Source: a virus
Length of the DNA: 64,000 nucleotides
Strand: one strand, 5' to 3'
Virus record (IMG/VR): IMGVR_UViG_3300034198_015569
Location: 24,428 to 88,427 of that record
Shown: positions 1-64,000 of the stretch, in pieces
Layout of the letters: every line of letters begins with the position of its first letter
How positions within the stretch are numbered: position 1 is the first letter of the stretch
Program-made: the position numbers and the translations under genes
Notes under the pieces: generated by a model
The model's input: the letters and a program-made list of their open reading frames with translations, nothing else
Databases searched by the model: none
What the model was told of the DNA's origin: nothing

Positions 1-1
1 C

Positions 2-31
2 GAATTGGAGTATCTAGATATTGAATTGTGA
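2..31 (+). CDS. 3' end of a gene cut by the window edge
   Basis: The frame from base 2 reads ELEYLDIEL and stops at TGA. This tail resembles the near-C-terminal EYLDRGIV of the next gene, and the nucleotides around tatctagata are shared, so the truncated gene may be a paralogue of its neighbour. Only nine codons are visible and function cannot be judged. Confidence 0.35.
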   Translation, partial: ELEYLDIEL

Positions 32-37
32 GGAATA

Positions 38-412
38 ATGAAGGTTTATCGAGTTGAATTGCCATGTGGAGGCGGGCCTTTTCGATCCGCCACCTGCGCA
101 TTTGTTGGTGTTGGAAAAAATAATCATCCATATCCTGATGATGAAGGAATAGATTTTGAATATAAACATGTTTTTGGATGCCAGTCATTAAGGGATATTT
201 ATGGATGGTTCGGTCATCGAATACCACACCTTATGGATAATGGATTTGCTATTTCTGTTTATGATGTAAAGAAAGCACGAGTGGGAGGAACACAAGTTGC
301 TTTTGATCGTAAACATGCCAAATTGAAGAAAAGAATTTCTCTCTCTAAAATGGCTAAAGTAAAATATATTAGAGAATATCTAGATAGAGGAATTGTGAAA
401 AATGTCGCCTGA
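38..412 (+). CDS. Hypothetical protein, 124 aa
   Basis: Not recognised. A soluble, basic protein with an N-terminal segment rich in Gly and Cys (MKVYRVELPCGGGPF), aromatic-rich middle (DIYGWFGHRIPHL) and a Lys-rich C-terminal third. GTGAGG six bases upstream of ATG is a usable ribosome site. Its 3' end overlaps the next start by 11 bases, as in a tightly coupled operon. No membrane segment or catalytic motif is visible. Confidence 0.8.
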   Translation: MKVYRVELPCGGGPFRSATCAFVGVGKNNHPYPDDEGIDFEYKHVFGCQSLRDIYGWFGHRIPHLMDNGFAISVYDVKKARVGGTQVAFDRKHAKLKKRISLSKMAKVKYIREYLDRGIVKNVA

Positions 413-731
413 TGAAAAATATAAAAAAGAATATGCAAAGGATGACTACAAACGTCTAGTTGAATTGTTTAGAAGAATTCATTCCGAAACGATGGTTTGG
501 GAACTTTCAAATCAAAAGCAAGTGGATTCTTTTAAGGCTATTCAGAAGTGGTCAACAGAAGCCATTTCTCTTCTTCGCCCGCATGACAATCCTTCAGATG
601 AAGAAAAGAAGATTGCATACGATCTTCTTAAGATTGCTTTGTTAGATATTGAAGAAACAAAACATAACGGTTTTAGAACTGAATATTGGACCTCTGAAGC
701 AAAGAGATTGTATAATGTCAAAGAAAAATAA
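402..731 (+). CDS. Hypothetical protein, 109 aa
   Basis: Not recognised. Highly charged, predicted mostly helical (KYKKEYAKDDYKRLVELFRRIHSE at the N-terminus, many Glu/Lys pairs later), no membrane segment. It starts inside the end of the previous gene and its own end overlaps the next start, so translation is probably coupled. A second frame through 460-645 is a shadow and was not kept. Confidence 0.75.
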   Translation: MSPDEKYKKEYAKDDYKRLVELFRRIHSETMVWELSNQKQVDSFKAIQKWSTEAISLLRPHDNPSDEEKKIAYDLLKIALLDIEETKHNGFRTEYWTSEAKRLYNVKEK

Positions 732-1017
732 ACACCATAAGTTGGAAATATGCAATTATAATGGAGAAATTAGTTCATTATATTTGAATGATTATAGAAT
801 TTCTGGCCCGAAGCCTTACGGTGGTGGAATTATTGTTAAGAATTTCAAAGTTACAAATAAAGATTTACTTAGTTCAATTCCTGAATACCAAAAAGTTTTA
901 GATGTTTTAAAAATGGCCTTGAAGGAACACGATTATAAGTGTACAATGCAAGTCACTTTTACAGAACCTCAATGGGTTCATGAAGCACGGGCCATTATTA
1001 AAGAAATCGAGGATTGA
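715..1017 (+). CDS. Hypothetical protein, 100 aa
   Basis: Not recognised. An upstream ATG at 649 exists in frame but would overlap the previous gene by 83 bases, so the ATG at 715 (MSKKNKHHKLE) is preferred; it overlaps the previous gene by only 17 bases. The protein has alternating hydrophobic strands (GGGIIVKNFKVTNKD) and could be a small beta-rich domain; no motif supports a function. Confidence 0.65.
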   Translation: MSKKNKHHKLEICNYNGEISSLYLNDYRISGPKPYGGGIIVKNFKVTNKDLLSSIPEYQKVLDVLKMALKEHDYKCTMQVTFTEPQWVHEARAIIKEIED

Positions 1018-1019
1018 AT

Positions 1020-2114
1020 ATGGGCAAAGAAAAGATTAAGTCCTACGAAGATGCAGTAATGGCTTATGTGATCAAGAATCATGGTGAAGCTCTGGCTAGC
1101 TGCATCCAAGACCCTGTGTATCATGCTGAAGGTAGCGTGTGGACGCATACGGTTCGTGTTTTGGAAGAAGTAAAGAAAATCTCTTCTCCTTCTGAAATGG
1201 AAACAATGGCTGTTGCTGCAATTCTTCATGATATTGCTAAGCCCGGCACTCGTGAAGAATACTTTGACGAATCTATGGGTAGGGTTCGTGTGAGCCACAA
1301 GCATCATGCCAAGCTTGGTGCCATCGATGCATGGAACATCATGTGGAAGCTCGGCCTGCCTCTCCAGATGCGTCTTGACGTGTACGCAATTATCCTCTGG
1401 CATCAAAAGGTTTTCCATACTTTCTATAAGAAGAAAGAAAAGATGGAAGAGGAGTTTGTTCGCTTCTCCATCATTGGTAATTGGGATCAACTGATTCGCT
1501 TTGCGCTGGCTGACACTCGTGGTCGAGACAATGTGAATAATGATGATACTGAAGATACCCTTGCGGCTTTGACTGAAGCTGTGAAGGAATTTGGTGTGTT
1601 TGATTATTCATATCCTTTCGAAACGCCAAATCATCGAATCACGGCTCTTGAAAGCAAGAATCGCTTTTATGTGCCCATCGATCCTCCTGGCGGTGTGATG
1701 CATATCATGAGCGGTCCTCCCGGTTCTGGTAAGGATACTTTTATCGAAAAGAATCTTCCTTATCCTGTTGTGTCTTTGGATTCTGTTCGTGGCGAGCTTG
1801 GTATTAAGCCTGATGGAAATCAGGGAAGGGTTATTCAGGAAGCACAAAAGCGTGTGAAGGAATATCTCGCCGCAAAGGAAACCTTTGTTCTTAATATCAC
1901 TGGCCTGCGTAAGGAGACCCGTGACAAGTGGACAACCCTTGCTCGTGATTATCATGCGTTCATTTCTTTTCATTGTATGAATACACCTTATGACAAGGCT
2001 GTAATTCAGAATACAAATCGAAAAGATTCTGTACCGCAGAATGCATGGGATAAGATGGTTTCTAAGTGGGAGCCTGTCACTCTGGAGGAAGGACATTTTG
2101 TTGAGTGGGTGTAA
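1020..2114 (+). CDS. HD-domain phosphoesterase fused to polynucleotide 5'-kinase (HD-Pnk-like RNA end-healing enzyme)
   Basis: Two domains. The N-terminal half is an HD phosphohydrolase: conserved His near residue 43 (VWTHTVRVL), the HD pair near 70-71 (ILHDIAKPG), then His clusters (SHKHHAKLG, ILWHQKVFH). The C-terminal half begins near residue 231 with a P-loop, GPPGSGKDT, followed by SLDSVRGELG and a basic lid, as in T4 Pnk-type kinases. This order (HD then kinase) is that of bacterial HD-Pnk enzymes, which remove 2',3'-cyclic phosphate and phosphorylate 5'-OH ends. A TTG at 1014 is possible, but GAGG at 1009-1012 fits ATG 1020 better. The gene fits the two RNA ligases further on as the healing partner for broken tRNAs. 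The fusion is clear; the exact substrate is inferred. Confidence 0.85.
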   Translation: MGKEKIKSYEDAVMAYVIKNHGEALASCIQDPVYHAEGSVWTHTVRVLEEVKKISSPSEMETMAVAAILHDIAKPGTREEYFDESMGRVRVSHKHHAKLGAIDAWNIMWKLGLPLQMRLDVYAIILWHQKVFHTFYKKKEKMEEEFVRFSIIGNWDQLIRFALADTRGRDNVNNDDTEDTLAALTEAVKEFGVFDYSYPFETPNHRITALESKNRFYVPIDPPGGVMHIMSGPPGSGKDTFIEKNLPYPVVSLDSVRGELGIKPDGNQGRVIQEAQKRVKEYLAAKETFVLNITGLRKETRDKWTTLARDYHAFISFHCMNTPYDKAVIQNTNRKDSVPQNAWDKMVSKWEPVTLEEGHFVEWV

Positions 2115-2122
2115 AAACCCAC
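2102..2122 (+). terminator. Stem-loop at the end of the HD-Pnk gene
   Basis: AGTGGGT and ACCCACT form a 7-bp stem around a six-base A-rich loop across the stop codon. There is no T-run directly after it, so it may be an mRNA 3' end-stabilising hairpin rather than a strong terminator. Confidence 0.4.
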
Positions 2123-2149
2123 TTGACAGTTTAATTTAAAATATATAAT
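2123..2149 (+). promoter_or_regulatory. Sigma70-type promoter
   Basis: TTGACA at 2123-2128 and TATAAT at 2144-2149, spacing 15, leading into two small genes. Both hexamers are perfect, although the spacing is short. Confidence 0.6.
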
Positions 2150-2190
2150 CTCTAATCATCGAAGTTCAATCCAAATAGGAGAATTTAAAA

Positions 2191-2418
2191 ATGGCTGGTG
2201 AGAACGTTATCGAAGTCCTGAACGGTCCTCGTATGTCGGTGCGGATTATCAAGAACATCGTGGGAAAGTTCATCGTTCAGTATGAATATCGCAAGGCCAA
2301 GCCGGGAATTCCGGCGCAGTGGAAGGCTCATTGGCGTGATCGTGAACATTGCTATACGTACGACGACATGAAGCCTGCCAAGGCTATGATGAAGGCCATT
2401 CACAAGCGAAATAACTGA
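2191..2418 (+). CDS. Hypothetical protein, 75 aa
   Basis: Not recognised. Small basic protein with a beta-rich start (VIEVLNGPRMSVRIIKNIVGKFIVQYEY) and several Trp/Tyr in the second half. AGGAGAAT lies eight bases before ATG, downstream of the 2123-2149 promoter. Codon use is more GC-rich than in neighbours, which is typical here of well-expressed phage genes. Confidence 0.85.
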   Translation: MAGENVIEVLNGPRMSVRIIKNIVGKFIVQYEYRKAKPGIPAQWKAHWRDREHCYTYDDMKPAKAMMKAIHKRNN

Positions 2419-2420
2419 TA

Positions 2421-2669
2421 ATGAAAATCAGTTCAAGAATTCCTATTCAGTTTCTTCATGGTGAGAAACTGATTTCCACCAATCTCAATCATTCTTTCGC
2501 CATCTCGTGTAAGATGATTGAGATTGAGGAGGAAGTAATTACGGATGGAAAGAAGAAGAAATCTAAGGTTTCGCAACCTGCATTTACTTTGTATTTCTAT
2601 TCACACGTTCCCGGTAACTTTGAAATTGTAACGTCAACCAAGACCCATCAAATCGAAGTTCTCGCTTGA
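2421..2669 (+). CDS. Hypothetical protein, 82 aa
   Basis: Not recognised. Starts two bases after the previous stop, so it is probably translated by reinitiation. Alternating hydrophobic and charged residues with a central KKKKSK patch suggest a small beta-sheet protein. A terminator follows directly. Confidence 0.75.
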   Translation: MKISSRIPIQFLHGEKLISTNLNHSFAISCKMIEIEEEVITDGKKKKSKVSQPAFTLYFYSHVPGNFEIVTSTKTHQIEVLA

Positions 2670-2673
2670 CTTT

Positions 2674-2709
2674 AGGGCAGCAATGCCCTATTGTCGGTTT
2701 TTGTTTTTG
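2674..2709 (+). terminator. Rho-independent terminator
   Basis: AGGGC and GCCCT pair around AGCAAT, followed after a short gap by a T-rich run. It closes the two-gene unit that starts at the 2123 promoter. Confidence 0.6.
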
Positions 2710-2730
2710 TAGTTTTAATGAAAGTGAGTT

Positions 2731-3750
2731 ATGAGTACATCACAAATCGAAAAAATAATTAATCTAGATTATGATGAAAGCTTCTTTATTGAAGCATTTA
2801 ATGATTATAACGGTGACGTATATATTATTAAATTCAATGAAACTATTGACTTCCCTCCATATCTAATTACTGATTTCATCAAATCAAAATATCCAAGTAC
2901 CAAAGTAAAATTCTTTTCAGATAGTCAAGCAAATATCATCATATCTGATGATCTAAAGGCTTATATGTCTATTTCCAGCGGCGAATCTTATTTTGAAGAA
3001 AGTGATAATGCTACCACCGTTTATATTTCCGCTGGTGGCTCGCTCGAAAAAACTAAAGAATTTAATTCTTTAATTAAAAACTTTTTTGATAATATTGAAA
3101 ATAAGGCTCATTACGGTGAGTGGTGGTTTCTTTCAAAGAAAGGCGGAATCACAAATATCAGCCTTAAAGTAAAGCCTATGAAAAAGTTCAATCAGCTTTG
3201 CTATCCTTATATTGAAAATATTGAAGAGTTCATCAACGGTTTCTATGCGTCAGATGCTCCGGTTATGATTTTCCTTGGTCCTCCTGGCCTTGGTAAAACT
3301 TCAATTCTAAAATATATGATCAATCGTGATAATCTAAAAGTTGTCACTACTTATGACGAAAAAGTCATGGAAGATGATTCTTTTTACATGTCTTTTATTC
3401 GTTCAAAAAATGATCTTTTGATCCTTGAAGATGCTGATCGTATCCTTCGTGAACGCAAGCTTGAAAATTCTGTAATGTCTAAGCTTCTTAATGTGTCTGA
3501 TGGTATCTTCAGTCTCGATAAGAAAAAGATTATCTTTACAACTAATGCTGAAAAGCGTGAAATTGATGAGGCAATCCTTCGCCCTGGACGTTGCTACAAA
3601 TTGGTTGAATTCAGACCTTTGACACGATTGGAAGCCGAAGCATTGGCAGAATCTCTTGGTAAAGAGCTTACTGTTAACAAATCTGAATACACTCTGGCCG
3701 AAATTTTTAGCGGTCAAAACCAATCAAAAAATAAATTTGGATTTCGCTAA
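2731..3750 (+). CDS. AAA+ ATPase, BCS1/FtsH-like type
   Basis: 339 aa. The C-terminal half is an AAA module: Walker A FLGPPGLGKTS near residue 184, Walker B LLILEDAD near 230, sensor-1 KIIFTTNAE, then AILRPGRC as arginine-finger region. The N-terminal 150 residues are unlike any domain I recognise and presumably hold the substrate-binding part. The Walker and RPGR motifs are characteristic of BCS1-like and classical AAA proteins, which remodel or unfold protein complexes. AATGAAAGTGAG precedes ATG and gives a weak ribosome site. A long run without a gene follows. Target unknown. Confidence 0.8.
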   Translation: MSTSQIEKIINLDYDESFFIEAFNDYNGDVYIIKFNETIDFPPYLITDFIKSKYPSTKVKFFSDSQANIIISDDLKAYMSISSGESYFEESDNATTVYISAGGSLEKTKEFNSLIKNFFDNIENKAHYGEWWFLSKKGGITNISLKVKPMKKFNQLCYPYIENIEEFINGFYASDAPVMIFLGPPGLGKTSILKYMINRDNLKVVTTYDEKVMEDDSFYMSFIRSKNDLLILEDADRILRERKLENSVMSKLLNVSDGIFSLDKKKIIFTTNAEKREIDEAILRPGRCYKLVEFRPLTRLEAEALAESLGKELTVNKSEYTLAEIFSGQNQSKNKFGFR

Positions 3751-3839
3751 AAAAGCTATTGACGGCATGTAGGGAATATCATAGTCTGTATGTGTTGAAG
3801 ATGCTTAGAGAAAAGAGAAATGAGACATAGGAGGCACCA

Positions 3840-3848
3840 ATGCTCTGA
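3840..3848 (+). CDS. Two-codon minigene ATG-CTC-TGA
   Basis: A perfect AGGAGG (3829-3834) stands five bases before ATG CTC TGA. Lambda bar minigenes (start, one sense codon, stop) with strong ribosome sites are known to drain a specific tRNA as peptidyl-tRNA. Here that would be a leucyl-tRNA. Only the arrangement is seen; activity is inference and chance is possible. Confidence 0.35.
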   Translation: ML

Positions 3849-3920
3849 TAATTAAAAAAATATCTTGATTATAGATTTGTGATTTGATATAGATTGGATA
3901 GAAACCTTAAGGAGATTAAA

Positions 3921-3950
3921 ATGAATAGCTCCCGAGATTCCCCGATTTAA
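3921..3950 (+). CDS. Nine-codon ORF, tandem unit 1
   Basis: AAGGAGATTAAA then ATG; encodes MNSSRDSPI. Leader and ribosome site are repeated before the next nine-codon ORF, which argues that translation of these peptides is selected. The product is too short to classify. Confidence 0.45.
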   Translation: MNSSRDSPI

Positions 3951-4009
3951 TACAAAATTGATAGTTAGATATAGATTGTGATTATTAGAGAAACTTTAGG
4001 AGATTAACT

Positions 4010-4039
4010 ATGGTAAGCAGCACTGGTCCCCCGAGGTAA
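4010..4039 (+). CDS. Nine-codon ORF, tandem unit 2
   Basis: TAGGAGATTAACT then ATG; encodes MVSSTGPPR, similar in length and SS-x-x-x-P pattern to the preceding unit. The same gatatagat motif precedes it. A GC-rich hairpin follows just downstream. Confidence 0.45.
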   Translation: MVSSTGPPR

Positions 4040-4166
4040 AACTTAAAATGCGCCCCAAAACGGCGCTTATTAGATTGATAGATATAGATAAATTGTAGGT
4101 TGTAAGTGGTGTGGTCCTGGGCATGACCTTAACAAAAACTGCCCATTAGTTTTGTTGGGAGGTTGA

Positions 4167-4388
4167 ATGATTTTTGTATATACATTACAAAACATTATAG
4201 GATTATTGATTTTTACAATTTTCTTTATTGGTATAATATTTTATGGTATTGTAAAGGGAGTCAAATCTCTTAATCGATGGCGCAAATCTGGATTTTGCCG
4301 ACACGATTGGAAATTTAATAAATCAAATTCTTTTAGTCAAAAGCACTGGTATAAGTGTAATAAATGCAATGAAGAAAGGCTCATGTAA
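4167..4388 (+). CDS. Small membrane protein with zinc-ribbon-like tail, 73 aa
   Basis: One long hydrophobic segment at residues 8-30 (IIGLLIFTIFFIGIIFYGIV), then a basic linker and a Cys/His set (FCRHDW, WYKCNKCNEE) able to bind one zinc. GGGAGG seven bases before ATG decides the start. It ends by sharing one base with the next gene. Probably an inner-membrane protein with a cytoplasmic metal-binding tail; role unknown. Confidence 0.75.
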   Translation: MIFVYTLQNIIGLLIFTIFFIGIIFYGIVKGVKSLNRWRKSGFCRHDWKFNKSNSFSQKHWYKCNKCNEERLM

Positions 4389-4657
4389 TGCCTTTTGTAT
4401 ATTCTGTTTCCGACGATAACCCAAATAGCAGTTATGGAAAAACTTACTTTTCTTCATTAAAATCTGCTAAGATACATGCACAAGAATGTGCAGATTTTGA
4501 CGGATTGACAAAAGAAGTCATAAAGAATAAACTTAATAAAATTAAAGCAAGTGAGCTTTATGTATCACTTCTTAATGGACATACATGGTGTTCCGAAACA
4601 GAAATTGTCTTTGTAGCCAAGCCTTCGCCTGATACGTCTCCCGAATGGAAGGAATAA
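4388..4657 (+). CDS. Hypothetical protein, 89 aa
   Basis: Not recognised. ATG overlaps the previous stop (TAATG). Aromatic, Ser-rich start (MPFVYSVSDDNPNSSYGKTYF), then a helical Lys-rich middle. No membrane segment. Likely translationally coupled to the gene before. Confidence 0.75.
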   Translation: MPFVYSVSDDNPNSSYGKTYFSSLKSAKIHAQECADFDGLTKEVIKNKLNKIKASELYVSLLNGHTWCSETEIVFVAKPSPDTSPEWKE

Positions 4658-4663
4658 TATAAA

Positions 4664-5020
4664 ATGAATTATGTAATTTTTTTGGACGATGAGCGCCTTC
4701 CTCCTGTAAATTTCGGGGCCAACATTTCAAGCCCATGGATTCTTGTTTGTCGCAGCGCAGAAATGGCTATTGTGGCAATCCAGAATATGCCAAAGAACGC
4801 CAATCTAGCTTATATTTCTTTTGACCATGATCTTGGCGAAGACCGGAAGACCGGCATGGATTTCGCCAAGTGGCTTGTTGATGCTGATGCGGGATATATT
4901 GAGGGACAGAGAGCAAACTTTATTCCTGATTATTTCCAATTTTATGTTCATTCTCAGAATCCGGTTGGTGCACAGAATATCCAGAGTTATATGGATAATT
5001 ATCTTAAAACCAAAAAGTGA
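4664..5020 (+). CDS. Receiver-like cyclic-phosphate-processing (cREC) family protein
   Basis: 118 aa. It opens with IFLDDERLPP and carries FDHDLGED about 45 residues later, then TGMDFAKWL and a C-terminal FYVHSQNPVGAQNIQSYM. This set (DDE-x-x-P, DHDLG, HSxNP-x-G) matches the receiver-like family proposed to process cyclic phosphates and often found beside RNA-repair genes. The fold resembles a response-regulator receiver but the residues differ from phosphotransfer receivers. With HD-Pnk and two RNA ligases in this window, an RNA-repair role is a reasonable inference. Biochemistry of the family is poorly known. Confidence 0.65.
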   Translation: MNYVIFLDDERLPPVNFGANISSPWILVCRSAEMAIVAIQNMPKNANLAYISFDHDLGEDRKTGMDFAKWLVDADAGYIEGQRANFIPDYFQFYVHSQNPVGAQNIQSYMDNYLKTKK

Positions 5021-5039
5021 AAAATTTTCAAAAAGGTAG

Positions 5040-5067
5040 TTGACGAAAAAATAAAATCTGCTACATT
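5040..5067 (+). promoter_or_regulatory. Promoter of the gene-free RNA region
   Basis: TTGACG at 5040-5045, 16-base spacer, TACATT at 5062-5067. It points into 950 bases that lack a gene but fold well, so it may drive a stable RNA. Confidence 0.5.
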
Positions 5068-5074
5068 ACGAATA

Positions 5075-5646
5075 TAGAGTGGTTGCCGGGAAGACCGGAT
5101 TAAATGAAGGAAACTTCGGCCACGGCTATCAAAAACATCCTGTGGTCGTCTAATTGCGCAAGGACACCTCTGCGGAGTCGGAGGAAATGGCGGTTCGCGA
5201 CCGTCACACAGGTAGCTGTTTGATAAATGAATATAACAAAATCTAAAGTTTAGTCGAGTGCTTCTTGCGCCTAAAGCAGAAATGCCATGGGGAAGCCAAA
5301 AGAAATCCGGCTTGGGATTCGACTAATTCAATTGGTGAAATGAAGGTGAGCGGAACCTATAAGTCTCATAAATCTGGCCAGATGCCTTCATGTAGCCAAG
5401 TAAAGGGAAGCGCCTCTCCCTTGAAAATCATAAAGCGATAGAGTCCAGAATCGTAAGAAACTGGCAACTACTTTGCCACCGTTTAGACGGTTGGGGGAAG
5501 ATTAAAAAATGCCCTTAAAAATGGTGGAGCTATTTTACAATGATACGAAATTGGCCGGGCCTGAAGTGCTTCATTCTAGATTAAGGTTTGAATAGTTCTA
5601 GACTGGTTATTAACAGGTTCGATTCCTGTTACAGGGATTAATTCTT
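5075..5646 (+). ncRNA. Candidate large structured RNA, 5' part
   Basis: No ORF of note, but hairpin follows hairpin: CCGG/CCGG near 5086; GAAG-GAAA-CTTC at 5106-5117 with a GNRA loop; GGCCAC/GTGGTC; CGGT/ACCG; TAGTCGA (5251-5257) with TCGACTA (5319-5325) enclosing TGCTT/AAGCA and AAGCC/GGCTT; TGAAGG with CCTTCA (5341-5390); AAGGGA/TCCCTT; TGGCA/TGCCA; CCGT-TTAG-ACGG; and a tRNA T-arm mimic ACAGG-TTCGATT-CCTGT at 5615-5631. A promoter lies just upstream. Size and density recall the ornate large phage RNAs GOLLD and ROOL, but I cannot match a family. True ends are unknown. Confidence 0.6.
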
Positions 5647-5647
5647 G

Positions 5648-5789
5648 AAACTATTTAAGTGGGCGGTTTGTTTATTATAGGAAAAATAAGCTCATATACA
5701 GCGGTAACTGTCATACATGAGCAAATATTTCGCCTTTACCGAGGAAACAGGGATAATACCCTGGAATGAACCGCCCACTTAAATAGTTT
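5648..5789 (+). ncRNA. Long hairpin with 21-bp perfect stem
   Basis: Bases 5648-5668 are the exact reverse complement of 5769-5789. The roughly 100-base apical part has its own stems: GCTCAT/ATGAGC, ACAG/CTGT and CAGGG/CCCTG. A perfect stem of this length with a structured loop is unlikely by chance in AT-rich DNA. It may be the 3' domain of the large RNA upstream or a separate RNA. Confidence 0.65.
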
Positions 5790-5909
5790 ATATGAATTGG
5801 GTAGTGATAAACGAAGAACAAGTAAAGGGATAGGCCATTTCTTGAACGAGGCTTCGGGCAGTAATTTAAGTAAAATTATGAAACCATGGATAACATAATT
5901 TGAAAGAAT

Positions 5910-5971
5910 TATTGGGTTAACACGACTGGTCTGCCGACCGGAGAAATGTAGGTATAAGTCCTACCCCAATA
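5910..5971 (+). ncRNA. tRNA-like RNA lacking a D-arm
   Basis: TATTGGG (5910-5916) pairs with CCCAATA (5965-5971) as an acceptor-like stem. A hairpin CTGG...CCGG contains TGCC, and GTAGG-TATAAGT-CCTAC forms a T-arm-like hairpin with an odd loop. Only nine bases separate the acceptor stem from the middle hairpin, so no D-arm fits. No CCA is encoded. It may be a degenerate tRNA or the 3' domain of the large RNA. Confidence 0.4.
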
Positions 5972-6017
5972 CGATTTTTATAAAGTTCGATACATCTCAA
6001 TTAATAAAGGAAAATAT

Positions 6018-6272
6018 ATGTCGCTTAAACCATTAAATGATCGTGTAATTGTTGAACGAATTGATACGGTTACAAGAACTCCTGGCGGGCTTTTAATTCC
6101 AGAGACTGCACAAGAAAAGCCTGTATTGGGAAATGTTGTTGCAACTTCAAATTCTTCTGTTAACATCAATGATATTGTTTTATTTGGTCGCCATGCAGGT
6201 ATTGAAGTTAAAGATGATGGAAAGACTTTGTTAATTCTTAAAGTTGAAGAACTCTTAGCAATTAAGAATTAA
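6018..6272 (+). CDS. groES: GroES-like co-chaperonin
   Basis: 84 aa spanning the full Cpn10 fold: SLKPLNDRVIVERID, then RTPGGLLIPETAQEKPVLGNV with the mobile loop between, and DIVLFGRHAGIEVKDDGKTLLIL before a C-terminal EELLAI. It is slightly shorter than host GroES (about 95 aa), mainly in the roof region. Phage co-chaperonins such as T4 gp31 replace host GroES to fold the major capsid protein with host GroEL. AAAGGAAAA precedes ATG. No groEL is seen in this window. Confidence 0.9.
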   Translation: MSLKPLNDRVIVERIDTVTRTPGGLLIPETAQEKPVLGNVVATSNSSVNINDIVLFGRHAGIEVKDDGKTLLILKVEELLAIKN

Positions 6273-6416
6273 TTTAAATGGTTAATATTTTATCTCGGAG
6301 AAAATAAAAATTTTGAGCTTATTTCAATATCAGACTGAAGAAAGTTGGTAAGGGCGCACCCTGTCTTTATGATATGTTAGACTCCCTATATTATTTTTAT
6401 TATGAAAGGAAATATT

Positions 6417-6725
6417 ATGCCTTGTTCTGATGCCGGTTTTGAACACTATGATAATATGGTTTTAAATGAAAAGATTAATACTTTGACTGAATTGCTTTGT
6501 GAAGCATCACACATTCTTTCAGAGAATGAACTTATGAATATTGCCAGCAATGATCTGAATAATTGGTGGAAACACCATGAAGCGGAAGATCGCAAGAGAC
6601 GGCAGAAGGAATCTGAACAGCGAGAACTTCGTCGCATCGCTGAAGAAGCCATGCGAAATCTGTCCCCTGCACAGAAGGAAGCGCTTGGTCAATTTTATGG
6701 CTTGAAGGCCAAGCTAATTCGTTAA
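6417..6725 (+). CDS. Hypothetical protein, 102 aa
   Basis: Not recognised. An in-frame ATG at 6402 exists, but AAAGGAAAT then sits ideally before ATG 6417, which is preferred. The sequence MPCSDAGFEHYDNMV recalls small conserved phage proteins starting with a Cys-Ser-Asp motif. The second half is a charged helix (EAEDRKRRQKESEQRELRR). Cytoplasmic, probably a helical oligomer. Confidence 0.75.
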   Translation: MPCSDAGFEHYDNMVLNEKINTLTELLCEASHILSENELMNIASNDLNNWWKHHEAEDRKRRQKESEQRELRRIAEEAMRNLSPAQKEALGQFYGLKAKLIR

Positions 6726-6734
6726 ATAAAGCTT

Positions 6735-6794
6735 AGGAGGGGGTTTAATCGGCAGTCTATTATCTTTGGATAATCAGCAACGGATTCCCCTCCT
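6735..6794 (+). other. Hairpin in front of the long tRNA-like gene
   Basis: AGGAGGGG at 6735-6742 pairs with CCCCTCCT at 6787-6794; an inner TTATC-TTTG-GATAA hairpin sits in the loop. It ends ten bases before the next acceptor stem, so it could be a processing signal or a degenerate tRNA. Confidence 0.5.
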
Positions 6795-6803
6795 TTCGAT
6801 AAT

Positions 6804-6976
6804 GTCTCTATGGCGGAATGGTAGACGCACCTTCTATACAAGGAGGCGGTGGGTAATAGAACAAGGATACTTGTTTGAACCAAGAGTAATGGATATATTG
6901 GTTAGTGGCGCCACTAGTCCAATTGAAGACGACTCAAGACCCATCATCCGTGGTTCAAAACCCGGTAGAGACACCA
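6804..6976 (+). tRNA. tRNA-like gene with ~85-base extra segment, identity unclear
   Basis: Acceptor GTCTCTA (6804-6810) pairs with TAGAGAC (6966-6972) followed by ACCA. The D-arm GCGG-AATGGTAGA-CGC and an anticodon-like arm CCTTC-TATACAA-GGAGG follow. Before the T-arm (TTCAAAA loop, stem with a bulge) comes a long insert with its own stems: ACAAG/CTTGT, AACCAA/TTGGTT, TAGTGG/CCACTA, and a closing TGGGT/ACCCA. It is either a hyper-extended variable arm of a class II tRNA or a small insertion. The anticodon cannot be fixed because base 33 is not T in the simplest fold. Confidence 0.55.
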
Positions 6977-6999
6977 CCAAAAATTAAATAGGAAATATC

Positions 7000-7329
7000 A
7001 TGGATTATATGTTAGCTCATGAATTTGAGAAACTGTCTAAAAATAAACTATCTAATGAAAAGTCTAAAGAATTAATTTGGAATAACAAAGATATTGATAT
7101 TGATTATCTTTATCCTAAGATAGTTTGTTGTGTCAATCGTCTTATTTCCAAAAAAACTCTAAACACTGAAGATTTGCGTTATTGGCACAGATTACTTTTG
7201 GATATCGCTGCTTATAAGAAAGATACGCCGTATTCTGAAAGATTTTTAGGTATAGCAGATTTGATCAGAACCCAAGTGTATTTTCGTGAAATTAAATACG
7301 AAAATAAAATGGATAATTTTTCAAAATAA
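7000..7329 (+). CDS. Hypothetical protein, 109 aa
   Basis: Not recognised. Helical and charged, with a VCCVNRLISKK segment in the middle and no membrane helix. AGGAAATATC precedes ATG at a good distance. First of a run of small coupled genes to 8939. Confidence 0.75.
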   Translation: MDYMLAHEFEKLSKNKLSNEKSKELIWNNKDIDIDYLYPKIVCCVNRLISKKTLNTEDLRYWHRLLLDIAAYKKDTPYSERFLGIADLIRTQVYFREIKYENKMDNFSK

Positions 7330-7341
7330 TAAGATTTATGT

Positions 7342-7812
7342 ATGAATGATTTTAATCTTCAAGTCTTACGCACTATAGATAAGTACGATAAGATTGGGGC
7401 TGATGGAGTGTTTAGACTTCTTACGGATGGAATGAAAGATAAAGAATCCGGTGCTTATATTCCTGGGGTTGGATTAGATAAAGTAAATGCTACTTTACTT
7501 GTTGAGTTTATACAAACCACTGGTAATTCTAATGAAGAAACATTAGAAAACATGGAAAAGTGGTTTTCAAAAGCCGCTAAGATAAAAAATCGAATTGATT
7601 TAATGATCCTTATGGAAGAAACTGTAATAGACTCTAAGGGAACCACTTTGTGGGATATTTTAATTCATATGTCTCAAAATGAAAATGAAACTTGGGAAAA
7701 CGGTGGTAGACCTAAAAATATTGCTTGGGCATTAGATGACATTTTAGAATCTGACATGAACTATATACAGTTTTTAAATAAACCCCCATCCATAGGCATA
7801 GAAAATGATTGA
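7342..7812 (+). CDS. Hypothetical protein, 156 aa
   Basis: Not recognised. Acidic N-terminal helix, then GVFRLLTDGMKDKESGAYIPGVGLDKV and a C-terminal WENGGRPKNIAWALDDI. Its 3' end overlaps the next start by eight bases. The next gene looks like a synthetase core, so the two may act together, but nothing in this protein shows a fold. Confidence 0.75.
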   Translation: MNDFNLQVLRTIDKYDKIGADGVFRLLTDGMKDKESGAYIPGVGLDKVNATLLVEFIQTTGNSNEETLENMEKWFSKAAKIKNRIDLMILMEETVIDSKGTTLWDILIHMSQNENETWENGGRPKNIAWALDDILESDMNYIQFLNKPPSIGIEND

Positions 7813-8359
7813 TTATAAACTCCTTCACGAATCTATTCTTCACTATGAAGAAGCCGGGTTTCGACGTATTGAAGCTCCCTGGCTTGTATCAGAAGCTATC
7901 AATGATATTACTTGTCCTGCATGGGCAGGAAAATATCATGTCATTAAAGGCGACAAGAAAAAGACCTTTGTGGCGAGTGGAGAACAGTCATTTCTTTATT
8001 TAATTAATAAGGGATTTCTACCAACTTCCGGTAAATACCAGACGATTACTCCTTGTATGCGTAATGATGATTTTGATACAACGCATACTAAATATTTTAT
8101 TAAAAATGAATTGATTTCATATGGACCATATGTATCCGAAAAGCATGTTGAGCCTATCATGACAGATGCTCTTGAATTCTTTTCAAAATATGTGATTAAG
8201 AATTTTATTAAGATAGTAAAGACAGCCGAAGGGTTCGATCTTGAATACCGAGGGGTGGAGATTGGTTCCTATGGATATAGAGAATGCTTATTCACCAAAT
8301 GGATTTACGCAACCGGCTTGGCAGAACCAAGATTTTCTCGTATGATATATGGAAATTGA
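7805..8359 (+). CDS. Class II aminoacyl-tRNA synthetase-like catalytic core, small
   Basis: 184 aa. It starts GFRRIEAPWLVSEAINDIT as in motif 1 regions, then VASGEQSFLYLINKGFLP, then TPCMRNDDFDTTHTKYFIKNELI, which has the form of motif 2 (R, F-D, H, followed by K-x-E-L), and ends with GSYGYRE and GLAEPRF like motif 3. This is the pattern of Ser/Pro/Thr/AsnA-type class II catalytic domains, but the protein is far too short for a full synthetase and has no tRNA-binding domain. It may amino-acylate or ligate a small substrate, or serve the phage's unusual tRNAs. The fold is fairly likely; specificity is unknown. Confidence 0.55.
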   Translation: MIDYKLLHESILHYEEAGFRRIEAPWLVSEAINDITCPAWAGKYHVIKGDKKKTFVASGEQSFLYLINKGFLPTSGKYQTITPCMRNDDFDTTHTKYFIKNELISYGPYVSEKHVEPIMTDALEFFSKYVIKNFIKIVKTAEGFDLEYRGVEIGSYGYRECLFTKWIYATGLAEPRFSRMIYGN

Positions 8360-8602
8360 ATGAGTTATCATTTAACTAAAATACCAAAAGGAATATATGG
8401 AAAAGCGTCCAAAATAAAAGAGGAATATCTTGAATTTGAAGATGCCATTTATCAAGATAATCCTTTGATGGCTCTTCAAGAACTATCTGATATACTTGGT
8501 GCTATTGAGGCTTATTCCGCCGCCTATAATATGTCATTGAATGATCTTATTAAAATGAAGGAAGCAACTAAGCGAGCCTTCGAATCAGGACACCGAACAT
8601 GA
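8360..8602 (+). CDS. MazG-like nucleotide pyrophosphohydrolase
   Basis: 80 aa, starting directly after the previous stop. KIKEEYLEFEDA followed about 20 residues later by LQELSDILGAIEAY is the E-x-x-E ... E-x-x-D metal site of the all-alpha NTP pyrophosphatase superfamily (MazG, dUTPase-like). Such phage enzymes trim the nucleotide or alarmone pool. It is a single-domain short form; substrate not deducible. Confidence 0.75.
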   Translation: MSYHLTKIPKGIYGKASKIKEEYLEFEDAIYQDNPLMALQELSDILGAIEAYSAAYNMSLNDLIKMKEATKRAFESGHRT

Positions 8603-8790
8603 AAATTTGGTTTGTTATATTTCTTGTTATGATACTTTTAGCGATAGCAGTATTTTACACTACTGTCATTTTTAATATAGAAAAAACAAATTGGTGTAGT
8701 GAAAACAATTTCAACTCAATCTATATTGATAAAAGAGCATTTTGTGTTAATGAGCAAGGATTTGTATTTGTGCCAAACATTAAGGGATAA
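8599..8790 (+). CDS. Small inner-membrane protein, 63 aa
   Basis: Starts on ATGA overlap with the MazG gene. One N-terminal hydrophobic helix (residues 4-24, FVIFLVMILLAIAVFYTTVIF) followed by about 35 polar residues with two Cys, which would lie outside the cytoplasm. Could be a signal-anchor protein; function unknown. Confidence 0.7.
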   Translation: MKIWFVIFLVMILLAIAVFYTTVIFNIEKTNWCSENNFNSIYIDKRAFCVNEQGFVFVPNIKG

Positions 8791-8792
8791 TA

Positions 8793-8939
8793 GTGCAGTT
8801 AAAAATATTTATTTTCTTATTTCGAGATGATAAATCACTTCAATATCAAATTGCTGAAATTACAGCATATTCTAGACAAGAAGCGATTCGATATTTTGTC
8901 GAAACCCATCCTTTAACAGAGTATGAAATCATAACTTGA
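8793..8939 (+). CDS. Hypothetical protein, 48 aa, GTG start
   Basis: GTG at 8793 with AAGGGA about eight bases upstream opens a frame of 48 codons: it begins QLKIFIFLFRDDKSLQYQIA and ends TEYEIIT. Composition and codon use match neighbours. Cytoplasmic, mixed alpha/beta. No function assigned. Confidence 0.65.
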   Translation: MQLKIFIFLFRDDKSLQYQIAEITAYSRQEAIRYFVETHPLTEYEIIT

Positions 8940-8971
8940 ATAAATAGAGTCGAACAACTAGGAGGAAAGAT

Positions 8972-9319
8972 ATGTTCGACTTTGGATTAGGTAAGGTATG
9001 GTCTACACTAATAGTAATAGCATTAGCAATTGCTCTCTCTGGTGCCGCATTTTGGTATGTGTATAGTTGGGGATATAATGACGCACAGGCAAAATGTCAG
9101 GTTGCAGCATTAGAAGAAATAATTAAATCTAAAGAACGTGATTTGGCAGTTATTCAAAAGAAAGCTAACGAAGAGACGGTGACGAAAATTGAGCTTGACA
9201 AGAAGCTTAAAGCAAGAGAAGATGAACTAGAAGAATATAAGAGCAAACTTTCCGAAAACAATTCATGTATTGCAACTGATGCTGATGTGGAATACTTTAA
9301 CGGAAAGAAAAAGAAATGA
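8972..9319 (+). CDS. Inner-membrane spanin (Rz-like)
   Basis: 115 aa. A single N-terminal transmembrane helix (about residues 10-33) is followed by a long periplasmic coiled coil (residues 45-95, repeated Glu/Lys heptads, KELDKKLKAREDELEEYKS-like) and a Lys-rich end. It overlaps by four bases the following lipoprotein gene, the usual i-spanin/o-spanin arrangement. The pair bridges inner and outer membranes and fuses them at lysis of a Gram-negative host. TAGGAGGAAAG before ATG is a strong ribosome site. Confidence 0.8.
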   Translation: MFDFGLGKVWSTLIVIALAIALSGAAFWYVYSWGYNDAQAKCQVAALEEIIKSKERDLAVIQKKANEETVTKIELDKKLKAREDELEEYKSKLSENNSCIATDADVEYFNGKKKK

Positions 9320-9570
9320 AGAAAGTATTAATTGTATTTTTATTGGGTATTGTATTAGCCGGATGTGAACAAACAGTTCCAAAACCCGAGCTTAAAATTA
9401 CACTCCCTCCACCACCTTCCTTTTGTGATAAGGTGGACCTTCCAAAATTAAAGAAAGGTGAAGATATTCGTGTATTTGCTGGACGATTAAAAGTGTTTGC
9501 AGAATCACGAAATGATGATCTATCATCATGTCGTAAATGGATTGAAGACTTAGCTAAAGAATATCAGTAA
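9316..9570 (+). CDS. Outer-membrane lipoprotein spanin (Rz1-like)
   Basis: 84 aa. Signal peptide ending in a lipobox (GIVLAGC, Cys at 17), then a Pro-rich stretch (ITLPPPPSF) typical of o-spanins, two later Cys, and a helical C-terminus. Start is the ATGA overlap with the i-spanin. The mature protein would be anchored in the outer membrane and contact the i-spanin coiled coil. Confidence 0.8.
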   Translation: MKKVLIVFLLGIVLAGCEQTVPKPELKITLPPPPSFCDKVDLPKLKKGEDIRVFAGRLKVFAESRNDDLSSCRKWIEDLAKEYQ

Positions 9571-9584
9571 AGGAAATTTTTATT

Positions 9585-9935
9585 ATGGATAAAGTGGTTA
9601 TTACTCTTACCGTTTCAGATATTGATCCTAAAATCCCTTCAATTTCAATTCCAATCCTATTGGTTGAAAGTGAGGAAATCGCACAAGATTTGGTTAATCG
9701 TATTCGAACTACTTTTAATGATATTAATGCCAAATCCCGCCAAAGATATGAACCCCTTCTTATTAAAGCTATGGAAGACCAAGATAAAGATACACAGAGA
9801 CTCCTTGTAAGTCAGATTTGTAAAGAATATGATGATGCTTTAAAGCAATATAATGTTCCTACTAATTATTTCTCTTGGATACATACTGTTGATATTAAAT
9901 TCATGGCATTTTATGTGAAGAATTGGGAAAATTGA
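9585..9935 (+). CDS. Hypothetical protein, 116 aa
   Basis: Not recognised. Starts VVITLTVSDIDPKIPSISIPILLV, a beta-rich edge, followed by helical charged sequence. AAAGGAAATT precedes ATG. No membrane helix. Follows the spanins but nothing ties it to lysis. Confidence 0.75.
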   Translation: MDKVVITLTVSDIDPKIPSISIPILLVESEEIAQDLVNRIRTTFNDINAKSRQRYEPLLIKAMEDQDKDTQRLLVSQICKEYDDALKQYNVPTNYFSWIHTVDIKFMAFYVKNWEN

Positions 9936-9936
9936 A

Positions 9937-10215
9937 TTGAAAATTTATAATATTGTAAGACGATTGATTGGCTGGAAGGATAGTTATTCTGAAACAATTA
10001 TTCTAAGAGCCTTTACCAATAAGGAGTCTGCCGAAACATGGCAGACTCGTAGAATCGAGCTTTACGATGCTGGAACTGTTGCGCTTAGCACTAATGATGA
10101 TGAAAAAATTCAATTGGCCTTTCTTGACATTGAAGCCCATGGTATTCCCCCGGTAAGTCTCGATATTTACATGGCTGAACGTTTTTATATTTGCGAAACG
10201 GAATTATATAAATGA
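9937..10215 (+). CDS. Hypothetical protein, 92 aa, TTG start
   Basis: TTG one base after the previous stop is the only start that keeps the whole frame (KIYNIVRRLIGWKDSYSETI). Mixed alpha/beta, no membrane segment. Ends in an ATGA overlap with the deoxyribosyltransferase gene. No function assigned. Confidence 0.65.
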   Translation: MKIYNIVRRLIGWKDSYSETIILRAFTNKESAETWQTRRIELYDAGTVALSTNDDEKIQLAFLDIEAHGIPPVSLDIYMAERFYICETELYK

Positions 10216-10661
10216 AATTATATTTTGCTGGACCTTCAGTTTTCCTTAAAAACGGACAATCAGAAATTACAGGTAATTTTTTAAAGAATCTTGCGTTGCG
10301 TTATGGAGCCACTGGTTTTTATCCCGGTGATTTCTCTTCAACTGATCCTGGAAAAATTTACGATAACTGTGTTTCAAACCTATTTGATTCTAATGCTATT
10401 ATTGCCGATATTGGTAGTTGGCGTGGTGCCGAGATGGATGTTGGAACAGCCGTCGAAATCGGAATTGCAATTGGAAAAAATATCCCAATTTATGGATATG
10501 CAGAAGATTGGGATATTCCGCTTGTTGACAAACTTCCTCCTTCAGTTGATTATGATACAGAAAATTTTGGATTTCCACAAAATCTAATGGTTATTTTTTC
10601 TTGTGTTGAAATCTTTGAAACAGCAGAAGAAGCCGTAAAAGCTGCCACTAAAAGAAGATAA
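10212..10661 (+). CDS. Nucleoside 2-deoxyribosyltransferase
   Basis: 149 aa. Opens KLYFAGPSVF and later has IIADIGSWRGAEMDVGTAVE, IGIAIGKNIPIYGY: the substrate loop and the D-x-G-T-x-E active-site helix with catalytic Glu of the NDT family. These enzymes swap bases between deoxynucleosides and are used by phages for dNTP salvage or modified-base supply. Length matches the family. A more distant relative lies at 21485-21979. Confidence 0.85.
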   Translation: MKLYFAGPSVFLKNGQSEITGNFLKNLALRYGATGFYPGDFSSTDPGKIYDNCVSNLFDSNAIIADIGSWRGAEMDVGTAVEIGIAIGKNIPIYGYAEDWDIPLVDKLPPSVDYDTENFGFPQNLMVIFSCVEIFETAEEAVKAATKRR

Positions 10662-10662
10662 T

Positions 10663-10995
10663 ATGAGCAAACGTCATAGTTTACTTTCAAGAATTAAAAA
10701 AAGAAAATGGGGAAATGAATTAATAGAAACGAATAAAAACTGTTTCTATTGTGATACTCCATTTAACGATTTTAATGAATATGATCGAATGACGGGAGAC
10801 CATATTATTCCAAAGTGTCGTGGAGGAAAAATTGTAGAACATAATATTGTTCTTGCGTGTAATATGTGTAATGCGGTAAAAGACAACACAGATTTTATTA
10901 AATTCTATATGTTTGCACAATTATATATCAAGCATAATAGAATGAATAGTATTTCAAAATTAAATCATGAATATAGGAGAATACGAAATGGATAA
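10663..10995 (+). CDS. HNH endonuclease (free-standing)
   Basis: 110 aa. CFYCDTPF, then GDHIIPKCRGGKIVEHNIVLACNMC-type sequence: paired CxxC zinc ligands around the HNH core (D-H, N, and N-x-x-K). Basic N-terminus (KRHSLLSRIKKRKWGNE). Probably a homing nuclease inserted between small genes. It overlaps the next gene by eight bases. Confidence 0.85.
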   Translation: MSKRHSLLSRIKKRKWGNELIETNKNCFYCDTPFNDFNEYDRMTGDHIIPKCRGGKIVEHNIVLACNMCNAVKDNTDFIKFYMFAQLYIKHNRMNSISKLNHEYRRIRNG

Positions 10996-11239
10996 GTTGG
11001 TTACTGTACTTGGTGGAATTCTATTGGTTGGTCTGATTCTTACTCTAGGTGCTTTAGTTGGACCTTTGGTAGGAGCTTTCGTAGGTTGGGTTCTTTCATG
11101 GGCCATGCCAACGTGGATTTCCGGTGGATTTGCTGCTTTTGGATTAAATGTCAATCCTGATCAGTTTGTGGCAGTTGGCGCCATGCTTGGATTTGTTGGT
11201 GCATTTCTCAGAAGTACCGGACAATCAAATAAGTCTTGA
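10988..11239 (+). CDS. Small membrane protein with three hydrophobic segments, 83 aa
   Basis: AGGAGAAT in the HNH gene end places the start at ATG 10988 rather than 10967. LVTVLGGILLVGLILTLGALVG and two further hydrophobic stretches suggest two or three membrane helices with Gly-rich packing. Holin-like in size, but no lysis neighbour is adjacent. Confidence 0.7.
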   Translation: MDKLVTVLGGILLVGLILTLGALVGPLVGAFVGWVLSWAMPTWISGGFAAFGLNVNPDQFVAVGAMLGFVGAFLRSTGQSNKS

Positions 11240-11263
11240 CCCTAAAATAAATTAGTATATTAT
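11236..11263 (+). promoter_or_regulatory. Sigma70-type promoter
   Basis: TTGACC at 11236-11241, 16-base spacer, TATTAT at 11258-11263; it overlaps the end of the membrane-protein gene and leads into two small genes and a tRNA. Confidence 0.55.
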
Positions 11264-11290
11264 GTAATAACAATTTGGGGGGAGAATCGT

Positions 11291-11485
11291 ATGGACATTA
11301 TTCTTAATGTTGAATATATTTCTGCTTCCAAATTGTGGCATGGTTATACACAAGAAACTGATGGGATTGAATTTATTTTTGCAGTGGCAGGTTGCCAAAC
11401 TCTGGATGAACTGATAGAATGTATGAACTATTTGGCTAATGAAAAAGGTAAAATTGTTTCGTTTATTATAAATAGGATTAAGTAA
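11291..11485 (+). CDS. Hypothetical protein, 64 aa
   Basis: Not recognised. GGGGGGAG eight bases before ATG is a very strong ribosome site. Short mixed alpha/beta protein (IILNVEYISASKLWHG...). Shares one base of its stop with the next ATG. Confidence 0.7.
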   Translation: MDIILNVEYISASKLWHGYTQETDGIEFIFAVAGCQTLDELIECMNYLANEKGKIVSFIINRIK

Positions 11486-11688
11486 TGATTACGGAACGTG
11501 ATGTATATAAAGTAATTAAAGAACTTATAGAATTTCCTTTTCCACAAGTTTGTGTACATCATGCCGCAGGAAAGCTCATTACAATGCTTGAAAATTGTGG
11601 ATATGAGATTGACAATGATTTGGTACACTCTATAGTGTTTGCTGAAGATGAAAAATCATTAGCAATGTTGGAAGATAAAATTAAATGA
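11485..11688 (+). CDS. Hypothetical protein, 67 aa
   Basis: Not recognised. Starts on the previous stop (TAATG). Helical, with VCVHHAAGKLITMLENCGYEI in the centre. No membrane helix. It ends ten bases before a tRNA-like gene. Confidence 0.7.
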   Translation: MITERDVYKVIKELIEFPFPQVCVHHAAGKLITMLENCGYEIDNDLVHSIVFAEDEKSLAMLEDKIK

Positions 11689-11697
11689 AATTTTGAT

Positions 11698-11790
11698 GGC
11701 TGCGGGTGTAGGACACGGGAGGTGCTTATAACACCTTATAGTCCGCAGATAACGGATTCCAACTAGGATCGATACCTAGCGCAGTCACCA
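11698..11790 (+). tRNA. tRNA-like gene, anticodon UAU by fold, long variable arm
   Basis: Acceptor GGCTGCG/CGCAGTC with ACCA. Anticodon arm AGGTG-CTTATAA-CACCT gives UAU (Ile AUA). Variable arm GTCCG-CAGATAA-CGGAT is class II length, odd for Ile. T-loop is ATCGATA with A instead of T at 54. The D-arm is reduced to GTGT-AGG-ACAC. Real tRNA body, identity uncertain. Confidence 0.6.
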
Positions 11791-11795
11791 TGATT

Positions 11796-12455
11796 TCATT
11801 TTATTGAAAGTTTCCAGCCATATTTTGAATATTGAGGAAATTGATTTTGTTTAATTTCTTTTATAATATCATTTTTTTCTATTCGAATTAATTTATAGTT
11901 TCGTTTCTTTTTTATTTTAATAGGCGGATTAGGATTGTTTTTATACTTATAAATTCTATCTGATGTATGTGCTGATTTTCCGTTATTTTTAGCAATTTGC
12001 TTCCATTCATCACTTTGAAAGTATGATTTATCTCTATTTTGATTGACAATCTTCATTGTATTTGAAATTTTTTGGCGTCTATCAATATCAGCCTCTCTAT
12101 CATATGTGGCTTTACGATATGTAGATATATCCTTACGAATAGTTTCATATAAACGAGAACATATTACTCTTTGAGATTGATGTTTATTATTTCGTCGGAA
12201 TGCTGTAACTGCCCAAGCTAACTTAAACCAAATATCAGTATTCTTCTCTACCATCTTGGTTAAAAGAATATGACAAATAAAGTGTTCTTTAGCGGAGAGT
12301 AAAACTAAATTGTTTTTGGTATTGTTTCCACCCAAACATTTAGGTATGATATGATGCTTTTCAAAATAATCGATAGAATTTTTAACTCTATTTTGTGATA
12401 TTGCATTAGAGATAATTTTATAATACCAAATGTAATATTTGTTGTTTAAAAACAT
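11796..12455 (-). CDS. HNH homing endonuclease, antisense
   Basis: 219 aa on the minus strand, six bases from one tRNA and about 80 from the next. HHIIPKCLGGNNTKNNLVLLSAKEHFICHILL is the HNH core of a homing family that has this H-H-I-P and A-K-E-H-F-I-C-H signature, followed by a long basic DNA-binding tail with repeats of charged residues. An upstream ATG at 12479 is possible, but AAAGGATAAAT places the start at 12455. Its orientation and lower GC mark it as a later insert. Confidence 0.85.
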   Translation of the reverse strand: MFLNNKYYIWYYKIISNAISQNRVKNSIDYFEKHHIIPKCLGGNNTKNNLVLLSAKEHFICHILLTKMVEKNTDIWFKLAWAVTAFRRNNKHQSQRVICSRLYETIRKDISTYRKATYDREADIDRRQKISNTMKIVNQNRDKSYFQSDEWKQIAKNNGKSAHTSDRIYKYKNNPNPPIKIKKKRNYKLIRIEKNDIIKEIKQNQFPQYSKYGWKLSIK

Positions 12456-12495
12456 ATTTATCCTTTGTATCTGTTGCAAAATTATTTATAAGCAG

Positions 12496-12524
12496 TTGAC
12501 AGAAAATCGATAGTGATCTATAAA
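12496..12524 (+). promoter_or_regulatory. Promoter of the tRNA cluster
   Basis: TTGACA 12496-12501, exactly 17 bases, TATAAA 12519-12524; ten bases before tRNA-Leu. The same layout stands before other tRNA groups here. Confidence 0.75.
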
Positions 12525-12533
12525 TAAATTCAA

Positions 12534-12611
12534 GCCTCTGTAGTCCAATTGGCAGGAGACAGCACCCTCAAAACGTGTACAGTATCGGTTCGAATCCGAT
12601 TGGAGGCACCA
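12534..12611 (+). tRNA. tRNA-Leu(CAA)
   Basis: Acceptor GCCTCTG/TGGAGGC, D-arm GTC...GAC, anticodon loop CTCAAAA, T-arm ATCGG-TTCGAAT-CCGAT, encoded ACCA. The variable loop has only five bases, whereas bacterial leucine tRNAs normally have a long arm; a C-C mismatch closes the anticodon loop. Confidence 0.8.
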
Positions 12612-12616
12612 AATTA

Positions 12617-12693
12617 GCGCATATAGTCCAACGGCAGGAGACAAGGCACTTAAAATGCCTACAGTGTTGGTTCGAATCCAACTATGCGCACCA
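12617..12693 (+). tRNA. tRNA-Leu(UAA)
   Basis: Acceptor GCGCATA/TATGCGC, anticodon arm AGGCA-CTTAAAA-TGCCT, T-arm GTTGG-TTCGAAT-CCAAC, encoded ACCA. All stems are perfect. Again a five-base variable loop rather than the long arm usual for Leu. D-arm nearly identical to the previous tRNA, so the two are duplicates that diverged. Confidence 0.9.
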
Positions 12694-12718
12694 TTAAATT
12701 AATGATCCTGTGAATAAT

Positions 12719-12805
12719 GAGATTGTGGGTTCATGCGAATTCAGGCACAGCACGAATACTTAAAATATTCGACCTTTGTGGGTTCGATTCCCACCAATCT
12801 CACCA
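12719..12805 (+). tRNA. tRNA with anticodon UAA and aberrant D region
   Basis: Acceptor GAGATTG/CAATCTC, anticodon arm GAATA-CTTAAAA-TATTC, T-arm GTGGG-TTCGATT-CCCAC, ACCA. Between acceptor and anticodon arm lie 28 bases (TGC...GCA stem inside) instead of about 19, so the D-arm is atypical. Likely Leu(UAA). Confidence 0.7.
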
Positions 12806-12816
12806 ATTTCCCTTTT

Positions 12817-12891
12817 GCGGTTGTAGCTCAATGGTAGAGCAGGGCCTTCTAAACGCCATGGTAGTGGGTTCGAATCCCACCTACCGCACCA
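12817..12891 (+). tRNA. tRNA, anticodon CUA by standard numbering (possible amber suppressor)
   Basis: Acceptor GCGGTTG/CTACCGC (one mismatch), D-arm GCTC-AATGGTA-GAGC, T-arm GTGGG-TTCGAAT-CCCAC, ACCA. Spacing from D- to T-stem is the usual 23 bases, which puts TTCTAAA in the anticodon loop and CTA at 34-36. Shifting by one base would read UCU (Arg), but stem pairing is then lost. The anticodon stem has a C-C mismatch next to the loop, as in tRNA-Leu(CAA) nearby. Confidence 0.6.
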
Positions 12892-12914
12892 TTCTTACAA
12901 AGGATACTTATATT

Positions 12915-13109
12915 ATGAATTCTTTTCTAAAAGGTTTTTTCAATGGCATTCTTGACTCCTGTGTTATTTTTTGCCCTCTAATTTGTAGTATAAATCTAGT
13001 TTTCGTTCCATCGCTATCTATTGTATGGATGCCTGCTGCTATTTTAGGTGGACTAATTCTAGCCAATGAAATTCGCAAAGGTTCGTTTGATTATATTGTA
13101 AATAAATAA
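12915..13109 (+). CDS. Small membrane protein, 64 aa, between two tRNAs
   Basis: AAAGGATACTT precedes ATG 12915. A longer frame from 12717 runs through tRNA sequence and is rejected. Two hydrophobic segments (SCVIFCPLICSINLVFV and VWMPAAILGGLILA) suggest a two-helix inner-membrane protein. Its stop abuts the next tRNA. Unknown role. Confidence 0.7.
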   Translation: MNSFLKGFFNGILDSCVIFCPLICSINLVFVPSLSIVWMPAAILGGLILANEIRKGSFDYIVNK

Positions 13110-13186
13110 GTCCCTGTAGCTCAATTGGTTAGAGCCATCCGCTCATAACGGATCGGTTGTAGGTTCAAGTCCTACCGGGGACACCA
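13110..13186 (+). tRNA. tRNA-Met(CAU)
   Basis: Acceptor GTCCCTG/CGGGGAC, D-arm GCTC-AATTGGTTA-GAGC, anticodon arm ATCCG-CTCATAA-CGGAT, T-arm GTAGG-TTCAAGT-CCTAC, ACCA. Canonical in every arm. Could be elongator Met or, if C34 is modified to lysidine, Ile. Confidence 0.9.
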
Positions 13187-13473
13187 ATTCCTTTTCCTTA
13201 ATATTCATCTCTTCTTCAACCAAGATATCCATCGTTTAAATCTTCGGTTTGATGTTTGCCAATATAAATTTTTCCATTTGCACGACAGGTGGTTTTGTAT
13301 ATGGTATAAAACACAGACGCTTCCTAATTGTTGTTTGTCTGTGTATTTAGCACAGAGTGCTAATTTAAGCCGATAAGCTGGCCCTAGGGTCGCAAGACTT
13401 AGCTTATCGAAATTCACATAGGGCACAATTTAAAACAAAAAGCCCGTGCCCTAAAAGACACGGAAACTTAAAA
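13187..13473 (+). other. Gene-free stretch with four hairpins
   Basis: Nearly 290 bases with no convincing ORF. Stems: ACACAGAC/GTCTGTGT (13311-13344), AGCAC/GTGCT (13349-13361), GATAAGCT/AGCTTATC (13372-13408) and AGGGCAC/GTGCCCT (13420-13452). They stand in line before the RlpA-like gene and may form a structured leader or a small RNA. Confidence 0.55.
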
Positions 13474-13827
13474 ATGAAAAAGTATCTAATCATCTTCACC
13501 GCCGTTTTTCTTGGCGGTTGCCAGACAACGGAATCTGGAGTTCTTAAAAAGTATACCGCAACATCTTCTTATTATTGGCAGGGAAGCAAAACAGCAAGCG
13601 GCGAAAGATTTAATCCTCATGGATTGACGGCGGCGCATAAAAGGTATAGTTTTGGAACTAGATTGAGATTGACAAATCCAAAGAATAATCAATCGGTTGT
13701 CGTCAGAGTGAATGACCGTGGTCCTTTTATTAAGGGTCGTGATTTAGATGTTTCACTTGGTGCAGCTAATGCGCTTGGATTTCGTCAAGCTGGCGTAACT
13801 AATTTACATGTAGAGGTTTTAAAATAA
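13474..13827 (+). CDS. RlpA-like lipoprotein (double-psi beta-barrel)
   Basis: 117 aa. Lipoprotein signal ends FLGGC (Cys 16). The mature part is a compact DPBB domain: TATSSYYWQGSKTASGERFNP, GLTAAHKRYSFGTRLRLTN, VVVRVNDRGPFIKGRDLDVS. RlpA proteins are lytic transglycosylases acting on denuded peptidoglycan; the conserved D-R-G-P is present. No SPOR domain. In a phage it may assist lysis or cell-wall remodelling from the outer membrane. It starts after a structured leader without an evident strong ribosome site. Confidence 0.8.
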   Translation: MKKYLIIFTAVFLGGCQTTESGVLKKYTATSSYYWQGSKTASGERFNPHGLTAAHKRYSFGTRLRLTNPKNNQSVVVRVNDRGPFIKGRDLDVSLGAANALGFRQAGVTNLHVEVLK

Positions 13828-13833
13828 GAATTC

Positions 13834-14289
13834 ATGGGCGTCCGTAATTATCCAGAAACACCAAGAGTATACTTTGATATGGATGGAGTTCTAGCCGATT
13901 TCGAGAAAGCGGCAGGACATGAGGGAATCCATCCAAAACAATTTAAAGGTATACATGGAGCATATGCTATGTTGCCGGTTATTACGGGCGCCCAAGAGGC
14001 AGTAGAACGGGTTATTAAAATGGGATACGAAAGTTTCGTTTGCACGAAAATTCCTGATGAAAACCCTTCTGCTGCAACAGATAAAATTTGGTGGATTAAG
14101 AAAAAATTTCCCATGCTACATGGTAGGGTGTTCATCGTTCCCGATAAAGGAGCCATAGGAAGACCATGTGATTTTCTTATTGATGATCATTTAGAATGGG
14201 CTAATGCTCATAATTTTCCTGGCACTAAAATTCCATTTAATGGAGATTGGGATACAATCTTCAACGTCCTTCCAAATTATAAAGGATAA
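13834..14289 (+). CDS. 5'(3')-deoxyribonucleotidase (HAD superfamily)
   Basis: 151 aa. VYFDMDGVLADFE at residues 12-24 is HAD motif I of the NT5C group; SFVCTKIPDENP is near motif II, and PCDFLIDDHLEWANAH is motif IV. Enzymes of this group dephosphorylate deoxynucleoside monophosphates and tune dNTP pools. Length fits the small phage forms. Confidence 0.8.
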   Translation: MGVRNYPETPRVYFDMDGVLADFEKAAGHEGIHPKQFKGIHGAYAMLPVITGAQEAVERVIKMGYESFVCTKIPDENPSAATDKIWWIKKKFPMLHGRVFIVPDKGAIGRPCDFLIDDHLEWANAHNFPGTKIPFNGDWDTIFNVLPNYKG

Positions 14290-14293
14290 TATT

Positions 14294-14761
14294 ATGAATG
14301 AACTTTCTTTTCTTCTTTATCTAGCTCACGTTTCCGATAATATCGGAGGTGTTCTTGGGGTTCTTGGTGTTCTAACTTGCATCGGGGCAATAGTAATGGC
14401 GTTGTATTACACCATTACAAAATTTTTTGTTATACCAAGTATTGAAGTTGCTGGTGAATCTTGGAAGTCTTGGAGCACTGATGAATTTGACCGTTTGCTT
14501 GCCAGCGTAAAAGTTGCTGGTAAAGCTTTTGTTATTCTTTGTACCATTTCAATAACGGCAGGATTGATTAAAAGTTTTGTTCCCGACCGTAAGACTGTCA
14601 CATTGATTGCAGCTTCTCAGATTGGTGAAAAGATTATCAAGAGTCCGCAGGTTCAGTCTATTGTTGATCCGTCTATCACGCTTCTAAAGTCATGGATGGA
14701 ACAGCAAACACAGAGCATTGAAAAGGAAATGCTTAAGTCTAAACTGGATAACATGAAGTGA
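14294..14761 (+). CDS. Membrane protein, 155 aa
   Basis: AAGGATAATATT supports ATG 14294; a longer frame from 14204 overlaps the nucleotidase and is rejected. Two membrane helices: IGGVLGVLGVLTCIGAIVMALYYT and VAGKAFVILCTISITAGLI. The C-terminal third is a charged helix (MEQQTQSIEKEMLKSKLDN). Topology suggests both termini on the same side. Unknown function. Confidence 0.75.
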   Translation: MNELSFLLYLAHVSDNIGGVLGVLGVLTCIGAIVMALYYTITKFFVIPSIEVAGESWKSWSTDEFDRLLASVKVAGKAFVILCTISITAGLIKSFVPDRKTVTLIAASQIGEKIIKSPQVQSIVDPSITLLKSWMEQQTQSIEKEMLKSKLDNMK

Positions 14762-15228
14762 ACATAGGTAGTGGAAATCCATATCCTTCTAACGCATTGA
14801 GCAACTTTGCGCCCCATCCCTTTGTTTTCAGAGGGGTGGAGTGCAATTCCATGGAAGGCTTGGTACAGAGCTTCAAATTCGACAAACCGCATATTCAGGT
14901 TGAAGTGTGTAAGCTTGTCGGATTGGCAGCAAAGAAGCGTGGTTCCGCTCGCAATAAGCAGTGGAAATCAAAGCAAATTCTTTGGTGGAATGGCAGTCCA
15001 TATCCTCGTGACAGCCAAGCATATCAAGACTTGCTGGACGAAGCTTATATCTGTCTTTCTTTTAATTCATCCTTTAAGAAAGCTCTTTTAGCGACTGGTG
15101 ATGCGGTATTGACACACTCCATTGGACGTAATAAGATCAATGAGACCGTGTTGACGGAAAAAGAATTTGTTTCCCGTCTAATGCTCATTCGTCAGATATT
15201 AAAAGGAAAAGAAAAGGATAATAAATGA
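14758..15228 (+). CDS. NADAR-family (YbiA-like) N-glycosidase
   Basis: 156 aa, GTG start overlapping the previous stop. NPYPSNALSNFAPHPFVFRGVECNSMEGLVQSFKF is the N-terminal hallmark (S-N-F, then S-x-E-x-x-x-Q), and GDAVLTHSIGRNK is the C-terminal part. NADAR proteins hydrolyse N-glycosidic bonds in ADP-ribose or riboflavin intermediates, and some remove ADP-ribose from nucleic acid. It fits the NAD/ADP-ribose theme of this window (macrodomain at 18531, NadV, NadM). Substrate is inferred only at family level. Confidence 0.75.
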   Translation: MNIGSGNPYPSNALSNFAPHPFVFRGVECNSMEGLVQSFKFDKPHIQVEVCKLVGLAAKKRGSARNKQWKSKQILWWNGSPYPRDSQAYQDLLDEAYICLSFNSSFKKALLATGDAVLTHSIGRNKINETVLTEKEFVSRLMLIRQILKGKEKDNK

Positions 15229-15416
15229 CGTGGACACTTATTCTTTACATATTTGTAATTTCTTCGCCGTCCCGGTCTATGATGGATATGCAGACAGGAT
15301 ACACTTCATATGATACTTGTATGAAGGCTGGTGAACAAGCGAGTCCCGGTACAGTTAAATCTTCTAATTATGCGGTGCAAACACATTTCGTATATCGCTG
15401 CATTGAGGTAAAATAA
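15225..15416 (+). CDS. Small secreted or anchored protein, 63 aa
   Basis: Starts on ATGA overlap. N-terminal hydrophobic stretch WTLILYIFVISSPS resembles a signal peptide; the remaining 45 residues contain two Cys (CMKAGEQ, YRCIEVK) that could pair in the periplasm. Not recognised. Confidence 0.65.
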   Translation: MTWTLILYIFVISSPSRSMMDMQTGYTSYDTCMKAGEQASPGTVKSSNYAVQTHFVYRCIEVK

Positions 15417-15417
15417 T

Positions 15418-15816
15418 ATGCTTTCCCTTTACACAATTCTTATTCTTATTTTTGCTCATTGGTATGCCGATTTTGTTGAACAGACACAAGAAATGGCAAC
15501 CAATAAAAGCAAGAGTTGGGAGCATCTTAGCTGGCATGTAGTGAGCTATACCGTGAGCCTGTCTCTATTCGGGTTGGTTCTTGCCGCCGATATGATTGAT
15601 CGTGGACAGGCAACCCTGTGGGTTCTTGTTCCGTTGCTCGGTTGGCTTTTGCTCAACGGCGCATTGCATTTCATTACCGATGCTTGCACCAGTCGTTTGA
15701 CTGGATATTTTTACAAAAAGGGCGATTACCATAATTTCTTTGTGGTGATTGGATTTGAACAATTTATTCATTATACCTGTCTCTTTGTGACATGGTATTA
15801 TATGATTGGAGTATAA
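15418..15816 (+). CDS. DUF3307-like integral membrane protein
   Basis: 132 aa with four hydrophobic helices. The N-terminal AHWYADFVEQTQEMATNKSKSW, with H, D-F, Q and K, followed by HLSWHVVSY and a late FITDACTSR, is the conserved pattern of DUF3307 proteins, which occur in phages and bacteria without known function. Inner membrane. Confidence 0.7.
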   Translation: MLSLYTILILIFAHWYADFVEQTQEMATNKSKSWEHLSWHVVSYTVSLSLFGLVLAADMIDRGQATLWVLVPLLGWLLLNGALHFITDACTSRLTGYFYKKGDYHNFFVVIGFEQFIHYTCLFVTWYYMIGV

Positions 15817-15817
15817 T

Positions 15818-15982
15818 GTGCTTACTGAAGAAGAAATCGAAGATATAATCATTGCCGGCATCGAATATCATGGTTATTATGAACAAATTGACAATACGAT
15901 TTCTTGGTTTGAACAAGAGTATACTGGTAAATATGATCCTGAAGTTCTATTGAGAATTGCAGAAAAACATTGTTATTATTAA
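15818..15982 (+). CDS. Hypothetical protein, 54 aa, GTG start
   Basis: GTG at 15818 with GGAG six bases upstream, overlapping the end of the membrane-protein gene. Encodes a Tyr- and Glu-rich acidic protein (LTEEEIEDIIIAGIEYHGYYEQ ... HCYY). Codon use agrees with neighbours. No function assigned. Confidence 0.65.
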   Translation: MLTEEEIEDIIIAGIEYHGYYEQIDNTISWFEQEYTGKYDPEVLLRIAEKHCYY

Positions 15983-15993
15983 TTGGAGTGGAC

Positions 15994-16440
15994 ATGACTA
16001 TTATTCAAAAACTAAACACTGATCTTCTTACCGCCCGCAAAGCTCGTAATTCTGAAAACATTACCATCCTTTCAACTGTTATTGGTGAGCTTAATGCAAA
16101 CGCAAAGCTCGTGGATGGTGTAAAGACGGTAACTGATGAGGAGGCAACTGCCCTTCTAAAGAAGCATATCAAGGGCATTGATGAGGTGTTGAAGTATCAG
16201 CCTGATAATACCAAGTCACAACATGAAAAGACAATTCTTTCAATTTATCTTCCTCAAATGATGAGCGAAGATGATTTGCGAAATACAATTCATAACTTTA
16301 TTAAATTTTATGCTGGCGCTGGCGAGCGGGCAGATTCGCTGCCAACTATGGGAATTGTCATGAAGTGGCTCAAGGACAATCATGCTGGACAATATGATGG
16401 CGCCCTTGCATCCAAGATCGTCAAGGAAACCCTGGCGTGA
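15994..16440 (+). CDS. YqeY / GatB-C-terminal-like protein
   Basis: 148 aa; GGAG before ATG 15994 excludes the longer frame from 15970. IIQKLNTDLLTARKARNSENITILSTVIGELN, then KHIKGIDEVLKYQ and IYLPQMMSEDDLRNTI, and a second helical half with GIVMKWLKDNHAGQYDGALASKIVKE is the full two-domain YqeY protein. The family resembles the tRNA-binding tail of tRNA amidotransferase GatB/E. A tRNA-related role fits the tRNA-rich phage, but YqeY itself is not biochemically defined. Confidence 0.85.
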   Translation: MTIIQKLNTDLLTARKARNSENITILSTVIGELNANAKLVDGVKTVTDEEATALLKKHIKGIDEVLKYQPDNTKSQHEKTILSIYLPQMMSEDDLRNTIHNFIKFYAGAGERADSLPTMGIVMKWLKDNHAGQYDGALASKIVKETLA

Positions 16441-16775
16441 GTAAATATTTAGGGGAGACGCCTGTAACTGATTTTACAGGCACTCCATACGAAGGATTTA
16501 CTCCTACCGATTGGGCTATGTTGTTTATTACAAAATATGGTCAAATTAGTGGTGAACATCATAAAGCATGGGTATTAGATCAAGTATCCAGAATCCTCAA
16601 AGGAACGCCCGTTGAAGTAACTCTTGCAACTTGGGATACTGGAGAGAAAGAATATCGAATTAATACTGGAACACCATCTCAATCTTATTTGGGCTGGGTT
16701 TCCTATATGCTTGGTGAATATAATGAAGAAAACGAAGAATATGAATATGAATACGATGAAGGCAATGCTCCATGA
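16437..16775 (+). CDS. Hypothetical protein, 112 aa
   Basis: GTG on the previous stop. Opens SKYLGETPVTDFTGTPYEGFTPTDW and ends in an acidic Glu/Tyr-rich tail (EENEEYEYEYDEG). The central part is mixed alpha/beta. I recall similar proteins in other large phages but cannot name a function. Confidence 0.7.
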   Translation: MSKYLGETPVTDFTGTPYEGFTPTDWAMLFITKYGQISGEHHKAWVLDQVSRILKGTPVEVTLATWDTGEKEYRINTGTPSQSYLGWVSYMLGEYNEENEEYEYEYDEGNAP

Positions 16776-17044
16776 TTAATATTAATTTATATATTGGAAA
16801 CCCATTTTCCAAACAAGTATATAATGAAATTTTAGAAGAACTTTATTATAAGAACTGGCGTCTGTGCTCACATAAAGTGTTTGAAGTACAAATATTTAAA
16901 TTTAATAAAAAAGATATTTTTGACTTCTCTTTTGAAATTCGCCCAAAGACGGTTGATCATGCTGGTTGGAGTTTTGAATTAAGACTCTTCGGGTTTGGTC
17001 CGTCATTTGCATTCTATGACACCCGACATTCTGATCAGCGATGA
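16772..17044 (+). CDS. Hypothetical protein, 90 aa
   Basis: ATGA overlap with the previous gene and a matching overlap with the exonuclease gene that follows. Aromatic and beta-rich (SFELRLFGFGPSFAFYD). No membrane helix or motif. Might work with the exonuclease, on position alone. Confidence 0.7.
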   Translation: MININLYIGNPFSKQVYNEILEELYYKNWRLCSHKVFEVQIFKFNKKDIFDFSFEIRPKTVDHAGWSFELRLFGFGPSFAFYDTRHSDQR

Positions 17045-17919
17045 AAAAAACTATAAATTACGAATATTTGGAAGAAAAAGTTCATTATAATATTCCCGCA
17101 CTTGATACCAAATTGTATAAAGGAATAATTATTGATACTGAAACCGTCGATAAAAACGAAGATTCTGATATAATTGAATTGGCAGCACTTTTATTTACAT
17201 TTGATCTTAATGGTACGGTATATGAAGTAATCGACCAATATCATTCATACAACGATACAGATCAGGAAATATCTTCTGGTGCGTTTGCTAAACATGGTCT
17301 TACAAAAGACGATATTAAGGGACATTCTATAGATATAGAATTACTAAAAGATTGGCGAAAGCAATCTGTAATAGTAATTGCCCATAATGCTGTATTTGAT
17401 CGCGGAAAGCTTTTGAGAAAAATACCAGAATTTAGAAAAAGTTATTGGGCATGCACATGTTATGACATTGATTGGGAAGCGCAAGGCTATACCCATAAAA
17501 CCTTAGAATATCTTACTCTCAAAAATAGAATTCATTATGAAAATGGACACAGAGCCACAACGGATTGTCATTATCTTTTAGAGTTAGTTTCAAGAGAACT
17601 TCCTTCGACCGGAATTCCCATACTTCGTCATCTCATGGATGCCGCAAGTAAAGAGGTTTATATTATTGGGATTAAACTCGATCCATATTCAGAAGACTTA
17701 AAGAATTATCTTAAAGATTGGCGATATGATTATCATAAAGAAAATAAAGCTTGGACGAATAGTAAATTGAGCCAAAAAGAATTTATCGATCAATGTAAAA
17801 TTATTTCTGAATATGGAAATAAAGATAATATTAGATGGAGTAAAATTTCTAGACGTGATCCCGAATATTTTGACTTGACAAAGGAATATACATACAATAT
17901 GTTGTTCTCTCCAAAATAG
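17041..17919 (+). CDS. DEDDh 3'-5' exonuclease (DnaQ-like)
   Basis: 292 aa. IIIDTETVD (Exo I), VIVIAHNAVFDRGKL (Exo II) and GHRATTDCHYL (Exo III with His and Asp) are all intact, within the first 185 residues. The C-terminal 100 residues are an unassigned Lys/Tyr-rich domain. Acts on DNA or RNA 3' ends. It ends in TAG, rare as a stop in this window, and the sequence after TAG stays in frame through GAG GAA ACT into the next gene, so amber read-through would fuse the two. Confidence 0.85.
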   Translation: MKKTINYEYLEEKVHYNIPALDTKLYKGIIIDTETVDKNEDSDIIELAALLFTFDLNGTVYEVIDQYHSYNDTDQEISSGAFAKHGLTKDDIKGHSIDIELLKDWRKQSVIVIAHNAVFDRGKLLRKIPEFRKSYWACTCYDIDWEAQGYTHKTLEYLTLKNRIHYENGHRATTDCHYLLELVSRELPSTGIPILRHLMDAASKEVYIIGIKLDPYSEDLKNYLKDWRYDYHKENKAWTNSKLSQKEFIDQCKIISEYGNKDNIRWSKISRRDPEYFDLTKEYTYNMLFSPK

Positions 17920-17928
17920 GAGGAAACT

Positions 17929-18321
17929 GTGTTTCTTTTAGATTATATTATGTACATTTATATAGGTAATGAATTTCATTTTGTTGAATATGATTCCGAT
18001 ATTGAAAAAGAATATGACCAGAAGACACTACGTTTTCTTGGTTGTATGGAAGACCTATTCTCAGAATTAACTCTTCTAGATGCTTATGGCGCAGCAAATG
18101 AAGAAAACATTAAGTGGCTCATTTATGATGTTGGAAAGCGTCACATGGGCTCTAATAAGAAGCAACTATTAAATGATTACTTTCGAGTAATGTATATGAT
18201 TTGGGGCGGACGAGAAGAAGGTCCGCGTTGGGATACTTTCATCTGTATGTTTGGTGTTCAGAGATTTATTGATGTTATGAAAGCCAGAATCGATGATCCA
18301 TGGAGAATTGGATATGAGTGA
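17929..18321 (+). CDS. Hypothetical protein, 130 aa, GTG start, in frame with the exonuclease
   Basis: TAGGAGGAAACT places a strong ribosome site six bases before GTG 17929. The frame is the same as that of the exonuclease, with only TAG and three codons between. Content: FLLDYIMYIYIGNEFHFVEYD, then acidic helical segments and GREEGPRWDTFICMFG. Independent translation is likely; a read-through fusion is possible. Confidence 0.7.
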   Translation: MFLLDYIMYIYIGNEFHFVEYDSDIEKEYDQKTLRFLGCMEDLFSELTLLDAYGAANEENIKWLIYDVGKRHMGSNKKQLLNDYFRVMYMIWGGREEGPRWDTFICMFGVQRFIDVMKARIDDPWRIGYE

Positions 18322-18541
18322 ATGGTATAAAGTTGATGAAGAATTAGACCCATTATTTCAGGCGAAACGTAAAGCTATTTGTAACGCAACAGAGAATCTT
18401 TTAAGGTTTTATAAATGTGACTTTATTTCGTTTGAAGAATTTACATTCTTAACTAAAGAAAGATTAAAATTCATACGAGAACATGATTTCTGCTATAGTG
18501 CAGAAAGAGGATATTATTGGAGAGTGAAAAATGAAAATTAA
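18314..18541 (+). CDS. Hypothetical protein, 75 aa
   Basis: GGAG eight bases before ATG 18314 (MSEWYKVDEELD) decides the start against an upstream ATG at 18293. Helical, charged, with several Cys (ICNATENLLRFYKCDF). Overlaps both neighbours. Not recognised. Confidence 0.65.
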   Translation: MSEWYKVDEELDPLFQAKRKAICNATENLLRFYKCDFISFEEFTFLTKERLKFIREHDFCYSAERGYYWRVKNEN

Positions 18542-19010
18542 CTATATCAAGGGAAACCTTCTAGAAGCTCCTGATTTTCTCATTGGACATGGTTGTAATG
18601 CACAGGGCGTTATGGGCTCTGGTGTTGCTAAGTATGTGCGTGAAAAGTGGCCCAATGCCTATGAAATCTATCATAATGTATGTATAGAAGAGCCGAATAA
18701 TTTGGGAGGAAGAGTCATTCCAGTTAACGTTGGTAATGATAAGTATGTTCTAAATATGATTACTCAGAATTTGTATGGTACAGATAGCCGTAAGGCTAAT
18801 TATGAATATATCTATTCTGCATTCGAATCTATTAAAGAAGAAGTAAAAGCAGAAGGTTCTCTTGCTATTCCATTCATTGGTTGCGGCCTCGCTGGTGGCT
18901 CTTGGCATATTATCAAGGCTATCATTGAGAAGGTCTTTGACGATACAGACATTTCTATCAACGTCTATTATGTGGACGATGTAGAATTTAAAAGAATTAT
19001 GGAGAGTTGA
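18531..19010 (+). CDS. Macrodomain protein, ADP-ribose-1''-phosphatase-like
   Basis: 159 aa. INYIKGNLLEAP, then IGHGCNAQGVMGSGVAKYVREKWP, and SLAIPFIGCGLAGGSWHIIK are the ADP-ribose-binding loops of a macrodomain of the Poa1/ALC1-like type, with the catalytic Asn and the phosphate-binding G-x-G-x-A. Such proteins remove the phosphate from ADP-ribose-1''-phosphate, a tRNA-splicing by-product, or deacylate/de-ADP-ribosylate. Links tRNA repair to NAD metabolism here. Confidence 0.85.
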   Translation: MKINYIKGNLLEAPDFLIGHGCNAQGVMGSGVAKYVREKWPNAYEIYHNVCIEEPNNLGGRVIPVNVGNDKYVLNMITQNLYGTDSRKANYEYIYSAFESIKEEVKAEGSLAIPFIGCGLAGGSWHIIKAIIEKVFDDTDISINVYYVDDVEFKRIMES

Positions 19011-19013
19011 TTC

Positions 19014-19202
19014 GTGGAAAAGTTTCTTGATTATTTCACAACCATAGGAGTAGCTGGTTTCTTTATCGTTATGGGCGGGGTTGTCGGAACCCTAATTGGT
19101 GCAATTTTAACCTTCTATCCTATTACCTCTGCAATAGTAGTTGGTATTTTTGTTGTTTTTTCATTTATTTGGAGATTAAAAAAATATGGCAAACTTTTCT
19201 AA
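19014..19202 (+). CDS. Small membrane protein, 62 aa, GTG start
   Basis: GGAGAGTT stands six bases before GTG 19014. Two hydrophobic helices (IGVAGFFIVMGGVVGTLIGAIL and ITSAIVVGIFVVFSFIW) and a basic C-terminus predict both ends in the cytoplasm. Overlaps the next gene by 17 bases. Unknown. Confidence 0.7.
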   Translation: MEKFLDYFTTIGVAGFFIVMGGVVGTLIGAILTFYPITSAIVVGIFVVFSFIWRLKKYGKLF

Positions 19203-19992
19203 TCAGATTTTTGTGAGTTCTGTAGATCAAAATAAACCTAAAACTTTATTTTTTGTACAAGTAAAGAATTCTGAAGATTTTCGCAAAACCCAAAGCCAAC
19301 ATCCTCATGGTGTAATTTTCGATAATATTCCTACAAAGGGGTTCAAGATTAACGGGGTTGAATCAACTTATTCTAATAAAAATAAATGGTTTCAAGTTAT
19401 TGATCCTCGTGGTTTCATTGAACAAGTATCTGCTGATAATCTCGTGGATATCATGAAACATACGGGCGTTGATAAAGGCGAGCTTACTGGTGAATATGTA
19501 TGGGGAAAACAAGGCGGTTGGGCATTTCTTGCACGTCTTGACCATCCTGAACTTGTAAAGTATCTCAATCCTGTAGCAGACCCTATTGTAAATCCTGGCG
19601 ATTATGTCAAATCTAATTATGTAGATGGCGTATATTGCGGAACGTTTTATGTCATGGAATATACTGAGAGATTGCAATATCCTCCCGGTTACTCTTATTG
19701 GAACAGTCGCAATAATGGTGTGCAACCAAAACAAATTCCATCTGTAAAAATGAGTAAAGATCGAAGTAAACTTGTATATAGAGATACAAATAAACATAAG
19801 TATTATGACTTCGTAAAATCATTTGGTAAAGATCATGTTGTTGCTTCAACTAATAATAATTTTCCTAAATTTGAAAATGGTTATGTGATTTACGAATATA
19901 GCAATATGAAGTTGTTGTTTGTTACAAAACAGGCTATGCTTAATTTTGATCAAACAAAACTTGCTGATTTGTATAAACAACGTCCTAAGTGA
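19186..19992 (+). CDS. Hypothetical protein, 268 aa
   Basis: Not recognised. Soluble, beta-rich, with many aromatic residues (NNGVQPKQIP, YPPGYSYWNSR, GGWAFLARLDHPE). No signal peptide or known catalytic motif. Its clean ribosome site GGAGATT and steady codon use show a real gene. It ends the transcription unit before a tRNA pair with its own promoter. Confidence 0.8.
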   Translation: MANFSNQIFVSSVDQNKPKTLFFVQVKNSEDFRKTQSQHPHGVIFDNIPTKGFKINGVESTYSNKNKWFQVIDPRGFIEQVSADNLVDIMKHTGVDKGELTGEYVWGKQGGWAFLARLDHPELVKYLNPVADPIVNPGDYVKSNYVDGVYCGTFYVMEYTERLQYPPGYSYWNSRNNGVQPKQIPSVKMSKDRSKLVYRDTNKHKYYDFVKSFGKDHVVASTNNNFPKFENGYVIYEYSNMKLLFVTKQAMLNFDQTKLADLYKQRPK

Positions 19993-20038
19993 TAATTTTA
20001 CAACAGTAAAAAAATATTTTCAAAATTGATCTTTTTTC

Positions 20039-20067
20039 TTGACCCCAAGCATAAATAAAATTATACT
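20039..20067 (+). promoter_or_regulatory. Promoter of tRNA-Met/tRNA-Gln
   Basis: TTGACC 20039-20044, 17 bases, TATACT 20062-20067, about 20 bases before tRNA-Met. Confidence 0.7.
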
Positions 20068-20086
20068 TGAGGAATGAACAAAAGAT

Positions 20087-20162
20087 GGCTGTAGGGGGGT
20101 AGTGGAATCCCACCGTCCTCATAAGACGGACCAAGCTGGATCGAAGCCAGCTACAGCCACCA
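20087..20162 (+). tRNA. tRNA with anticodon CAU (Met or Ile2)
   Basis: Acceptor GGCTGTA/TACAGCC, D-stem GGGG/TCCC, anticodon arm CCGTC-CTCATAA-GACGG, T-arm GCTGG-ATCGAAG-CCAGC with A at position 54, ACCA. One of four CAU tRNAs in the window. Confidence 0.85.
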
Positions 20163-20175
20163 AATTCCTTAATAT

Positions 20176-20251
20176 TCGCCTTTAGTTTAAATGGTAAAAC
20201 ACTTGATTCTGATTCAGGCAGATGTAGGTTCGAATCCTACAGGGCGATCCA
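20176..20251 (+). tRNA. tRNA-Gln(CUG)
   Basis: Acceptor TCGCCTT/AGGGCGA, D-arm GTTT-AAATGGTA-AAAC, anticodon arm CTTGA-TTCTGAT-TCAGG, T-arm GTAGG-TTCGAAT-CCTAC, then TCCA. Confidence 0.85.
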
Positions 20252-20338
20252 ATATTATGAACCTGTGAAAATTATATTCTAATACTTTTCCAATAAAAAT
20301 TATTTACATAAAATCTCATTTTAGGGATTGACAATTTT

Positions 20339-20701
20339 ATGATTTACGGTAAAATCATCAGTGCACACGATGCAATAACCTTTGAATACATTGGAGCAAA
20401 CGGAAAGAACACTCCAATTCTATATGAAGATATTGATGGCAACCTATTCTATGTATTGAAATACAAATATCTTATTAGTGAAGATTCTCCTATAGAAAAT
20501 ACATTAGCACATTTTGAAGTATTCTATGATAGAGCCCTTAATGTCATATTAATAGATAGTAGAGATTTATTACATTCGTTCAAATATGATGAGATATACG
20601 TAGTATATGTTGCAGATAATTCACGTATAAAAGATGGCACTATGAGATTTAAAATTTCTCCCATTACAATATTAGATATACATTCTTTAAAAGATTTATG
20701 A
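20339..20701 (+). CDS. Hypothetical protein, 120 aa
   Basis: Not recognised. Beta-rich with TPILYEDIDGNLFYVLKYKYLI; the I/VLYED phrase also occurs in the proteins at 48993 and 49453, hinting at a distant family. AGGGA lies 11 bases before ATG. A TTGACA/TAAAAT pair overlaps the start and is probably coincidental. Confidence 0.7.
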   Translation: MIYGKIISAHDAITFEYIGANGKNTPILYEDIDGNLFYVLKYKYLISEDSPIENTLAHFEVFYDRALNVILIDSRDLLHSFKYDEIYVVYVADNSRIKDGTMRFKISPITILDIHSLKDL

Positions 20702-20708
20702 GGTGACA

Positions 20709-21488
20709 GTGAGTATTTTTGAAGCAAAACGTTTTCTTACACCAAGATTTAAAACTATTGTGGATGCATTAGCAGATTATAATAAAGAACATGATGCTAC
20801 TTATTATTTCTCTGGTACATGTCTTACAAATGCTTATCATGGTTTTAAACAAACAGATATAGATTTTTTTATTAATCCTAAAGATACATCTAAGTATGCA
20901 GATGATATGGGAGCTTATTTAGAAAAATTATTTCAAGATGGGCAAATCGAAAACTATAGTATTTCAGAAGATTTCTTATATTCTTTGACTTACATTGATA
21001 TTAATGACGTAAAGTTTAATCTTGTGGTTTCAGGTAATAATCCTTTAGAACAGATTGATTCTCACGATTTACAACATACTCAATGGTTTACAAAGAATAT
21101 TGAAGAAAACTTCTGGTTTGGTGAAGAGGAGAAGCAAGACTTCTTTTTCTACAGCTATCCAACAACTCGAATGGCAATTGAGAATAAATGGCTCTTGCCT
21201 ACATTTGAATTTAGAAATTTGATCAATAAGGTAATGGCAAATATTGCTGAAGAAGATGAAATACATAGAGTGTGCAAAATGCTCCTACGTATTAAGAAAT
21301 TCAAAGCAAGAGGAATGATTATTCCTGAACAGTCGGATTTTAAAAAGACAGTACGTTCTCTAACAACCAAGCTTAAAGATAGATATGAATTTGAAAAAGA
21401 TACTAATATGTCATTTGATGTCGAATCGATGGGATTAGGTATTGCCCCTAAAGATGGTATTTTTGACGAAGAGGATATTTTAATATGA
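20709..21488 (+). CDS. Polymerase-beta-superfamily nucleotidyltransferase
   Basis: 259 aa. GAGG five bases before GTG 20709 (SIFEAKRFL) is preferred to the GTG at 20703. YFSGTCLTNAYHGFKQTDIDFFI has the G-S/T helix and D-x-D metal pair of the nucleotidyltransferase fold, and FNLVVSG about 75 residues later supplies the third position. The C-terminal half is helical, like CCA-adding or tRNA-modifying relatives. Substrate unknown; tRNA is a fair guess in this setting. Confidence 0.65.
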   Translation: MSIFEAKRFLTPRFKTIVDALADYNKEHDATYYFSGTCLTNAYHGFKQTDIDFFINPKDTSKYADDMGAYLEKLFQDGQIENYSISEDFLYSLTYIDINDVKFNLVVSGNNPLEQIDSHDLQHTQWFTKNIEENFWFGEEEKQDFFFYSYPTTRMAIENKWLLPTFEFRNLINKVMANIAEEDEIHRVCKMLLRIKKFKARGMIIPEQSDFKKTVRSLTTKLKDRYEFEKDTNMSFDVESMGLGIAPKDGIFDEEDILI

Positions 21489-21979
21489 CTGCATACAAAG
21501 CTCCTCAAGATTATCCTATGGGAAATAATGAAGAATACGTATTTCTTGCAGGTTCAATTGAAATGGGTAAAGCTGTAGAGTGGCAAACTCTTATTGAAAA
21601 AGAATTTGAAGGTTCGGGTATTAATACTCTAAACCCAAGACGTGATGATTGGGATAGTTCTTGGGTTCAAGACCCAACTCCCGGAACTAAATTTCACGAA
21701 CAGGTTACTTGGGAGTTGACGGGATTAGAAAATTCAGATATGATTGTTTTCTATTTTGATCCAAAGACACAAAGTCCGGTCACTCTTTTGGAATTGGGTA
21801 AGTGTTTAGAAAATAATGAAGATAAATTAATTTTTGTATGTTGCTCACCCGAATATTTTCGATACGGCAATGTAAAAATTATGTGTGATCGAGAGTTTGA
21901 GCGAAAAAGTTTAATTTTATTTTCTGAAAACTTTGATGATCTGGTTTCAGATATTCGACTGGCATTAGCATTTATGTAA
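21485..21979 (+). CDS. Nucleoside 2-deoxyribosyltransferase-like protein
   Basis: 164 aa, ATGA overlap. YVFLAGSIEMGKAVEWQ, NPRRDDWDSSW, VTWELTGLENSDMIVFYFDP, SPVTLLELG is the conserved order of the 'deoxyribosyltransferase-like 2' family. Related in fold to the enzyme at 10212 but in a separate subfamily. Likely nucleoside salvage or base exchange. Confidence 0.75.
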   Translation: MTAYKAPQDYPMGNNEEYVFLAGSIEMGKAVEWQTLIEKEFEGSGINTLNPRRDDWDSSWVQDPTPGTKFHEQVTWELTGLENSDMIVFYFDPKTQSPVTLLELGKCLENNEDKLIFVCCSPEYFRYGNVKIMCDREFERKSLILFSENFDDLVSDIRLALAFM

Positions 21980-21994
21980 AAAATAAATTAGTAG

Positions 21995-22023
21995 TTGACA
22001 CAAAAATCAACTTAGTGTATAAA
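21995..22023 (+). promoter_or_regulatory. Promoter of the tRNA-Asn group
   Basis: TTGACA 21995-22000, 17 bases, TATAAA 22018-22023; 25 bases before tRNA-Asn. Confidence 0.8.
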
Positions 22024-22047
22024 TAGATAATCAAAGAAGCGCTTTGC

Positions 22048-22119
22048 TCTGGTGTACTCAACTGGTAAGAGAGCAAGCTGTTAACTTGTCATATGTTCGT
22101 TCGAATCGAACCATCAGAG
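22048..22119 (+). tRNA. tRNA-Asn(GUU) inside a long stem
   Basis: Acceptor TCTGGTG/CATCAGA, D-arm CTC-AACTGGTAA-GAG, anticodon arm GCAAG-CTGTTAA-CTTGT, T-arm GTTCG-TTCGAAT-CGAAC, discriminator G, then CAA instead of CCA. Leader 22037-22047 pairs perfectly with trailer 22119-22129, extending the acceptor stem by 11 bp. Confidence 0.8.
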
Positions 22120-22133
22120 CAAAGCGCTTTTTA
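22120..22133 (+). terminator. tRNA trailer that may double as terminator
   Basis: The 11-bp leader/trailer stem (22037-22047 with 22119-22129) ends in a T-run. The whole tRNA would form the loop. Possibly a partial terminator; another tRNA follows at once. Confidence 0.35.
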
Positions 22134-22134
22134 T

Positions 22135-22213
22135 TCCCGATAACCCGAGCTTGGCGCATGGGCTGTGCTGTTAACACATGATTAGGCTGGTTCGATCCCA
22201 GCATCGGGAGCCA
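22135..22213 (+). tRNA. tRNA-Asn(GUU), second copy
   Basis: Acceptor TCCCGAT/ATCGGGA, D-stem CCC/GGG, anticodon loop CTGTTAA on TGTG/CACA, T-arm GCTGG-TTCGATC-CCAGC, then GCCA. Not a recent copy of the tRNA before it. Confidence 0.9.
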
Positions 22214-22231
22214 ATTTTTGGAGATTGACAA

Positions 22232-22381
22232 ATGGATGAAGAAAATCTTATTGTCGGTTTCCTTTTCGGACTACTTATAATAACTATTATATTTAGTGCT
22301 GAATTAATAACATTATCTAATGAAAAACAACCTTCTATTGTAGATTATATTCGTCAAATAGAAAGTAAACGAATTAAATAA
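22232..22381 (+). CDS. Small membrane protein, 49 aa
   Basis: GGAG eight bases before ATG 22232. NLIVGFLFGLLIITIIF is one membrane helix near the N-terminus; the tail (SIVDYIRQIESKRIK) is basic. Lies between two tRNA genes. Unknown function, but start signal and composition are convincing. Confidence 0.65.
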   Translation: MDEENLIVGFLFGLLIITIIFSAELITLSNEKQPSIVDYIRQIESKRIK

Positions 22382-22383
22382 AT

Positions 22384-22457
22384 GCGGGTATGGTATATAG
22401 ATTGTGCCTTAGCCTTCCAAGCTAATGAAAAGGGTTTGAGTCCCTTTATCCGCTCCA
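22384..22457 (+). tRNA. tRNA-Gly(UCC)
   Basis: Acceptor GCGGGTA/TATCCGC, anticodon arm TTAGC-CTTCCAA-GCTAA, T-arm AAGGG-TTTGAGT-CCCTT, then TCCA. The D-loop lacks the usual GG. Confidence 0.85.
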
Positions 22458-22501
22458 ATACTAGTTTGTAGGTATTCTGTGTTTACTTGAAACCTTCGAA
22501 T

Positions 22502-22579
22502 GCTCCTGGCGAATGGCTGGTGCCTGTTCGCTAGACTGAAAATCTAGAGGTAGTAGTTCGATTCTACTCGGGAGCACCA
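22502..22579 (+). tRNA. tRNA-Phe(GAA)
   Basis: Acceptor GCTCCTG/CGGGAGC, D-stem GCGAA/TTCGC, anticodon arm CTAGA-CTGAAAA-TCTAG, T-arm AGTAG-TTCGATT-CTACT, ACCA. Confidence 0.85.
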
Positions 22580-22724
22580 TTTAAGTTGAGGAATCTGGAC
22601 GCTCCCTTATCCTACTTTAAAATGGATAAAAAACCAGAAAGAATTTAGTTTGGGGGTTACATGTAGTGAGAGAGAAAGGTATCTTTCTTTTGTAGGTGAA
22701 AGCCCTACCCCTTAAGCCTTCAAT
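22580..22724 (+). other. Structured spacer between tRNAs
   Basis: No ORF. One hairpin is TCTGG/CCAGA enclosing TTATCC/GGATAA. A second group has AGAAAG-GTAT-CTTTCT and a T-arm-like GTAGG-TGAAAGC-CCTAC followed by CCCC, much like the D-armless tRNA-like RNA at 5910-5971. Confidence 0.45.
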
Positions 22725-22799
22725 GCTCCTGTCGTCTACTGGCTAAGGCATTCAGTTGATACCTGAAAAAAGGATGATCGAAACATCCCTGGAGCACCA
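22725..22799 (+). tRNA. tRNA-Ile(GAU)
   Basis: Acceptor GCTCCTG/CTGGAGC with one mismatch, anticodon arm TTCAG-TTGATAC-CTGAA, T-arm GGATG-ATCGAAA-CATCC with A at 54, ACCA. Confidence 0.85.
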
Positions 22800-22824
22800 T
22801 ATTTTATACAATAGATGAGGTTTG

Positions 22825-23100
22825 ATGTACAATCTTTCAATTCCTGTTCCTGCGCCAGATTGTTCAAGTTTTACTCCAATTTCATATGAATTTTTACATC
22901 CTTACAAAGCTATTTTGACTGACAAGGATGGAAATAAAGTTTTGACTGGTTATGGTATTGGTGAACTTATCCATATTATGGAACCAAGCGTTCAACTTCT
23001 CGTTTGCGCATACGATTACTATAAAGAACTTCCTTTAGAAGGTGGTTATAAGTTGGAAGTGAATGATGATCTTCATCTTAAGAAAGTGTGGGTGCGATGA
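22825..23100 (+). CDS. Hypothetical protein, 91 aa
   Basis: GATGAGG before ATG 22825. Pro-rich start (NLSIPVPAPDCSSFTP), then a mixed alpha/beta body (YKAILTDKDGNKVLTGYGIGELIHIME). Not recognised. First of four overlapping small genes ending at 23787. Confidence 0.75.
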   Translation: MYNLSIPVPAPDCSSFTPISYEFLHPYKAILTDKDGNKVLTGYGIGELIHIMEPSVQLLVCAYDYYKELPLEGGYKLEVNDDLHLKKVWVR

Positions 23101-23369
23101 TCGATGACAAAGGAGTTTTGGGTTTCAATTGCCATTTAAGTAAAAAGACTTGGAATGGAGTTGATTATTTTGTTCGTATCTATGCATGTCGTGGAATTGG
23201 AACAAAATATGACGAATTTTATAAGTGGTTAAACACTGTAAAGCATGTGACAACTTCATGTGATTGGCCCTGGCATTATTTTTATTTTGAAGATATGCGT
23301 GAAGAACAAATATTCTTGAGTAAATATGCTTCTAAATTTATTTATTTTGATGCACGGGAAGATGAATAA
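23097..23369 (+). CDS. Hypothetical protein, 90 aa
   Basis: ATGA overlap sets the start at 23097. Aromatic-rich protein (TSCDWPWHYFYFEDMREEQ). Not recognised; no membrane helix. Confidence 0.75.
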   Translation: MIDDKGVLGFNCHLSKKTWNGVDYFVRIYACRGIGTKYDEFYKWLNTVKHVTTSCDWPWHYFYFEDMREEQIFLSKYASKFIYFDAREDE

Positions 23370-23566
23370 TGGCTAAACTATCTGATTCTGATATTAGTGT
23401 ATTAAAATTAATCCTTCGTTCTCCTAATCATGGGGCAGGATGGCGCCATGTGTCTGAACAGCTTTGGTTTATTATTGAAGAATTTGAACGAAAAGAATTG
23501 CTTGAAATTAAGCCTTTAATGGTTCGATTTAGTGAACGTGGATTGGTCGTGATAGATTACATATGA
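23369..23566 (+). CDS. Hypothetical protein, 65 aa, winged-helix-like
   Basis: Starts on the previous stop. SDSDISVLKLILRSPNHGAGWRHVSEQLWFIIEEF and a final VRFSERGLVVIDYI have the spacing of a small winged helix (three helices then a beta wing). This is a pattern impression, not a domain match; it could be a transcriptional modulator. Confidence 0.6.
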   Translation: MAKLSDSDISVLKLILRSPNHGAGWRHVSEQLWFIIEEFERKELLEIKPLMVRFSERGLVVIDYI

Positions 23567-23787
23567 AGACATGGTATTTTGCTAAGTGTAATAAATGTAT
23601 GGAAGTTAAATATTTCTTTATAAATGATCCAATTTATACTCACGTTATGTTTGGTGATCAAGACAAATCTACTGAAATTAAACAATGGTTTATTAAACAT
23701 TATGGTTGTGAATTAACTCTTGGATGGCGAGATGATCATTTAGATGAGCTTTGGGATGAAGGTTACGAGAATAAAGATTTATATTAA
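23563..23787 (+). CDS. Hypothetical protein, 74 aa
   Basis: ATGA overlap. KCNKCMEVKYF at the start offers two Cys and a later Cys/His pair (HYGCE), perhaps a metal site. Acidic C-terminus (WRDDHLDELWDEGYENKD). Not recognised. Confidence 0.65.
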   Translation: MKTWYFAKCNKCMEVKYFFINDPIYTHVMFGDQDKSTEIKQWFIKHYGCELTLGWRDDHLDELWDEGYENKDLY

Positions 23788-23819
23788 TTAAAGTTTTGGG
23801 TTCGTGTTCCCATCACAAT

Positions 23820-23889
23820 TTGATGCGGGCTATTCGCAAGATAGCTGCTAGTCTGGTTCGATTCCAGCCTTCTTTAAGCAACGCATCAA
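23820..23889 (+). ncRNA. Three-way-junction RNA, tRNA-like
   Basis: TTGATGCG (23820-23827) pairs with CGCATCAA (23882-23889). Inside are GCTAT-TCGCAAG-ATAGC (anticodon-arm shape) and CTGG-TTCGATT-CCAG (T-arm shape). No CCA, and the T-arm-like hairpin is not next to the closing stem. A TGGG/CCCA hairpin precedes it. Degenerate tRNA or a new small RNA. Confidence 0.45.
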
Positions 23890-23959
23890 TCTATTTTAAG
23901 AAAATGTAATTACAATGTAAATAGAAATGCTCGTAAGGCGAGTGATATTTGAAATAAAT

Positions 23960-24035
23960 GCGTGTGTAGTATAAAGGATAATTATTCCTGATTGCCAATC
24001 AGAAGACGAGGGTTCGAATCCCTCCACCCGCACCA
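23960..24035 (+). tRNA. tRNA-Gly(GCC)
   Basis: Acceptor GCGTGTG/CACCCGC with one mismatch, anticodon loop TTGCCAA, T-arm GAGGG-TTCGAAT-CCCTC, ACCA. Confidence 0.85.
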
Positions 24036-24051
24036 GTTAAGGAACTTTGAT

Positions 24052-24378
24052 ATGAGTTTACTTGATGAAGTTTGGAAAGAATTCTTTGATCATGGTTTTG
24101 ATAATGAAACCTATAATCGAATTCAAACCAACTGCCTAAAAATAGCTCAAGAGATTGATCCACGAACAACACATGTTCATGTTGATATCGTCCCTGGTGC
24201 CAAAGAAGAAGATATTTACAAGGCTTATAAAGAGGCGATGAAACAGATTGCTTCCGGTGATTATGAAATAGTTGAAAGTTTTCATGAGGACTTTGACAAT
24301 CCTCCTTTCACTGGTTCGAAAAAAATGACTGTCGAGGAATTTATAAAATCTCTTGACAAAGATAAAGAATCAGAGTAA
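24052..24378 (+). CDS. Hypothetical protein, 108 aa
   Basis: Starts 16 bases after tRNA-Gly; a longer frame from 23992 would run through the tRNA and is rejected. Acidic, helical (EVWKEFFDHGFDNETYNRI, AYKEAMKQIASGDYEIVESFH). Its stop is two bases from the end of the antisense nuclease gene. Not recognised. Confidence 0.75.
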   Translation: MSLLDEVWKEFFDHGFDNETYNRIQTNCLKIAQEIDPRTTHVHVDIVPGAKEEDIYKAYKEAMKQIASGDYEIVESFHEDFDNPPFTGSKKMTVEEFIKSLDKDKESE

Positions 24379-24380
24379 GA

Positions 24381-25040
24381 TTATCTAGTGTGTGCGAAAT
24401 ACAATATATGTTGAATTATATTTTTAGATTTTAGTTCTTCGCTCATAATTAGAAGTAAATTTGGACAGGATGCTTGTCTGATATTATCATTATTTCTAAT
24501 GTATCTTTTACCTTTAATTTCTATCCAAATTTGATAATCTGGTAAATAAAAATCGGGTACATAATACTTATTTACATTGTTAATATCGTAATGAAATCTT
24601 ATATTTGTATTTTTAAACCATCTAATATTAAATTTATCTAATAATTGACAAAAATATAATTCGGCACCGGAATCTAATTGAAATCCTTTATAAATAGTTC
24701 GATGTACTCGTGTTGAATTTGGATGATAAGAATGTTTGTTCGAACAAGTTCTAGAACAATATTTTCTAGTTCTTGTGGCACAACTGTCATCAATAAATTG
24801 TTCATTGCACTCTTGACAAGTTAGAAGCGGTCTATTACAAATACGTTCAGATGGTTTCCAACGATTTTTTCCACCTTTGCTCATATCGGCTTTGGATGGA
24901 AGAACATAATTCTCTTTAACTTTAGTTCTAATCTTTTCTCTTGTTTCTAGAGAATGATTACGTGAACTAGAACAACTTCTGGAACAAAAAATTCCAGGTT
25001 TTTCATGAGATGAATTACATTTTGGGCAAGTTTTAGTCAT
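24381..25040 (-). CDS. PD-(D/E)XK homing-type endonuclease with zinc fingers, antisense
   Basis: 219 aa on the minus strand. N-terminal half holds several CxxC/CSRSC pairs (CPKCNSS, FCSRSCSS, CQECNEQ, YCSRTCS), likely zinc-binding DNA-contact modules. The C-terminal part, LDSGAELYF then YVPDFYLPDYQIWIEIKGK, carries E, P-D and E-x-K of a PD-(D/E)XK catalytic core. It starts four bases from tRNA-Asp on the opposite strand. A selfish nuclease inserted in the tRNA array; the antisense direction and low GC agree. Confidence 0.75.
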   Translation of the reverse strand: MTKTCPKCNSSHEKPGIFCSRSCSSSRNHSLETREKIRTKVKENYVLPSKADMSKGGKNRWKPSERICNRPLLTCQECNEQFIDDSCATRTRKYCSRTCSNKHSYHPNSTRVHRTIYKGFQLDSGAELYFCQLLDKFNIRWFKNTNIRFHYDINNVNKYYVPDFYLPDYQIWIEIKGKRYIRNNDNIRQASCPNLLLIMSEELKSKNIIQHILYFAHTR

Positions 25041-25043
25041 AAT

Positions 25044-25118
25044 GGTCCTATAGTATATGGTTTAACATTCTTATCTGTCTAATAAGAGAATCGGGTTAGA
25101 GTCCCGATAGGATCGCCA
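25044..25118 (+). tRNA. tRNA-Asp(GUC)
   Basis: Acceptor GGTCCTA/TAGGATC, anticodon arm CTTAT-CTGTCTA-ATAAG, T-arm TCGGG-TTAGAGT-CCCGA, then GCCA. T37 is unusual. Confidence 0.8.
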
Positions 25119-25160
25119 TAATTATTTATAACAATGAGATTAAGTGAGTTTGATTATAAT

Positions 25161-25234
25161 GGGGTATGGGCTAGGACCCGGAAAATCCTTGCAAGATTTT
25201 AGCCTGATCGGGGCGGAACCGATATACTCCACCA
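25161..25234 (+). tRNA. tRNA-Ala(UGC) with odd T-loop
   Basis: Acceptor GGGGTAT/ATACTCC, anticodon arm AAATC-CTTGCAA-GATTT, T-stem ATCGG/CCGAT with loop GGCGGAA in place of TTCGAAN, ACCA. Confidence 0.75.
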
Positions 25235-25251
25235 TTTATTTTACCATTAAT

Positions 25252-25326
25252 GGGCTTTTAGTGCTAATGGGAACACACTGCTTTTGCAAAGCAGAATCGA
25301 CGGATCGTAACCGTCAAGGTCCACCA
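25252..25326 (+). tRNA. tRNA-Ala(UGC), second
   Basis: Acceptor GGGCTTT/AAGGTCC, anticodon arm CTGCT-TTTGCAA-AGCAG, T-arm GACGG-ATCGTAA-CCGTC with A at 54, ACCA. Confidence 0.8.
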
Positions 25327-25378
25327 ATTTTCTTATTGTGCGGCAATTGCCGAAAGTAGAGTCGTTCTCTACAATCCT

Positions 25379-25546
25379 AGAACGGATACTGCAATCTATC
25401 CCTAATAAGGAGGATTTCTTGAGCTTCGGCAAGACAGATATCTAGGGTGAGTTTTTGATATTTGAGCAATAAAGACTTGTTCTTGCGCTGCAAAAATCAA
25501 TTGTTTCTCTCCTCATTGAATGAATAAAAAACAAGAAAGCCGTTCT
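25379..25546 (+). ncRNA. Possible distant member of the TTTCAGCA RNA element family
   Basis: AGAACGG (25379-25385) is the reverse complement of CCGTTCT (25540-25546). As in the copies around the Ro60-like gene, the 3' strand is preceded by AAAG and followed by GTTAAA. After the 5' strand comes ATACTGCAA instead of TTTCAGCAA. The 150-base interior has no clear tRNA. The 5' strand can also pair with CGTTCT just upstream, so membership is uncertain. Confidence 0.4.
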
Positions 25547-25577
25547 GTTAAATTAAATTATGAACTTGTGAGGAAAA

Positions 25578-26078
25578 ATGATTCTTAAAGATTTCCTAGA
25601 AGCGATTGAATTTCAAGTAAGAGAATGTGTACCTTATCATTGGTCATGTTATGGTGAACGTTGTATGATCATGGATGGATATAATGAATATGGTGAAGCA
25701 TCTTGCGTTTATTCGCTAGAAACTTCACAAGTATTTGAAGTTTCTATCTCTGATAAGCTTGCTGATCGATATCAATACACATGGGTTGATCCTGATTATA
25801 AGGATGAATACGAAGCTGAAGCTAAGTCTCGTCATATTGAACCATATATGTGGCTTGATGGAGAAAAGTATTCTGTCACGGATTCTGAAGAAGATATTCT
25901 TGACAAGGTGACTGCAATTCTTAATAATAGAAGTTTCGATGAGACGGTAGTTATTACTTTAATAATGACACCAGAAGAAAAAATTCTTATTGAAACTGCG
26001 GCTGCAAATCTTGGTATCACGATTGATAAGTTTGTCGAGCGTGCTATTATGGAAGTTGCATACGAATTGGTAAATTAA
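25578..26078 (+). CDS. Hypothetical protein, 166 aa
   Basis: GTGAGGAAAA precedes ATG. Acidic protein; the last 50 residues (VVITLIMTPEEKILIETAAANLGITIDKFVERAIMEVA) resemble a ribbon-helix-helix DNA-binding unit, while the first two thirds are an unassigned mixed domain. If correct it could be an autoregulator, but this is a pattern impression only. Confidence 0.65.
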   Translation: MILKDFLEAIEFQVRECVPYHWSCYGERCMIMDGYNEYGEASCVYSLETSQVFEVSISDKLADRYQYTWVDPDYKDEYEAEAKSRHIEPYMWLDGEKYSVTDSEEDILDKVTAILNNRSFDETVVITLIMTPEEKILIETAAANLGITIDKFVERAIMEVAYELVN

Positions 26079-26098
26079 TTTTATAAATAAAAATATAT

Positions 26099-26178
26099 TC
26101 CGGTTGGGGCTGCTAGGCGTGGCCGCATGGCTTTGAACCATGACAAACAGCCTCGTTCGAATCGAGGAACCGGAACCA
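26099..26178 (+). tRNA. tRNA-Gln(UUG)
   Basis: Acceptor TCCGGTT/AACCGGA, anticodon arm CATGG-CTTTGAA-CCATG, T-arm CCTCG-TTCGAAT-CGAGG, ACCA. Confidence 0.85.
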
Positions 26179-26182
26179 AAAT

Positions 26183-26259
26183 GCTCTACGACCCAGCTAG
26201 TGAAGGGGCTGTCCTGATAAGACAGTAGCCGCAAGGGGCGGAACCTTGGTGGAGCACCA
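26183..26259 (+). tRNA. tRNA-Ile(GAU), second, odd T-loop
   Basis: Acceptor GCTCTAC/GTGGAGC, D-stem CCC/GGG, anticodon arm CTGTC-CTGATAA-GACAG, T-stem CAAGG/CCTTG with loop GGCGGAA, ACCA. Confidence 0.8.
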
Positions 26260-26322
26260 TATATCATGATCCTGTGAATTATAATTTCTTAGATACAATC
26301 CTTAAATTGTGAGGTTTATATA

Positions 26323-26889
26323 ATGGAATTTTTTGTATTGGCTGGAATCACACTTTTTAATGTGTGGGGAGCCTTGATTTTACTTGCAGCTATTACAATC
26401 GCTTGTATACTTAGTTCCAATGAATATACATTGGCATCACTAGGAGTACTTTTAGTGGCCGCGACGGTTACGGCATTTTTCGGTCTAGCTCCTGTTTTTT
26501 CTTTTATCGTAAACAACCCATTGACTTTTGCGATTTGGGCTGTAATATATTTGGTAGTTGGAATCGTTTGGTCCATCTATAACTGGTGGGTTTTTGTAAA
26601 GAAAGTAAGAAATTACTATAATGAACAAAAAGCATCCTTAAGTAACAATCCTACGGAAAAAGATATTAAATTTGCTAGGGACCGAGTTGTAAATTATTTT
26701 GATTTGCTTTCTTTGCCTCCTAAGGCAATGGACCATAAATCACATATCATTTCCAGCATGGTATACTGGCCGATGTCGATGATTTGGTATTTACTTGCTG
26801 ATTTCCTAAAAGAAATTTTCACCAAGATTTTCAACTACTTCCGTAACCTTTATCAGAGTATTTCTGATAGTGTTTTTAAAGATATGTGA
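26323..26889 (+). CDS. Polytopic membrane protein, 188 aa
   Basis: Three hydrophobic segments in the first 95 residues (FVLAGITLFNVWGALILLAAITIA, LASLGVLLVAATVTAFFGL, LTFAIWAVIYLVVGIVWSIYNWW) and another near residue 150. TGTGAGG precedes ATG. It heads a block with a coiled-coil protein, a ClpB-like ATPase and another membrane protein, so it may be the membrane anchor of that complex. Confidence 0.75.
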   Translation: MEFFVLAGITLFNVWGALILLAAITIACILSSNEYTLASLGVLLVAATVTAFFGLAPVFSFIVNNPLTFAIWAVIYLVVGIVWSIYNWWVFVKKVRNYYNEQKASLSNNPTEKDIKFARDRVVNYFDLLSLPPKAMDHKSHIISSMVYWPMSMIWYLLADFLKEIFTKIFNYFRNLYQSISDSVFKDM

Positions 26890-26907
26890 TAGGAGAATTT
26901 TAATATT

Positions 26908-28584
26908 ATGACTAACACTGGCGCCGCCAAGCTTCGTGAAACCCGAGCCGTTGACACGGTTCTGACTGAAGCTGTTCGCAATCGTACCCGCACTGCTACT
27001 CGTGAAACTGCAAATGAGGCTGATAGTCGATTTGCTAGTATTCAGACGAATACATTTCATCAAATTATGTTTGCTCGCGATCTGTCTCCCGAGGCAAAGA
27101 AGGATGCCATGACACAGGCAATTTCCTTCATTGGAACCAAAGAAGAAACCCGCACCCGAATCGCTGAATATGAACTGTTTAAGGAATTTCTACAGTCCAA
27201 GCGTGAGGAGATGGAAGTTCAAATTATGAAGCTTACGGACACTGAAGCTTATAGCGAGCTTAAGTCCGTGATCGAAGGTCTCAATGGTGGAATGCTCGAT
27301 TTCGAAGAGCGTATGACTCCTTTGATTGAAATTATTGACGCCATTTATGTTCTTCGTACCAATGGTCTTACTTATGACGCATTTAAGGAAATTCGTGACG
27401 AACGAAATCTTGAAGATGAGTATAATGAAAAGCGTTCTGATATTACTACTCGTTTCAATACTTTGAATAATGATATTACAAATCTTCAGAATGAAATTGC
27501 TACTCTTGGCGAACAAAAGAGTTTCTTCGGATTTGGTGGGGTGACACAGGAAGCTCGTGAGGCAATTTCACGCAAGAATCTAGAGCTTACTACGGCGCAG
27601 AATAACCTCGCCACACTTCAGTCTGAATTGATTGCTCTTAATGTTGAACGTGCGGAACGTCAGTCTAAGAATGGCGAATTCGCTGCGGAAAAAGCAAAGC
27701 TTCGTGAACTTCTGGATATTTCTTCGGATGACCATAAGGAACGTCAGAAGGGACTTGTAAGCTCCGCTCTTAACTTCGTGACTGTGTCCAAGGAACGAAT
27801 TGGTTCCATTCGTGACCATTTCGGTAAGATGGATAGCCAGATTGAAAATCTTGTGGATGCAAATTCCACCATGCTTAAGATTTACGCAATTATGGGCGAG
27901 GCTACCAAGGAAGCCGAACAGAAGAATCAGGAAATCCGTGCTTCTCTTGAAGCTCCCGAAGGCGATGAAAACATGATCGCTAAGATTACTCGTGAAGAAA
28001 AGAAGATGGCTGTTGAGGAGCATATTGAGCTTCTTAATACCTCTACTGCTGATACCACGATGACCTTTGCGGACCTGTCTTCCAAGGCCATTCGTATCAA
28101 GGGTATGAAGGATGCAAATTCTTCGCAGATGGCGAAGGTTCGCACCATGCATTCACAAGGTGTAGCTGGTATTGCTGATCGGCTGAACGTGGTGCTCCAG
28201 GCGGTTTCTGCCGCTGCGCTTGGCGAATCTTCTTCCATCGCCAAGGATACGCTCACTCGTATGACTGATAGCACAAATAAGATTTCTCAAAAGGAATCTA
28301 TCCGTCAGGCTATGTCTGGTGCAGAAATCAATGCCGACCTTGAGAAGGCTCTTGATGACCTTGACGCCTATGGTGAAGTCGTCCGTGCCGCCACTGACAT
28401 TACCCGTGAAAATGTCACGGAAATGCGCAGCAAGCTTGATGAGCTTCAGAATCTTGCAAAGTCTGTGCAGGGTGATGTCAAGGAAGCCTATGCGGTGCAC
28501 GCCGATGTTGGTATGGGCGAACAGAAGAAGGAAAAGGCTTCAACCAATTCTTCTTCCAATGATCCTTTCAACTTCGCGGCGTGA
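26908..28584 (+). CDS. Large coiled-coil protein, 558 aa (TelA-like architecture possible)
   Basis: Long helical protein: heptads from about residue 90 to 130, again 175-275 (YNEKRSDITTRFNTLNNDIT..., LQSELIALNVERAERQ), and a helical C-terminal half rich in Ala/Glu/Arg ending in a Ser/Asn-rich tail. No membrane helix. Such proteins of the TelA/KlaA toxic-anion-resistance group are similar in size and helical make-up, but I see no diagnostic motif. GC-rich codons imply high expression. Position suggests partnership with the ClpB-like ATPase. Confidence 0.7.
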   Translation: MTNTGAAKLRETRAVDTVLTEAVRNRTRTATRETANEADSRFASIQTNTFHQIMFARDLSPEAKKDAMTQAISFIGTKEETRTRIAEYELFKEFLQSKREEMEVQIMKLTDTEAYSELKSVIEGLNGGMLDFEERMTPLIEIIDAIYVLRTNGLTYDAFKEIRDERNLEDEYNEKRSDITTRFNTLNNDITNLQNEIATLGEQKSFFGFGGVTQEAREAISRKNLELTTAQNNLATLQSELIALNVERAERQSKNGEFAAEKAKLRELLDISSDDHKERQKGLVSSALNFVTVSKERIGSIRDHFGKMDSQIENLVDANSTMLKIYAIMGEATKEAEQKNQEIRASLEAPEGDENMIAKITREEKKMAVEEHIELLNTSTADTTMTFADLSSKAIRIKGMKDANSSQMAKVRTMHSQGVAGIADRLNVVLQAVSAAALGESSSIAKDTLTRMTDSTNKISQKESIRQAMSGAEINADLEKALDDLDAYGEVVRAATDITRENVTEMRSKLDELQNLAKSVQGDVKEAYAVHADVGMGEQKKEKASTNSSSNDPFNFAA

Positions 28585-28588
28585 TTAA

Positions 28589-28852
28589 ATGAAAACTATT
28601 ATTAAAGCAAGTGAGGCGCCTTTGGCGCCTTACTATGCAATCTGTTTCGAAGAACAATATGTAGAAAAAAATGATTACTATTATGACAATAGTATTAATC
28701 ATAAGATCAAATTCAATTATCAAGCCTATTTTGATAAAAAGGAATGGGAACATGATATTGAAATTTACACTATTAAAAATATGAAATTCTTCGCATTCCA
28801 AGCAAATCCTGCAAAAGTAACAACTACTGTTAATGTGGAGATTACACTATGA
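28589..28852 (+). CDS. Hypothetical protein, 87 aa
   Basis: Starts four bases after the previous stop and overlaps the ATPase start by four. Tyr-rich, acidic (EEQYVEKNDYYYDNSINHK). No membrane helix. An adaptor for the ATPase is conceivable from position only. Confidence 0.65.
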   Translation: MKTIIKASEAPLAPYYAICFEEQYVEKNDYYYDNSINHKIKFNYQAYFDKKEWEHDIEIYTIKNMKFFAFQANPAKVTTTVNVEITL

Positions 28853-30996
28853 AATATATGACAACTGGAACAGAATATCTTGCCGAAAAGCCAGATTTTA
28901 AATTGGTTGGTCGTGATGCGGAGCTTCAAGAACTTGCTTCAATTCTCATGCGAAATCGTGCTAATTCTGTTCTATTGGTTGGTGCCGGTGGAGTTGGTTG
29001 CACGGCTCTTTGCCTTGGTCTCCAGGCTCTTAAGAATCAGCCAAATGTACCGTTCGATATCGTGTCTAAGCGTTTGTTTTGGCTGAACGTGGATGATCTT
29101 TTCTCTTCTGAAAATGCTGCGGCGGAATTCCAGAAGGTTTTGAACACACTTCGCAAGACTCCTGATTCTGTTCTTATTATCGAGGATACGAAGGATTTCA
29201 TTGAAGCCGCTCGTAACAATGGTTCAACCAACTTTATCAACCCGCTTAATGCAGCGGTAAAGGATGGTTATATACAGGTTATCCTTGAAACCCGAGATGA
29301 GGATTTGGACCTGATTCTTAAATCACATTCCGATATGCGAGAATGCTACACGATGATGGACCTTGGGGAACCTACTGGTGCTGCCCTTGAGGAAATCGTA
29401 AAGGTTTCTGCCGAATCGCTTTCTCGTTTCCATGGTATTAAGCTTGATCCGGCTGTTATTAAGGCTTCAATTGATTTAACAAATAAGTATCGTACACAGG
29501 ATTTGGGCCTTAATCGTGCTCAACCTGAACGCACTGTTACTTTGATTGATCGTGCTTTTGCTACTTATCGTTTGAATGCGCACAAGGCACCTCCTGGATT
29601 TAAGGAGCTTGAAGCAAAGTATAATGCAACAAATGATTCTTCCATTTATGAAGAATTGAGGTCTCGGTTTATGGTTTGGGAAGCGTCTCAGACAAAACTA
29701 AAGAATCTATTCCGTCTTCAGAGGCAGGCTGAAACTGCTATTGTGGAATTCGAAGAACAGATTGAAACTATTAAGAAGGAAGAGGAAGATCGCCGAAAGC
29801 GTGGTGATAATGTCACTGAAGGAAAGTTTAATGCGCTGAACCAACTTTCTTCAAATAATGGATTTGAAAGTGCTGCGGTAACAGAAATTCGCCAAAAGAT
29901 TGAAGAATTGAATAAGGCTGCGGCTGCAAACAAGGCTGAATTTGAATCTGAAACGGCGAAGATCAATGAGCATTTGATTTTGACGAATGATTTGATTGTT
30001 GCTGAATTTAGCAGCATTTCTGGAATTGATGTTTCCAAGCTGAACGAAGATGATCGTATTAAGCTGAAGAATTTGGCCGAAACTCTTAATCAAAGAATCT
30101 TTGGTCAACATGAAGCTGTGCGTCGTCTGTCTGACGCTGTGAAGGTGGCCCGCACGGGTAAGAAGATGAACAATCGCCCGCAAGCTTCATTCATGTTCCT
30201 TGGCCCGTCTGGTGTGGGTAAGACTGAAATCGCCAAGGCTCTTGCTGTATCCTTGTTCGGAGATGAAGGCGCATTGATGCGTTTTGATATGTCTGAATAT
30301 ATGGAAAAGCATGCTGTTGCTAAGATGATTGGTGCACCTCCTGGCTATGAAGGCTTTGAAGCTGGAGGTATTCTTACCAATGCAGCACGTAAGTTTCCTA
30401 ATCGAATTTATCTATTTGATGAAATCGAGAAGGCACACCCTGACGTGTTCAATATCTTTCTTCAAATCCTTTCGGATGGTCGTTTGACTGATAACGTTGG
30501 CCGTACCGTGTCTTTTGCAGATGCGATTATTATTATGACTACCAATATTGGACAGCCGATTGCACTTGATCCCGATTTGACTTGGGAAGAGATTGAAGCG
30601 GGAATGAAGGAAGAACTTGATAAAACCTATCGTTCTGAATTCTTGAATCGTTTTGCTGGGCGACAGAATATTGTTTGTTTCAAGAAATTGGAACTTGAAC
30701 ATATTGAAAATATCGTTCGTAGGGAAATTAAGAATCTTAATATTACCTATGGTGAAATGGGTGTAGAGATTGAGATTTCTGATAAGAGCCTTAAAGCTTT
30801 TTGTCGTGATCATTATGACCCAAAAATTGGTGCCCGTGGTCTACCCGGTTACATCCAAGCTAATTTGGAGCCAACCATTGTAAATACAATCCTTGACACG
30901 CCTGATGCTTCAGGTACAATGATTGTTGAATATAATGAAGCGACAAAAGCTTTTGATATTTCAATGAATATAAAAGAAAGTTTGGCTGCGGCCTGA
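28849..30996 (+). CDS. ClpB/ClpC-like AAA+ protein with degenerate first ATPase site
   Basis: 715 aa. Domain 1 has GRDAELQELASIL and LLVGAGGVGCTAL near residue 44, where the Walker A Lys is replaced by Cys. A coiled coil of about 100 residues follows (residues 270-390). Domain 2 is intact: FGQHEAVRRLSDAV, MFLGPSGVGKTEIAKALA near 452, FDMSEYMEKHAVAKMIGAPPG, YLFDEIEKAHPDVFN near 520, MTTNIG, and the C-terminal Clp D2-small domain (RIGARGLPGYIQ-like). It should unfold or disaggregate protein through one active ring. Not a host copy: the first ring is dead and it sits in a phage block with membrane and coiled-coil partners. Confidence 0.85.
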   Translation: MKYMTTGTEYLAEKPDFKLVGRDAELQELASILMRNRANSVLLVGAGGVGCTALCLGLQALKNQPNVPFDIVSKRLFWLNVDDLFSSENAAAEFQKVLNTLRKTPDSVLIIEDTKDFIEAARNNGSTNFINPLNAAVKDGYIQVILETRDEDLDLILKSHSDMRECYTMMDLGEPTGAALEEIVKVSAESLSRFHGIKLDPAVIKASIDLTNKYRTQDLGLNRAQPERTVTLIDRAFATYRLNAHKAPPGFKELEAKYNATNDSSIYEELRSRFMVWEASQTKLKNLFRLQRQAETAIVEFEEQIETIKKEEEDRRKRGDNVTEGKFNALNQLSSNNGFESAAVTEIRQKIEELNKAAAANKAEFESETAKINEHLILTNDLIVAEFSSISGIDVSKLNEDDRIKLKNLAETLNQRIFGQHEAVRRLSDAVKVARTGKKMNNRPQASFMFLGPSGVGKTEIAKALAVSLFGDEGALMRFDMSEYMEKHAVAKMIGAPPGYEGFEAGGILTNAARKFPNRIYLFDEIEKAHPDVFNIFLQILSDGRLTDNVGRTVSFADAIIIMTTNIGQPIALDPDLTWEEIEAGMKEELDKTYRSEFLNRFAGRQNIVCFKKLELEHIENIVRREIKNLNITYGEMGVEIEISDKSLKAFCRDHYDPKIGARGLPGYIQANLEPTIVNTILDTPDASGTMIVEYNEATKAFDISMNIKESLAAA

Positions 30997-31006
30997 AAGG
31001 CAATGA

Positions 31007-31744
31007 ATGTCTGATTCTTTACTTGATAAGATGAAGCGATTGAATGATTCGGTTAATTCCAATTCATTCAATCGCCAGAAAACACACGATCAATCACGTA
31101 TTGGTCGAATGCAAGATGATGTAACCAAGCTTCATCGCTTTTGGCTACAATTTACTTTTGCATGTTGGTGGGTTTGGACACGAATTCTTTTTCCTATTTT
31201 CAGATTTATGTCTAAACCAATGAGATGGGCATTTTATGCCTATCGTCATCTCTGGAGTATTGTAGTTTATACACAGGATAAATATGGAGCACTTGTTTTT
31301 TCGAAGATGCGTGCTGGTATGTTTCTGACAGCAACTGTCATTATTCTTTATATGATGCCAGTTATTGCAAACCTGACATATGACACTACAATGTTTGCAG
31401 CCACGGTTGATTATGACGAAGAGGTTTATCTAACCAATTCTCAGGAAATCATTCCAGAATCAGACATTCATTCTGTCCAAGGTTGTAATAAACTTCCTTG
31501 CACTGATGATAATAGTATTTACTATCGTGTGAACCCGTCTTTGTTCAATCATATCTGGAGTTTTATTACCAATAAGAATTGGTTTTTTCCAGATTATGTT
31601 GCGGCGGCTGTTCCTCCTGGCGTGAGTAAGTGTAAGATCACGTCATATGGAATTCGTATTAAGCTTCTGATTCGAAATGCGGATATATATCCCGACCTTC
31701 TGCAAGCGAGTTGTCAACCTATAAATACTGAAATTGGAAAATGA
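31007..31744 (+). CDS. Membrane protein, 245 aa, with large external domain
   Basis: N-terminal 45 residues are polar and basic; aromatic hydrophobic segments at about 48-70 and 100-125 (AGMFLTATVIILYMMPVIANLTY). The rest is an external-looking domain with four Cys (GCNKLPC, SKCKIT, ASCQPIN). No gene family recognised. It follows the ClpB-like gene and probably belongs to the same unit. Confidence 0.75.
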   Translation: MSDSLLDKMKRLNDSVNSNSFNRQKTHDQSRIGRMQDDVTKLHRFWLQFTFACWWVWTRILFPIFRFMSKPMRWAFYAYRHLWSIVVYTQDKYGALVFSKMRAGMFLTATVIILYMMPVIANLTYDTTMFAATVDYDEEVYLTNSQEIIPESDIHSVQGCNKLPCTDDNSIYYRVNPSLFNHIWSFITNKNWFFPDYVAAAVPPGVSKCKITSYGIRIKLLIRNADIYPDLLQASCQPINTEIGK

Positions 31745-31745
31745 A

Positions 31746-32123
31746 ATGAAATATGCTATAATTACAACGTTCTGTTTACTTTTTCTTGCTGCATGTGATT
31801 CGGATGCTAATGTTGCTTCCTATAATTTATCTAAAGCAGCGGACCAATTTGAAATCAATCGCAGAATTGTTTTCTATAATGGTATTACTGATAGTTATAT
31901 GTTAACTATCGAGGGACTATGCTCATTGGGTAATGATGACAAGCCGGGACAACGCACAGTAACTTGTAAAGTTGGCCCCAATGCTTATAAAAAACATTAT
32001 TTGGGTCTTTCCGATAATGTGACGTATTTTGCAGAACAACTTGAATCGGCACAGGTAAGTAAATACCATTATAAGGTTATTTTCAAACCTTCTGTCATTC
32101 TTCCCGATGTAGATTTAAAATGA
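31746..32123 (+). CDS. Lipoprotein, 125 aa
   Basis: Start at ATG 31746 gives a lipoprotein signal MKYAIITTFCLLFLAAC with Cys 17 as lipid site. The mature domain contains two Cys (GLCSLG, VTCKVG) and Tyr/Asn-rich beta sequence. Could sit in the outer membrane as an exclusion or partner protein; no motif proves it. Confidence 0.75.
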   Translation: MKYAIITTFCLLFLAACDSDANVASYNLSKAADQFEINRRIVFYNGITDSYMLTIEGLCSLGNDDKPGQRTVTCKVGPNAYKKHYLGLSDNVTYFAEQLESAQVSKYHYKVIFKPSVILPDVDLK

Positions 32124-32142
32124 TCCTAGAAAATAATTTTCA

Positions 32143-32171
32143 TTGACACCACAAAAAAGTTGATATAAAAT
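32143..32171 (+). promoter_or_regulatory. Promoter before the CUA tRNA
   Basis: TTGACA 32143-32148, 17 bases, TAAAAT 32166-32171 (TATAAA at spacing 15 also fits). Confidence 0.7.
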
Positions 32172-32188
32172 TATAAATCATTAAGTAT

Positions 32189-32264
32189 GATCCATTAGTT
32201 TAAGGGTAAAACACCGGGCTCTAATCCCGGAGATGACAGATACCAGCACTGTCATGGGTTGCCA
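32189..32264 (+). tRNA. Suppressor-type tRNA, anticodon CUA
   Basis: Acceptor GATCCAT/ATGGGTT, D-arm GTTT-AAGGGTA-AAAC, anticodon arm CCGGG-CTCTAAT-CCCGG (perfect stem), giving CTA at 34-36, which reads UAG. T-stem GACAG/CTGTC closes a nine-base loop ATACCAGCA instead of TTCGANN. GCCA is encoded. The D-arm resembles that of tRNA-Gln(CUG) at 20176. Its own promoter lies 18 bases upstream. Confidence 0.8.
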
Positions 32265-32285
32265 ATGAAAATAAAAGGAAAGAAA

Positions 32286-32336
32286 ATGACCCTCTAGATT
32301 AAAAAGTATTAGATTCGTGGTCCCCCGTGTACCTAA
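32286..32336 (+). CDS. Short ORF with two in-frame UAG codons next to the CUA tRNA
   Basis: AAAGGAAAG then ATG ACC CTC TAG. If UAG is read, the frame continues IKKY, a second UAG, IRGPPCT and stops at TAA 32334-32336. Without suppression the product is MTL. Might be a sensor or leader for suppressor activity; could also be chance. Confidence 0.3.
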
Positions 32337-32381
32337 TTGAACCAAATAAACAAAATTTAATTCAATTAGGAGAATACACAA

Positions 32382-32753
32382 ATGATTAACAACATCGAAA
32401 AGTACATTAATTCTAACCATCTTTACACTCAATATAACCTTGTGAGAAAGCAAGGCCAGCGTCTTATAGATGCAGCTACGGTAAATTCTAAAGAGGAATA
32501 CCTAGCTTGGGTAAAGGATTGGAAAGAATCTATTAAGAACCTCGAATCTCATATTCGTTATTGTAAGTTTATGCGCAGTCCAGTACGTCAAGAAAATGAT
32601 CCAAATAAGCCAGAAGGCTTCATAATTGATGCTGATCAATATTGTCGGTTTGCAAACGCATATGGACTTCTCGCTCATGAACTTTACAATAAGCGTGTTG
32701 AAATGAAAGAGGCTTCAATTGAAGCAAAGAAAAAGCTTCTAGAAGTAGCATAA
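32382..32753 (+). CDS. Hypothetical protein, 123 aa, tandem paralogue 1
   Basis: TAGGAGAATACACAA precedes ATG. Helical, with EEYLAWVKDWKESIKNLESHIRYCKFMRS, a segment also found in the next gene (EKYLEWVEAWKK...). The two are tandem paralogues of a family seen in T4-like and other large phages. Function unknown. Confidence 0.8.
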   Translation: MINNIEKYINSNHLYTQYNLVRKQGQRLIDAATVNSKEEYLAWVKDWKESIKNLESHIRYCKFMRSPVRQENDPNKPEGFIIDADQYCRFANAYGLLAHELYNKRVEMKEASIEAKKKLLEVA

Positions 32754-32762
32754 GTAAAATTA

Positions 32763-32792
32763 GGAGGCTGGAAATTAATCCAGCCTCCCTAT
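32763..32792 (+). terminator. Terminator between the paralogues
   Basis: GGAGGCTGGA (32763-32772) and TCCAGCCTCC (32779-32788) make a perfect 10-bp stem around six bases. The following T-run is weak. Confidence 0.65.
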
Positions 32793-32834
32793 TGAAATCT
32801 CATTTAGAATCATATATTGTGAAGGAGAAATTAA

Positions 32835-33182
32835 ATGCAGAAGTTTAATACGCAGCGTCAGCTTTCCAATTATAAGAATAAGCATACTCATGAAGTAAAT
32901 ATCAATGAGTTGCGGAATAATATTCTTTATACAATTGCTCTAGCTGATGTTGATACTCGTGAGAAGTATCTAGAATGGGTTGAGGCATGGAAGAAGACGA
33001 ACGTTGATCTTGTGAAGCTGATCAAGGCTTATAAGAAGAAGCGTCAGAATCTTTCGAATGATTCGGCTTCTACCGAAGGAATTCTTGCTGAAGCTCGCTA
33101 TCTCGCACAGTCTTTTTATGCGCAGCGTTATCGTATGAAGATTATGTCAATTCTTAATCAGGCTGATGATTTGGAAGTTTGA
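32835..33182 (+). CDS. Hypothetical protein, 115 aa, tandem paralogue 2
   Basis: GAAGGAGAAATTAA precedes ATG. QRQLSNYKNKHTHEVNINELRNNILYTIALADVDTREKYLEWVEAWKK is strikingly conserved in phage proteins I recall, always of unknown function; helical and basic. GC-richer codons than the preceding paralogue suggest different age or expression. Confidence 0.8.
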   Translation: MQKFNTQRQLSNYKNKHTHEVNINELRNNILYTIALADVDTREKYLEWVEAWKKTNVDLVKLIKAYKKKRQNLSNDSASTEGILAEARYLAQSFYAQRYRMKIMSILNQADDLEV

Positions 33183-33589
33183 ATATAAATAAATTAGGAT
33201 ATTTGTTGAGTTTATTAAATTTATCGTCGGTTTCACAGGGAACAGTAGGTCTTGGATTTGCAATTGCTCATTATGTAGCAGAAGGCAAAATAGTTTCCAT
33301 TCCATTAAACGACAATCAAGATTATGATTTAGTTGTTGAAGAAAATGGGAAACTTAAAAAAGTTCAAGTCAAAACATCTCGTGTGAAAGAGAACGGTAAT
33401 TTTAGAGTCGAAATACGAAAAATTCGATCAAATAAAACAATAAATAAAGTAATAGAATTTAATAATACAACTTGTGATATTGTATTTGTATATTGTGATG
33501 ATGGAACAAAATATTCAATACCATCTGATAAAATACATACAAAAACTACAATTGTATTAAATCAAAAGTTTAATGAATTTAAACTTTAA
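33179..33589 (+). CDS. PD-(D/E)XK nuclease, PDDEXK_5-like, abutting tRNA-Ser
   Basis: TTG start overlapping the previous stop; 136 aa. GLGFAIAHYVAEGKIVSIPLND, then YDLVVEENGKLKKVQVKTSR has D and Q-V-K of the small PD-(D/E)XK family linked with group I introns and homing. Its stop lies two bases before tRNA-Ser(UGA). Very AT-rich codons mark it as an insert. A second member, 34674-35063, ends inside another tRNA-Ser. Confidence 0.7.
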   Translation: MNINKLGYLLSLLNLSSVSQGTVGLGFAIAHYVAEGKIVSIPLNDNQDYDLVVEENGKLKKVQVKTSRVKENGNFRVEIRKIRSNKTINKVIEFNNTTCDIVFVYCDDGTKYSIPSDKIHTKTTIVLNQKFNEFKL

Positions 33590-33590
33590 T

Positions 33591-33683
33591 GGATACTGAA
33601 CTTCACCAGCGTGGAGCCCGATCTTGAAAATCGGTGGAACCCCTAGTAAGGGTTTGGAGGGCAGCACTACCCGGTATCCGCCA
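33591..33683 (+). tRNA. tRNA-Ser(UGA)
   Basis: Acceptor GGATACT/GGTATCC, anticodon arm CCGAT-CTTGAAA-ATCGG, long variable arm AACCC/GGGTT, GCCA. T-arm is poor: GGG/CCC around CAGCACTA. Confidence 0.8.
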
Positions 33684-33689
33684 ATTCTT

Positions 33690-33780
33690 GGAAAGTAAAC
33701 CATACGGGGTATGGCACTGTTTGGAAAACAGTTGGAACCTTGAAAAAGTGTTTGCGGATCGAGACCGCTGCTTTCCTCCA
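33690..33780 (+). tRNA. tRNA-Ser(GGA)
   Basis: Acceptor GGAAAGT/GCTTTCC, anticodon arm ACTGT-TTGGAAA-ACAGT, long variable region, T-arm GCGG-ATCGAGA-CCGC with A at 54, then TCCA. Confidence 0.8.
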
Positions 33781-33807
33781 TTTTTAAAATAATGAATAGG
33801 TGAAAAT

Positions 33808-33999
33808 ATGACTCTTACTGAACTTCACATTGAATGGGATAATCTATCTAAGTCTCGTCGTGAGACTGCTATTCGCTCATTGTTTGATGAGCTTCAGCGT
33901 GATCCAGAGCAATATGAAGATTTTATTTATGATATCCTGTCTCAAGCTGTTGATCTTGAGACCGATGATTATTTTGGAACTGAAGGCTTGAAAGTTTAA
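33808..33999 (+). CDS. Hypothetical protein, 63 aa
   Basis: ATAGGTGAAAAT precedes ATG. Small acidic helical protein (RETAIRSLFDELQRDPEQYEDFIYDIL). Not recognised. Confidence 0.7.
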   Translation: MTLTELHIEWDNLSKSRRETAIRSLFDELQRDPEQYEDFIYDILSQAVDLETDDYFGTEGLKV

Positions 34000-34014
34000 T
34001 TTTTCTCTGTATAA

Positions 34015-34043
34015 TTAACTCCTCATTAACTTAAAGGAGTTAA
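34015..34043 (+). promoter_or_regulatory. Hairpin hiding a ribosome site
   Basis: TTAACTCCT (34015-34023) pairs perfectly with AGGAGTTAA (34035-34043). The 3' strand contains the AGGAG ribosome site of the membrane-protein gene at 34048. It could act as a temperature- or factor-dependent translational switch. Confidence 0.5.
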
Positions 34044-34047
34044 GAAA

Positions 34048-34245
34048 ATGAATAATTTTTGGTTGGCATTTTTTCTCGCTGCGGGAATGACCTTTTGGTC
34101 AATCATCACATATATAGTTGTATATTTTCTAGTTGGATTGCTTGGAGTTGTACTCGCAATTATCATAATTTTTGGTATGTTTTTGCTGGTGTTGTGGCTA
34201 TTGGCACATCTCATTATGGAGAGACCGATTCCCACTGAACCGTAA
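34048..34245 (+). CDS. Small membrane protein, 65 aa
   Basis: Almost wholly hydrophobic from residue 4 to 57 with two helices (FWLAFFLAAGMTFWSIITYIVVYF and LLGVVLAIIIIFGMFLLVLWLL) and a short polar tail (MERPIPTEP). Its ribosome site lies in a 9-bp hairpin. Size and shape would suit a holin or antiholin, and hidden translation start would fit timed lysis, but no direct evidence exists. Confidence 0.7.
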   Translation: MNNFWLAFFLAAGMTFWSIITYIVVYFLVGLLGVVLAIIIIFGMFLLVLWLLAHLIMERPIPTEP

Positions 34246-34258
34246 AAGTGGTCTAAAT

Positions 34259-34333
34259 GCTCCCTTAGCTCAGTGGTAGAGCGCTTCTATGACACGGAAG
34301 AAGTCGTATGTTCGATTCATACAGGGAGCACCA
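34259..34333 (+). tRNA. tRNA-Val(GAC)
   Basis: Acceptor GCTCCCT/AGGGAGC, D-arm GCTC-AGTGGTA-GAGC, anticodon arm CTTCT-ATGACAC-GGAAG, T-arm GTATG-TTCGATT-CATAC, ACCA. Confidence 0.9.
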
Positions 34334-34377
34334 TTAAGTTTTCTTTAACCATATACTATCGCACTGCAATAACATCA

Positions 34378-34406
34378 TTGACAGCGAAGATAGCCATTGA
34401 TACCTT
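34378..34406 (+). promoter_or_regulatory. Weak promoter
   Basis: TTGACA 34378-34383, 17 bases, TACCTT 34401-34406 (poor -10). Confidence 0.35.
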
Positions 34407-34436
34407 CTCCTTACATTCAATCAAGGGGAGGCTTTA

Positions 34437-34655
34437 ATGACCCATCTCTTTAAGAAGCTGTTTCGTAATGTGATCAAGGGTTCGGTTGTGTTCGTTGGCT
34501 CTGGTATAATCGGAGCGGTTCTAATGTACACAATGTGGCTGATGCCCCTGGCGTATGCTGCTTTTTGGGGTTTCGTGGCTGTTCTCTATATCGGGTATCT
34601 CGTCTATGAAGTGAGAGAATGGCGGCATGGATGCTGCACACGGTACTGGAGTTAA
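34437..34655 (+). CDS. Small membrane protein, 72 aa
   Basis: AGGGGAGGCTTTA before ATG. Two helices (GSVVFVGSGIIGAVLMYTMWL, LAYAAFWGFVAVLYIGYLVY) and a short tail with Cys pair (HGCCTRYW). GC content higher than neighbours. Unknown function. Confidence 0.75.
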   Translation: MTHLFKKLFRNVIKGSVVFVGSGIIGAVLMYTMWLMPLAYAAFWGFVAVLYIGYLVYEVREWRHGCCTRYWS

Positions 34656-34673
34656 AAAAATAATTGGAGGGTA

Positions 34674-35063
34674 ATGAACGTTAATCAAAAAGGAGTTAAG
34701 GGTTTAATCAAAATTATAGACCATTTAACAGATAAAAGCTGGTATTGTTTTCCAGCTTTTGATGATCATTCTCCAGTTGACTTGATAATTATGAATGAAG
34801 CTGGTAAGCTTATGAAACTCCAGATAAAATATAGGAGTCGCATACAAAGGTTCGTATCAGAAAGATATGAACTACAAGCATCTTCCGTTGTCAACGGAAA
34901 ACGAGTAGATATCAACAGGATTTTAATAGATGGTTGGGGTGTGTATCTTGAGGAAGCACAAAAAGTAGTTTTCATCCATAAAAATTATTTAATTAATAAA
35001 AAAAGTTTTATTATTAATCCTAATATAAATTACTTATCTTTGGAAGAATGGCCGAGTGGTTGA
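34674..35063 (+). CDS. PD-(D/E)XK nuclease, PDDEXK_5-like, ending inside tRNA-Ser
   Basis: 129 aa; GGAGGGTA then ATG. FDDHSPVDLIIMNEAGKLMKLQIKYRSR gives D and Q-I-K of the same small nuclease family as 33179-33589. The last seven codons (EEWPSG and stop) are read from the acceptor and D-arm of tRNA-Ser(GCU), so gene and tRNA overlap by 22 bases. A homing gene grafted onto a tRNA 5' end. Confidence 0.7.
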   Translation: MNVNQKGVKGLIKIIDHLTDKSWYCFPAFDDHSPVDLIIMNEAGKLMKLQIKYRSRIQRFVSERYELQASSVVNGKRVDINRILIDGWGVYLEEAQKVVFIHKNYLINKKSFIINPNINYLSLEEWPSG

Positions 35064-35129
35064 TGGCGCTCCTTTGCTAAAGGAGTGTACGTAACAGTAC
35101 CATGGGTTCGAATCCCATTTCTTCCGCCA
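35042..35129 (+). tRNA. tRNA-Ser(GCU)
   Basis: Acceptor GGAAGAA/TTCTTCC, anticodon arm CTCCT-TTGCTAA-AGGAG, long variable arm, T-arm ATGGG-TTCGAAT-CCCAT, GCCA. Canonical class II tRNA. Confidence 0.9.
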
Positions 35130-35149
35130 AAATTCAAGTATAAAACCTG

Positions 35150-35177
35150 TTGACAACTCACTTCTTCGTGATATACT
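35150..35177 (+). promoter_or_regulatory. Promoter of the phosphoesterase gene
   Basis: TTGACA 35150-35155, 16 bases, TATACT 35172-35177. Confidence 0.7.
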
Positions 35178-35203
35178 TAGATAATGAACAATAAGAGAGA
35201 TTA

Positions 35204-35740
35204 ATGACAGTATTTGTAACATCCGATACGCATTTTGGACATAAACGCATAATTGAACTTTGTAATCGTCCATTTCCTTTAGAAGATAAAACTTTCGAAA
35301 TGGATGAAGTTCTAATCAAAAACTGGAATGCTAAAGTCCGACCCAATGACACAATTTATCATTTGGGCGATTATACCTATCATTATGATTCTGATTATCT
35401 CAGAGAACAGTTTGATAGGTTGAACGGACACAAATTCCTAATTGAAGGCAACCATGATCCCGCATACGTGAAGAATCTTCCGTGGGATGGTGTCTTTAAA
35501 TACCAAGAAATTAAATACAATAAGAAAGTTTTTGTTCTTTTCCACTATCCGATTCTGGAATGGAATGGGTTTCACAGAAACAAAGATGAATTGGTCTATA
35601 TTCATTTACATGGACACATTCATTCGACTCCTTTAGACTCTAAATACCCGAAAATTCGGGGACGAATGGATGTAGGTGTTGATGCCAATGGTTTCACACC
35701 ACTATCATTGGATGAAGTTATTCGATCCGTCGAATACTAA
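35204..35740 (+). CDS. Metallophosphoesterase
   Basis: 178 aa. TSDTHFGHKRII (D-x-H), HLGDYTYH (GD), LIEGNHDPAYV (GNHD), VLFHYPILEW and HLHGHIHSTP (GH-x-H) are the complete two-metal calcineurin-like site. Single-domain phosphoesterase of the phage/YfcE-like type; substrates in the family include cyclic nucleotides and 2',3'-cyclic phosphates, so an RNA-repair or anti-signalling role is possible. Own promoter directly upstream. Confidence 0.85.
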   Translation: MTVFVTSDTHFGHKRIIELCNRPFPLEDKTFEMDEVLIKNWNAKVRPNDTIYHLGDYTYHYDSDYLREQFDRLNGHKFLIEGNHDPAYVKNLPWDGVFKYQEIKYNKKVFVLFHYPILEWNGFHRNKDELVYIHLHGHIHSTPLDSKYPKIRGRMDVGVDANGFTPLSLDEVIRSVEY

Positions 35741-35772
35741 TTTGATGAAAGTAAAAAAGTTCAAATTAGTAG

Positions 35773-35801
35773 TTGACTTAAGGAGTTAACTCGAATAGAC
35801 T
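35773..35801 (+). promoter_or_regulatory. Promoter
   Basis: TTGACT 35773-35778, 17 bases, TAGACT 35796-35801. GAGTTAACTC palindrome lies in the spacer and could be an operator. Confidence 0.6.
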
Positions 35802-35858
35802 ACAGAACATAGGGGGAGTCAATACCGGAGGGGAATAACCTAACCGAAGGAGACTCAA

Positions 35859-36095
35859 ATGAACCGTGGTAATATCAGTGTGCAGGAAACGATGAAGGCT
35901 CTTCCGATGGGTGGTCGTATGACCGTCACGGGCGTGCCTCGCCAGCAGGCAGCACGAAATGATTTGATTAAAAAGATCGATCGTATCGGCAAGCTTGCGG
36001 CGGCCAACCATCAGGGAAAGGTTCCGGTGAAGTTCATTCAGCGGAATTCCCGAGGTGGTGGTATCGAAGTTTTCAAGGTCCGTGCTGGGGAATGA
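35859..36095 (+). CDS. Small basic protein, 78 aa
   Basis: GAAGGAGACTC precedes ATG. Basic and Gly-rich (ALPMGGRMTVTGVPRQQAARNDLIKKIDRI ... QRNSRGGGIEVF); may bind nucleic acid. Flanked by its own promoter and a strong terminator, so it is an independent, probably well-expressed unit. Not recognised. Confidence 0.75.
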   Translation: MNRGNISVQETMKALPMGGRMTVTGVPRQQAARNDLIKKIDRIGKLAAANHQGKVPVKFIQRNSRGGGIEVFKVRAGE

Positions 36096-36136
36096 GCACA
36101 AATCGATTGATTTGATCGATTTGCAGGACACCTGAT

Positions 36137-36168
36137 AAGCCCGGCGAATAAAATCGCCGGGCTTTTCT
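36137..36168 (+). terminator. Rho-independent terminator
   Basis: AAGCCCGGCGA and TCGCCGGGCTT form an 11-bp GC-rich stem followed by TTTTCT. A separate CAAATCGAT/ATCGATTTG hairpin lies just before it. Confidence 0.85.
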
Positions 36169-36221
36169 AACCACAAAAAAAGGAAAAAATTCCTATACAT
36201 TAAATATATGTTGGGGGAAAA

Positions 36222-36527
36222 ATGTGTATTACGGAAATACCCACCAAATCAGAAAAGTTTGTAAAGGCACAAATCATAAAGGCTGAAGAACTGGAAGATA
36301 GTTTGGACTCGGATGTTCCGGTGTATTTTGTAAATCCTCGATATAACAACACTGGCTTGTATATTTGTATCGGGGATAATGGAGAGTATGAAGTTTGGCG
36401 AGCAATTTTCTCGGAAGCAACCGAAGAAACTATAGAAGCAAATCTTATAGCTTCATTTCAAACCTTTACAGGAATTCTCGAATCAGTCAATATGGAAATC
36501 AATCGTGGGTGGTTGTATTTCCATTAA
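36222..36527 (+). CDS. Hypothetical protein, 101 aa
   Basis: GGGGGAAAAAT precedes ATG. Acidic, mixed alpha/beta (VYFVNPRYNNTGLYICIGDNGEYEVW). Not recognised. Lies just upstream of the RNA-element array. Confidence 0.7.
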   Translation: MCITEIPTKSEKFVKAQIIKAEELEDSLDSDVPVYFVNPRYNNTGLYICIGDNGEYEVWRAIFSEATEETIEANLIASFQTFTGILESVNMEINRGWLYFH

Positions 36528-36625
36528 ATAATTAAAAGAGAAGATATAATAATCTTCTCTTTTAATGAAAAATTGGATTTTGTATATAAATACACGTCCA
36601 TGATTATAATTAAGTTAATTGAATT

Positions 36626-36677
36626 AGAACGATTTCAGCACTTAAACGCTTGGTATGCAAAAAAGTCGTTCTGTTAA
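36626..36677 (+). ncRNA. TTTCAGCA RNA element, copy 1 (leader of the Ro60-like gene)
   Basis: AGAACGA (36626-36632) pairs with TCGTTCT (36666-36672). TTTCAGCA follows the 5' strand, AAAAAAG precedes the 3' strand, and GTTAA follows. The 25-base interior contains GC-TTGGTAT-GC, whose seven-base loop would read GGU (Thr) if an anticodon loop, but the stem is poor. It lies 18 bases before the Ro60-like start, so it may be both an RNA partner and an autoregulatory leader. Confidence 0.7.
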
Positions 36678-36694
36678 ACAAAAGGAATATTTAA

Positions 36695-38110
36695 ATGAAT
36701 ACTTTCGCACGTAATGTAGCATCAAACGTTGGTGCCTCTTCTCCTAAGATTGCTAAGACCCGCACTGAAAATGGTGCAGTTGCTTACACTTCATCCGGCA
36801 AGGCCAATCTTGATTTGTTTGCTGCAATTGGCGCAGCCCGCTCCCGTGATCTAACCAATGATTTCAAGGCGGCTCTTAATGAGAATCCTGAATTGGCAAC
36901 ACGTATCCTTCTATGGGCTCGTGATTGTCGTGGTGGTGCTGGTGAACGTTCAACCCCTCGCAAGCTTCTAGCTGTGCTTGAGACTGTAGACGTTGAACTA
37001 GCAGAGAAGGTGCTTCGTAAGCTACCAGAACTTGGCCGTTGGGATGACCTTCTAGATAGCGTTAAGACCCCTCGCCTTCGTGAGATTGGTTTCGGCCTAA
37101 TCCGTGACGCTTTGGCGGCTGGTAACGGTCTGTGCGCAAAGTGGATGCCACGTAAGGGTGATGAGGCTATCCAGCTTCGTTCATTCCTTGGTTGGTCTCC
37201 TAAGCGTTACCGTAAGACCCTGGTTTCACTAACCAAGGTTGTAGAACAGCAAATGTCTGCTAAGCAGTGGAGTGAGATTAAGTATCAATCCGTTCCTTCT
37301 GTTGCCATGGCACGCTCGATGAAGGCTTTCAGCCGTAACGATACTGTTCGTTTTGGCGAATACTTAAATAGAGTAAAAAAGGGCGAAACAAAGATTAATG
37401 CCTCTGTGGTATTCCCACATGACATTATTCGCTCTCTAAAGAGCGGACAAACTGCCGGTGCGGATGCTCAATGGAATGCATTGCCTGATTTTGTTGCATC
37501 GGACGAAAACTTTCTTCCAATTTGTGACGTATCAGGATCAATGAGTGTAGCTGTATCGGGTACGGTTTCTGCACTAGACGTTTGTCTTGGTCTTGGTCTG
37601 TATCTTTCAGAACGTGGTAAAGGTGCCTTTAAGGATATCTTTATGACTTTCTCTGCCCGCCCAACTCTTCAGAAGGTAAGTGGTTCACTAAGTGAACGTA
37701 TGAACCAAATGAATCGTGGTGCTTGGGATATGAACACGGACATGGAAGCTGCATTTAATGCTGTACTAGATCACGGTATTAAGTACAAAGTTCCGCAGGC
37801 AGATATGCCAACCACACTTATTGTCTTCTCCGATATGGAGTTTGATCAGTGTATTCGTAATGGAAATGATACCATCTATCGCAATATGCGTAAGCGTTTT
37901 GCTGATGCTGGTTACAATGTTCCTAAGGTTGTGTTTTGGAATCTTAATTCCAGAAATAAGCAGTTCCCTGTAACTGCAAAAGACCCAAACACTGCACTAG
38001 TGTCAGGCTTCAACCCAATTCTTGTTAAGAATCTTCTTGGCAAGGCGAATATCACTCCAGAACAAGTAATGCTTGACACTGTCATGGTAGAGCGTTATAA
38101 TCTAGATTGA
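36695..38110 (+). CDS. Ro60/Rsr-like RNA-binding protein (TROVE-type HEAT repeats + vWA)
   Basis: 471 aa. N-terminal TENGAVAYTSSGKANLDLFAAIGAARS, then LATRILLWARDCRGGAGERSTPRKLL and LPELGRWDDLLD are the helical-repeat signature of TROVE and the related DUF2828 proteins. The C-terminal 200 residues are a vWA domain with an intact MIDAS: ICDVSGSMS near residue 277, a Thr further on (NTDMEAAF) and FSDMEFD. Ro60-type rings bind Y RNAs on the outside and misfolded RNA ends in the pore. The gene is surrounded by seven short RNA elements with paired ends, which would be its natural RNA partners. GC-rich codons, so well expressed. Confidence 0.8.
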   Translation: MNTFARNVASNVGASSPKIAKTRTENGAVAYTSSGKANLDLFAAIGAARSRDLTNDFKAALNENPELATRILLWARDCRGGAGERSTPRKLLAVLETVDVELAEKVLRKLPELGRWDDLLDSVKTPRLREIGFGLIRDALAAGNGLCAKWMPRKGDEAIQLRSFLGWSPKRYRKTLVSLTKVVEQQMSAKQWSEIKYQSVPSVAMARSMKAFSRNDTVRFGEYLNRVKKGETKINASVVFPHDIIRSLKSGQTAGADAQWNALPDFVASDENFLPICDVSGSMSVAVSGTVSALDVCLGLGLYLSERGKGAFKDIFMTFSARPTLQKVSGSLSERMNQMNRGAWDMNTDMEAAFNAVLDHGIKYKVPQADMPTTLIVFSDMEFDQCIRNGNDTIYRNMRKRFADAGYNVPKVVFWNLNSRNKQFPVTAKDPNTALVSGFNPILVKNLLGKANITPEQVMLDTVMVERYNLD

Positions 38111-38145
38111 GAGTAGGGGATTCGTTCCCTACTTTCCTTAAGTTT

Positions 38146-38209
38146 AGGGCAATTTCAGCAAACATTTTAAATTTTTCTTTGTACGAAAAACTAAAAGTTG
38201 CCCTGTAAT
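38146..38209 (+). ncRNA. TTTCAGCA RNA element, copy 2
   Basis: AGGGCAA (38146-38152) pairs with TTGCCCT (38198-38204); TTTCAGCAA follows, AAAAG precedes, GTAATT ends it. The interior forms TTTTC-TTTGTAC-GAAAA, an anticodon-arm shape with T33 and UGU (Thr). The stem sequence differs from copy 1 while pairing is kept, which is covariation. Confidence 0.75.
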
Positions 38210-38211
38210 TA

Positions 38212-38279
38212 AGAACAATTTCAGCAAGTATTTAATACTTTTCCGCCAACAATTGGAAAATAAAACGTTGTTCTGTTAA
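38212..38279 (+). ncRNA. TTTCAGCA RNA element, copy 3
   Basis: AGAACAA (38212-38218) pairs with TTGTTCT (38268-38274), TTTCAGCA next to the 5' strand, GTTAA after. Interior hairpins AAGTAT/ATACTT and TTTTCC/GGAAAA; no clear anticodon arm. Directly follows copy 2 and precedes a small gene by 20 bases. Confidence 0.75.
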
Positions 38280-38293
38280 AATAAAGGATTATT

Positions 38294-38548
38294 ATGAATT
38301 TAGATGATGTTACTGCTGGTAATATGCGAACACTTTCCGAAAGATCGCTTCTTACTTTAAAAGAGGATGAATTTAGGAAAATTCGAAATCTTATTCATAA
38401 TGCGGCAAATTCTGGTGCATATTATATTCAATGTGATATAAAGTATCCAGAAACAGAGAATATGTTAAAAGATTTAGGTTTTAAGTTTAAAATTATGACC
38501 TTTAATAAAGATGTTACCACGTATAAAATTACATGGTGGATTGATTAA
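38294..38548 (+). CDS. Hypothetical protein, 84 aa, within the RNA-element array
   Basis: AAAGGATTATT precedes ATG. Mixed alpha/beta (EFRKIRNLIHNAANSGAYYIQCDIKYPETENMLKDLGFKFKI). Not recognised; the only protein gene between copies 3 and 4, so a role with the RNAs or the Ro60-like protein is worth testing. Confidence 0.75.
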   Translation: MNLDDVTAGNMRTLSERSLLTLKEDEFRKIRNLIHNAANSGAYYIQCDIKYPETENMLKDLGFKFKIMTFNKDVTTYKITWWID

Positions 38549-38554
38549 GAATTG

Positions 38555-38682
38555 AGAACCATTTCAGCAAATTTACTTTTATTTGCCTACGAAGCAAAAG
38601 GTGTCGGTTCGAGCCCGGCCCACCACACCAACTATGTGGTGGTAGTTTAATTGGATAGAACTTTATAAGGTGGTTCTGATAA
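38555..38682 (+). ncRNA. TTTCAGCA RNA element, copy 4, with permuted tRNA-Arg(ACG) body
   Basis: Closing stem AGAACCA (38555-38561) with TGGTTCT (38671-38677); TTTCAGCAA after the 5' strand. Interior in order: anticodon arm TTTGC-CTACGAA-GCAAA (38582-38598, ACG), variable AGGT, T-arm GTCGG-TTCGAGC-CCGGC, acceptor 3' strand CCACCAC (38620-38626), ACCA, five linker bases, acceptor 5' strand GTGGTGG (38636-38642), TA, D-arm GTTT-AATTGGATA-GAAC (38645-38661). Every tRNA part is present but the 3' half comes first, with the break between D-arm and anticodon arm. This is the tRNA-mimic layout reported for YrlA-type bacterial Y RNAs. Confidence 0.85.
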
Positions 38683-38695
38683 AAGATTAGAATTA

Positions 38696-38755
38696 AGAAC
38701 GATTTCAGCAACTTAAAAATTTCACTGTTAATGAAAACCAAAGTCGTTCTGATAA
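38696..38755 (+). ncRNA. TTTCAGCA RNA element, copy 5, anticodon-arm only
   Basis: AGAACGA (38696-38702) pairs with TCGTTCT (38744-38750); TTTCAGCAA and AAAG in place, GATAAA after. The interior is one hairpin TTTCA-CTGTTAA-TGAAA, exactly an anticodon arm with GUU (Asn); the same loop occurs in both tRNA-Asn genes of this window. Confidence 0.75.
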
Positions 38756-38760
38756 AATTT

Positions 38761-38875
38761 AGGATATTTTCAGCAATCTAAATTTCAAACAATGTAACAT
38801 GGGTTCGAATCCCATACATTCGAAAGAATGTTAGCCAAGTGGTAAGGCAATTGTCAAAAAAGTTATCCTGTTAAA
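38761..38875 (+). ncRNA. TTTCAGCA RNA element, copy 6, with permuted tRNA body (UUC-like)
   Basis: AGGATA with TATCCT (38761-38766, 38864-38869), TTTCAGCAA, then TTTCAA and ACAAT, GTAAC, T-arm ATGGG-TTCGAAT-CCCAT, ACATTC-GAAA-GAATGT (acceptor stem capped by a GNRA loop), TA, D-arm GCC-AAGTGGTAA-GGC, A, ATTGT C, then AAAAAAG. ATTGT pairs with ACAAT, so the permutation point lies in the anticodon loop; joined halves would read C-TTTCAA, anticodon UUC (Glu). No CCA. The GNRA cap argues for a tRNA mimic rather than a tRNA precursor in this copy. Confidence 0.85.
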
Positions 38876-38959
38876 ATTATGGGCAAGACCCGAAATTCTT
38901 ATGCGTCGGGAGATATTACAAGCGTGTTAATGGGGGCTATGTAATAATTAAATTTCCGG

Positions 38960-38987
38960 TTGACAAAAAATTAACTTGGTGTATAAA
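38960..38987 (+). promoter_or_regulatory. Promoter of the CAU tRNA pair
   Basis: TTGACA 38960-38965, 16 bases, TATAAA 38982-38987, 12 bases before the tRNA. Confidence 0.75.
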
Positions 38988-38998
38988 TAATAGAATAT

Positions 38999-39073
38999 TG
39001 CTGGCGGGAGGTTTAGAATCTCATTGGTCTCATAAACCAAAGAACTGGTGCAAATCCATGGCTTCAGCAACCA
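38999..39073 (+). tRNA. tRNA-like gene, anticodon CAU, degenerate
   Basis: Anticodon arm TTGGT-CTCATAA-ACCAA is perfect; D-stem GAG/CTC; acceptor TGCTGGC/TTCAGCA has a mismatch; T-stem only TGG/CCA around TGCAAAT; ACCA encoded. Confidence 0.65.
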
Positions 39074-39079
39074 ATTTAA

Positions 39080-39165
39080 TGCGGGGACAAGCCGGAGTGG
39101 CTAACTAGCCTCATAAGCTAGAGATTAATTTCTAATGGAATGTGCAACTCATTCCCCCGCAACCA
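39080..39165 (+). tRNA. tRNA with anticodon CAU, long variable region
   Basis: Acceptor TGCGGGG/CCCCGCA, D-stem AGCC/GGCT, anticodon arm CTAGC-CTCATAA-GCTAG, variable region of about 16 bases, T-arm GAATG-TGCAACT-CATTC, then A and CCA. Confidence 0.75.
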
Positions 39166-39336
39166 ACACGGTAAGGTTTACTATTCTTATCCCATATAAT
39201 GGTGTGATATTAATGGGTAAATCATATTGACGGCGAGGGCAAAGATCAAAGCGGGAAACCGGCACATTCGTTGTTCTATTTGAGGATAGACTTTGTGGGG
39301 GCCAGTCAATAATTATTTTAAAAGGTTAAACATTGA
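39166..39336 (+). other. Gene-free spacer
   Basis: 170 bases without an ORF. CTAT/ATAG and a possible CCGGCAC/GTGGGGGCC pairing are visible, but no tRNA or element copy. Possibly a degenerate tRNA tract before the HNH insert. Confidence 0.3.
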
Positions 39337-39831
39337 GTGTTTTGTTTAAATTGTAATAAAGAAACAAAGAATCCAAAATATTGTTGTAGATCATGTTCTG
39401 TATCTAAAAATAATTTAGGCGTACAAAGAAATAAACCAGTTGACAAAATATGTTTAAACTGTAGTAATAAAGTAAAACGAAATAAATCGAAATTTTGTTC
39501 TATGGAATGTTCCTTAAATTATAAGGCTATAGAAAAGAGAAGAGAAGTTTTAAGTAATCTTGAAAATGGAAAATATATTTCATTTAAGCAACTTAGAGCA
39601 CTTCTGTTAGATACATATAAAACTTGTCAAGAATGTAATATTGAACCTATATGGAATAATAAACCATTAAGTTTTCAAATAGATCATATTGACGGAAATA
39701 GTGATAATAATGACATTAAAAATTTACGGGTATTGTGTCCTAATTGTCATACACAAACTATAACATGGTGTTCAAGAAATATAAAAAACACCAAACGTAA
39801 TAAATATCTTAGAAGATATAAGGCTCCTTAG
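39337..39831 (+). CDS. HNH homing endonuclease ending inside tRNA-Val
   Basis: GTG start, 164 aa. Cys clusters CLNCNKETK, YCCRSCSVS, CLNCSNK, FCSMECS form zinc-finger-like modules, then TCQECNIEPIW, FQIDHIDGNSDNNDIKNLRVLCPNCHTQT is a full HNH core. The stop, TAG, lies in the acceptor end of tRNA-Val: gene and tRNA overlap by ten bases. TAG is uncommon as a stop here, and the CUA tRNA could extend the protein through the tRNA sequence. Confidence 0.85.
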   Translation: MFCLNCNKETKNPKYCCRSCSVSKNNLGVQRNKPVDKICLNCSNKVKRNKSKFCSMECSLNYKAIEKRREVLSNLENGKYISFKQLRALLLDTYKTCQECNIEPIWNNKPLSFQIDHIDGNSDNNDIKNLRVLCPNCHTQTITWCSRNIKNTKRNKYLRRYKAP

Positions 39832-39895
39832 TTAAAAAGGATAACATCTCTTTTACACGGAGAATTCGGCGGGGCGGTACCGTCAGGAGCTACCA
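39822..39895 (+). tRNA. tRNA-Val(UAC)
   Basis: Acceptor GGCTCCT/AGGAGCT, D-arm GTTA...TAAC, anticodon arm TCTCT-TTTACAC-GGAGA, T-stem GGCGG/CCGTC with loop GGCGGTA, ACCA. Third tRNA here with a GGCGG-type T-loop. Confidence 0.8.
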
Positions 39896-39910
39896 AAATT
39901 TAAGAACAAG

Positions 39911-39938
39911 AAAGCGGCCATAATGCCGCTTTTCTTTT
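39911..39938 (+). terminator. Rho-independent terminator
   Basis: AAAGCGGC and GCCGCTTT pair around CATAAT, followed by TCTTTT. Ends the tRNA/HNH unit. Confidence 0.8.
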
Positions 39939-39950
39939 AAGTGGAGTAAT

Positions 39951-40523
39951 ATGAATACACATAAAGATTACGAAGTTTTTAGATCGCCACTTTTTGTATA
40001 TAAATGTTTATATGATAATTATCCTAATTTAATTAAAGGTGATGTATTGGACCCATCCGCAGGTGATGGAAGAATGATTTTAGAATTAATAAACCGTGGG
40101 AATAATAATAAACACATGTTGTGTGATATTCGAGAAGAAGAAATTACTACATGGAAAAACATTCCTTCTTTTATAAATGCTGAATTTAAAATTGGCAACT
40201 TTCTTGAAATTGAATCATTTCGTAAATTTGACTCAATTATCACCAATCCACCATTTACACTCACTGTACCCTTTATTGAACATGGTATGAAGTGGTTAAA
40301 AGACAATGGTAATATAGCCATTCTTCAAAGATCAAATTGGTTAGGAACATATAAACGAAGTCAGTGGCTTAAACAGTCAGGACTTAGATACGTTTTGGTA
40401 ATCCCTAAACGTCCCATATGGGAGATTGATGGGCGGGATAATCGCTCTGATACATATGAATATTTCTGGTTTATTTTTCAAAAAGGTTATACCGGATTAC
40501 CTGAAGTTGATTGGCTCTTATAA
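39951..40523 (+). CDS. Adenine-specific DNA methyltransferase-like protein
   Basis: 190 aa. VLDPSAGDGRMILEL near residues 31-45 is the AdoMet-binding motif I; SIITNPPFTLTVPFIEHGMKWL holds the NPPF catalytic motif of N6-adenine (or related amino) methyltransferases. No separate target-recognition domain, so it may be a solitary enzyme protecting phage DNA or an RNA/protein methylase. GTGGAGTAAT before ATG. Confidence 0.8.
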   Translation: MNTHKDYEVFRSPLFVYKCLYDNYPNLIKGDVLDPSAGDGRMILELINRGNNNKHMLCDIREEEITTWKNIPSFINAEFKIGNFLEIESFRKFDSIITNPPFTLTVPFIEHGMKWLKDNGNIAILQRSNWLGTYKRSQWLKQSGLRYVLVIPKRPIWEIDGRDNRSDTYEYFWFIFQKGYTGLPEVDWLL

Positions 40524-40556
40524 TAATTTCTTTTTGTCAAGATAAATACTTTTAAA

Positions 40557-40715
40557 ATGAACATAATAAAAAATATTTTACTCGTAATTGGGCTATTGAT
40601 TTTTGGGATAGGATTGGTATTATTAGCCATCGTCGCTTTGGTTCCACTGATTCTAATTATTATTTCTCTAATAATAATGAAATTTGGAATTAGAGAGACA
40701 TGGGGAACGTTTTAA
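40557..40715 (+). CDS. Small membrane protein, 52 aa
   Basis: ATG 40557. Nearly all hydrophobic: ILLVIGLLIFGIGLVLLAIVAL then LILIIISLIIM, then GIRETWGTF. Two helices or one long hairpin. Ribosome site is weak. Unknown role. Confidence 0.6.
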   Translation: MNIIKNILLVIGLLIFGIGLVLLAIVALVPLILIIISLIIMKFGIRETWGTF

Positions 40716-40740
40716 TGTAAATGTGAGGGGAAGTTTTAGT

Positions 40741-41196
40741 ATGATTAAGCATAAGTATTTTGAAATTTCTAATGCTGACATTGACAATAACTTTGGTCTA
40801 TTTCGATCTTTGGCCCGCAATAATATCTACTCATCTGATGGAGTTTTTGAACAAACTTGGAATTATCCTAACGATACTATTCCAAATAAAGTTTATATGT
40901 CTGTAGCATTTATTGGCGAAGAGCCTCTTGCTGTTGCCATGGTAAACAAAAAGGTATATTATGGGTGGGAATTTACCAACTATGATATCAAGAAAACCGA
41001 TGGAATGTTTGGAGTTTTTGTGCATCCTCTCCATCGGCTACGTGGACTTGGCGAATATACTACGAATCATTTGTTTAAGAATTCTAACCTACGTCAAGTT
41101 TCTTTGGTGGGGGGAACTGCTGAAAGAATCGTTAAAAACGTAACTCCTGTAATGAAGTATATTCGGGCAGACGTTTTTAGCTCTATTTTGGCATAA
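40741..41196 (+). CDS. GNAT-like acetyltransferase
   Basis: GAGGGGAAG before ATG 40741 excludes the longer frame from 40684. 151 aa. GMFGVFVHPLHRLRGLGEYTTNHLF has the V-x-P-x-x-R-x-x-G-x-G acetyl-CoA loop of GNAT enzymes, with a preceding beta strand (AVAMVNKKVYYG). The fold fits; the acceptor (protein, tRNA or small molecule) is unknown. It ends shortly before element copy 7. Confidence 0.65.
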   Translation: MIKHKYFEISNADIDNNFGLFRSLARNNIYSSDGVFEQTWNYPNDTIPNKVYMSVAFIGEEPLAVAMVNKKVYYGWEFTNYDIKKTDGMFGVFVHPLHRLRGLGEYTTNHLFKNSNLRQVSLVGGTAERIVKNVTPVMKYIRADVFSSILA

Positions 41197-41243
41197 GATG
41201 AATAAAAAGAGTTGGTAGGGGAGTGTCCCCTACCCAAGAGTTT

Positions 41244-41371
41244 AGGACTATTTCAGCAAATAATAGCTTTGGAAAAACCTTGTGTCGGCGGTTCAAATCC
41301 GTCTCTCCCGCCCAATCGGGAGATAGCTCAGTCTGGTAGAGCAAAGGATAGCAAAAAAGTAGTCCTGTTAA
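41244..41371 (+). ncRNA. TTTCAGCA RNA element, copy 7, with permuted tRNA-Pro(UGG)-like body
   Basis: AGGACTA (41244-41250) pairs with TAGTCCT (41360-41366), TTTCAGCAA, AAAAAAG and GTTAA in place. Interior: CTTTGGAA (loop with UGG), CCTT, GTGTC, T-arm GGCGG-TTCAAAT-CCGTC, acceptor 3' TCTCCCG, CCCA, two bases, acceptor 5' CGGGAGA, TA, D-arm GCTC-AGTCTGGTA-GAGC, A, AAGG. AAGG pairs with CCTT, placing the break in the anticodon arm. C1-G72 pairing is typical of proline tRNA, agreeing with UGG. CCA is retained. Confidence 0.85.
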
Positions 41372-41390
41372 TAACACATAAGAGGTATCA

Positions 41391-41645
41391 ATGACTCTAT
41401 CTAGCCTTATTTTAAGGCAAGCAGCAGCACATGCTGTTATCATTTCTGCATTGATGACAACATGTTGGTATTCGGTAACGATATATTTTTATAATACTGG
41501 ATATCCGATTACAGCCGGAATGTTGTATTTGGTAGTTTTCTTGTATTTTATGAGTATTGTTGAGCGTCGAAGACAAATGTTTATTGAATTTATCAATCAA
41601 TTAATGGTTATTACAGAAAATATAAATAAAATAAAGAAAAATTAA
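41391..41645 (+). CDS. Small membrane protein, 84 aa
   Basis: AAGAGGTATCA before ATG, 19 bases after element copy 7. Two helices (AAAHAVIISALMTTCWYSVTIYFY and TAGMLYLVVFLYFMSIV) and a helical polar tail. Not recognised. Confidence 0.7.
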   Translation: MTLSSLILRQAAAHAVIISALMTTCWYSVTIYFYNTGYPITAGMLYLVVFLYFMSIVERRRQMFIEFINQLMVITENINKIKKN

Positions 41646-41662
41646 TTTTTCTTTAAATCAAT

Positions 41663-41712
41663 ATACTAGAAAGGGGTTTTCTAGTATTCTTTAATGCAAA
41701 GGAGTTTTGCAC
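41663..41712 (+). promoter_or_regulatory. Two-hairpin leader of nadM
   Basis: Hairpin 1: ATACTAGAAA-GGGGT-TTTCTAGTAT (41663-41687), then TCTTTAAT. Hairpin 2: TGCAAA-GGAG-TTTTGCA (41695-41711) puts the ribosome site in its loop. The nadV leader has the same plan with different stem sequences. Confidence 0.65.
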
Positions 41713-42825
41713 ATGTCTAAAAAGTTCAAGTTGGCCGTTTTCATTGGCCGTTTCCAGCCACTTCATAATGAGCACGTTCGCAATATTCAAACGTGTCTAG
41801 ATGTAGCCGACAAGGCTCTAATTCTTATTGGTGGCGCCAATCTTTCCCGTTCTCCTAAGAATCCTTTTACGTTCGCTGAACGTCGAGATATTATCTATAA
41901 TCATTTTTATCGTAAAATGTCTTTGGATGATATCCTTCCTTGTAATGAATATCAGTCTGATGATGATCGTTGGGCGGCAGAGGTTCAAAAGACCGTCTAT
42001 GGTCTTGGATACAAGGATGAAGATGTAACTCTTGTGGGTTGCAATAAGGATAATTCTTCATTCTATTTGAAGATGTTCCCTGGTTGGAAGGGAACCAATG
42101 TACCATTCCTTAAGAATATCAATGCGACTGATGTTCGTAATGATTTCTATAATTATGGTAACATTAATGTAAACCTTTCTCAGGAACTTCCTACTAGCAC
42201 CATTGATTTTCTTAATGATTTCTATTTCAACAAAAAGGAAATCTATGATTGGTTGGTGGATTGGCATAATTATGATCAGTCCATTGTGTGGATGAAGAAG
42301 CCCGTCGCTGATCTTGATACATTGATCAAGCTCTTCAATCAAAGTCAGAAGGCGGGGAAGGATTTTTATTTTACAAATTATCCAATCCAAACGCCTTGTG
42401 TTGATGCAGTTGTTACACAGTCGAATCATATTCTTTTGGTTGAAAGAAAGAACCATCCTGGCAAGGGGCTTTTGGCTCTTCCTGGCGGCCACCGAAATGA
42501 AGATGAGCGGGATATTGATGCTGCTGTTCGTGAGCTTCGGGAAGAGACTTGCATTGCGGATCGATACGGGGAAATTCCTCCTGGCAAGCTGAAGGATTTC
42601 ATTGTAAATCCTCAAGGTTTGAACGTGGATTGTCCCTGGCGTTCGGAAAGAGGCCGTGTGACCTCTACCGCATTTCATTTCAAGCTTCCTGATGTTACCA
42701 AGCTGTATAAGGTAACGGGAACTGATGATGCGGCAACTGCTAAGTGGTATCCTCTAGGTACTCTTAAGGATAATGATTTCTTTGAAGATCACAGAGATAT
42801 CATCCGTCAGATTTTGGGATTTTGA
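41713..42825 (+). CDS. nadM: NMN adenylyltransferase / Nudix hydrolase (bifunctional NadM)
   Basis: 370 aa. N-terminal FIGRFQPLHNEHVRNI (H-x-x-H of nucleotidyltransferases) and later SRSPKNPFTFAERRD-type loop show NMN adenylyltransferase. The C-terminal half is a Nudix hydrolase: LPGGHRNEDERD and AVRELREETCI near residues 256-280, the usual ADP-ribose pyrophosphatase. It makes NAD+ from NMN and ATP; with NadV it completes salvage from nicotinamide, which lets phages rebuild NAD+ after depletion by host defences. ATG 41713 follows AAAGGAG in a hairpin loop. Confidence 0.95.
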   Translation: MSKKFKLAVFIGRFQPLHNEHVRNIQTCLDVADKALILIGGANLSRSPKNPFTFAERRDIIYNHFYRKMSLDDILPCNEYQSDDDRWAAEVQKTVYGLGYKDEDVTLVGCNKDNSSFYLKMFPGWKGTNVPFLKNINATDVRNDFYNYGNINVNLSQELPTSTIDFLNDFYFNKKEIYDWLVDWHNYDQSIVWMKKPVADLDTLIKLFNQSQKAGKDFYFTNYPIQTPCVDAVVTQSNHILLVERKNHPGKGLLALPGGHRNEDERDIDAAVRELREETCIADRYGEIPPGKLKDFIVNPQGLNVDCPWRSERGRVTSTAFHFKLPDVTKLYKVTGTDDAATAKWYPLGTLKDNDFFEDHRDIIRQILGF

Positions 42826-42827
42826 AC

Positions 42828-42998
42828 ATGAAAAAATGGGAATATAAAGAAGCGTTCCATTATAAGTGGAGAAGTATCCACTTCATCGATTTTCTAAACG
42901 ATGAAGGCAATTCCGGATGGGAATTGGTTTCTTGGAAATTTGATAAAACGGAAGATGAATATCAATGCATCTTTAAGAGAGAGATTATAAATGATTGA
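42828..42998 (+). CDS. Hypothetical protein, 56 aa
   Basis: Starts two bases after nadM. WEYKEAFHYKWRSIHFIDFLNDEGNSGWELVSWKFD resembles the short DUF4177-like beta-hairpin proteins ('LN-x-x-G-x-x-GWEL-V') frequent in phages and bacteria. Unknown function. Confidence 0.7.
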   Translation: MKKWEYKEAFHYKWRSIHFIDFLNDEGNSGWELVSWKFDKTEDEYQCIFKREIIND

Positions 42999-43209
42999 TA
43001 GAAATATTAAAGTAAAACTAACTGAATTCTACATGGTCCAATATACACTTCCTGCCGGTGGAGACCAAAGAGATCATTGGTCTTCCCGTCTGGTACAAGA
43101 AACCTTTCGAACGGAAGATGAAGCAAATAATTTTGCTAGAAACTTCTCTCATCAGACAGTTGGTTCTATCGAAGTTTTTTATATAAAACATATAAAAGAT
43201 TGGCGATAA
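42991..43209 (+). CDS. Hypothetical protein, 72 aa
   Basis: Overlaps the previous gene by eight bases. Small mixed protein (KVKLTEFYMVQYTLPAGGDQRDHWSSRLVQETFRTEDEANNFARNFS in outline); helical part after a beta start. Not recognised. Confidence 0.7.
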   Translation: MIDRNIKVKLTEFYMVQYTLPAGGDQRDHWSSRLVQETFRTEDEANNFARNFSHQTVGSIEVFYIKHIKDWR

Positions 43210-43317
43210 AAAATAATTGATGTATGTATTAAAAAACTGGACAACTTGAATTGACACAGGTACAATATCATCCATCAAAAAGAAACATTTTGACAGATGA
43301 TGAGGTTAAGTTTTTAG

Positions 43318-43602
43318 ATGTCTCTATGTAACAATACTATTATTGTATTTGAGCGTTATCAAAAGATTTTACGTGAAGAATTGTGGGCAAATCCAATTGT
43401 AAATTTGGATGATCCCACTTCATTTAATCATCTTCTGTGGATGTGCGAAGAAACAATCTATCAACTTAAGAATAATCCAAGCTATGCTATGGATAAAGCC
43501 CATAGATGGCTTGGATATATTCAGGGGTGTTTAGTTTGTAAGAACGTAATCAAGGTCGAAACTGAACGCAATTTCACCAGACCTTTATTCACAAATATAT
43601 AA
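43318..43602 (+). CDS. Conserved phage protein of unknown function, 94 aa
   Basis: IVFERYQKILREELWANPIVNLDDPTSFNHLLWMCEETI and YAMDKAHRWLGYIQGCL are phrases I recall from proteins shared by many large myoviruses. Helical, soluble, no catalytic motif. Lies between the two NAD genes. Confidence 0.75.
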   Translation: MSLCNNTIIVFERYQKILREELWANPIVNLDDPTSFNHLLWMCEETIYQLKNNPSYAMDKAHRWLGYIQGCLVCKNVIKVETERNFTRPLFTNI

Positions 43603-43610
43603 TTCAACTG

Positions 43611-43659
43611 GAATTACAGGGGTTGTAATTCTTTAATCTAGCAAAAGGAGTTTTTGCAA
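43611..43659 (+). promoter_or_regulatory. Two-hairpin leader of nadV
   Basis: Hairpin 1: GAATTACA-GGGGT-TGTAATTC (43611-43631), then TTTAAT. Hairpin 2: GCAAAA-GGAG-TTTTTGC presents the ribosome site in its loop. Loop GGGGT, linker CTTTAAT and hairpin 2 match the nadM leader although the stem-1 sequences differ. Confidence 0.65.
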
Positions 43660-45063
43660 ATGCGTAATAATATTCTACTATTTACTGATAGCTACAAATT
43701 TTCTCACTACAAGCAATATCCCGAAGGCACTAAGTTTGTTTCTTCATACATTGAGTCCCGTGGCGGCATGTATGATAAGACTTTGTTCTTTGGCCTTCAG
43801 ATGTTCTTGAAGGAATATTTTTCTAAGCCTTTTTCTCTTGAAGATATTGAAGAATATGATGAGCTTTGTAGAGCCCATGGTTTTGAGCCTAATACCAATG
43901 ATTGGCTCGCCATTTACAATAAGTATAACGGTTATCTGCCCGTTGAAATTCAGGCAGTGAAGGAAGGAACCGTTGTTGACGGAAAGAATGTTCTTGTTCA
44001 GATTAAGAACACGGACCCTAATTATCCTTGGCTTACGTCTTATCTTGAGACTTGTATTCTTCAAGCAATTTGGTATCCCGTGACGGTTGCAACTCGTTCT
44101 TGGACCATTAAGCAGAAGATCAAGGCGGCTCTTGAAAAGACTTCTGACAATGCAGCCGCAGTGCTCCCGTTCCGTCTACATGACTTTGGCGAACGTGGTG
44201 TTTCTTCTCGCGAATCGGCTGGTATTGGTGGGTGTGCTCACCTTGTCAACTTCATGGGAACCGACACGGTAGAAGGCTTGCGTTATGCCCGCCGCTACTA
44301 TGGAGAGATGATGGCAGGATATTCTATTCCTGCCACGGAGCACTCTGTGTCTACTTCCTATGGCCCTGGAAAGGGCGAATATGATTATGTTGATCGTATT
44401 CTTACCAATCTAGAGAATGCTCCTAATGGTAGCTTGCATGCCATTGTGGCGGATACGTATGACGTATACAATTTCTGTGAAAATATCCTTGGAGGCGATA
44501 CCTTCCGCGATCGTATTAAGGCTCTTGCAGAAAAGAATAAGGTTCTTGTGCCTCGCCCTGATAGTGGTGATCCTATACTTGTTCCTGTAAAGGTTATTGA
44601 AATCCTTGGAGAAAAGTTCGGTTATACCGTTAATTCTAAGGGATTCAAGGTTCTTCACCATGCCGTTCGTGTAATCCAGGGTGACGGTATGAATGACGAA
44701 TCTGTTGAGATTCTTTTCTGCAACTTGATTGTTAAGGGATGGTCTCTCGAAAACATCGCCTTCGGTATGGGTGGTAAGCTTCTTCAGGGACTTGACCGAG
44801 ATACTTTGAAGTTTGCAATGAAGTGTTCGGCAGTTAAGGGTGAGCATGATTATGACTGGCGCCCTGCTTTTAAAGACCCTATTACCGATAAGGGTAAGAA
44901 GTCTAAGAAGGGCCGCCTTGGTCTTGTAATGAAGGAAGGTAAGTATATTACTGTTTCTGAAGTTGAGGCAGGTAAGAACAATCTTCTAGAGGTTGTGTAT
45001 CGAGACGGTAAACTTCTGCGAAATCAGTCGTTCACGGAAATTCGAGCAATTTCTAATAGTTAA
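43660..45063 (+). CDS. nadV: Nicotinamide phosphoribosyltransferase
   Basis: 467 aa. LLFTDSYKFSHYKQYPEGT, SSYIESRGG, FGLQMFLKEYF, then FRLHDFGERGVSSRESAGIGG, FMGTDTVEGL, EHSVSTSYG, IVADTYDVYNF and RPDSGDP are the conserved NAMPT/NadV blocks including the active-site His and Asp. It joins nicotinamide and PRPP to NMN, feeding NadM. A TTG six bases upstream is possible, but ATG 43660 has the ribosome site. A strong terminator follows. Confidence 0.97.
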   Translation: MRNNILLFTDSYKFSHYKQYPEGTKFVSSYIESRGGMYDKTLFFGLQMFLKEYFSKPFSLEDIEEYDELCRAHGFEPNTNDWLAIYNKYNGYLPVEIQAVKEGTVVDGKNVLVQIKNTDPNYPWLTSYLETCILQAIWYPVTVATRSWTIKQKIKAALEKTSDNAAAVLPFRLHDFGERGVSSRESAGIGGCAHLVNFMGTDTVEGLRYARRYYGEMMAGYSIPATEHSVSTSYGPGKGEYDYVDRILTNLENAPNGSLHAIVADTYDVYNFCENILGGDTFRDRIKALAEKNKVLVPRPDSGDPILVPVKVIEILGEKFGYTVNSKGFKVLHHAVRVIQGDGMNDESVEILFCNLIVKGWSLENIAFGMGGKLLQGLDRDTLKFAMKCSAVKGEHDYDWRPAFKDPITDKGKKSKKGRLGLVMKEGKYITVSEVEAGKNNLLEVVYRDGKLLRNQSFTEIRAISNS

Positions 45064-45066
45064 TAG

Positions 45067-45092
45067 ATGGGGGAGAAATCCCCCATTTTTTA
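45067..45092 (+). terminator. Rho-independent terminator after nadV
   Basis: ATGGGGGA-GAAA-TCCCCCAT with a GNRA loop, followed by six T. Confidence 0.9.
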
Positions 45093-45093
45093 T

Positions 45094-45122
45094 TTGACAA
45101 AATATTTTAACAATGCTAACTT
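45094..45122 (+). promoter_or_regulatory. Promoter of the RNA-ligase gene
   Basis: TTGACA 45094-45099, 17 bases, TAACTT 45117-45122; good -35, weak -10. Confidence 0.5.
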
Positions 45123-45147
45123 AAATTAGTTAGAAAGGAATATATTT

Positions 45148-46332
45148 ATGAGCAAGTTTGAAGTTCCTGTTGTACGTGTATCTAAAGTAACTGACCACGA
45201 AAATGCGGATAGACTTTCACTCGTTTACTTTAATGGTTTCATTACCATTTCAGCCAAGCTAGATGATGGTTCCCATCGTTATAAGGTTGGCGATCTAGTC
45301 GTTTATGTTCCAGAAGGCGCAATCGTTCCTGAATATCTTCTTCGTCAGGGATTTTGGGATTCTGAAAAAGAAAAAGGAATTCTTGCTGGCACCAAGGGAA
45401 ACCGTGTCAAGGCAAAATCGCTTAGAGGTGTCATTTCTCAGGGAATTATGTTTCCTGTAGAATATTCAAAGAAGTTTGAAGGGGATGAAGGTATTCCGAC
45501 TGTATTCAATGATACTGATGGTACCTTGATCGTGTGTGAAGGCACGAACGTTGCTGAATTTCTCGGTATCCAGAAATGGGAACCTGAAATTCCAACTAAC
45601 TTTGCTGGCGACGTGATTAATGTTGGAACCCACAATACTGTGGATTTTGATATTGAAAACCTTCAGAAGTATCCTGACACATTCCTGGCAACAGACGATG
45701 TTGTTGTAACCGAAAAGCTTCATGGAACCTGTGCTATCTATGGATGGCTTGGTGATTTTGATGACGCTGATCTATATAAGAACAATATGTATTCTTCTTC
45801 AAAGGGAATGGCTAGTAAGGGACTTGTTTTCAAGTTTAACCAGTCAAATCAGGAGCGTAATCTTTATACCCGTATGGGTGTAGAGCTTAAGATTTTTGAC
45901 CAGTTGGAATTGATTGTTGAAGTTCTAAAGAAGAAGTATACTGTCATCAATAAGGTTGTTCTTCTCGGGGAAATCTTCGGTAGAGGTGTGCAGGACTTGC
46001 ACTATGGTCTCGGCAAGCCTTCATTTCGTGCCTTTGAAATCTTTGTTGATGCTGAAACAGCAGGAGGCGAGCGTTTCATTGGTTGGGTTGATAACTATAA
46101 ATATGAACTAATGTTCTTTGGTGACATTGATCCAGTTCCTATTCTATATCGTGGTAAGTTTGATCTTACTAAGATGGAAGAACTTCGCACTGGAGAAGCT
46201 TCTATTGGCGGCGGACATGTCAAGGAAGGTGTTGTTATTACACGCTTCAATGATGATGGAACCCGCACCATTATGAAGTTCATCAATCCTTCGTATTTGA
46301 CACGTAAGGGTGAAGTAACCGAATTCAATTAA
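45148..46332 (+). CDS. RNA ligase, DraRnl/Rnl5-like (DRB0094 family)
   Basis: 394 aa. The N-terminal 150 residues are an OB-like domain (VVRVSKVTDHENADRLSLVYFNG, YKVGDLVVYVPEGAIVPEYLL, GNRVKAKSLRGVISQGIM) typical of this family. The nucleotidyltransferase core has the lysyl-AMP motif VTEKLHGTCAIYG near residue 190, LLGEIFGRGVQDLHYG, FRAFEIFVD, and EGVVI. DraRnl-type ligases seal 3'-OH/5'-phosphate RNA nicks. With HD-Pnk and Rnl1-type ligase it completes a repair kit for cut tRNAs. AAAGGAATATATTT before ATG. Confidence 0.9.
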   Translation: MSKFEVPVVRVSKVTDHENADRLSLVYFNGFITISAKLDDGSHRYKVGDLVVYVPEGAIVPEYLLRQGFWDSEKEKGILAGTKGNRVKAKSLRGVISQGIMFPVEYSKKFEGDEGIPTVFNDTDGTLIVCEGTNVAEFLGIQKWEPEIPTNFAGDVINVGTHNTVDFDIENLQKYPDTFLATDDVVVTEKLHGTCAIYGWLGDFDDADLYKNNMYSSSKGMASKGLVFKFNQSNQERNLYTRMGVELKIFDQLELIVEVLKKKYTVINKVVLLGEIFGRGVQDLHYGLGKPSFRAFEIFVDAETAGGERFIGWVDNYKYELMFFGDIDPVPILYRGKFDLTKMEELRTGEASIGGGHVKEGVVITRFNDDGTRTIMKFINPSYLTRKGEVTEFN

Positions 46333-46341
46333 GGAGAATAA

Positions 46342-46668
46342 ATGATTACTATTGAAGAATTGCTTGAAAAAGCAAAAAGCAATAAACTGGATCAAGACAC
46401 TGTTATTGTTATCGATTCTGTGGAATATAAGGTTTTGGGCTTTACTTTCAGCAAGGAAGAGTTTACAGTTAACGTTCGTGTAAGAAATATGCTAACCTCA
46501 TCTGAAAAAGATATTGTTTTGCCATATACTTATGTAAAAACTGATATACTTCGTCCCGTATTCCAAACCTCGGATGATGAATCTATGATCCGTAATGAAG
46601 TTGAGGTATCGAAACCTAAAAAGATTCGAAAATCTTATCCGGGGAGAGGAACCTTTGTTCAAGAATAA
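46342..46668 (+). CDS. Hypothetical protein, 108 aa
   Basis: TAAGGAGAATAA before ATG, ten bases after the ligase. Acidic and beta-rich (DTVIVIDSVEYKVLGFTFSKEEFTVNVRVRNML) with a basic C-terminal PKKIRKSYPGRG. Not recognised. Confidence 0.75.
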   Translation: MITIEELLEKAKSNKLDQDTVIVIDSVEYKVLGFTFSKEEFTVNVRVRNMLTSSEKDIVLPYTYVKTDILRPVFQTSDDESMIRNEVEVSKPKKIRKSYPGRGTFVQE

Positions 46669-46670
46669 GC

Positions 46671-46698
46671 TTGACATTTCAGACATTTAGTATATACT
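46671..46698 (+). promoter_or_regulatory. Promoter followed at once by a terminator hairpin
   Basis: TTGACA 46671-46676, 16 bases, TATACT 46693-46698. Transcription would start near 46705, inside the hairpin listed next. Confidence 0.75.
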
Positions 46699-46703
46699 TA
46701 GAA

Positions 46704-46729
46704 AGGATCGGTCAACCCGGTCCTTTTTC
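46704..46729 (+). terminator. Terminator/attenuator at the transcript start
   Basis: AGGATCGG-TCAAC-CCGGTCCT (46704-46724) and a T-run. Lying only six bases after the -10 box, it would end most transcripts at about 25 bases unless read through, so it may be an attenuator for the small basic protein gene. Confidence 0.7.
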
Positions 46730-46752
46730 TTTTAAATTTATGGAGATTAAAT

Positions 46753-46842
46753 ATGCCTCATCCAAAGAAGTGTGGAAAAGGCCGCCGTAAGGTTGGTTCA
46801 ACAAAGCGCCGTAATCGTCGTAAGAATCGCATTAAGACCTGA
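46753..46842 (+). CDS. Very basic 29-aa protein
   Basis: TGGAGATTAAAT precedes ATG. PHPKKCGKGRRKVGS then TKRRNRRKNRIKT: half of the residues are Lys or Arg. Similar tiny basic proteins occur in T4-like phages. It would bind nucleic acid or a polymerase. GC-rich codons suggest high expression. Confidence 0.7.
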   Translation: MPHPKKCGKGRRKVGSTKRRNRRKNRIKT

Positions 46843-46856
46843 TTGGAGTTAACTTG

Positions 46857-47087
46857 ATGGTTCGTGTTCCGCCACTTATTCAAAATGAATTAAATAAAAT
46901 TCCAAAAGAACATATTTATATAGTAAACGGAACAAAACACAATAAAATTTATATTTTTGGAAAATTGATTGCGTCTCTTCCAAGGTGTAAATTTAAAGAT
47001 GATGGGCCTGCTAGGCGTGCTGATCAAAAAATCGCTTGTCGGATAAAACGGGCGGTATCAAAAAACCTTATACCAACATACCCTTGA
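46857..47087 (+). CDS. HicA-like small protein, tandem paralogue 1
   Basis: 76 aa; GGAG before ATG 46857. VRVPPLIQNELNKIPKEHIYIVNGTKHNKIYIFGKLIASLP, then IACRIKRAVSK: a short beta sheet plus helix like the double-stranded-RNA-binding fold of HicA, without confirmed catalytic His. The next gene repeats the plan. Confidence 0.65.
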   Translation: MVRVPPLIQNELNKIPKEHIYIVNGTKHNKIYIFGKLIASLPRCKFKDDGPARRADQKIACRIKRAVSKNLIPTYP

Positions 47088-47100
47088 CACATATACCTCT

Positions 47101-47146
47101 ATAGGGGTAGTCTGTTTCGCTATCATAGCAAAAAGGCTGCCCCTAT
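47101..47146 (+). promoter_or_regulatory. 10-bp hairpin covering a start codon
   Basis: ATAGGGGTAG (47101-47110) pairs with CTGCCCCTAT (47137-47146); the 3' strand ends in the AT of the ATG at 47145, and the AAAAAGG ribosome site lies in the loop side. Likely translational control. A TTGACA lies upstream at 47084 without a good -10. Confidence 0.5.
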
Positions 47147-47384
47147 GAGTGTTATACCATCGTGGATGCCACCCTTAATTCGGCAGGAACTTGAAAGAAT
47201 TCCTATCGAATCTTTGCGTATTGAACGTAGTAAAAGAGGGACAAAAATCATAATTGCTGGAAGGCCAGCAGCTATAATTCCTCCTTCTGGTAAAAACCTC
47301 CGAAACACTAAGAATAACGAGAAAGGATTGTCGGCACGCATCAAACGAATTGCCCGTGCGCGAAATCAATATGAGTATGGATAA
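47145..47384 (+). CDS. HicA-like small protein, tandem paralogue 2
   Basis: 79 aa. PSWMPPLIRQELERIPIESLRIERSKRGTKIIIAGRPAAIIPPSG, then LSARIKRIARARN, aligns along its length with the preceding protein. Translation seems controlled by the hairpin at 47101-47146. It overlaps the helicase start by 14 bases. Confidence 0.65.
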   Translation: MSVIPSWMPPLIRQELERIPIESLRIERSKRGTKIIIAGRPAAIIPPSGKNLRNTKNNEKGLSARIKRIARARNQYEYG

Positions 47385-48996
47385 ACAACAGATTCGAGCT
47401 ATTGTAGAAGAAAACTTCCCTAAGGAAGAAGAGTTTAACGGTCAAGTAACGACCATTACTAAAATCGTTGACGCTTTTCTCAACAAAGAGAAGCGTCACG
47501 TCTTTTTAGATGCCCCTACAGGCTCTGGAAAATCAGTGATTGCCGTAGGCGTGGCACAGACAATGAACGCTATTCATGGTGGGTTGCATAAAACCTCGAT
47601 TGTAACTTCTACTCGAAATTTGCAAACCCAATACAGCGATGATTTTGAGACTATTAGCAGCCTATGGGGCAAGCGCAATTATGATTGTAGGTTTGATACC
47701 TATTATGGCTCTGGTGAGTGTTTTATCAAGCGCAAAGAGAACCGCTGTTCTAATGAAGTATGCCCCTATTTTAATGCTCGTGAAGAATGGATGTATTCCA
47801 ATCTTCGAATGACCAATACAAGTTTTCAAATTTCTGCTAGTGACATTATTACAAACCTACCAGACACAAGGGCAAATCTCATCATTATTGATGAATGCCA
47901 TACACTTGGTGATAAAATTCAAGAGCATTGCACAGTTAAGTTTGAGCCAGCGGCTTTTGAGCCATATCGTTTAATTCTTCGCTCTGAAATCAATAATATC
48001 AATCAAGTGATTAAAGAATTGTTGAAAATTATTGAAGATAATACCGTATCTGGTGTAACACAGTTAAAAGAATCCCATAAGGCTAATCTGGAAAAAATTT
48101 CAGAATACTTTAAATATATTTACAAATCAATGAATACAAAACGAGATGGGTTAACGCTTGGAAACAAGGATAAGGCTCTTATTTACCATCATACAGAATG
48201 CGCATTTCTTGCAAGTGAATATGGAGGTATGGCCGAGCTTCTTCATCTTAATATCGGACAACCAATGTTGAATGATGATGGCAAGCTTCGTCCGGTTTTT
48301 CCAGGCTCATTCGCTTATTACGCTGTATATAGAAAGGCAAACTACTTCCTCCACATGTCTGCTACCATCTGTGGATTTGAAAGCTACGGAAAAGAGGTTG
48401 GTATTAAAAACTTTGAAGCTGTAAAAGTATCAAATTACATTCCTAAGGAAAATCGACGTATTATTTTTTCACCTAAACAAAATGTCTCGAAAGATGCTTT
48501 AAATAGTGATATGATCAAAGAGATTGATCAAATTATTGATGATCATAAAAACCAAAATGGCATTATTCACACTACGTCCTTCCGCCGTGCTGATGAAGTT
48601 ATAAAGGCTTCCAAGCACGCGAAGAATATGAGCGTGTTAACTGGACGTGATGAAATTATTTCTCTTCTTTCTTCAAAGAAAGGTAAAATTATTCTCAGTC
48701 CTTCCATGGTTGAAGGGTTCGATCTAAAGGATGATCTGGCCCGTTTTCAAATCCTGTTGAAGGTTCCCTATGAGGATACAACTGAACCGATGACAAAACT
48801 TATTTTTCAAAAGAATAAGCCTTTGTATTTCCGCCGTGCTGTCCTCAAGATTGTTCAAGCATGTGGGCGAACAACTCGTCATAATGACGATTATTCCGAA
48901 ACATATCTCTTGGATTCTGCTTTCTATAACCTGATGAAACATAATACTGACTTGTTTCCAGAATGGTTCATTGAAGCTATTGAGGTTAAGAAATGA
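47371..48996 (+). CDS. DinG/XPD-like helicase with Fe-S cluster
   Basis: 541 aa. VFLDAPTGSGKSVIAVGVA (Walker A near residue 50), four Cys (YDCRF, GECFI, NRCSN, EVCPY) in the place of the Fe-S domain, LIIIDECHTLGD (DECH box), then SATICGFESY, HTTSFRRAD, LSPSMVEGFDLKDDLARFQILLKVPYE and QACGRTTRHNDDYSETYLLD (motif VI). This is a 5'-3' SF2 helicase of the Rad3/DinG group, used in replication or repair, possibly on R-loops. Start may be ATG 47371 or 47377; no clear ribosome site. Confidence 0.85.
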   Translation: MSMDKQQIRAIVEENFPKEEEFNGQVTTITKIVDAFLNKEKRHVFLDAPTGSGKSVIAVGVAQTMNAIHGGLHKTSIVTSTRNLQTQYSDDFETISSLWGKRNYDCRFDTYYGSGECFIKRKENRCSNEVCPYFNAREEWMYSNLRMTNTSFQISASDIITNLPDTRANLIIIDECHTLGDKIQEHCTVKFEPAAFEPYRLILRSEINNINQVIKELLKIIEDNTVSGVTQLKESHKANLEKISEYFKYIYKSMNTKRDGLTLGNKDKALIYHHTECAFLASEYGGMAELLHLNIGQPMLNDDGKLRPVFPGSFAYYAVYRKANYFLHMSATICGFESYGKEVGIKNFEAVKVSNYIPKENRRIIFSPKQNVSKDALNSDMIKEIDQIIDDHKNQNGIIHTTSFRRADEVIKASKHAKNMSVLTGRDEIISLLSSKKGKIILSPSMVEGFDLKDDLARFQILLKVPYEDTTEPMTKLIFQKNKPLYFRRAVLKIVQACGRTTRHNDDYSETYLLDSAFYNLMKHNTDLFPEWFIEAIEVKK

Positions 48997-49403
48997 TAAA
49001 GCTGTTCAAAAGAAAGGTGGGGGGAATAAAGGAATTGCCTATCCCTCCATCTCGTGTCATTTATAATCCAAGATATGTTGAAAGATATATAAGGGACGCC
49101 AAGCTTAATTACAGCATTCTTTATGAAGATATGGAAGGTATTGATTATATTTGTGTTAAAACAATAGGCGAAATTAAGTTCAATAATATTAGAAACACAG
49201 TATGCGGACCTTTTACCATGGATGAATGTGGAAAACTTTATTATTGTAATATATTTCACAATAAAGATTTTCTAGAAGTTAATAAGTATTGGATGGCACC
49301 AATACTTAAGTTGACCATCGAACCTAGATATATTGGAAACTTATACAAAAATGTTAATATAATTGACATAGATGAAGTTTCTTTCAAAAAGTTAGATATT
49401 TGA
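48993..49403 (+). CDS. Hypothetical protein, 136 aa, family member A
   Basis: ATGA overlap with the helicase. NYSILYEDMEGIDYICVKTIGEIKF and MDECGKLYYCNIF recur in the next gene as MPVLYEDVNEYKYLLLRSLGSLFE and IDEAGNLYTCK, so the two are paralogues; 55992-56354 may be a third. Beta-rich, unknown function. Confidence 0.75.
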   Translation: MIKLFKRKVGGIKELPIPPSRVIYNPRYVERYIRDAKLNYSILYEDMEGIDYICVKTIGEIKFNNIRNTVCGPFTMDECGKLYYCNIFHNKDFLEVNKYWMAPILKLTIEPRYIGNLYKNVNIIDIDEVSFKKLDI

Positions 49404-49405
49404 GC

Positions 49406-49434
49406 TTGACAAAAGAAATAATTATGATTATAAT
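49406..49434 (+). promoter_or_regulatory. Near-consensus promoter
   Basis: TTGACA 49406-49411, 17 bases, TATAAT 49429-49434: the best promoter in the window. Confidence 0.85.
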
Positions 49435-49452
49435 CCGTAGGCGAGGGCGAGG

Positions 49453-49905
49453 ATGAAACAACCTGATATGGATGAAAAACCACCATACTTAAGATTAAAA
49501 AAAGATGGTGATTATTCTGAATATTTCATTAGCATAGCAAGACCATCTAAGATGGATCGATATGATAAACAATATATTCATTCATATAAAAATCAAGCGT
49601 CCTTGAAAATGCCAGTTTTATATGAAGATGTAAACGAATATAAGTATTTACTATTAAGAAGTTTAGGTTCTTTATTTGAAGAGTATCCTCATTGCTTTTA
49701 TATAGATGAGGCTGGTAATTTATATACATGTAAGAATTTCTTAGGAGATTTTAATACTTGTTATCTATTATTATTATCTGGTCTAATGGATATGAACTAT
49801 TGGGATTATGAATTAATTGAAAATAAAGATAAAGATTCTGATTTGAATGGATTTTGGTACTTTGATTTAGATTATTCGCCGCTATGGTGGGAGATTAAAA
49901 CTTAA
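49453..49905 (+). CDS. Hypothetical protein, 150 aa, family member B
   Basis: GGCGAGGGCGAGG before ATG. Paralogue of the preceding gene (shared LYED and DE-G-x-LYTCK phrases) with an acidic aromatic tail (FWYFDLDYSPLWWEIK). Driven by its own strong promoter. Very AT-rich codons. Unknown. Confidence 0.75.
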   Translation: MKQPDMDEKPPYLRLKKDGDYSEYFISIARPSKMDRYDKQYIHSYKNQASLKMPVLYEDVNEYKYLLLRSLGSLFEEYPHCFYIDEAGNLYTCKNFLGDFNTCYLLLLSGLMDMNYWDYELIENKDKDSDLNGFWYFDLDYSPLWWEIKT

Positions 49906-49922
49906 ACTTACAGGAGAATTAC

Positions 49923-50546
49923 ATGGCAATTGGATTGAATACATTGGTTTTGTCGCCAAACTTTTCACCAGAATCTGTATTTCCTCTATCTACACTTTCT
50001 GCCGAAGAGGCAATTGTAAAGGTTCTTACCGAAAAGTTTGATGTTCTTTACTATTATGATAGACCTGTACTTACACCTTCTCGATTTGATTTGAGATGGC
50101 CGTCTGTTGTTGTGTCTCCTTACATGCCAAAGCATGATAGGAAGGTACAGATGAAGAAGCATTTTCTGTTCCTTCGGGATCATGGACGGTGTATCTTCTG
50201 TACAAGACAGCTAAAAGAAAGTGAAGTTACAAAGGAACATATCATTCCAACTTCTAAGGGTGGTAAGAACACTTGGACGAATGTTGGCGTAGCATGTCTT
50301 GACTGTAACTCTGAAAAGGGTGACAGTATGCCAACTGGTAAGTGGACCCCTAAGTCTAAAGCTTATGAGCCTACTTATTTTCAGCTTATTGAATTGAGGA
50401 AGAAGTATCCTGTGGTTATCGATGATGTAATTTGGAAGGATTTCCTTCCCGGTTGGTCTGGTGATATCATTTTGAGAGACCCAACTACAGGTAACAAAAC
50501 CAATCTCAAAAGAGAATATATAGCAGAGGAACAGGCGGCGGAATAA
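49923..50546 (+). CDS. HNH endonuclease, McrA-like type
   Basis: 207 aa; CAGGAGAATTAC before ATG. RCIFCTRQL, EVTKEHIIPTSKGGKNTWTNVGVACLDCNSEKGD is a complete HNH with two CxxC. The extended N-terminal domain and conserved C-terminus differ from small homing nucleases; related proteins are common in bacterial and phage genomes without mobility. May act in DNA processing. Terminator overlaps its end. Confidence 0.85.
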   Translation: MAIGLNTLVLSPNFSPESVFPLSTLSAEEAIVKVLTEKFDVLYYYDRPVLTPSRFDLRWPSVVVSPYMPKHDRKVQMKKHFLFLRDHGRCIFCTRQLKESEVTKEHIIPTSKGGKNTWTNVGVACLDCNSEKGDSMPTGKWTPKSKAYEPTYFQLIELRKKYPVVIDDVIWKDFLPGWSGDIILRDPTTGNKTNLKREYIAEEQAAE

Positions 50547-50565
50547 GTCGCCTGTTCTATTTTTA
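50530..50565 (+). terminator. Terminator overlapping the HNH stop
   Basis: AACAGGCG (50530-50537) pairs with CGCCTGTT (50549-50556), followed by CTATTTTT. Confidence 0.7.
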
Positions 50566-50579
50566 AGAATAGTTTAAAT

Positions 50580-51125
50580 ATGATGAAAGAACATTTATTA
50601 AAAAGATATTGTGAAACTGAAAGATATACATGTTACATTGACGAAGAAACTCATGCAGCAACATTCTTCTTATTTAATTTAACAGGCCAGCTAGTCGGAT
50701 ATCAAAAGTATGATCCTCTGGCGAATAAAGATGGTCGCAACGATCAATATGGTAAATATTACACTTGGTGTTTAGATGAAGGAGAAGGCGGAAAGTCTAA
50801 AAAGGCTCTAGCTTTTTTCGGTTGGGAGAGTTATTATTATCGCTCTGACATTTTATGTGTGACAGAAGGTTTATTTAATGCAGCCCGTTTACATACCAGA
50901 GAAATTCCCTGTTTAGCACTATTGGGAAACGATTTAAAGAAATCCATGTCTCTTCTTCGCACCATTGGTATAAGAAGAAAAATTCTGGCTATTTGTGATG
51001 GTGATGAAGCCGGTAGAAAGTTAGCCAAATTTGGAGATGTATCATTTGAGTGTGGAACCAATGATGTTAACGACATGACCACATTTGAATTTGAAAATTT
51101 GCTTAAATGGATTGAAAGTGTATAA
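50580..51125 (+). CDS. Toprim-domain protein (DnaG primase-like fragment)
   Basis: 181 aa. ILCVTEGLFNAARLH has the Toprim Glu, and ILAICDGDEAGRKLAKFG the D-x-D pair; LALLGNDLKKS lies between. The N-terminal part (TCYIDEETHAATFFLFNLTGQLVGYQKYDP) resembles the region before Toprim in phage primases. No zinc-binding or helicase domain. Possibly the primase subunit, or an OLD-like/RNase-M5-like nuclease. Confidence 0.75.
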   Translation: MMKEHLLKRYCETERYTCYIDEETHAATFFLFNLTGQLVGYQKYDPLANKDGRNDQYGKYYTWCLDEGEGGKSKKALAFFGWESYYYRSDILCVTEGLFNAARLHTREIPCLALLGNDLKKSMSLLRTIGIRRKILAICDGDEAGRKLAKFGDVSFECGTNDVNDMTTFEFENLLKWIESV

Positions 51126-51176
51126 GGATTGTGTTATATAATTTTCTTGTAATACATAAAAATATGGAGAGTGATA

Positions 51177-52295
51177 ATGTTTCCAAAAATTAAACATATA
51201 AATGACGTTCTTCCATATATTCAAGGTAAAACTGAATTTATTGTTGCGGAGCGTGAAGATTATACTGTTATTGATTATGTAGTGCAAAAGGGCGATACTT
51301 TTGTTGCTGAAGATGCATATGCTGAAAGCATTCTTCGTGAATGCCGTGGTATTGTCTTTGACAAGTCTGGTAATCTAATTCGCCGCCCTCTACACAAGTT
51401 TGATAATTTGAATCAAAATGAAGCTGCACATTATTCTAATGTTGATTGGGATAGTGAACATGTTCTTTGGGAAAAAATGGATGGCAGTATGATTGCCCCA
51501 ATTCCTATTGATGGAGATTTCCGTCTAGGCACTCGTATGGGTGTTACTGATGTTGCAATACAGGCTGAAAAATGGCTATCAGCGGATCATACCAGCTTTA
51601 TCAATACTTCAATTAAAATTGGTATGACACCAATTTTTGAATATATTGGGCCTGATAATCGTATTGTTATCCGATATGATGAACCACAATTGGTATTGCT
51701 CGCATTGCGTTATAATGAGACTGGTGAATATTATAGTCCTGACTACTTGAAAAATGTGGCAGATTGCTATAAGATTCCTGTTGCTCGTTCTTATGGTTCT
51801 GTAAAGGAAATCAAATCCTTTCTTGAAATCGCCCAAAAGGAAGAAGACAAGGAAGGTTATGTGGTTGCCTTTGCAACTGGTGAACGATACAAGATCAAGA
51901 ATGAACTTTATCTTAATCTACATAAATCTAAGGATTTGATGCAGTCTAAGAGAAATATTGTTCTTCGTGTCTTGGATAACACCATTGATGACTTGAAGGG
52001 ACTTTTGTTTGATTCAAATGATCTAGCTGAAGCTATTCGAGTTGAAAAGCGCACATGGGAACTTGTTGATAGCCATACAGATTTCATTCAATTTGCATAT
52101 AATTCTGCCCGTGAGAAATATGTAGATAAGAAAGATGTGGCGTTGAATGGTGATCAAACCAGAGAAACCAAATCTTACATTTTCGCAATGTGGGATGGTA
52201 AGAAAACCGCCAGAGACCTAGCGATTGAAGATATTCGATCAAATTGTTCTCAGGATAAGGTTTACAATGAGAAGCTGTCATCCATGATTGGGTGA
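51177..52295 (+). CDS. rnlA: RNA ligase 1 (T4 Rnl1-like)
   Basis: 372 aa, the length of T4 Rnl1. Adenylation motif LWEKMDGSMI near residue 98 (T4 Lys99), preceded by RECRGIVFDKSGNLIRRPLHKFDNLNQ; then LGTRMG, FEYIGPDNRIVIRY, and KEGYVVAFATGERYKIKN with the last lysine motif; a helical C-terminal tRNA-specificity domain follows. Rnl1 reseals tRNA cut in the anticodon loop by host nucleases. GGAGAG before ATG 51177. Terminator at the 3' end. Confidence 0.93.
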   Translation: MFPKIKHINDVLPYIQGKTEFIVAEREDYTVIDYVVQKGDTFVAEDAYAESILRECRGIVFDKSGNLIRRPLHKFDNLNQNEAAHYSNVDWDSEHVLWEKMDGSMIAPIPIDGDFRLGTRMGVTDVAIQAEKWLSADHTSFINTSIKIGMTPIFEYIGPDNRIVIRYDEPQLVLLALRYNETGEYYSPDYLKNVADCYKIPVARSYGSVKEIKSFLEIAQKEEDKEGYVVAFATGERYKIKNELYLNLHKSKDLMQSKRNIVLRVLDNTIDDLKGLLFDSNDLAEAIRVEKRTWELVDSHTDFIQFAYNSAREKYVDKKDVALNGDQTRETKSYIFAMWDGKKTARDLAIEDIRSNCSQDKVYNEKLSSMIG

Positions 52296-52308
52296 CAGCA
52301 ATTTTTTA
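52274..52308 (+). terminator. Terminator across the rnlA stop
   Basis: GCTGTCATCC (52274-52283) pairs with GGGTGACAGC (52290-52299) around ATGATT, then a run of six T. Confidence 0.8.
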
Positions 52309-52350
52309 ATCAATATAATATGAATATGTGAAAGGAGGAAGTGGAGGTAA

Positions 52351-52416
52351 ATGAATAAAGCTTGGGCCACAATGTTGGTGGGCTTGAGTATGAAAAAAAG
52401 ATTAGAAATTGTGTGA
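52351..52416 (+). CDS. Overlapping 21-codon ORF with strong ribosome site
   Basis: GGAGG (52343-52347) stands before ATG 52351, which opens MNKAWATMLVGLSMKKRLEIV. It overlaps out of frame the start of the next gene, whose only start, TTG, lacks a good ribosome site. Either a leader for coupled translation or the entry point of a frameshift. Confidence 0.35.
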   Translation: MNKAWATMLVGLSMKKRLEIV

Positions 52417-53117
52417 AACAAGTAAATTTAAATAATGTTAAACTTTTGAGTGACAATGGTGGATTTAATTGCAATGATGTCGATTTACAACTATTAATAA
52501 ATGGAAAAAATACTAATTTTGAAGTGAAATGTAAGGATGCACAAATGGGCGAAAGTTCATACAGCTACTTACAAAACAGGAGTCCGAAGTTTGTTCCCAC
52601 AACCGAGAAAGCGGACCCTGATATATCTGATATAATCATATCAGAATTAAAAAATATGGAAGGTTCTATACTGGAATTGTTTGATTATTTAAAACAGCAA
52701 GAACCAGTTCATTATCATTGTCCTATTGACGGATTGCCTCTGAGAGTTACTAAGCGAGCGTGGACACGGGCAATTTCCGATAAAAAGATATTGCCTATTA
52801 ATGCCAGAATTCAATTTGATGAACGAATTATAGAACATCATTATAATACACGAAATGTGTTCTATATCCAGATTGAAGACTTAGGATTATTTTATTTAAA
52901 AGAAAATCCTCTCAATCTACCAATACCACGATTACAGGGCAATGTGCTTATTGAAGTGCGCTTAAAAAGAGGTGGCTCTTCGTTGTTAAAATCTATCGGA
53001 GAAAATGCGGCAACTGTAGTGCTTAGAGCTTCTGGAAGGCTTAAATTTAAAGGGAAATCCGAATACTCCTTGGACTGTCCTGAAAAAATTTCAAAACTTT
53101 TTTCAGAAGTGTCTTGA
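52362..53117 (+). CDS. Putative PD-(D/E)XK nuclease, 251 aa
   Basis: DVDLQLLINGKNTNFEVKCKDAQMGESSYSY has D then E-x-K spaced as in restriction-like nucleases, after GGLEYEKKIRNCVKQ. The remainder (HYHCPIDGLPLRVTKRAWTRA...) is unassigned. TAA lies in frame at 52356, so TTG 52362 is the earliest start; it is poor and overlaps a 21-codon ORF. Could be a restriction-type or homing nuclease or an immune effector. Confidence 0.6.
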   Translation: MGHNVGGLEYEKKIRNCVKQVNLNNVKLLSDNGGFNCNDVDLQLLINGKNTNFEVKCKDAQMGESSYSYLQNRSPKFVPTTEKADPDISDIIISELKNMEGSILELFDYLKQQEPVHYHCPIDGLPLRVTKRAWTRAISDKKILPINARIQFDERIIEHHYNTRNVFYIQIEDLGLFYLKENPLNLPIPRLQGNVLIEVRLKRGGSSLLKSIGENAATVVLRASGRLKFKGKSEYSLDCPEKISKLFSEVS

Positions 53118-53210
53118 CGGAAGGAACAAGAAAAAGTAAGGTTGTGATATGGCCGCTGATGGCGCCACCATCTTAACCATATATCATAATTAAATGAGGA
53201 GAATGTGAAT

Positions 53211-53873
53211 ATGTCTGATGCAACCGTTACCGCTTCTGAAATTCTTGAAACTCGAATCACTTCTACTGGTTCGACGGGAGTAGCAAAGCGCCGGGGCCGT
53301 GCCCCTTGGAGTCCAACCCGTGAAGAGATCGATAGTCTGGTTCTGAAGGTCGGACGTGGAGATGATCTAATTGCAGATTGCAACATTTCTCGTGTGATGG
53401 CAACCAAATATCTGGAACCCACGGGACTTTTCAAGCGCTTCGCTAAGCATGCGATTTCTATGCAGCGAGGCCAGCCGGAACAGAAGTATTTTCTTACCGA
53501 AGCCGGTGTAGCGATGTTTGATAAGCTTACGGGCGGTACTGAAACTCCCGTTCGCCCTCCGCAGCGCATTTCTCTGAAGGACTATCGAGCGCTTGAGGCA
53601 GCGAAGAATGTCACTGTCCCTGTCCCGGAAGCTCCTTCCAATGCGGAAGCCGAAAAGGAAGCTGTGGTTTCGGTTAATGCTACCGAAATCAAGGAGGAGA
53701 CTGTGACGGAAACCGTTGCGGAGACTCCCAAGCTCGAAAAGCCTAAGCGCAAGGCTGCTACCGAAGCTCTCAAGAAGGTAGCGGAAGAAGCTAAGGTTGC
53801 TCCTGCAACCTCGGAAAAGCCCAAGCGCAAGCGAGCTTCCCCAAAGCCCGCTGCGGTTAGCGAAGCCTCTTGA
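53211..53873 (+). CDS. Basic protein with Lys/Ala/Pro-rich tail, 220 aa
   Basis: N-terminal RRGRAPWSPTREEIDSLVLKVGRGDDLIADCNISRVMATKYLEPTGL and a following KYFLTEAGVAMFDKL suggest a helix-turn-helix or winged-helix unit; the last 90 residues are low-complexity with repeated KPKRKA motifs like histone H1 tails. Likely binds DNA, perhaps as a nucleoid or transcription factor. GTG 53205 is an alternative start with the same ribosome site AGGAG. GC-rich codons. Confidence 0.7.
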   Translation: MSDATVTASEILETRITSTGSTGVAKRRGRAPWSPTREEIDSLVLKVGRGDDLIADCNISRVMATKYLEPTGLFKRFAKHAISMQRGQPEQKYFLTEAGVAMFDKLTGGTETPVRPPQRISLKDYRALEAAKNVTVPVPEAPSNAEAEKEAVVSVNATEIKEETVTETVAETPKLEKPKRKAATEALKKVAEEAKVAPATSEKPKRKRASPKPAAVSEAS

Positions 53874-53886
53874 ACCTTTCAACTTT

Positions 53887-53919
53887 AGAAAAGCCGGGGA
53901 ATCCCCGGCTTTTCTTTTT
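53887..53919 (+). terminator. Strong Rho-independent terminator
   Basis: GAAAAGCCGGGGA and TCCCCGGCTTTTC pair fully around one base pair step, followed by a T-rich run. It may work in both directions. Confidence 0.9.
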
Positions 53920-53921
53920 GT

Positions 53922-53949
53922 TTGACTTTTATAATAAAGATGTTATATT
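53922..53949 (+). promoter_or_regulatory. Promoter of the kinase gene
   Basis: TTGACT 53922-53927, 16 bases, TATATT 53944-53949. Confidence 0.65.
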
Positions 53950-53976
53950 AAACTTATAACATATAGGAGATAATAA

Positions 53977-54453
53977 ATGCGGTGTATTATGTTGATTGGC
54001 CTTCCTGCCGCTGGTAAGAGCACTTGGCGCTCTCAGTTTTTGAAGACTGTTAATTGTGACGAATGGGTTTCGATTTCGTCTGATGATTTTATTGAAAGTT
54101 TTGCAAAATCTTCCGGTAAAACCTACACAGAGGTTTTTAACGATGCCAACAAACTGGCAATGGAAGATATGGAGAAAAATATTCGTTCGGCCATTACGAT
54201 GGGCAAGAATATGATTTGGGACCAGACTAACACGACTGCTAAGGCTCGTGTTAAGAAAATGAAACAGATTCCTTCTTCTTATAAAATCGAAGCGGTCTAT
54301 GTAGTTGCTCCTGATGAGAAAGAGCATATCCGCCGACTGAACTCCCGCCCTGGTAAGATTATTCCCGATTATGTGATTAATAGTATGCGGGCTGGCTTTG
54401 AAGTTCCCACGATTGAAGAGGGGTTTGAAAAGGTTACTATTGTTCATTCCTGA
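53977..54453 (+). CDS. Polynucleotide-kinase-like P-loop kinase
   Basis: 158 aa. MLIGLPAAGKSTWRSQFL (P-loop), SISSDDFIE, GKNMIWDQTNTTAKARVKKM (Walker B-like Asp with N-T) and IRRLNSRPGK (lid with two Arg) follow the T4 Pnk kinase domain closely. There is no phosphatase domain. It would phosphorylate 5'-OH ends of RNA or DNA; together with HD-Pnk this phage has two such kinases. TAGGAGATAATAA before ATG. Confidence 0.8.
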   Translation: MRCIMLIGLPAAGKSTWRSQFLKTVNCDEWVSISSDDFIESFAKSSGKTYTEVFNDANKLAMEDMEKNIRSAITMGKNMIWDQTNTTAKARVKKMKQIPSSYKIEAVYVVAPDEKEHIRRLNSRPGKIIPDYVINSMRAGFEVPTIEEGFEKVTIVHS

Positions 54454-54459
54454 TTAAAG

Positions 54460-54493
54460 TTGCCGCTATTGCTAAATAAAGCTATAGCGGTAA
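54460..54493 (+). terminator. 10-bp hairpin after the kinase gene
   Basis: TTGCCGCTAT (54460-54469) pairs with ATAGCGGTAA (54484-54493). No T-run follows, so it may be a processing or attenuation site before the lysis gene. Confidence 0.45.
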
Positions 54494-54508
54494 ACTTAAG
54501 GATTAGAA

Positions 54509-55051
54509 ATGAAAGATAGTTTTGATAAATTTATACTAGAAGTATTTGCATCAGAAGGTGGATTAGATGATAGACCTGCTCATGAAGACCCTGGAGGAAT
54601 AACAAATTTTGGCATAATCAGATATGATTTAGCAGAATATAGAAATTTGCCCATAGAAAAAATAACACGAGACGATATCAAAAATCTCAAAAAATCAGAA
54701 GCTCTTAGCATTTATAAAAAATTATATTGGGATAAAATAAAAGGTGATTCTTTACCAATTGGAATTGATGTATGTGTTTTTGATTTTGGAATTAATTCTG
54801 GAAATGGGACAGCAATTAGAAAGCTTCAGGCTCTTGTAGGAACCTCAGTTGATGGTATAATAGGAAATGCTTCTTTTAGAGCTATCGATAATTATATTGA
54901 AAAAAATGGCATAAAACAAACAATTGAAGAATATCAAAATATTCGAAAAATTTATTTGAAGTCTTTGAAAAATTTCAAATATAATCCTGGATGGCTACCT
55001 AGAGTAGACAGAGTTACTAAATCTGCATTATTATTAATACAAGGAAAATAA
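54509..55051 (+). CDS. Endolysin, GH108 N-acetylmuramidase
   Basis: 180 aa. FASEGGLDDRPAHEDPGGITNFGI carries the catalytic Glu in E-G-G and the D-P-G-G-x-T-N-x-G signature; KLYWDKIKGDSLPIGIDVCVFDFGINSG and LQALVGTSVDGIIG follow as in the family, including the peptidoglycan-binding C-terminal part. No signal peptide, so it needs a holin. Acts on peptidoglycan at lysis with the spanins at 8972. AAGGATTAGAA before ATG. Confidence 0.9.
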   Translation: MKDSFDKFILEVFASEGGLDDRPAHEDPGGITNFGIIRYDLAEYRNLPIEKITRDDIKNLKKSEALSIYKKLYWDKIKGDSLPIGIDVCVFDFGINSGNGTAIRKLQALVGTSVDGIIGNASFRAIDNYIEKNGIKQTIEEYQNIRKIYLKSLKNFKYNPGWLPRVDRVTKSALLLIQGK

Positions 55052-55330
55052 ATGAATTAGGTTCAAATCCATTGGATTGAAGGAAATTGTCCAGTTCAAG
55101 CCGAAGGATGTATTGGCGAGGAATTATTTTACTTTAGAGCACGAGGAAATCGCTGGAGAATAGAAGTTGGTAATTCAACGGTAGAGCCTATTTGGACATG
55201 TGAAGTTACATATGGAATTGATAGATTTGCGGCGGGCTGGATGGATAAAGAGGAAGTAATCTCTTTCATATATATGGCGGCCGATATTTATTTTAAATCA
55301 AAAGTAAAGGAGAACTCTAATGATTATTAA
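55052..55330 (+). CDS. Small conserved protein with in-frame UAG at codon 3
   Basis: AAGGAAAATAA precedes ATG AAT TAG GTT. The frame then stays open for 89 codons to TAA: VQIHWIEGNCPVQAEGCIG, ELFYFRARGNRWRIEVG, FAAGWMDKEEVISFIYMAAD. I recall this WIEG-x-CPVQAEG ... FYFRARG ... AGWM family from bacteria and phages, always starting near the present ATG. No ATG, GTG or TTG lies in frame between the UAG and the conserved part. So the gene is either read by amber suppression (CUA tRNA at 32189) or is broken. The rest shows no decay, which favours suppression. Confidence 0.7.
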
Positions 55331-55406
55331 GGAAATTGTGGAATGGACGATTGTTGCCGGACTCCTGTATGGTGGTGGCTTTCTTCTATTTAAGTTGCTT
55401 TACTGA
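55320..55406 (+). CDS. Single-helix membrane peptide, 28 aa
   Basis: AAAGGAGAACTCTA precedes ATG 55320. IIKEIVEWTIVAGLLYGGGFLLFKLLY is one membrane helix. It overlaps the amber-containing gene by 11 bases. Might tune lysis, being near the endolysin. Confidence 0.6.
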   Translation: MIIKEIVEWTIVAGLLYGGGFLLFKLLY

Positions 55407-55425
55407 TTAACCTTTTGGTGATGAA

Positions 55426-55995
55426 ATGACTGTGAATTATAAAGAAATGATTGAGAATGCGAACGCTCGGGCTTTTAATGTTCGTGATGATCTACAGGGA
55501 ATGGAGCTTGATTCTATTAAGCTTCATCAGCCTAAGCTCGGTTTCGCTGTGTGCCTTCTAAATTTGGCAGGTTCACTAAACATTGGAACTTGTGTTCGCT
55601 CTTCAGTTATTTTTGGAGCTAACCGGGTTTATATCGCTGGCCGTAAGCGTTATGATCGTCGCTCTACTGTAGGAGCTTATAATTACATTGATATTGTCTC
55701 ACTTCCTCATATGATTTCTGAAGAAGAAGTGGATGTTCGTGCAGTCATTGCTGATATTGTAAAGGACGGATATACACCTGTCCTATGCGAGACTGGTGGA
55801 GCTTCACTAGGTGAATTTAAATGGCCTCACAACCCTTGTGTGATCTTGGGTAGTGAAGGGGCAGGTATTCCGGCTGATATCGTGGCCGAATCTGAATATG
55901 TAGTTGGAATTGAAATGCCCGGAATTCTTCGTTCTTTGAACGTTTCTTCGGCGGCATCAATTGTTCTATATAATCTTGCAATGAGCTTGTCATGA
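55426..55995 (+). CDS. SpoU/TrmH-family 2'-O-methyltransferase
   Basis: 189 aa. LNIGTCVRSSVIFGANRVYI (motif 1 with Arg), CVILGSEGAGIP (motif 2) and VGIEMPGILRSLNVSSAASIVLYNLA (motif 3) form the knotted SPOUT fold complete. The family methylates ribose in tRNA or rRNA. It fits the tRNA-centred gene set and may act on the unusual tRNAs or element RNAs. Target inferred only at family level. Confidence 0.9.
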   Translation: MTVNYKEMIENANARAFNVRDDLQGMELDSIKLHQPKLGFAVCLLNLAGSLNIGTCVRSSVIFGANRVYIAGRKRYDRRSTVGAYNYIDIVSLPHMISEEEVDVRAVIADIVKDGYTPVLCETGGASLGEFKWPHNPCVILGSEGAGIPADIVAESEYVVGIEMPGILRSLNVSSAASIVLYNLAMSLS

Positions 55996-56354
55996 GTCTT
56001 TTTCCACTAAAACAAAAGGAGTATTCGGCAGACTATATAAATGAGGTGATGGCGCATAAACCTTTTACTAAATATAAGAATTATTGCCTTTTTTCTGATA
56101 CTATTGGAATAAATCTTCGTTGCATTTTACTATTACCAAATAGAAGACTTTCTCAAGTATGGTTTATTGATGAAAATTATGGTCTTTGGTATAGATCGTG
56201 TAATACTAAATCTTATGAAGTGAACCATTGTTATTTGTTTGAGTATAAAGTTTATTTTAACAATGAAAGATGGATGCTTGAAGATAGGGTATTCGGAAAT
56301 ACTGGTAGAAGTCTGGATAATTGGGATTTAATATTAAAAATAGGAAAAAATTAA
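55992..56354 (+). CDS. Hypothetical protein, 120 aa
   Basis: ATGA overlap with the methyltransferase. NYCLFSDTIGINLRCILLLPN, WFIDENYGLWYRSC recalls the LYED...DE-G-LYTC pattern of the 48993/49453 pair, so perhaps a third member. Aromatic and beta-rich. Unknown. Confidence 0.7.
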   Translation: MSLFPLKQKEYSADYINEVMAHKPFTKYKNYCLFSDTIGINLRCILLLPNRRLSQVWFIDENYGLWYRSCNTKSYEVNHCYLFEYKVYFNNERWMLEDRVFGNTGRSLDNWDLILKIGKN

Positions 56355-56356
56355 AA

Positions 56357-57286
56357 ATGATGGATGAAAAAACAGGTTATTATAATAACGCTAAAGGTGG
56401 TACGGAATTAATGCGTGAACGTATTCTGTCGCATTTGGATACAACTGGTGTGCAGATTATTTGTTCTCGTCTTAGAGAACTTGAAGAAGGTAAAAAGAAA
56501 ATCTTTTGGGCACATGATTACTTCACCGACCCGGAAAACCAATTCCTTCAAGACCCTGAAATTGTTAAACAAATTGATAAGTTTGTGTTTGTATCGCATC
56601 AACAATTCACTACGTATAATGTGGCATTTGGAATTCCTTACAATAAATCGGTTGTGATCGAGAATTGCATTGATCCTATTGAAGGTGTAGAATCAAACCC
56701 CACTGATGAAATTAAACTTATCTATCACACCACTCCGCATCGTGGCCTTGAAATCCTTGTGCCAGTGTTTGAAAAGCTATGTGAAACTCATAAGAATATT
56801 ACATTGGATGTTTATTCGTCATTTAATATCTATGGTTGGGGCGAAAGAGACGCTGTATATGAACCAGTATTTGATCGTTGTCGCAATCATCCAAAGATTA
56901 ATTATCACGGTACAGTTTCAAATGCAGAAGTAAGAGAAGCCCTTAAAAAGGCTCACATTTTTGCTTTTCCTAGCATTTGGCCTGAAACCAGTTGTCTTGC
57001 TGCAATCGAGGCTATGAGTGCAGAATGTTTGGTGGTTTGTCCTGATTTGGCAGCACTCTCCGAAACGGTAGGAATGTATGGCTTGACATATCGCTTTGAT
57101 GAAGACCATAATAAGCATGCGAATAAATTTTATTATGCTTTAGATTATGCAATTCGTGGTGTTGAAAATAAACACGAGGATATTGAAGCTCGATTAAAGT
57201 TAGCAAAAAATCGTGTTAACATGAAATATAACACGGCACGATCTATTGTGCTATGGAACAATCTTTTAAATGAGTTAAAGAGTTAA
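56357..57286 (+). CDS. GT-B glycosyltransferase (GT4-like)
   Basis: 309 aa. Starts in the region of ATG 56357/56360 (MDEKTGYYNNAKGGTELMRERIL, donor-site G-G). KKIFWAHDYF, VSHQQFTTY, IIENCID-type segment, KLIYHTTPHRGLEILV and AHIFAFPSIWPETSCLAAIEAMSAECLVVCPDL are typical of GT4 enzymes (E-x7-E). It may glycosylate phage DNA or alter host surface sugars. A longer frame from 56321 overlaps the previous gene. Confidence 0.85.
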   Translation: MMDEKTGYYNNAKGGTELMRERILSHLDTTGVQIICSRLRELEEGKKKIFWAHDYFTDPENQFLQDPEIVKQIDKFVFVSHQQFTTYNVAFGIPYNKSVVIENCIDPIEGVESNPTDEIKLIYHTTPHRGLEILVPVFEKLCETHKNITLDVYSSFNIYGWGERDAVYEPVFDRCRNHPKINYHGTVSNAEVREALKKAHIFAFPSIWPETSCLAAIEAMSAECLVVCPDLAALSETVGMYGLTYRFDEDHNKHANKFYYALDYAIRGVENKHEDIEARLKLAKNRVNMKYNTARSIVLWNNLLNELKS

Positions 57287-58431
57287 TGGCAAGAACAAAA
57301 AAACCTCGCCTGCGCACGCCAAAACATGCGGAGGCGGCAAAACGGGGAATCCTTCCCCTTGATGAAGAATACCAAAACACAACTATTACTGAAGATAAAA
57401 TTCGTGAAGTGTTTGATTTTTATGGATTTTGGTTTCCGAAAAATATTGATCGAATTAAATTTGTAAAAGATTTCGCTGAAAAAAATGGTCATGAAAATCT
57501 TGCAAAGAAAATTAAACAACTCCCAAATAGCAAGATTACCACCAGCACATGTTGGGTAGCACGTTTAAGACTTCGAAATGTTGAGCTACCCTTAAATATC
57601 ATGGCAAATTTTATGACCAACATTGAAGAGTTGGAAAAGTTAGCCAGTTTAATTAAAGACGAGGAACCCAAGGAAGAATCTTTATTTACAAAGAAATCCA
57701 AAGCTGAAGAGATGATGGATTATCTGTATGAAGATTTGTATGAGGTTGCCTTAAAAAATGCTGGTGCTGCAACTCCTTTGGATACGTGGTTTCTTGAAAA
57801 TCAATTAAATCAATCGCAAGCAAATGAATTATTGCGTCGTTGGACTATAGCTAAACAAAATGCTGAAGAAGATTATAATTATATTGTAAATGATTATAAA
57901 AGTCTCGGTAAAACCATTACTAAAGAAGAAAAGAATAGAGTGGTGCAAGCTACTATTGCATTTAAGAATATGCGAATTAGCTATGAGATTATTATTAAGA
58001 AATTAGAATTGGTTGTTGCTAATAATAAGGCAGTTCGCAAGCCTCGAAAGAAAAATCCGGCGGTTGAATTAAAGAAGCTCGATAAGGTTCAATATCAAGA
58101 ATTCGATCCTGAATTGAATATTAAGAGTATGCCAATTAGTAACGTTGTGGGCAAAACATATATTATTGCTTACAATGCTAAATATAGAGTACTTACACTA
58201 TTTAAATCAAATGATCCGAAAGGAATTTCATTTAAAGGACAAACGGGTATATTGGGAATAGATGAAGCGGCATCGAAATCAAAGAAATTACGAAAGCCTG
58301 CTGATGTTATTCCTAAGGTAATGACTGCTGGGAAACGAGAAATTGAAAATATTTTCAAGTCGCTTACAACAACAGAAACATCACCTAATGCAACTACAAA
58401 TAATTTTACTCTATTTTTGAGGGCATTTTAA
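57286..58431 (+). CDS. Hypothetical protein, 381 aa
   Basis: Starts on the glycosyltransferase stop (TAATG). Basic start (ARTKKPRLRTPKHAEAAKRG), a middle with charged helices, KPRKKNPAVELKKLDKVQYQ, then VVGKTYIIAYNAKYRVLTLFKSND. Conserved-looking and abundant in Lys; possibly DNA-binding. Not recognised. Followed by the exonuclease block. Confidence 0.8.
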   Translation: MARTKKPRLRTPKHAEAAKRGILPLDEEYQNTTITEDKIREVFDFYGFWFPKNIDRIKFVKDFAEKNGHENLAKKIKQLPNSKITTSTCWVARLRLRNVELPLNIMANFMTNIEELEKLASLIKDEEPKEESLFTKKSKAEEMMDYLYEDLYEVALKNAGAATPLDTWFLENQLNQSQANELLRRWTIAKQNAEEDYNYIVNDYKSLGKTITKEEKNRVVQATIAFKNMRISYEIIIKKLELVVANNKAVRKPRKKNPAVELKKLDKVQYQEFDPELNIKSMPISNVVGKTYIIAYNAKYRVLTLFKSNDPKGISFKGQTGILGIDEAASKSKKLRKPADVIPKVMTAGKREIENIFKSLTTTETSPNATTNNFTLFLRAF

Positions 58432-58736
58432 TGGACGAAGCTTCAATCGCTGTAGAAAAGCATTTTGGATATATTAATGGCAAACACGTAATGCAAGTTG
58501 CTCTGGTTAAGAATAAACTACCTACTTTTGATGCCTCTTTAAAATATCTCAAAGAGGCCATTACTAAAGATTTGGAATATTTTGTTAGCGCTATACCAGA
58601 ATATAGTCATATGTCTACAGAGGTTGAAGTTTTTACTTTATCTCTAAATGAAGATTCACCAGAAATGGTGTATGTTTCCTTTGATCCTTTGTGGGATATC
58701 GCCTATATCACTACAACTCTATATAGACTCTTTTAA
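58431..58736 (+). CDS. Hypothetical protein, 101 aa
   Basis: Starts on the previous stop (TAATG). Mixed alpha/beta acidic protein (AVEKHFGYINGKHVMQVALVKNKLP). Not recognised. Confidence 0.7.
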   Translation: MDEASIAVEKHFGYINGKHVMQVALVKNKLPTFDASLKYLKEAITKDLEYFVSAIPEYSHMSTEVEVFTLSLNEDSPEMVYVSFDPLWDIAYITTTLYRLF

Positions 58737-58745
58737 GGAATTTAC

Positions 58746-59054
58746 ATGCAAGAAACAACTAATAAAGTATTACTATATCCATATTTAAAGAAAACAGGAA
58801 CTAAAGTTGATATGGATGACGTGAAGCAAGAAGAAGTTGAAGCTATTATAGATCACTATCTTTATCAATTCGTTCAACAATTGAAGAACCATGGATTTGA
58901 TTTAAATGGTTCATTTGCAACAGATTTTCATTTCGCTTCTGAATTTACTAAATCTGCCGTATTCAAAACTGTAGGCATTCATCATAAATTACAGGATGCC
59001 GTTGATGAAATGCTTGAAGAAGCACATTTTGAAAATATTGATGACGAGGATTGA
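58746..59054 (+). CDS. Hypothetical protein, 102 aa
   Basis: AAGGAATTTAC before ATG. Acidic, helical, ends LEEAHFENIDDED. Shares its last bases with the exonuclease start. Not recognised. Confidence 0.7.
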   Translation: MQETTNKVLLYPYLKKTGTKVDMDDVKQEEVEAIIDHYLYQFVQQLKNHGFDLNGSFATDFHFASEFTKSAVFKTVGIHHKLQDAVDEMLEEAHFENIDDED

Positions 59055-59905
59055 TGATACTTTTAGATTATTCCAACATTGCTATGGCCGCTATGACTGC
59101 CGTCTGGCGCCCAAGTGATCCCATTGAACGAATGAATTTAAAGTACACAATCATAAATTCAATTCGTAACAATAACAAGAAATTTCGTAAAGAATATGGC
59201 GAATTGATTTTATGTTGTGACCATTCTTCGCCTTCTTGGAGAAGAGAAGCATTTCCTCAATATAAACAGAAACGTAGAGAAGGAAGAGAAAATTCTTCTT
59301 TTGATTGGAAAAAGTTTTTTTCAATTTTAGATGAAACTAAAGTTGACTTGAGAGAGATTTTCGGTTATAGAGTAATATCTGTCTCTGGTGCAGAAGCTGA
59401 TGATATAATTGCTGTGCTTTCTAGAAATGGCGCAAAGAATCTTATCATTGGAAACGATAAAGATTTTGTTCAGCTTTTGAATGAAGAAAACGTTCATATG
59501 TTTTCGCCACGTCAAAAAGCAATGGTAGCAATACCTGAAGATGCTAGATGGCATACACGATATCAGGTTTTGACAGGTGATAAGGATGACGGTGTGCCTA
59601 ATGTGTTGTCTGATGATGATTGCCTCGTGGCGGCTGGCAAAAGACAAAAGGCACTCTCACAAAAGAAGATACTAGAACTTATAAATTATAATTGGGACAC
59701 GGCAGATATGCCAGATGAATTAAGAAGAAACATTAAACGTAATGAGATGCTTATTGATTTATCCAAAATACCGCAAACCATTGAAGACTCAATCTTGGCT
59801 GAATCCAACTCCCAAGAAAGAATTATCGATGCTTCAAAAATTACAAACTATCTTATCGAGAATAAATATCAATCTCTTTACGAAAAAATCGGGGATTTCA
59901 AATAA
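59054..59905 (+). CDS. 5'-3' exonuclease / RNase H, T4 Rnh-like (FEN family)
   Basis: 283 aa. LLDYSNIAMAAM, LILCCDHSSPSWRREAFPQYKQKRREGR, VSGAEADDIIAVLSR, LIIGNDKDFVQLL and LTGDKDDGVPNVLSDDD contain the acidic metal residues and the basic gateway of the FEN/T4 RNase H family. It removes RNA primers and flaps at the replication fork. GAGG before ATG 59054; a TTG at 59051 is less likely. Confidence 0.92.
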   Translation: MILLDYSNIAMAAMTAVWRPSDPIERMNLKYTIINSIRNNNKKFRKEYGELILCCDHSSPSWRREAFPQYKQKRREGRENSSFDWKKFFSILDETKVDLREIFGYRVISVSGAEADDIIAVLSRNGAKNLIIGNDKDFVQLLNEENVHMFSPRQKAMVAIPEDARWHTRYQVLTGDKDDGVPNVLSDDDCLVAAGKRQKALSQKKILELINYNWDTADMPDELRRNIKRNEMLIDLSKIPQTIEDSILAESNSQERIIDASKITNYLIENKYQSLYEKIGDFK

Positions 59906-59909
59906 ACCT

Positions 59910-60377
59910 ATGGCTACAATGAACGATACTAAAACAATTTATAAAATTTTAAAACAGGTGGACGAACAGCCTAACGAAAAAGAAAGAGTTAGAAAACTAC
60001 AAGCGCTCTCTTGCAAAGGTGTAAAAACTGTTTTAGACTTAATCTATAATCCTAACATTAAGTGGTTGCTACCAGAAGGCGAGCCTCCATATAAACCAAC
60101 AGAGGATGCTGAAGCATCAACAACAATTAGATTGCAACAAGAACTTCGCAAATTATATATATTTGTCAATGTTGGAACGTATAGCAATCTAAAGGATAAT
60201 AAACGACAACAGATTTTTATTGATTTATTGCAGTATATTCATCCTGATGATGCTAAACTTCTTGTTGCAATTAAAGATAAGAAGCTCCCGTTTCCACATG
60301 TAACTAAAAAAGTCGCAGCAGCAGCGTTTCCTATCCTAGCTAAAAATTGGACAGAACCTAAAGAGGAGAAAAAGTAA
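59910..60377 (+). CDS. Conserved phage protein (DUF6433-like), 155 aa
   Basis: ATG 59910 (MATMNDTKTIYKILKQVDEQPNEKERVRKLQAL); a longer frame from 59742 lies in the exonuclease gene and is rejected. YIHPDDAKLLVAIKDKKLPFPHVTKKVAAAAFP is a phrase shared by many T4-like and cyanophage proteins next to exonuclease or PhoH genes. Helical, unknown function. Confidence 0.8.
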   Translation: MATMNDTKTIYKILKQVDEQPNEKERVRKLQALSCKGVKTVLDLIYNPNIKWLLPEGEPPYKPTEDAEASTTIRLQQELRKLYIFVNVGTYSNLKDNKRQQIFIDLLQYIHPDDAKLLVAIKDKKLPFPHVTKKVAAAAFPILAKNWTEPKEEKK

Positions 60378-60545
60378 GTGTCTAAATCTTTTAAGCGTGA
60401 GCGAAATTTTTGGAATGATGATGACTATCATCAGGATTCCAAAAATTCAAAACAGCGTAAAAAAGAAGAAAAAGATCGCCGTAAGCGTAAAATGAATACG
60501 AGAACGGTTGATGATACAGTGGAGAATTATAACGAAGATGAGTAA
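60378..60545 (+). CDS. Small highly charged protein, 55 aa, GTG start
   Basis: AGAGGAG about ten bases before GTG 60378. SKSFKRERNFWNDDDYHQDSKNSKQRKKEEKDRRKRK then an acidic tail. Probably a disordered nucleic-acid-binding peptide, similar to small proteins next to DUF6433 genes in T4-like phages. Overlaps the next gene by eight bases. Confidence 0.65.
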   Translation: MSKSFKRERNFWNDDDYHQDSKNSKQRKKEEKDRRKRKMNTRTVDDTVENYNEDE

Positions 60546-61080
60546 AACGTGTAGTATAATTGGAAATGGTCCGTCCAGACAATGGATTAATTTAAATAAT
60601 ATTCCTAGACCAACGTTTGGATGTAATGCTATTCATAGAACGTTTGTGCCAGATTATCTAGTAGCTATTGATCCTCTACCGACATATGAAATTTTATCAT
60701 CTTCGCATTATAAGAAATTCTTACCTACGATTTTTAATGATCAATTTGAGGATGCAGATTATATTAAAACGCATCCAAATCGTTGTCGTAATAATGCTGG
60801 AATGGTTGCTATGCAAAAAGCAATTGATATGGGATTTGAAACCCTTCAATGTTATGGGTTGGATTTTATTATAGATGATGTTGAGATGAATATGGGAAAT
60901 ATATTCTATAATACTTTTGGATATGATGGCGCTACGTCAGCTTCTTATGAAGATATTTTAGCTCGGGTGGAATATTTTACGTGGTTTGCGAATAAACATA
61001 ATAATATTTCATTTAAGTTTTATGTGCCGACTGAATTTAAAATGAGAAATATTGTAGCTTCTAATGTTCAACAACTATGA
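60538..61080 (+). CDS. DUF115-like glycosyltransferase-fold protein
   Basis: 180 aa from ATG 60538. CSIIGNGPSRQWINLNNIPRPTFGCNAIHRTFVPDYLVAIDP matches the N-G-P-S loop and D-P site of the DUF115/MptE-like and motility-associated glycosyltransferase group; GMVAMQKAIDMGFETLQCYGLDF follows. Perhaps transfers a sugar or uses a nucleotide-sugar-like substrate; a neighbour of glycosyltransferases in other phages. Confidence 0.7.
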   Translation: MSKTCSIIGNGPSRQWINLNNIPRPTFGCNAIHRTFVPDYLVAIDPLPTYEILSSSHYKKFLPTIFNDQFEDADYIKTHPNRCRNNAGMVAMQKAIDMGFETLQCYGLDFIIDDVEMNMGNIFYNTFGYDGATSASYEDILARVEYFTWFANKHNNISFKFYVPTEFKMRNIVASNVQQL

Positions 61081-61679
61081 TAAATGTTGAACAATTTATT
61101 CATTTTAATTACTTATCATTACAATATGATCAAAATATCGTTTGTCCCCCAACATTACAAACGAAAAATATTACATTAAGTGAAGTAAAGATAAAAAAGA
61201 AGTATAAGTACTTTGCTTTTGATATCCAAAACTTAAATACACTTTTATGTTTTTCTGATCTAGAAACTGTAAAGTTTTGTAATATACCAAATGAGAGTTA
61301 TTTAGTGTCTCATCGAAATTTTGATTGGTGGACACCTACAGATGATTTTATTGATTTTGACAGGAAAACTTTTGAAGAAATATCATCACAGACCGGGACA
61401 CATAATGTGTTGTTTCCAGTAGCTCTTAAGTACGAAGGACTTGCTCGCGGAAGTGATAGTGATCATTCTTTTTCCTCCAGACATATGTTTAAAATAAAAA
61501 CAAAAATTGATTTAGATTCTATTAAAAAAGAATTAAACCGTAACTTTGAATTTTCAAAAAATAGATGTTATTTTGTTATGATTGATAAAGAATATAATAT
61601 TAAAAAAGTATGTTATGATATTAATACCAAGAATGAATTTCTGTCAAATCCTCTTGGCGTTTTCCAATTACATAAATAA
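61077..61679 (+). CDS. Hypothetical protein, 200 aa
   Basis: ATGA overlap with the previous gene. Aromatic, beta-rich (YKYFAFDIQNLNTLLCFSDLETVKFC), later KKELNRNFEFSKNRCYFVMIDKEYNIKK. Not recognised. Very AT-rich codons. Confidence 0.75.
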   Translation: MINVEQFIHFNYLSLQYDQNIVCPPTLQTKNITLSEVKIKKKYKYFAFDIQNLNTLLCFSDLETVKFCNIPNESYLVSHRNFDWWTPTDDFIDFDRKTFEEISSQTGTHNVLFPVALKYEGLARGSDSDHSFSSRHMFKIKTKIDLDSIKKELNRNFEFSKNRCYFVMIDKEYNIKKVCYDINTKNEFLSNPLGVFQLHK

Positions 61680-61712
61680 TTAAATAATCCCTTACATTTA
61701 AAGAGGTGCAAT

Positions 61713-61961
61713 ATTCCAAATTATACTTTTAAAAATATAAAAACTGGAGAAATCTGGACAGCCACTATGAAAAATTCTGAACGTGAAGAATTTCTGTCCC
61801 AAAATCCAGATGTAGAACAACAACTTTCTAGTTTTAGTATTGGAGACCCTGTTAGATTAGGACTAAAAAAAACTGAAGGCGGTTTTAGAGATGTCCTCAA
61901 ACAAATTAAAAAACAAAATAGAGGATCGACTATAGATTCAGGCAATTTAGGACAAATTTAA
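61713..61961 (+). CDS. FmdB-like phage protein with ATT start codon
   Basis: 82 aa. The family starts M-P-x-Y-T-F-x-x-x-x-T-G-E; here AAGAGGTGCAAT is followed by ATT CCA AAT TAT ACT TTT AAA, i.e. (M)PNYTFKNIKTGEIWTATMKNSEREEFLSQNP-like sequence, then IGDPVRLGLKKTEGGFRDVLKQIKK. The first ATG lies 18 codons inside the conserved part. So initiation seems to use ATT, known from infC as a rare, IF3-sensed start. Found beside PhoH/exonuclease genes in T4-like phages; function unknown. Confidence 0.75.
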   Translation: MPNYTFKNIKTGEIWTATMKNSEREEFLSQNPDVEQQLSSFSIGDPVRLGLKKTEGGFRDVLKQIKKQNRGSTIDSGNLGQI

Positions 61962-62041
61962 ACTTAAATACGTTTTTATATAAAATGTTTGTGTGATAGT
62001 ACCGCTAATTTGGCAGCGATTTCTAACACTAGGAGTATAGA

Positions 62042-62836
62042 GTGTTCGTAGAACAACAAATAACATATATGGATACAGAACAAAGACAATACCAAAACAC
62101 ACGTAAACGCTCAACTAAAAAAGAAAGTAGAAGAAAGCAGAATAACGCAGTTAATGATACTACAAGTTCTCAAAATTTTAATATAAAACTTGAAGCTGTA
62201 TATCCAAAGACTGAAAATCAGAAAAGAGTATTTAAGGAATATGATAAAGGAAATCATATTTTACAACATGGTTCGGCTGGTTGTGGTAAGACATTTTTAA
62301 GTCTTTATCTATCATTCCAAGATATTTTATCAAAGGATTCCCAACATTCTAAAGTGATTATTGTTCGCTCCATTGTGCCTTCTCGTGAGCCGGGCCATTT
62401 GCCTGGAGATATGAAACAAAAGGCGGCTGTATATGAAGCTCCTTATTATGGTATCTGTTCTGAATTATTTGGTAGAGGAGATGCATATGACCTTTTGAAA
62501 AGAAAAGGCTTGATTGAATTTACAACTACTTCATTCTTGAGAGGAACCACGTATCGCGATTGTATTCTAATCGTGGATGAATTTCAAAATCTTGCTTCTC
62601 ATGAAATGAACACTCTAATGACTCGTGTAGGCGAAAACTGCCGTGTTATTATTTGTGGAGATTATAAACAAACTGATTTTACTAAAGATGTTGATAAAAA
62701 ATCTGCACATGATTTAATCCGAATTGTGAAAAGAATGCCACAATTTTCAACCATTGAATTTACTAGAGATGATATTGTAAGATCAGCTTTTGTAAAGAAT
62801 TTTATTATAGCGAAAGAAGAATTGAATATTGTTTAA
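62042..62836 (+). CDS. phoH: PhoH-like ATPase
   Basis: 264 aa; TAGGAGTATAGA before GTG 62042. Basic linker (RKRSTKKESRRKQNN), then FKEYDKGNHILQHGSAGCGKTFLSLYLS (Walker A), IIVRSIVPSREPGHLPGDMKQKAAVYEAPY, ILIVDEFQNLASHEMNTLMTRVG (Walker B) and CGDYKQTD. The PhoH core is common in myoviruses; proposed as an RNA helicase-like ATPase. Confidence 0.92.
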   Translation: MFVEQQITYMDTEQRQYQNTRKRSTKKESRRKQNNAVNDTTSSQNFNIKLEAVYPKTENQKRVFKEYDKGNHILQHGSAGCGKTFLSLYLSFQDILSKDSQHSKVIIVRSIVPSREPGHLPGDMKQKAAVYEAPYYGICSELFGRGDAYDLLKRKGLIEFTTTSFLRGTTYRDCILIVDEFQNLASHEMNTLMTRVGENCRVIICGDYKQTDFTKDVDKKSAHDLIRIVKRMPQFSTIEFTRDDIVRSAFVKNFIIAKEELNIV

Positions 62837-63467
62837 TTATCCAAACCTTAAAGCGCATAACACTGATAATGGTAGATTTTATGAAGCTCCTAACGGTGAA
62901 CTTTATCCTTCCGTTACAACAGTATTAGGTGAGTATTATAAGGATTATTATGATGCACTGGCTAAAAAGATTGGTCGGGCAAAATGGGAAAAGCTGAAGA
63001 GACTCGGTGCTGATCGTGGAACAAAAGTCCACGATCTAGCCGAAAGTTACCTAAAAGGAGAAGCTGATTTCTCTTTGGTAAATCCTGGCATTATGAATTT
63101 TTTTGTTCCAATCAAGAATTTCCTTGACGCTAATGTCGATGAAGTATTAGCGATGGAGCAAACGGTTTATTCTAACGCATTGCGTATGGCCGGTAGATTT
63201 GATTTATTGGCTCGTTTAAAAAATGGAACATTATGTTATATTGACTTTAAAACATCAACCCATCACAAAGAAAGAAAAGATATTGATAGTTACTACTTTC
63301 AGTGCACAGCATATTGCACAGCATTGAGAGAATTATTTGGATTAAAAGTAGATCAATTCTGTATTGTTATTACAGAAGAAGGTTCAAGTGTAGCTAATAC
63401 ATTTTATGGCGATCCAAATCAATATATCGCTGGCCTTGTGAAATTACGCAGGAGCGTTAACTTATGA
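62829..63467 (+). CDS. RecB-family PD-(D/E)XK exonuclease
   Basis: 212 aa; TTG start overlapping the phoH stop. YPSVTTVLGEYYKDYY, GADRGTKVHDLAESYLKG (His), MAGRFDLLARLKNGTLCYIDFKTSTHHKE (D ... D-x-K) and YFQCTAYCTALRELFG (Q-x-x-x-Y) are the RecB/Cas4/MGME1-like nuclease motifs. Likely ssDNA exonuclease in replication or recombination. Confidence 0.88.
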   Translation: MFNYPNLKAHNTDNGRFYEAPNGELYPSVTTVLGEYYKDYYDALAKKIGRAKWEKLKRLGADRGTKVHDLAESYLKGEADFSLVNPGIMNFFVPIKNFLDANVDEVLAMEQTVYSNALRMAGRFDLLARLKNGTLCYIDFKTSTHHKERKDIDSYYFQCTAYCTALRELFGLKVDQFCIVITEEGSSVANTFYGDPNQYIAGLVKLRRSVNL

Positions 63468-63829
63468 AACTTTTAACTAAATTTCCTTTATTGGTAGTAA
63501 TATTCTTCACAACTTTTTTTTATTCTAATATTCTTTTAAGTGCGCAAGAATTGCCTATTGCGCCTAAACAAGAAACACAAACTCCCAAATTAAAGTGTGC
63601 TCCTTGGGAAGTTATTAAAAAAGCATTAACAGAAAATGAATTTGACGTTATTTCGATGGGAACTTTGGATACAGATACGATTACGTTTACCGTAATTAAT
63701 CCAAAGAATGTATTCATTACATTTATTCTTAATACACAAAAATCGTTAGCATGTGTTATTTTGGAAGGTAGTAACTATCAATACATAAATCCAAATTCCA
63801 TTGCTAAACCCGAAGAAAAGGAATCTTGA
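63464..63829 (+). CDS. Exported hypothetical protein, 121 aa
   Basis: ATGA overlap. Signal peptide LLTKFPLLVVIFFTTFFYSNILLSAQ (cleavage near 27) then a small beta domain with two Cys (LKCAPWEV, LACVILEG). Periplasmic. Not recognised. Confidence 0.7.
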   Translation: MKLLTKFPLLVVIFFTTFFYSNILLSAQELPIAPKQETQTPKLKCAPWEVIKKALTENEFDVISMGTLDTDTITFTVINPKNVFITFILNTQKSLACVILEGSNYQYINPNSIAKPEEKES

Positions 63830-63832
63830 AAA

Positions 63833-64000
63833 ATGAAGAATTCTTTTTATGGTTGGATTTTATTAAATTTCCCTATATTTTCTATAGTGATATTTGGATT
63901 GGTAACAGGATTAATATTTCCATTATTCAATGATGTAACATATATTACTCATGTAATAGCATTAACATTTTTTATAGGACTAATACAATCTGGTTATATA
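63833..64000 (+). CDS. Membrane protein, cut by the window end
   Basis: ATG 63833; 56 codons are visible: FYGWILLNFPIFSIVIFGLVTGLIFPL then a second hydrophobic stretch VIALTFFIGLIQSGYI. At least two membrane helices. The 3' end lies outside the window. Confidence 0.65.
   Translation, partial: MKNSFYGWILLNFPIFSIVIFGLVTGLIFPLFNDVTYITHVIALTFFIGLIQSGYI

What the first reader, a model, noticed from the sequence alone, without database searches (positions are those of the whole stretch)
36626..41371. A Ro60-like gene embedded in a seven-copy family of new small RNAs
Seven short elements (36626, 38146, 38212, 38555, 38696, 38761, 41244) share one plan: a 7-base closing stem of changing sequence but kept pairing, TTTCAGCA directly inside the 5' strand, an A-rich AAG before the 3' strand and G(T/A)TAA or similar after it. 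Covariation across AGAACGA, AGGGCAA, AGAACAA, AGAACCA, AGGATA and AGGACTA argues for a functional RNA helix. They flank a TROVE/vWA protein. Ro60/Rsr proteins bind Y RNAs whose 5' and 3' ends pair, and bacterial YrlA RNAs carry a tRNA-like module. A phage with a whole repertoire of different Y-like RNAs is, to my knowledge, not described.
Basis: partly seen in the sequence, partly recalled or inferred. Interest (0 to 1): 0.95.

Follow-up and report, generated by a model that had tools for sequence, protein, structure and literature searches.

The report
Phage Ro60-like protein with seven Y-like RNAs
A phage gene for a ring-shaped RNA-binding protein related to human Ro60 sits inside a set of seven small-RNA genes that share one protein-docking end but carry different contents, three of them scrambled copies of transfer RNA; the same pairing recurs across many phages and bacteria and resembles an unexplained RNA class of social amoebae.

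Summary
All seven elements exist: TTTCAGCA occurs 8 times on the + strand of the window and 7 copies have the closing stem, against 0 of 5 on the other strand. The protein is not Pfam TROVE. It is DUF2828+DUF7788, but its predicted fold matches Ro60 and bacterial Rsr best. Three elements (38555, 38761, 41244) enclose circularly permuted tRNA modules and match Rfam YrlA below threshold.

The anchor (covarying stem plus UUNCAGCAA) lies beside DUF2828 genes in 66 of 80 metagenomic virus loci (111 on the gene strand, 15 on the other). It is also there in 39 of 80 bacterial loci (71 versus 1 within 1 kb) and in most of 22 named phage records from very different hosts. Inner modules are exchangeable. 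They include two topologies that, as far as I could read, are not reported for Y RNAs: acceptor-less tRNAs with an anticodon arm, and permuted tRNAs with one.

The Dictyostelium Class I RNA model (RF01414), an orphan class, retrieves the same elements.

Most likely these are Y-like RNAs of a second, DUF2828 branch of Ro60 proteins: a new variant of a known kind. Binding, expression and function are not shown.

The parts
36626..36672 (+). element 1 (47 nt): AGAACGA + TTTCAGCA ... AAAAAG + TCGTTCT + GTTAA; ends 22 nt before the start codon of the Ro60-like gene, with AAGGA between
   Evidence: model R1 4e-5
36695..38110 (+). Ro60-like protein, 471 aa: DUF2828 + DUF7788 (vWA with D278-x-S280-x-S282)
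   Evidence: fold match to Ro60 2i91 and Rsr 2nvo
38073..38101 (+). perfect sigma-70 promoter match TTGACA-17-TATAAT at the 3' end of the gene, upstream of the downstream array
   Evidence: consensus match only
38109..38136 (+). G+C-rich hairpin GTAGGGGATTCGTTCCCTAC before element 2 (terminator-like, or 5' cap of the array transcript)
38146..38204 (+). element 2 (59 nt), AGGGCAA/TTGCCCT, short inner part
   Evidence: RF01414 match
38212..38274 (+). element 3 (63 nt), AGAACAA/TTGTTCT, short inner part
38555..38677 (+). element 4 (123 nt), AGAACCA/TGGTTCT, enclosing a circularly permuted tRNA: anticodon arm 38582-38598 (TTTGC-CTACGAA-GCAAA, anticodon ACG), T arm 38603-38619, acceptor hairpin 38620-38642, D arm 38644-38662
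   Evidence: (YrlA 0.0035)
38696..38750 (+). element 5 (55 nt), AGAACGA/TCGTTCT, short inner part
   Evidence: R1 7e-13; RF01414 0.0013 in this genome
38761..38869 (+). element 6 (109 nt), AGGATA/TATCCT, enclosing T arm 38799-38815, acceptor hairpin 38816-38831, D arm 38834-38848 in permuted order
   Evidence: (YrlA 0.036)
41215..41235 (+). G+C-rich hairpin GGTAGGGGAGTGTCCCCTACC before element 7, like the one before element 2
   Evidence: sequence
41244..41366 (+). element 7 (123 nt), AGGACTA/TAGTCCT, enclosing T arm 41287-41303, acceptor hairpin 41304-41323, D arm 41326-41342 in permuted order
   Evidence: (YrlA 3.8e-6)

Best explanation
The locus encodes a Ro60-like ring protein of the DUF2828/DUF7788 branch and its own set of small RNA partners. 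Each RNA is closed by a 6-9 bp helix of free sequence followed inside by UUNCAGCAA. This anchor is the part that docks on the protein (inferred). The inside is an exchangeable effector module: a short A-rich loop, a permuted tRNA without anticodon arm (YrlA type), a permuted tRNA with anticodon arm, an acceptor-less tRNA with anticodon arm, or another fold. By analogy with Rsr/YrlA/PNPase, the protein would hold single-stranded RNA in its ring, the anchor would keep the partner RNA on its rim, and the tRNA-like module would either tether tRNA-recognising host enzymes or act as bait for tRNA-cutting defence nucleases while the phage takes over RNA metabolism (inferred). Shown by computation: the RNA family, its helix, its link to the gene, the tRNA modules and the Ro60 fold. 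Not shown: expression here, binding, and function.
For: Fold: AlphaFold2 model (pLDDT 83.5); the only PDB matches with E<=0.001 are Ro60 2i91 (E 5e-7, TM 0.67) and Rsr 2nvo (7e-7). Linkage in viruses: 80 loci found by the protein hold 111 strict elements on the gene strand, 15 on the other, 3-11 in shuffles, 90 of 111 within 500 b. Linkage in bacteria: 71 versus 1 within 1 kb. From RNA to gene: the pattern TTTAGGATNNTTNCAGCAA hits at least 119 stretches of viral DNA, the core-scrambled version 4; 31 of 48 tested pattern contigs encode DUF7788, against 682 of 50,697 phage records with a homologue. Controls T4, phiKZ, G and SPO1: no gene, best R1 E 0.046. tRNA modules: YrlA matches inside three elements; an anticodon arm precedes the T arm in 40 of 119 T-arm elements versus 0.98 in shuffles; compensatory changes in both topologies. 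PMC7790460 proposes that the YrlA tRNA domain may inhibit an anticodon nuclease.
Against: No RNA-seq or binding data for this phage. In Listeria phage CKA15 the most abundant non-coding region (26,236-26,727) is not one of these elements. YrlA scores (38.9, 28.7, 25.2) and RF01414 scores stay below the curated cut-offs. Elements were chosen for their stems, so the stem covariation is partly built in. 17 of 48 pattern contigs show no DUF7788, though contigs may be fragments. The mechanism rests on analogy with Rsr.
Confidence: 0.82

Rival explanations
1. They are ordinary YrlA Y RNAs with a divergent Ro60, already covered by the Chen 2014 catalogue; nothing new beyond one more phage.
For: Three elements match RF02553 at 3.8e-6 to 0.036. 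Mycobacteriophage Lumos and Enterococcus phage EFGrNG copies match at 1e-8 and 7e-11. Chen 2014 is cited for Y RNAs in mycobacteriophages (PMC12282133).
Against: No match reaches the YrlA cut-off in 23 records. The anchor is UUNCAGCAA, which the YrlA consensus lacks. Most elements (255 of 456) are short with no tRNA module. Many tRNA modules carry an anticodon arm or normal order, while YrlA mimics only D, T and acceptor arms (PMC8394870). Pfam TROVE is absent.
Confidence: 0.2
2. The elements are cis-acting binding sites in messenger RNA (leader and spacer hairpins) by which the protein regulates its own operon, not free RNAs.
For: An element lies 9-57 nt upstream of the start codon in 28 of 103 gene loci, and 22 nt upstream in the window. 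Elements are tandem on the gene strand.
Against: Arrays also lie downstream, and tens to hundreds of kb from the gene inside tRNA clusters (Xanthomonas phage XaC1, DLP6, huge phage LR756503). Whole tRNA-like folds inside the stems are hard to explain as operator sites. The leader copy may still autoregulate.
Confidence: 0.12
3. Decoy system: the anticodon-bearing modules are baits that, held on the Ro60-like ring, absorb host anticodon nucleases used in anti-phage defence.
For: An anticodon arm sits in 40 of 119 T-arm elements (0.98 expected), with variable anticodons on a conserved scaffold, UCU commonest in the acceptor-less class (A3, A4). The acceptor-less class cannot be charged. Phage tRNAs are known to escape such nucleases (PMC11455837). 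The competitive-inhibitor idea exists for YrlA (PMC7790460).
Against: Short elements carry no tRNA module. YrlA itself is not cut by the Salmonella nuclease (PMC7790460). No nuclease tested.
Confidence: 0.3
4. Mobile or recombinogenic repeats, or decayed tRNA genes, that happen to gather near the gene.
For: The region is tRNA-rich and holds an HNH endonuclease gene.
Against: Stems covary while the motif is fixed. Strand and position relative to the gene are kept across phages of Gram-positive and Gram-negative hosts and in bacteria. tRNA modules are permuted or acceptor-less but fold intact.
Confidence: 0.03

Closest known systems
Rsr/Ro60 with YrlA Y RNA (Rfam RF02553; Deinococcus, Salmonella)
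   Same: Ring-type protein with vWA domain; RNA whose ends pair in a basal stem; permuted T-acceptor-D tRNA module; genes side by side
   Different: Protein is DUF2828+DUF7788, not Pfam TROVE; anchor motif UUNCAGCAA; several RNAs per genome, mostly short; some modules have an anticodon arm or the normal arm order without acceptor stem; scores below the YrlA cut-off
Dictyostelid Class I RNAs (Rfam RF01414)
   Same: 42-65 nt, 5'-3' closing stem of variable sequence, 11-nt motif CCUUACAGCAA directly inside the 5' strand, CUGU at the 3' end, many copies, variable middle (PMC7919456); the model retrieves the phage elements
   Different: Known only from social amoebae, with their own DUSE promoter; known binder is the RRM protein Rnp1A; scores stay below the cut-off (best 37.1 against 41.5)
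Phage 'Ro-like RNA binding protein' (PHROG 850; mycobacteriophage cluster L, Felix O1-like, Listeria P100-like phages)
   Same: Same protein family, full-length matches in 680 phage records
   Different: RNA partners of this breadth and their anchor are not annotated in any record read here
Vertebrate Y RNAs (Rfam RF00019)
   Same: 5' and 3' ends form the Ro-binding stem
   Different: No sequence match in the window; no CAGCAA anchor or tRNA module known to me

Membership tests
Ro60/TROVE protein family | Ro60 ring plus vWA fold | tested here: met
   Foldseek best PDB matches 2i91 and 2nvo, the only two with E<=0.001, on a predicted model of pLDDT 83.5
Ro60/TROVE protein family | Pfam TROVE (PF05731) sequence domain | tested here: not met
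   No PF05731 match in the window protein or in 41 aligned members; vWA_Ro60 only at 0.02 in 5 of 41
Ro60/TROVE protein family | metal-binding D-x-S-x-S motif of the vWA domain | tested here: met
   D278, S280, S282 invariant in 41 sequences
Ro60/TROVE protein family | binds Y RNA and single-stranded RNA ends | not testable with these tools
   needs binding assays
DUF2828/DUF7788 | Pfam matches above cut-off | tested here: met
   DUF7788 2.3e-50, DUF2828 9.6e-33
YrlA Y RNA (RF02553) | stem joining 5' and 3' ends | tested here: met
   seven of seven copies
YrlA Y RNA (RF02553) | permuted T-acceptor-D tRNA module | tested here: met
   three of seven copies; the four short copies lack it
YrlA Y RNA (RF02553) | Rfam gathering score of 69 bits | tested here: not met
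   best 38.9 bits in the window, 47.8 in other phages
YrlA Y RNA (RF02553) | encoded beside a Ro60-type protein | tested here: met
Dictyostelid Class I RNA (RF01414) | stem + 11-nt motif + CUGU end, 42-65 nt | tested here: met
   four short copies; T3, C6, C9 and A10 of the motif match in all four, A11 in three (36626 has C there); the end is CUGU in three and CUGA in 38696
Dictyostelid Class I RNA (RF01414) | Rfam gathering score of 41.5 bits | tested here: not met
   best 24.3 bits in the window, 37.1 in a huge phage
Dictyostelid Class I RNA (RF01414) | partner protein of the DUF2828 family in Dictyostelium | not tested
   no eukaryote genome in the collections
tRNA | acceptor stem joining the 5' and 3' ends | tested here: not met
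   acceptor is an internal hairpin (permuted) or absent

The most novel reading that the evidence does not exclude
DUF2828/DUF7788 proteins are a second, ancient branch of Ro60-type RNA chaperones found in phages, bacteria and (by annotation and memory) plants and other eukaryotes. They have their own class of partner RNAs defined by a covarying end-helix plus UUNCAGCAA. The orphan Class I RNAs of social amoebae are the eukaryotic members of this class. In phages the anchor is used as a display stand for swapped-in tRNA cores with anticodon arms, probably baits or tethers for tRNA-targeting enzymes.
Probability: 0.5. Interest if true: 0.93.

Novelty: new variant of a known kind. Interest (0 to 1): 0.85.

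Why it matters
It gives a likely function and an RNA ligand to DUF2828/DUF7788, a family of unknown function present in 682 phage records here and in bacteria. It turns single phage Y RNAs into multi-copy sets with exchangeable inserts, including tRNA mimics with an anticodon arm that published YrlA lacks. It also offers a testable protein partner for the Class I RNAs of Dictyostelium, abundant RNAs linked to normal development that were reported as unique to that group. If the anticodon-bearing copies are baits, it would be a new form of phage counter-defence.

Tried and rejected
Pfam TROVE: no match, so I did not file the protein as TROVE. Rfam at gathering threshold: only tRNAs in the window. 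YrlA matches that span two neighbouring ordinary tRNAs (DLP6 112085, Aeh1 107791 and 108034, ValKK3 199654, LR756503 186575) are artefacts of adjacency and were discarded after reading the sequences. The idea that the most abundant ncRNA of Listeria phage CKA15 is an element was tested and failed. One Class I RNA match in phage T4 (E 0.0024) is probably chance, so single RF01414 hits near 1e-3 count little. Some descriptor hits on the minus strand or far from the gene are chance (15 of 126 strict hits lie on the minus strand). A record for T5 was not held. Papers by Sim and Wolin 2018, Sim 2020 and Chen 2014 were not held. Searching the 17 pattern contigs without DUF7788 for canonical TROVE found none.
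Full report
WHAT IS THERE. The window is part of an 88,427-base virus contig. Seven elements of one plan lie on the + strand at 36626, 38146, 38212, 38555, 38696, 38761 and 41244. TTTCAGCA occurs eight times on the + strand of the window and seven copies have a closing stem; it occurs five times on the - strand and none has one; a 7-bp stem in range occurs at 1.5% of random positions. The gene at 36695-38110 encodes 471 aa with DUF2828 and DUF7788 and PHROG 850 'RNA-binding protein'. It has no Pfam TROVE match, nor have 40 relatives.

THE PROTEIN. An alignment of 41 phage relatives (A2) gave an AlphaFold2 model of mean pLDDT 83.5. The only solved structures matched at E<=0.001 are Ro60 with misfolded RNA (2i91, E 5.4e-7, TM 0.67 of the query) and Deinococcus Rsr (2nvo, 7.2e-7). 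The D-x-S-x-S metal site of the vWA domain is invariant. So it has the Ro60 fold but lies outside the TROVE sequence family.

THE RNA FAMILY IS REAL AND TIED TO THE GENE. I scanned with a simple descriptor: a perfect stem of at least 7 bp next to NNNCAGCAA. In 80 IMG/VR loci found by the protein alone it gives 111 hits on the gene strand, 15 on the other and 3-11 in shuffles; 90 of 111 lie within 500 b of the gene, and 66 of 80 loci have one. In 80 bacterial genome loci found by the protein it gives 71 versus 1 within 1 kb, in 39 loci, among Lachnospiraceae, Oscillospiraceae, Chloroflexi, Akkermansia, Elusimicrobia and others; some of these contigs may be phage. Starting from the RNA, the pattern TTTAGGATNNTTNCAGCAA is found in at least 119 stretches of IMG/VR DNA (capped) and its core-scrambled twin in 4. 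Of 48 pattern contigs, 31 encode DUF7788, whereas 682 of 50,697 phage records hold a homologue. The 17 without it have no TROVE gene either; contigs may be fragments. A covariance model R1 from 69 short elements hits 20 of 23 phage records at E<=0.01. Training drew on many of these records; of the six records outside training, DLP6, phiM19 and the Fusobacterium phage are hit, and PG-2021_40, Lak-A2 and K571 are not. Phages T4, phiKZ, G and SPO1, which lack the gene, give nothing better than 0.046.

THE HELIX. On the 69 elements, 93% of stem cells pair, with 184 double changes against 51 in shuffles and a collapse when the partner is slid by one column. Elements were chosen for stems, so this shows how freely the sequence varies rather than proving the helix; the strand, distance and scrambled-pattern controls above carry the proof.

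INNER MODULES. Of 456 unique descriptor hits, 255 are short. Of the rest, 119 contain a tRNA T arm. Three arrangements occur. (a) T arm, acceptor hairpin, D arm, the YrlA order, without anticodon arm (47). (b) Anticodon arm, T arm, acceptor hairpin, D arm: a full tRNA opened between D and anticodon arms (18; alignment A4; 20 of 28 pairs with compensatory changes, 113 double changes versus 34 in shuffles). (c) D arm, anticodon arm, T arm with no acceptor stem, the Y stem taking its place (21; alignment A3; 16 of 20 pairs compensatory, 68 double changes versus 17.5). An anticodon arm precedes the T arm in 40 of 119, against 0.98 in shuffles. Classes are regular-expression based, so counts are approximate; a few members of each class are probably misassigned. 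In the window, 38555 is of type b with anticodon ACG, and 38761 and 41244 look like type a. Published YrlA mimics D, T and acceptor arms only (PMC8394870).

THE AMOEBA LINK. Class I RNAs of social amoebae are 42-65 nt, closed by a variable stem, with CCUUACAGCAA inside the 5' strand and CUGU at the 3' end, and were reported as unique to dictyostelids (PMC7919456). Their Rfam model alone, run on whole phage records, has its best match in a 735-kb phage at 5.9e-6 (37.1 bits, cut-off 41.5). By my reading about 27 of the 29 matches at E<=0.1 are elements of this family, with 2.3 chance matches expected. One control match in T4 reaches 0.0024, so weak single hits are not proof. Some phage and bacterial copies read AAG-stem-UUACAGCAA...stem-CUUGU (Staphylococcus phage SEP9, Clostridia). 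Whether Dictyostelium has a DUF2828 protein was not testable here; the phage Aeh1 copy is annotated as similar to an Arabidopsis protein, so eukaryotic relatives exist.

EXPRESSION. A 12-of-12 sigma-70 promoter match ends at 38101, at the 3' end of the gene and just before the array 38146-38869. In 28 of 103 gene loci an element lies 9-57 nt before the start codon, so a leader copy may autoregulate. In Listeria phage CKA15 the homologous protein is found in purified virions (20 peptides, 57% coverage) and three abundant unannotated RNAs lie within 2 kb upstream (PMC12282133). The strongest (26,236-26,727) is not an element. The three elements lie in the unannotated gap 25,216-25,610 next to the gene. 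Whether that gap is one of the other two abundant regions is not stated.

MECHANISM (mostly inferred). Rsr uses the basal stem of YrlA for binding and the tRNA-like domain to tether PNPase (PMC8394870). The constant anchor and exchangeable insert here fit the same logic: anchor to the ring, insert as effector. Neighbouring genes in relatives (RtcB, RNA ligase, NAD salvage, tRNAs) suggest RNA repair and defence conflict. The anticodon-bearing inserts make a bait for anticodon nucleases plausible; a competitive-inhibitor role was proposed for YrlA (PMC7790460), and phage tRNAs are known to escape such nucleases (PMC11455837).

VERDICT. New variant of a known kind. The Y RNA principle and phage Y RNAs were known. 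The DUF2828 branch with its own anchor, the multi-copy modular sets, the anticodon-bearing topologies and the amoeba resemblance are, as far as I could check, not described.

Noticed in passing
L033:6820-7002, L083:4069-4201, L029:4627-4794, L097:4648-4815: Some elements hold large structured inserts (about 100-150 nt) that are not tRNA-like and recur between related phages; unknown RNA domains.
   Followed up: no
L257 (CKA15 OR088597 26,236-26,727): The most abundant RNA of Listeria phage CKA15 (about 67% of phage transcripts late) is a structured non-coding region that is not a member of this family; its nature is open.
   Followed up: partly
PMC12282133, protein CKA15_055: The Ro60-like protein was detected in purified virions, so it may be injected with the genome.
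   Followed up: no
window 38112-38131 and 41215-41235: Two near-identical G+C-rich hairpins (GTAGGGGA...TCCC(C)TAC) stand just before element 2 and element 7.
   Followed up: no
window 39822-39892 and 39337-39831: A tRNA (42 bits) missed by ARAGORN overlaps the end of an HNH endonuclease gene inside the element region; two further weak CAT-anticodon tRNA-like stretches lie at about 39002-39166.
   Followed up: no
window 12817-12891: ARAGORN calls a CTA-anticodon tRNA (Pyl or amber suppressor) among 17 tRNAs.
   Followed up: no
window 41713-42822 and 43660-45060: NAD salvage pair (NMN adenylyltransferase-Nudix and nicotinamide phosphoribosyltransferase) next to the locus, also next to it in phage DLP6.
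   Followed up: partly
L007:9377-12642 (Escherichia phage EC6): A 3.2-kb unannotated gap beside the gene in a Felix O1-like phage holds several elements.
   Followed up: partly
A4 rows (L042, L125, L133, L150, L153, L155, L167, L188, L193, L233, L235): Anticodon varies (GTA, GGA, GAA, TAG, GCA) on an otherwise conserved anticodon-stem scaffold, as if under diversifying selection.
   Followed up: no
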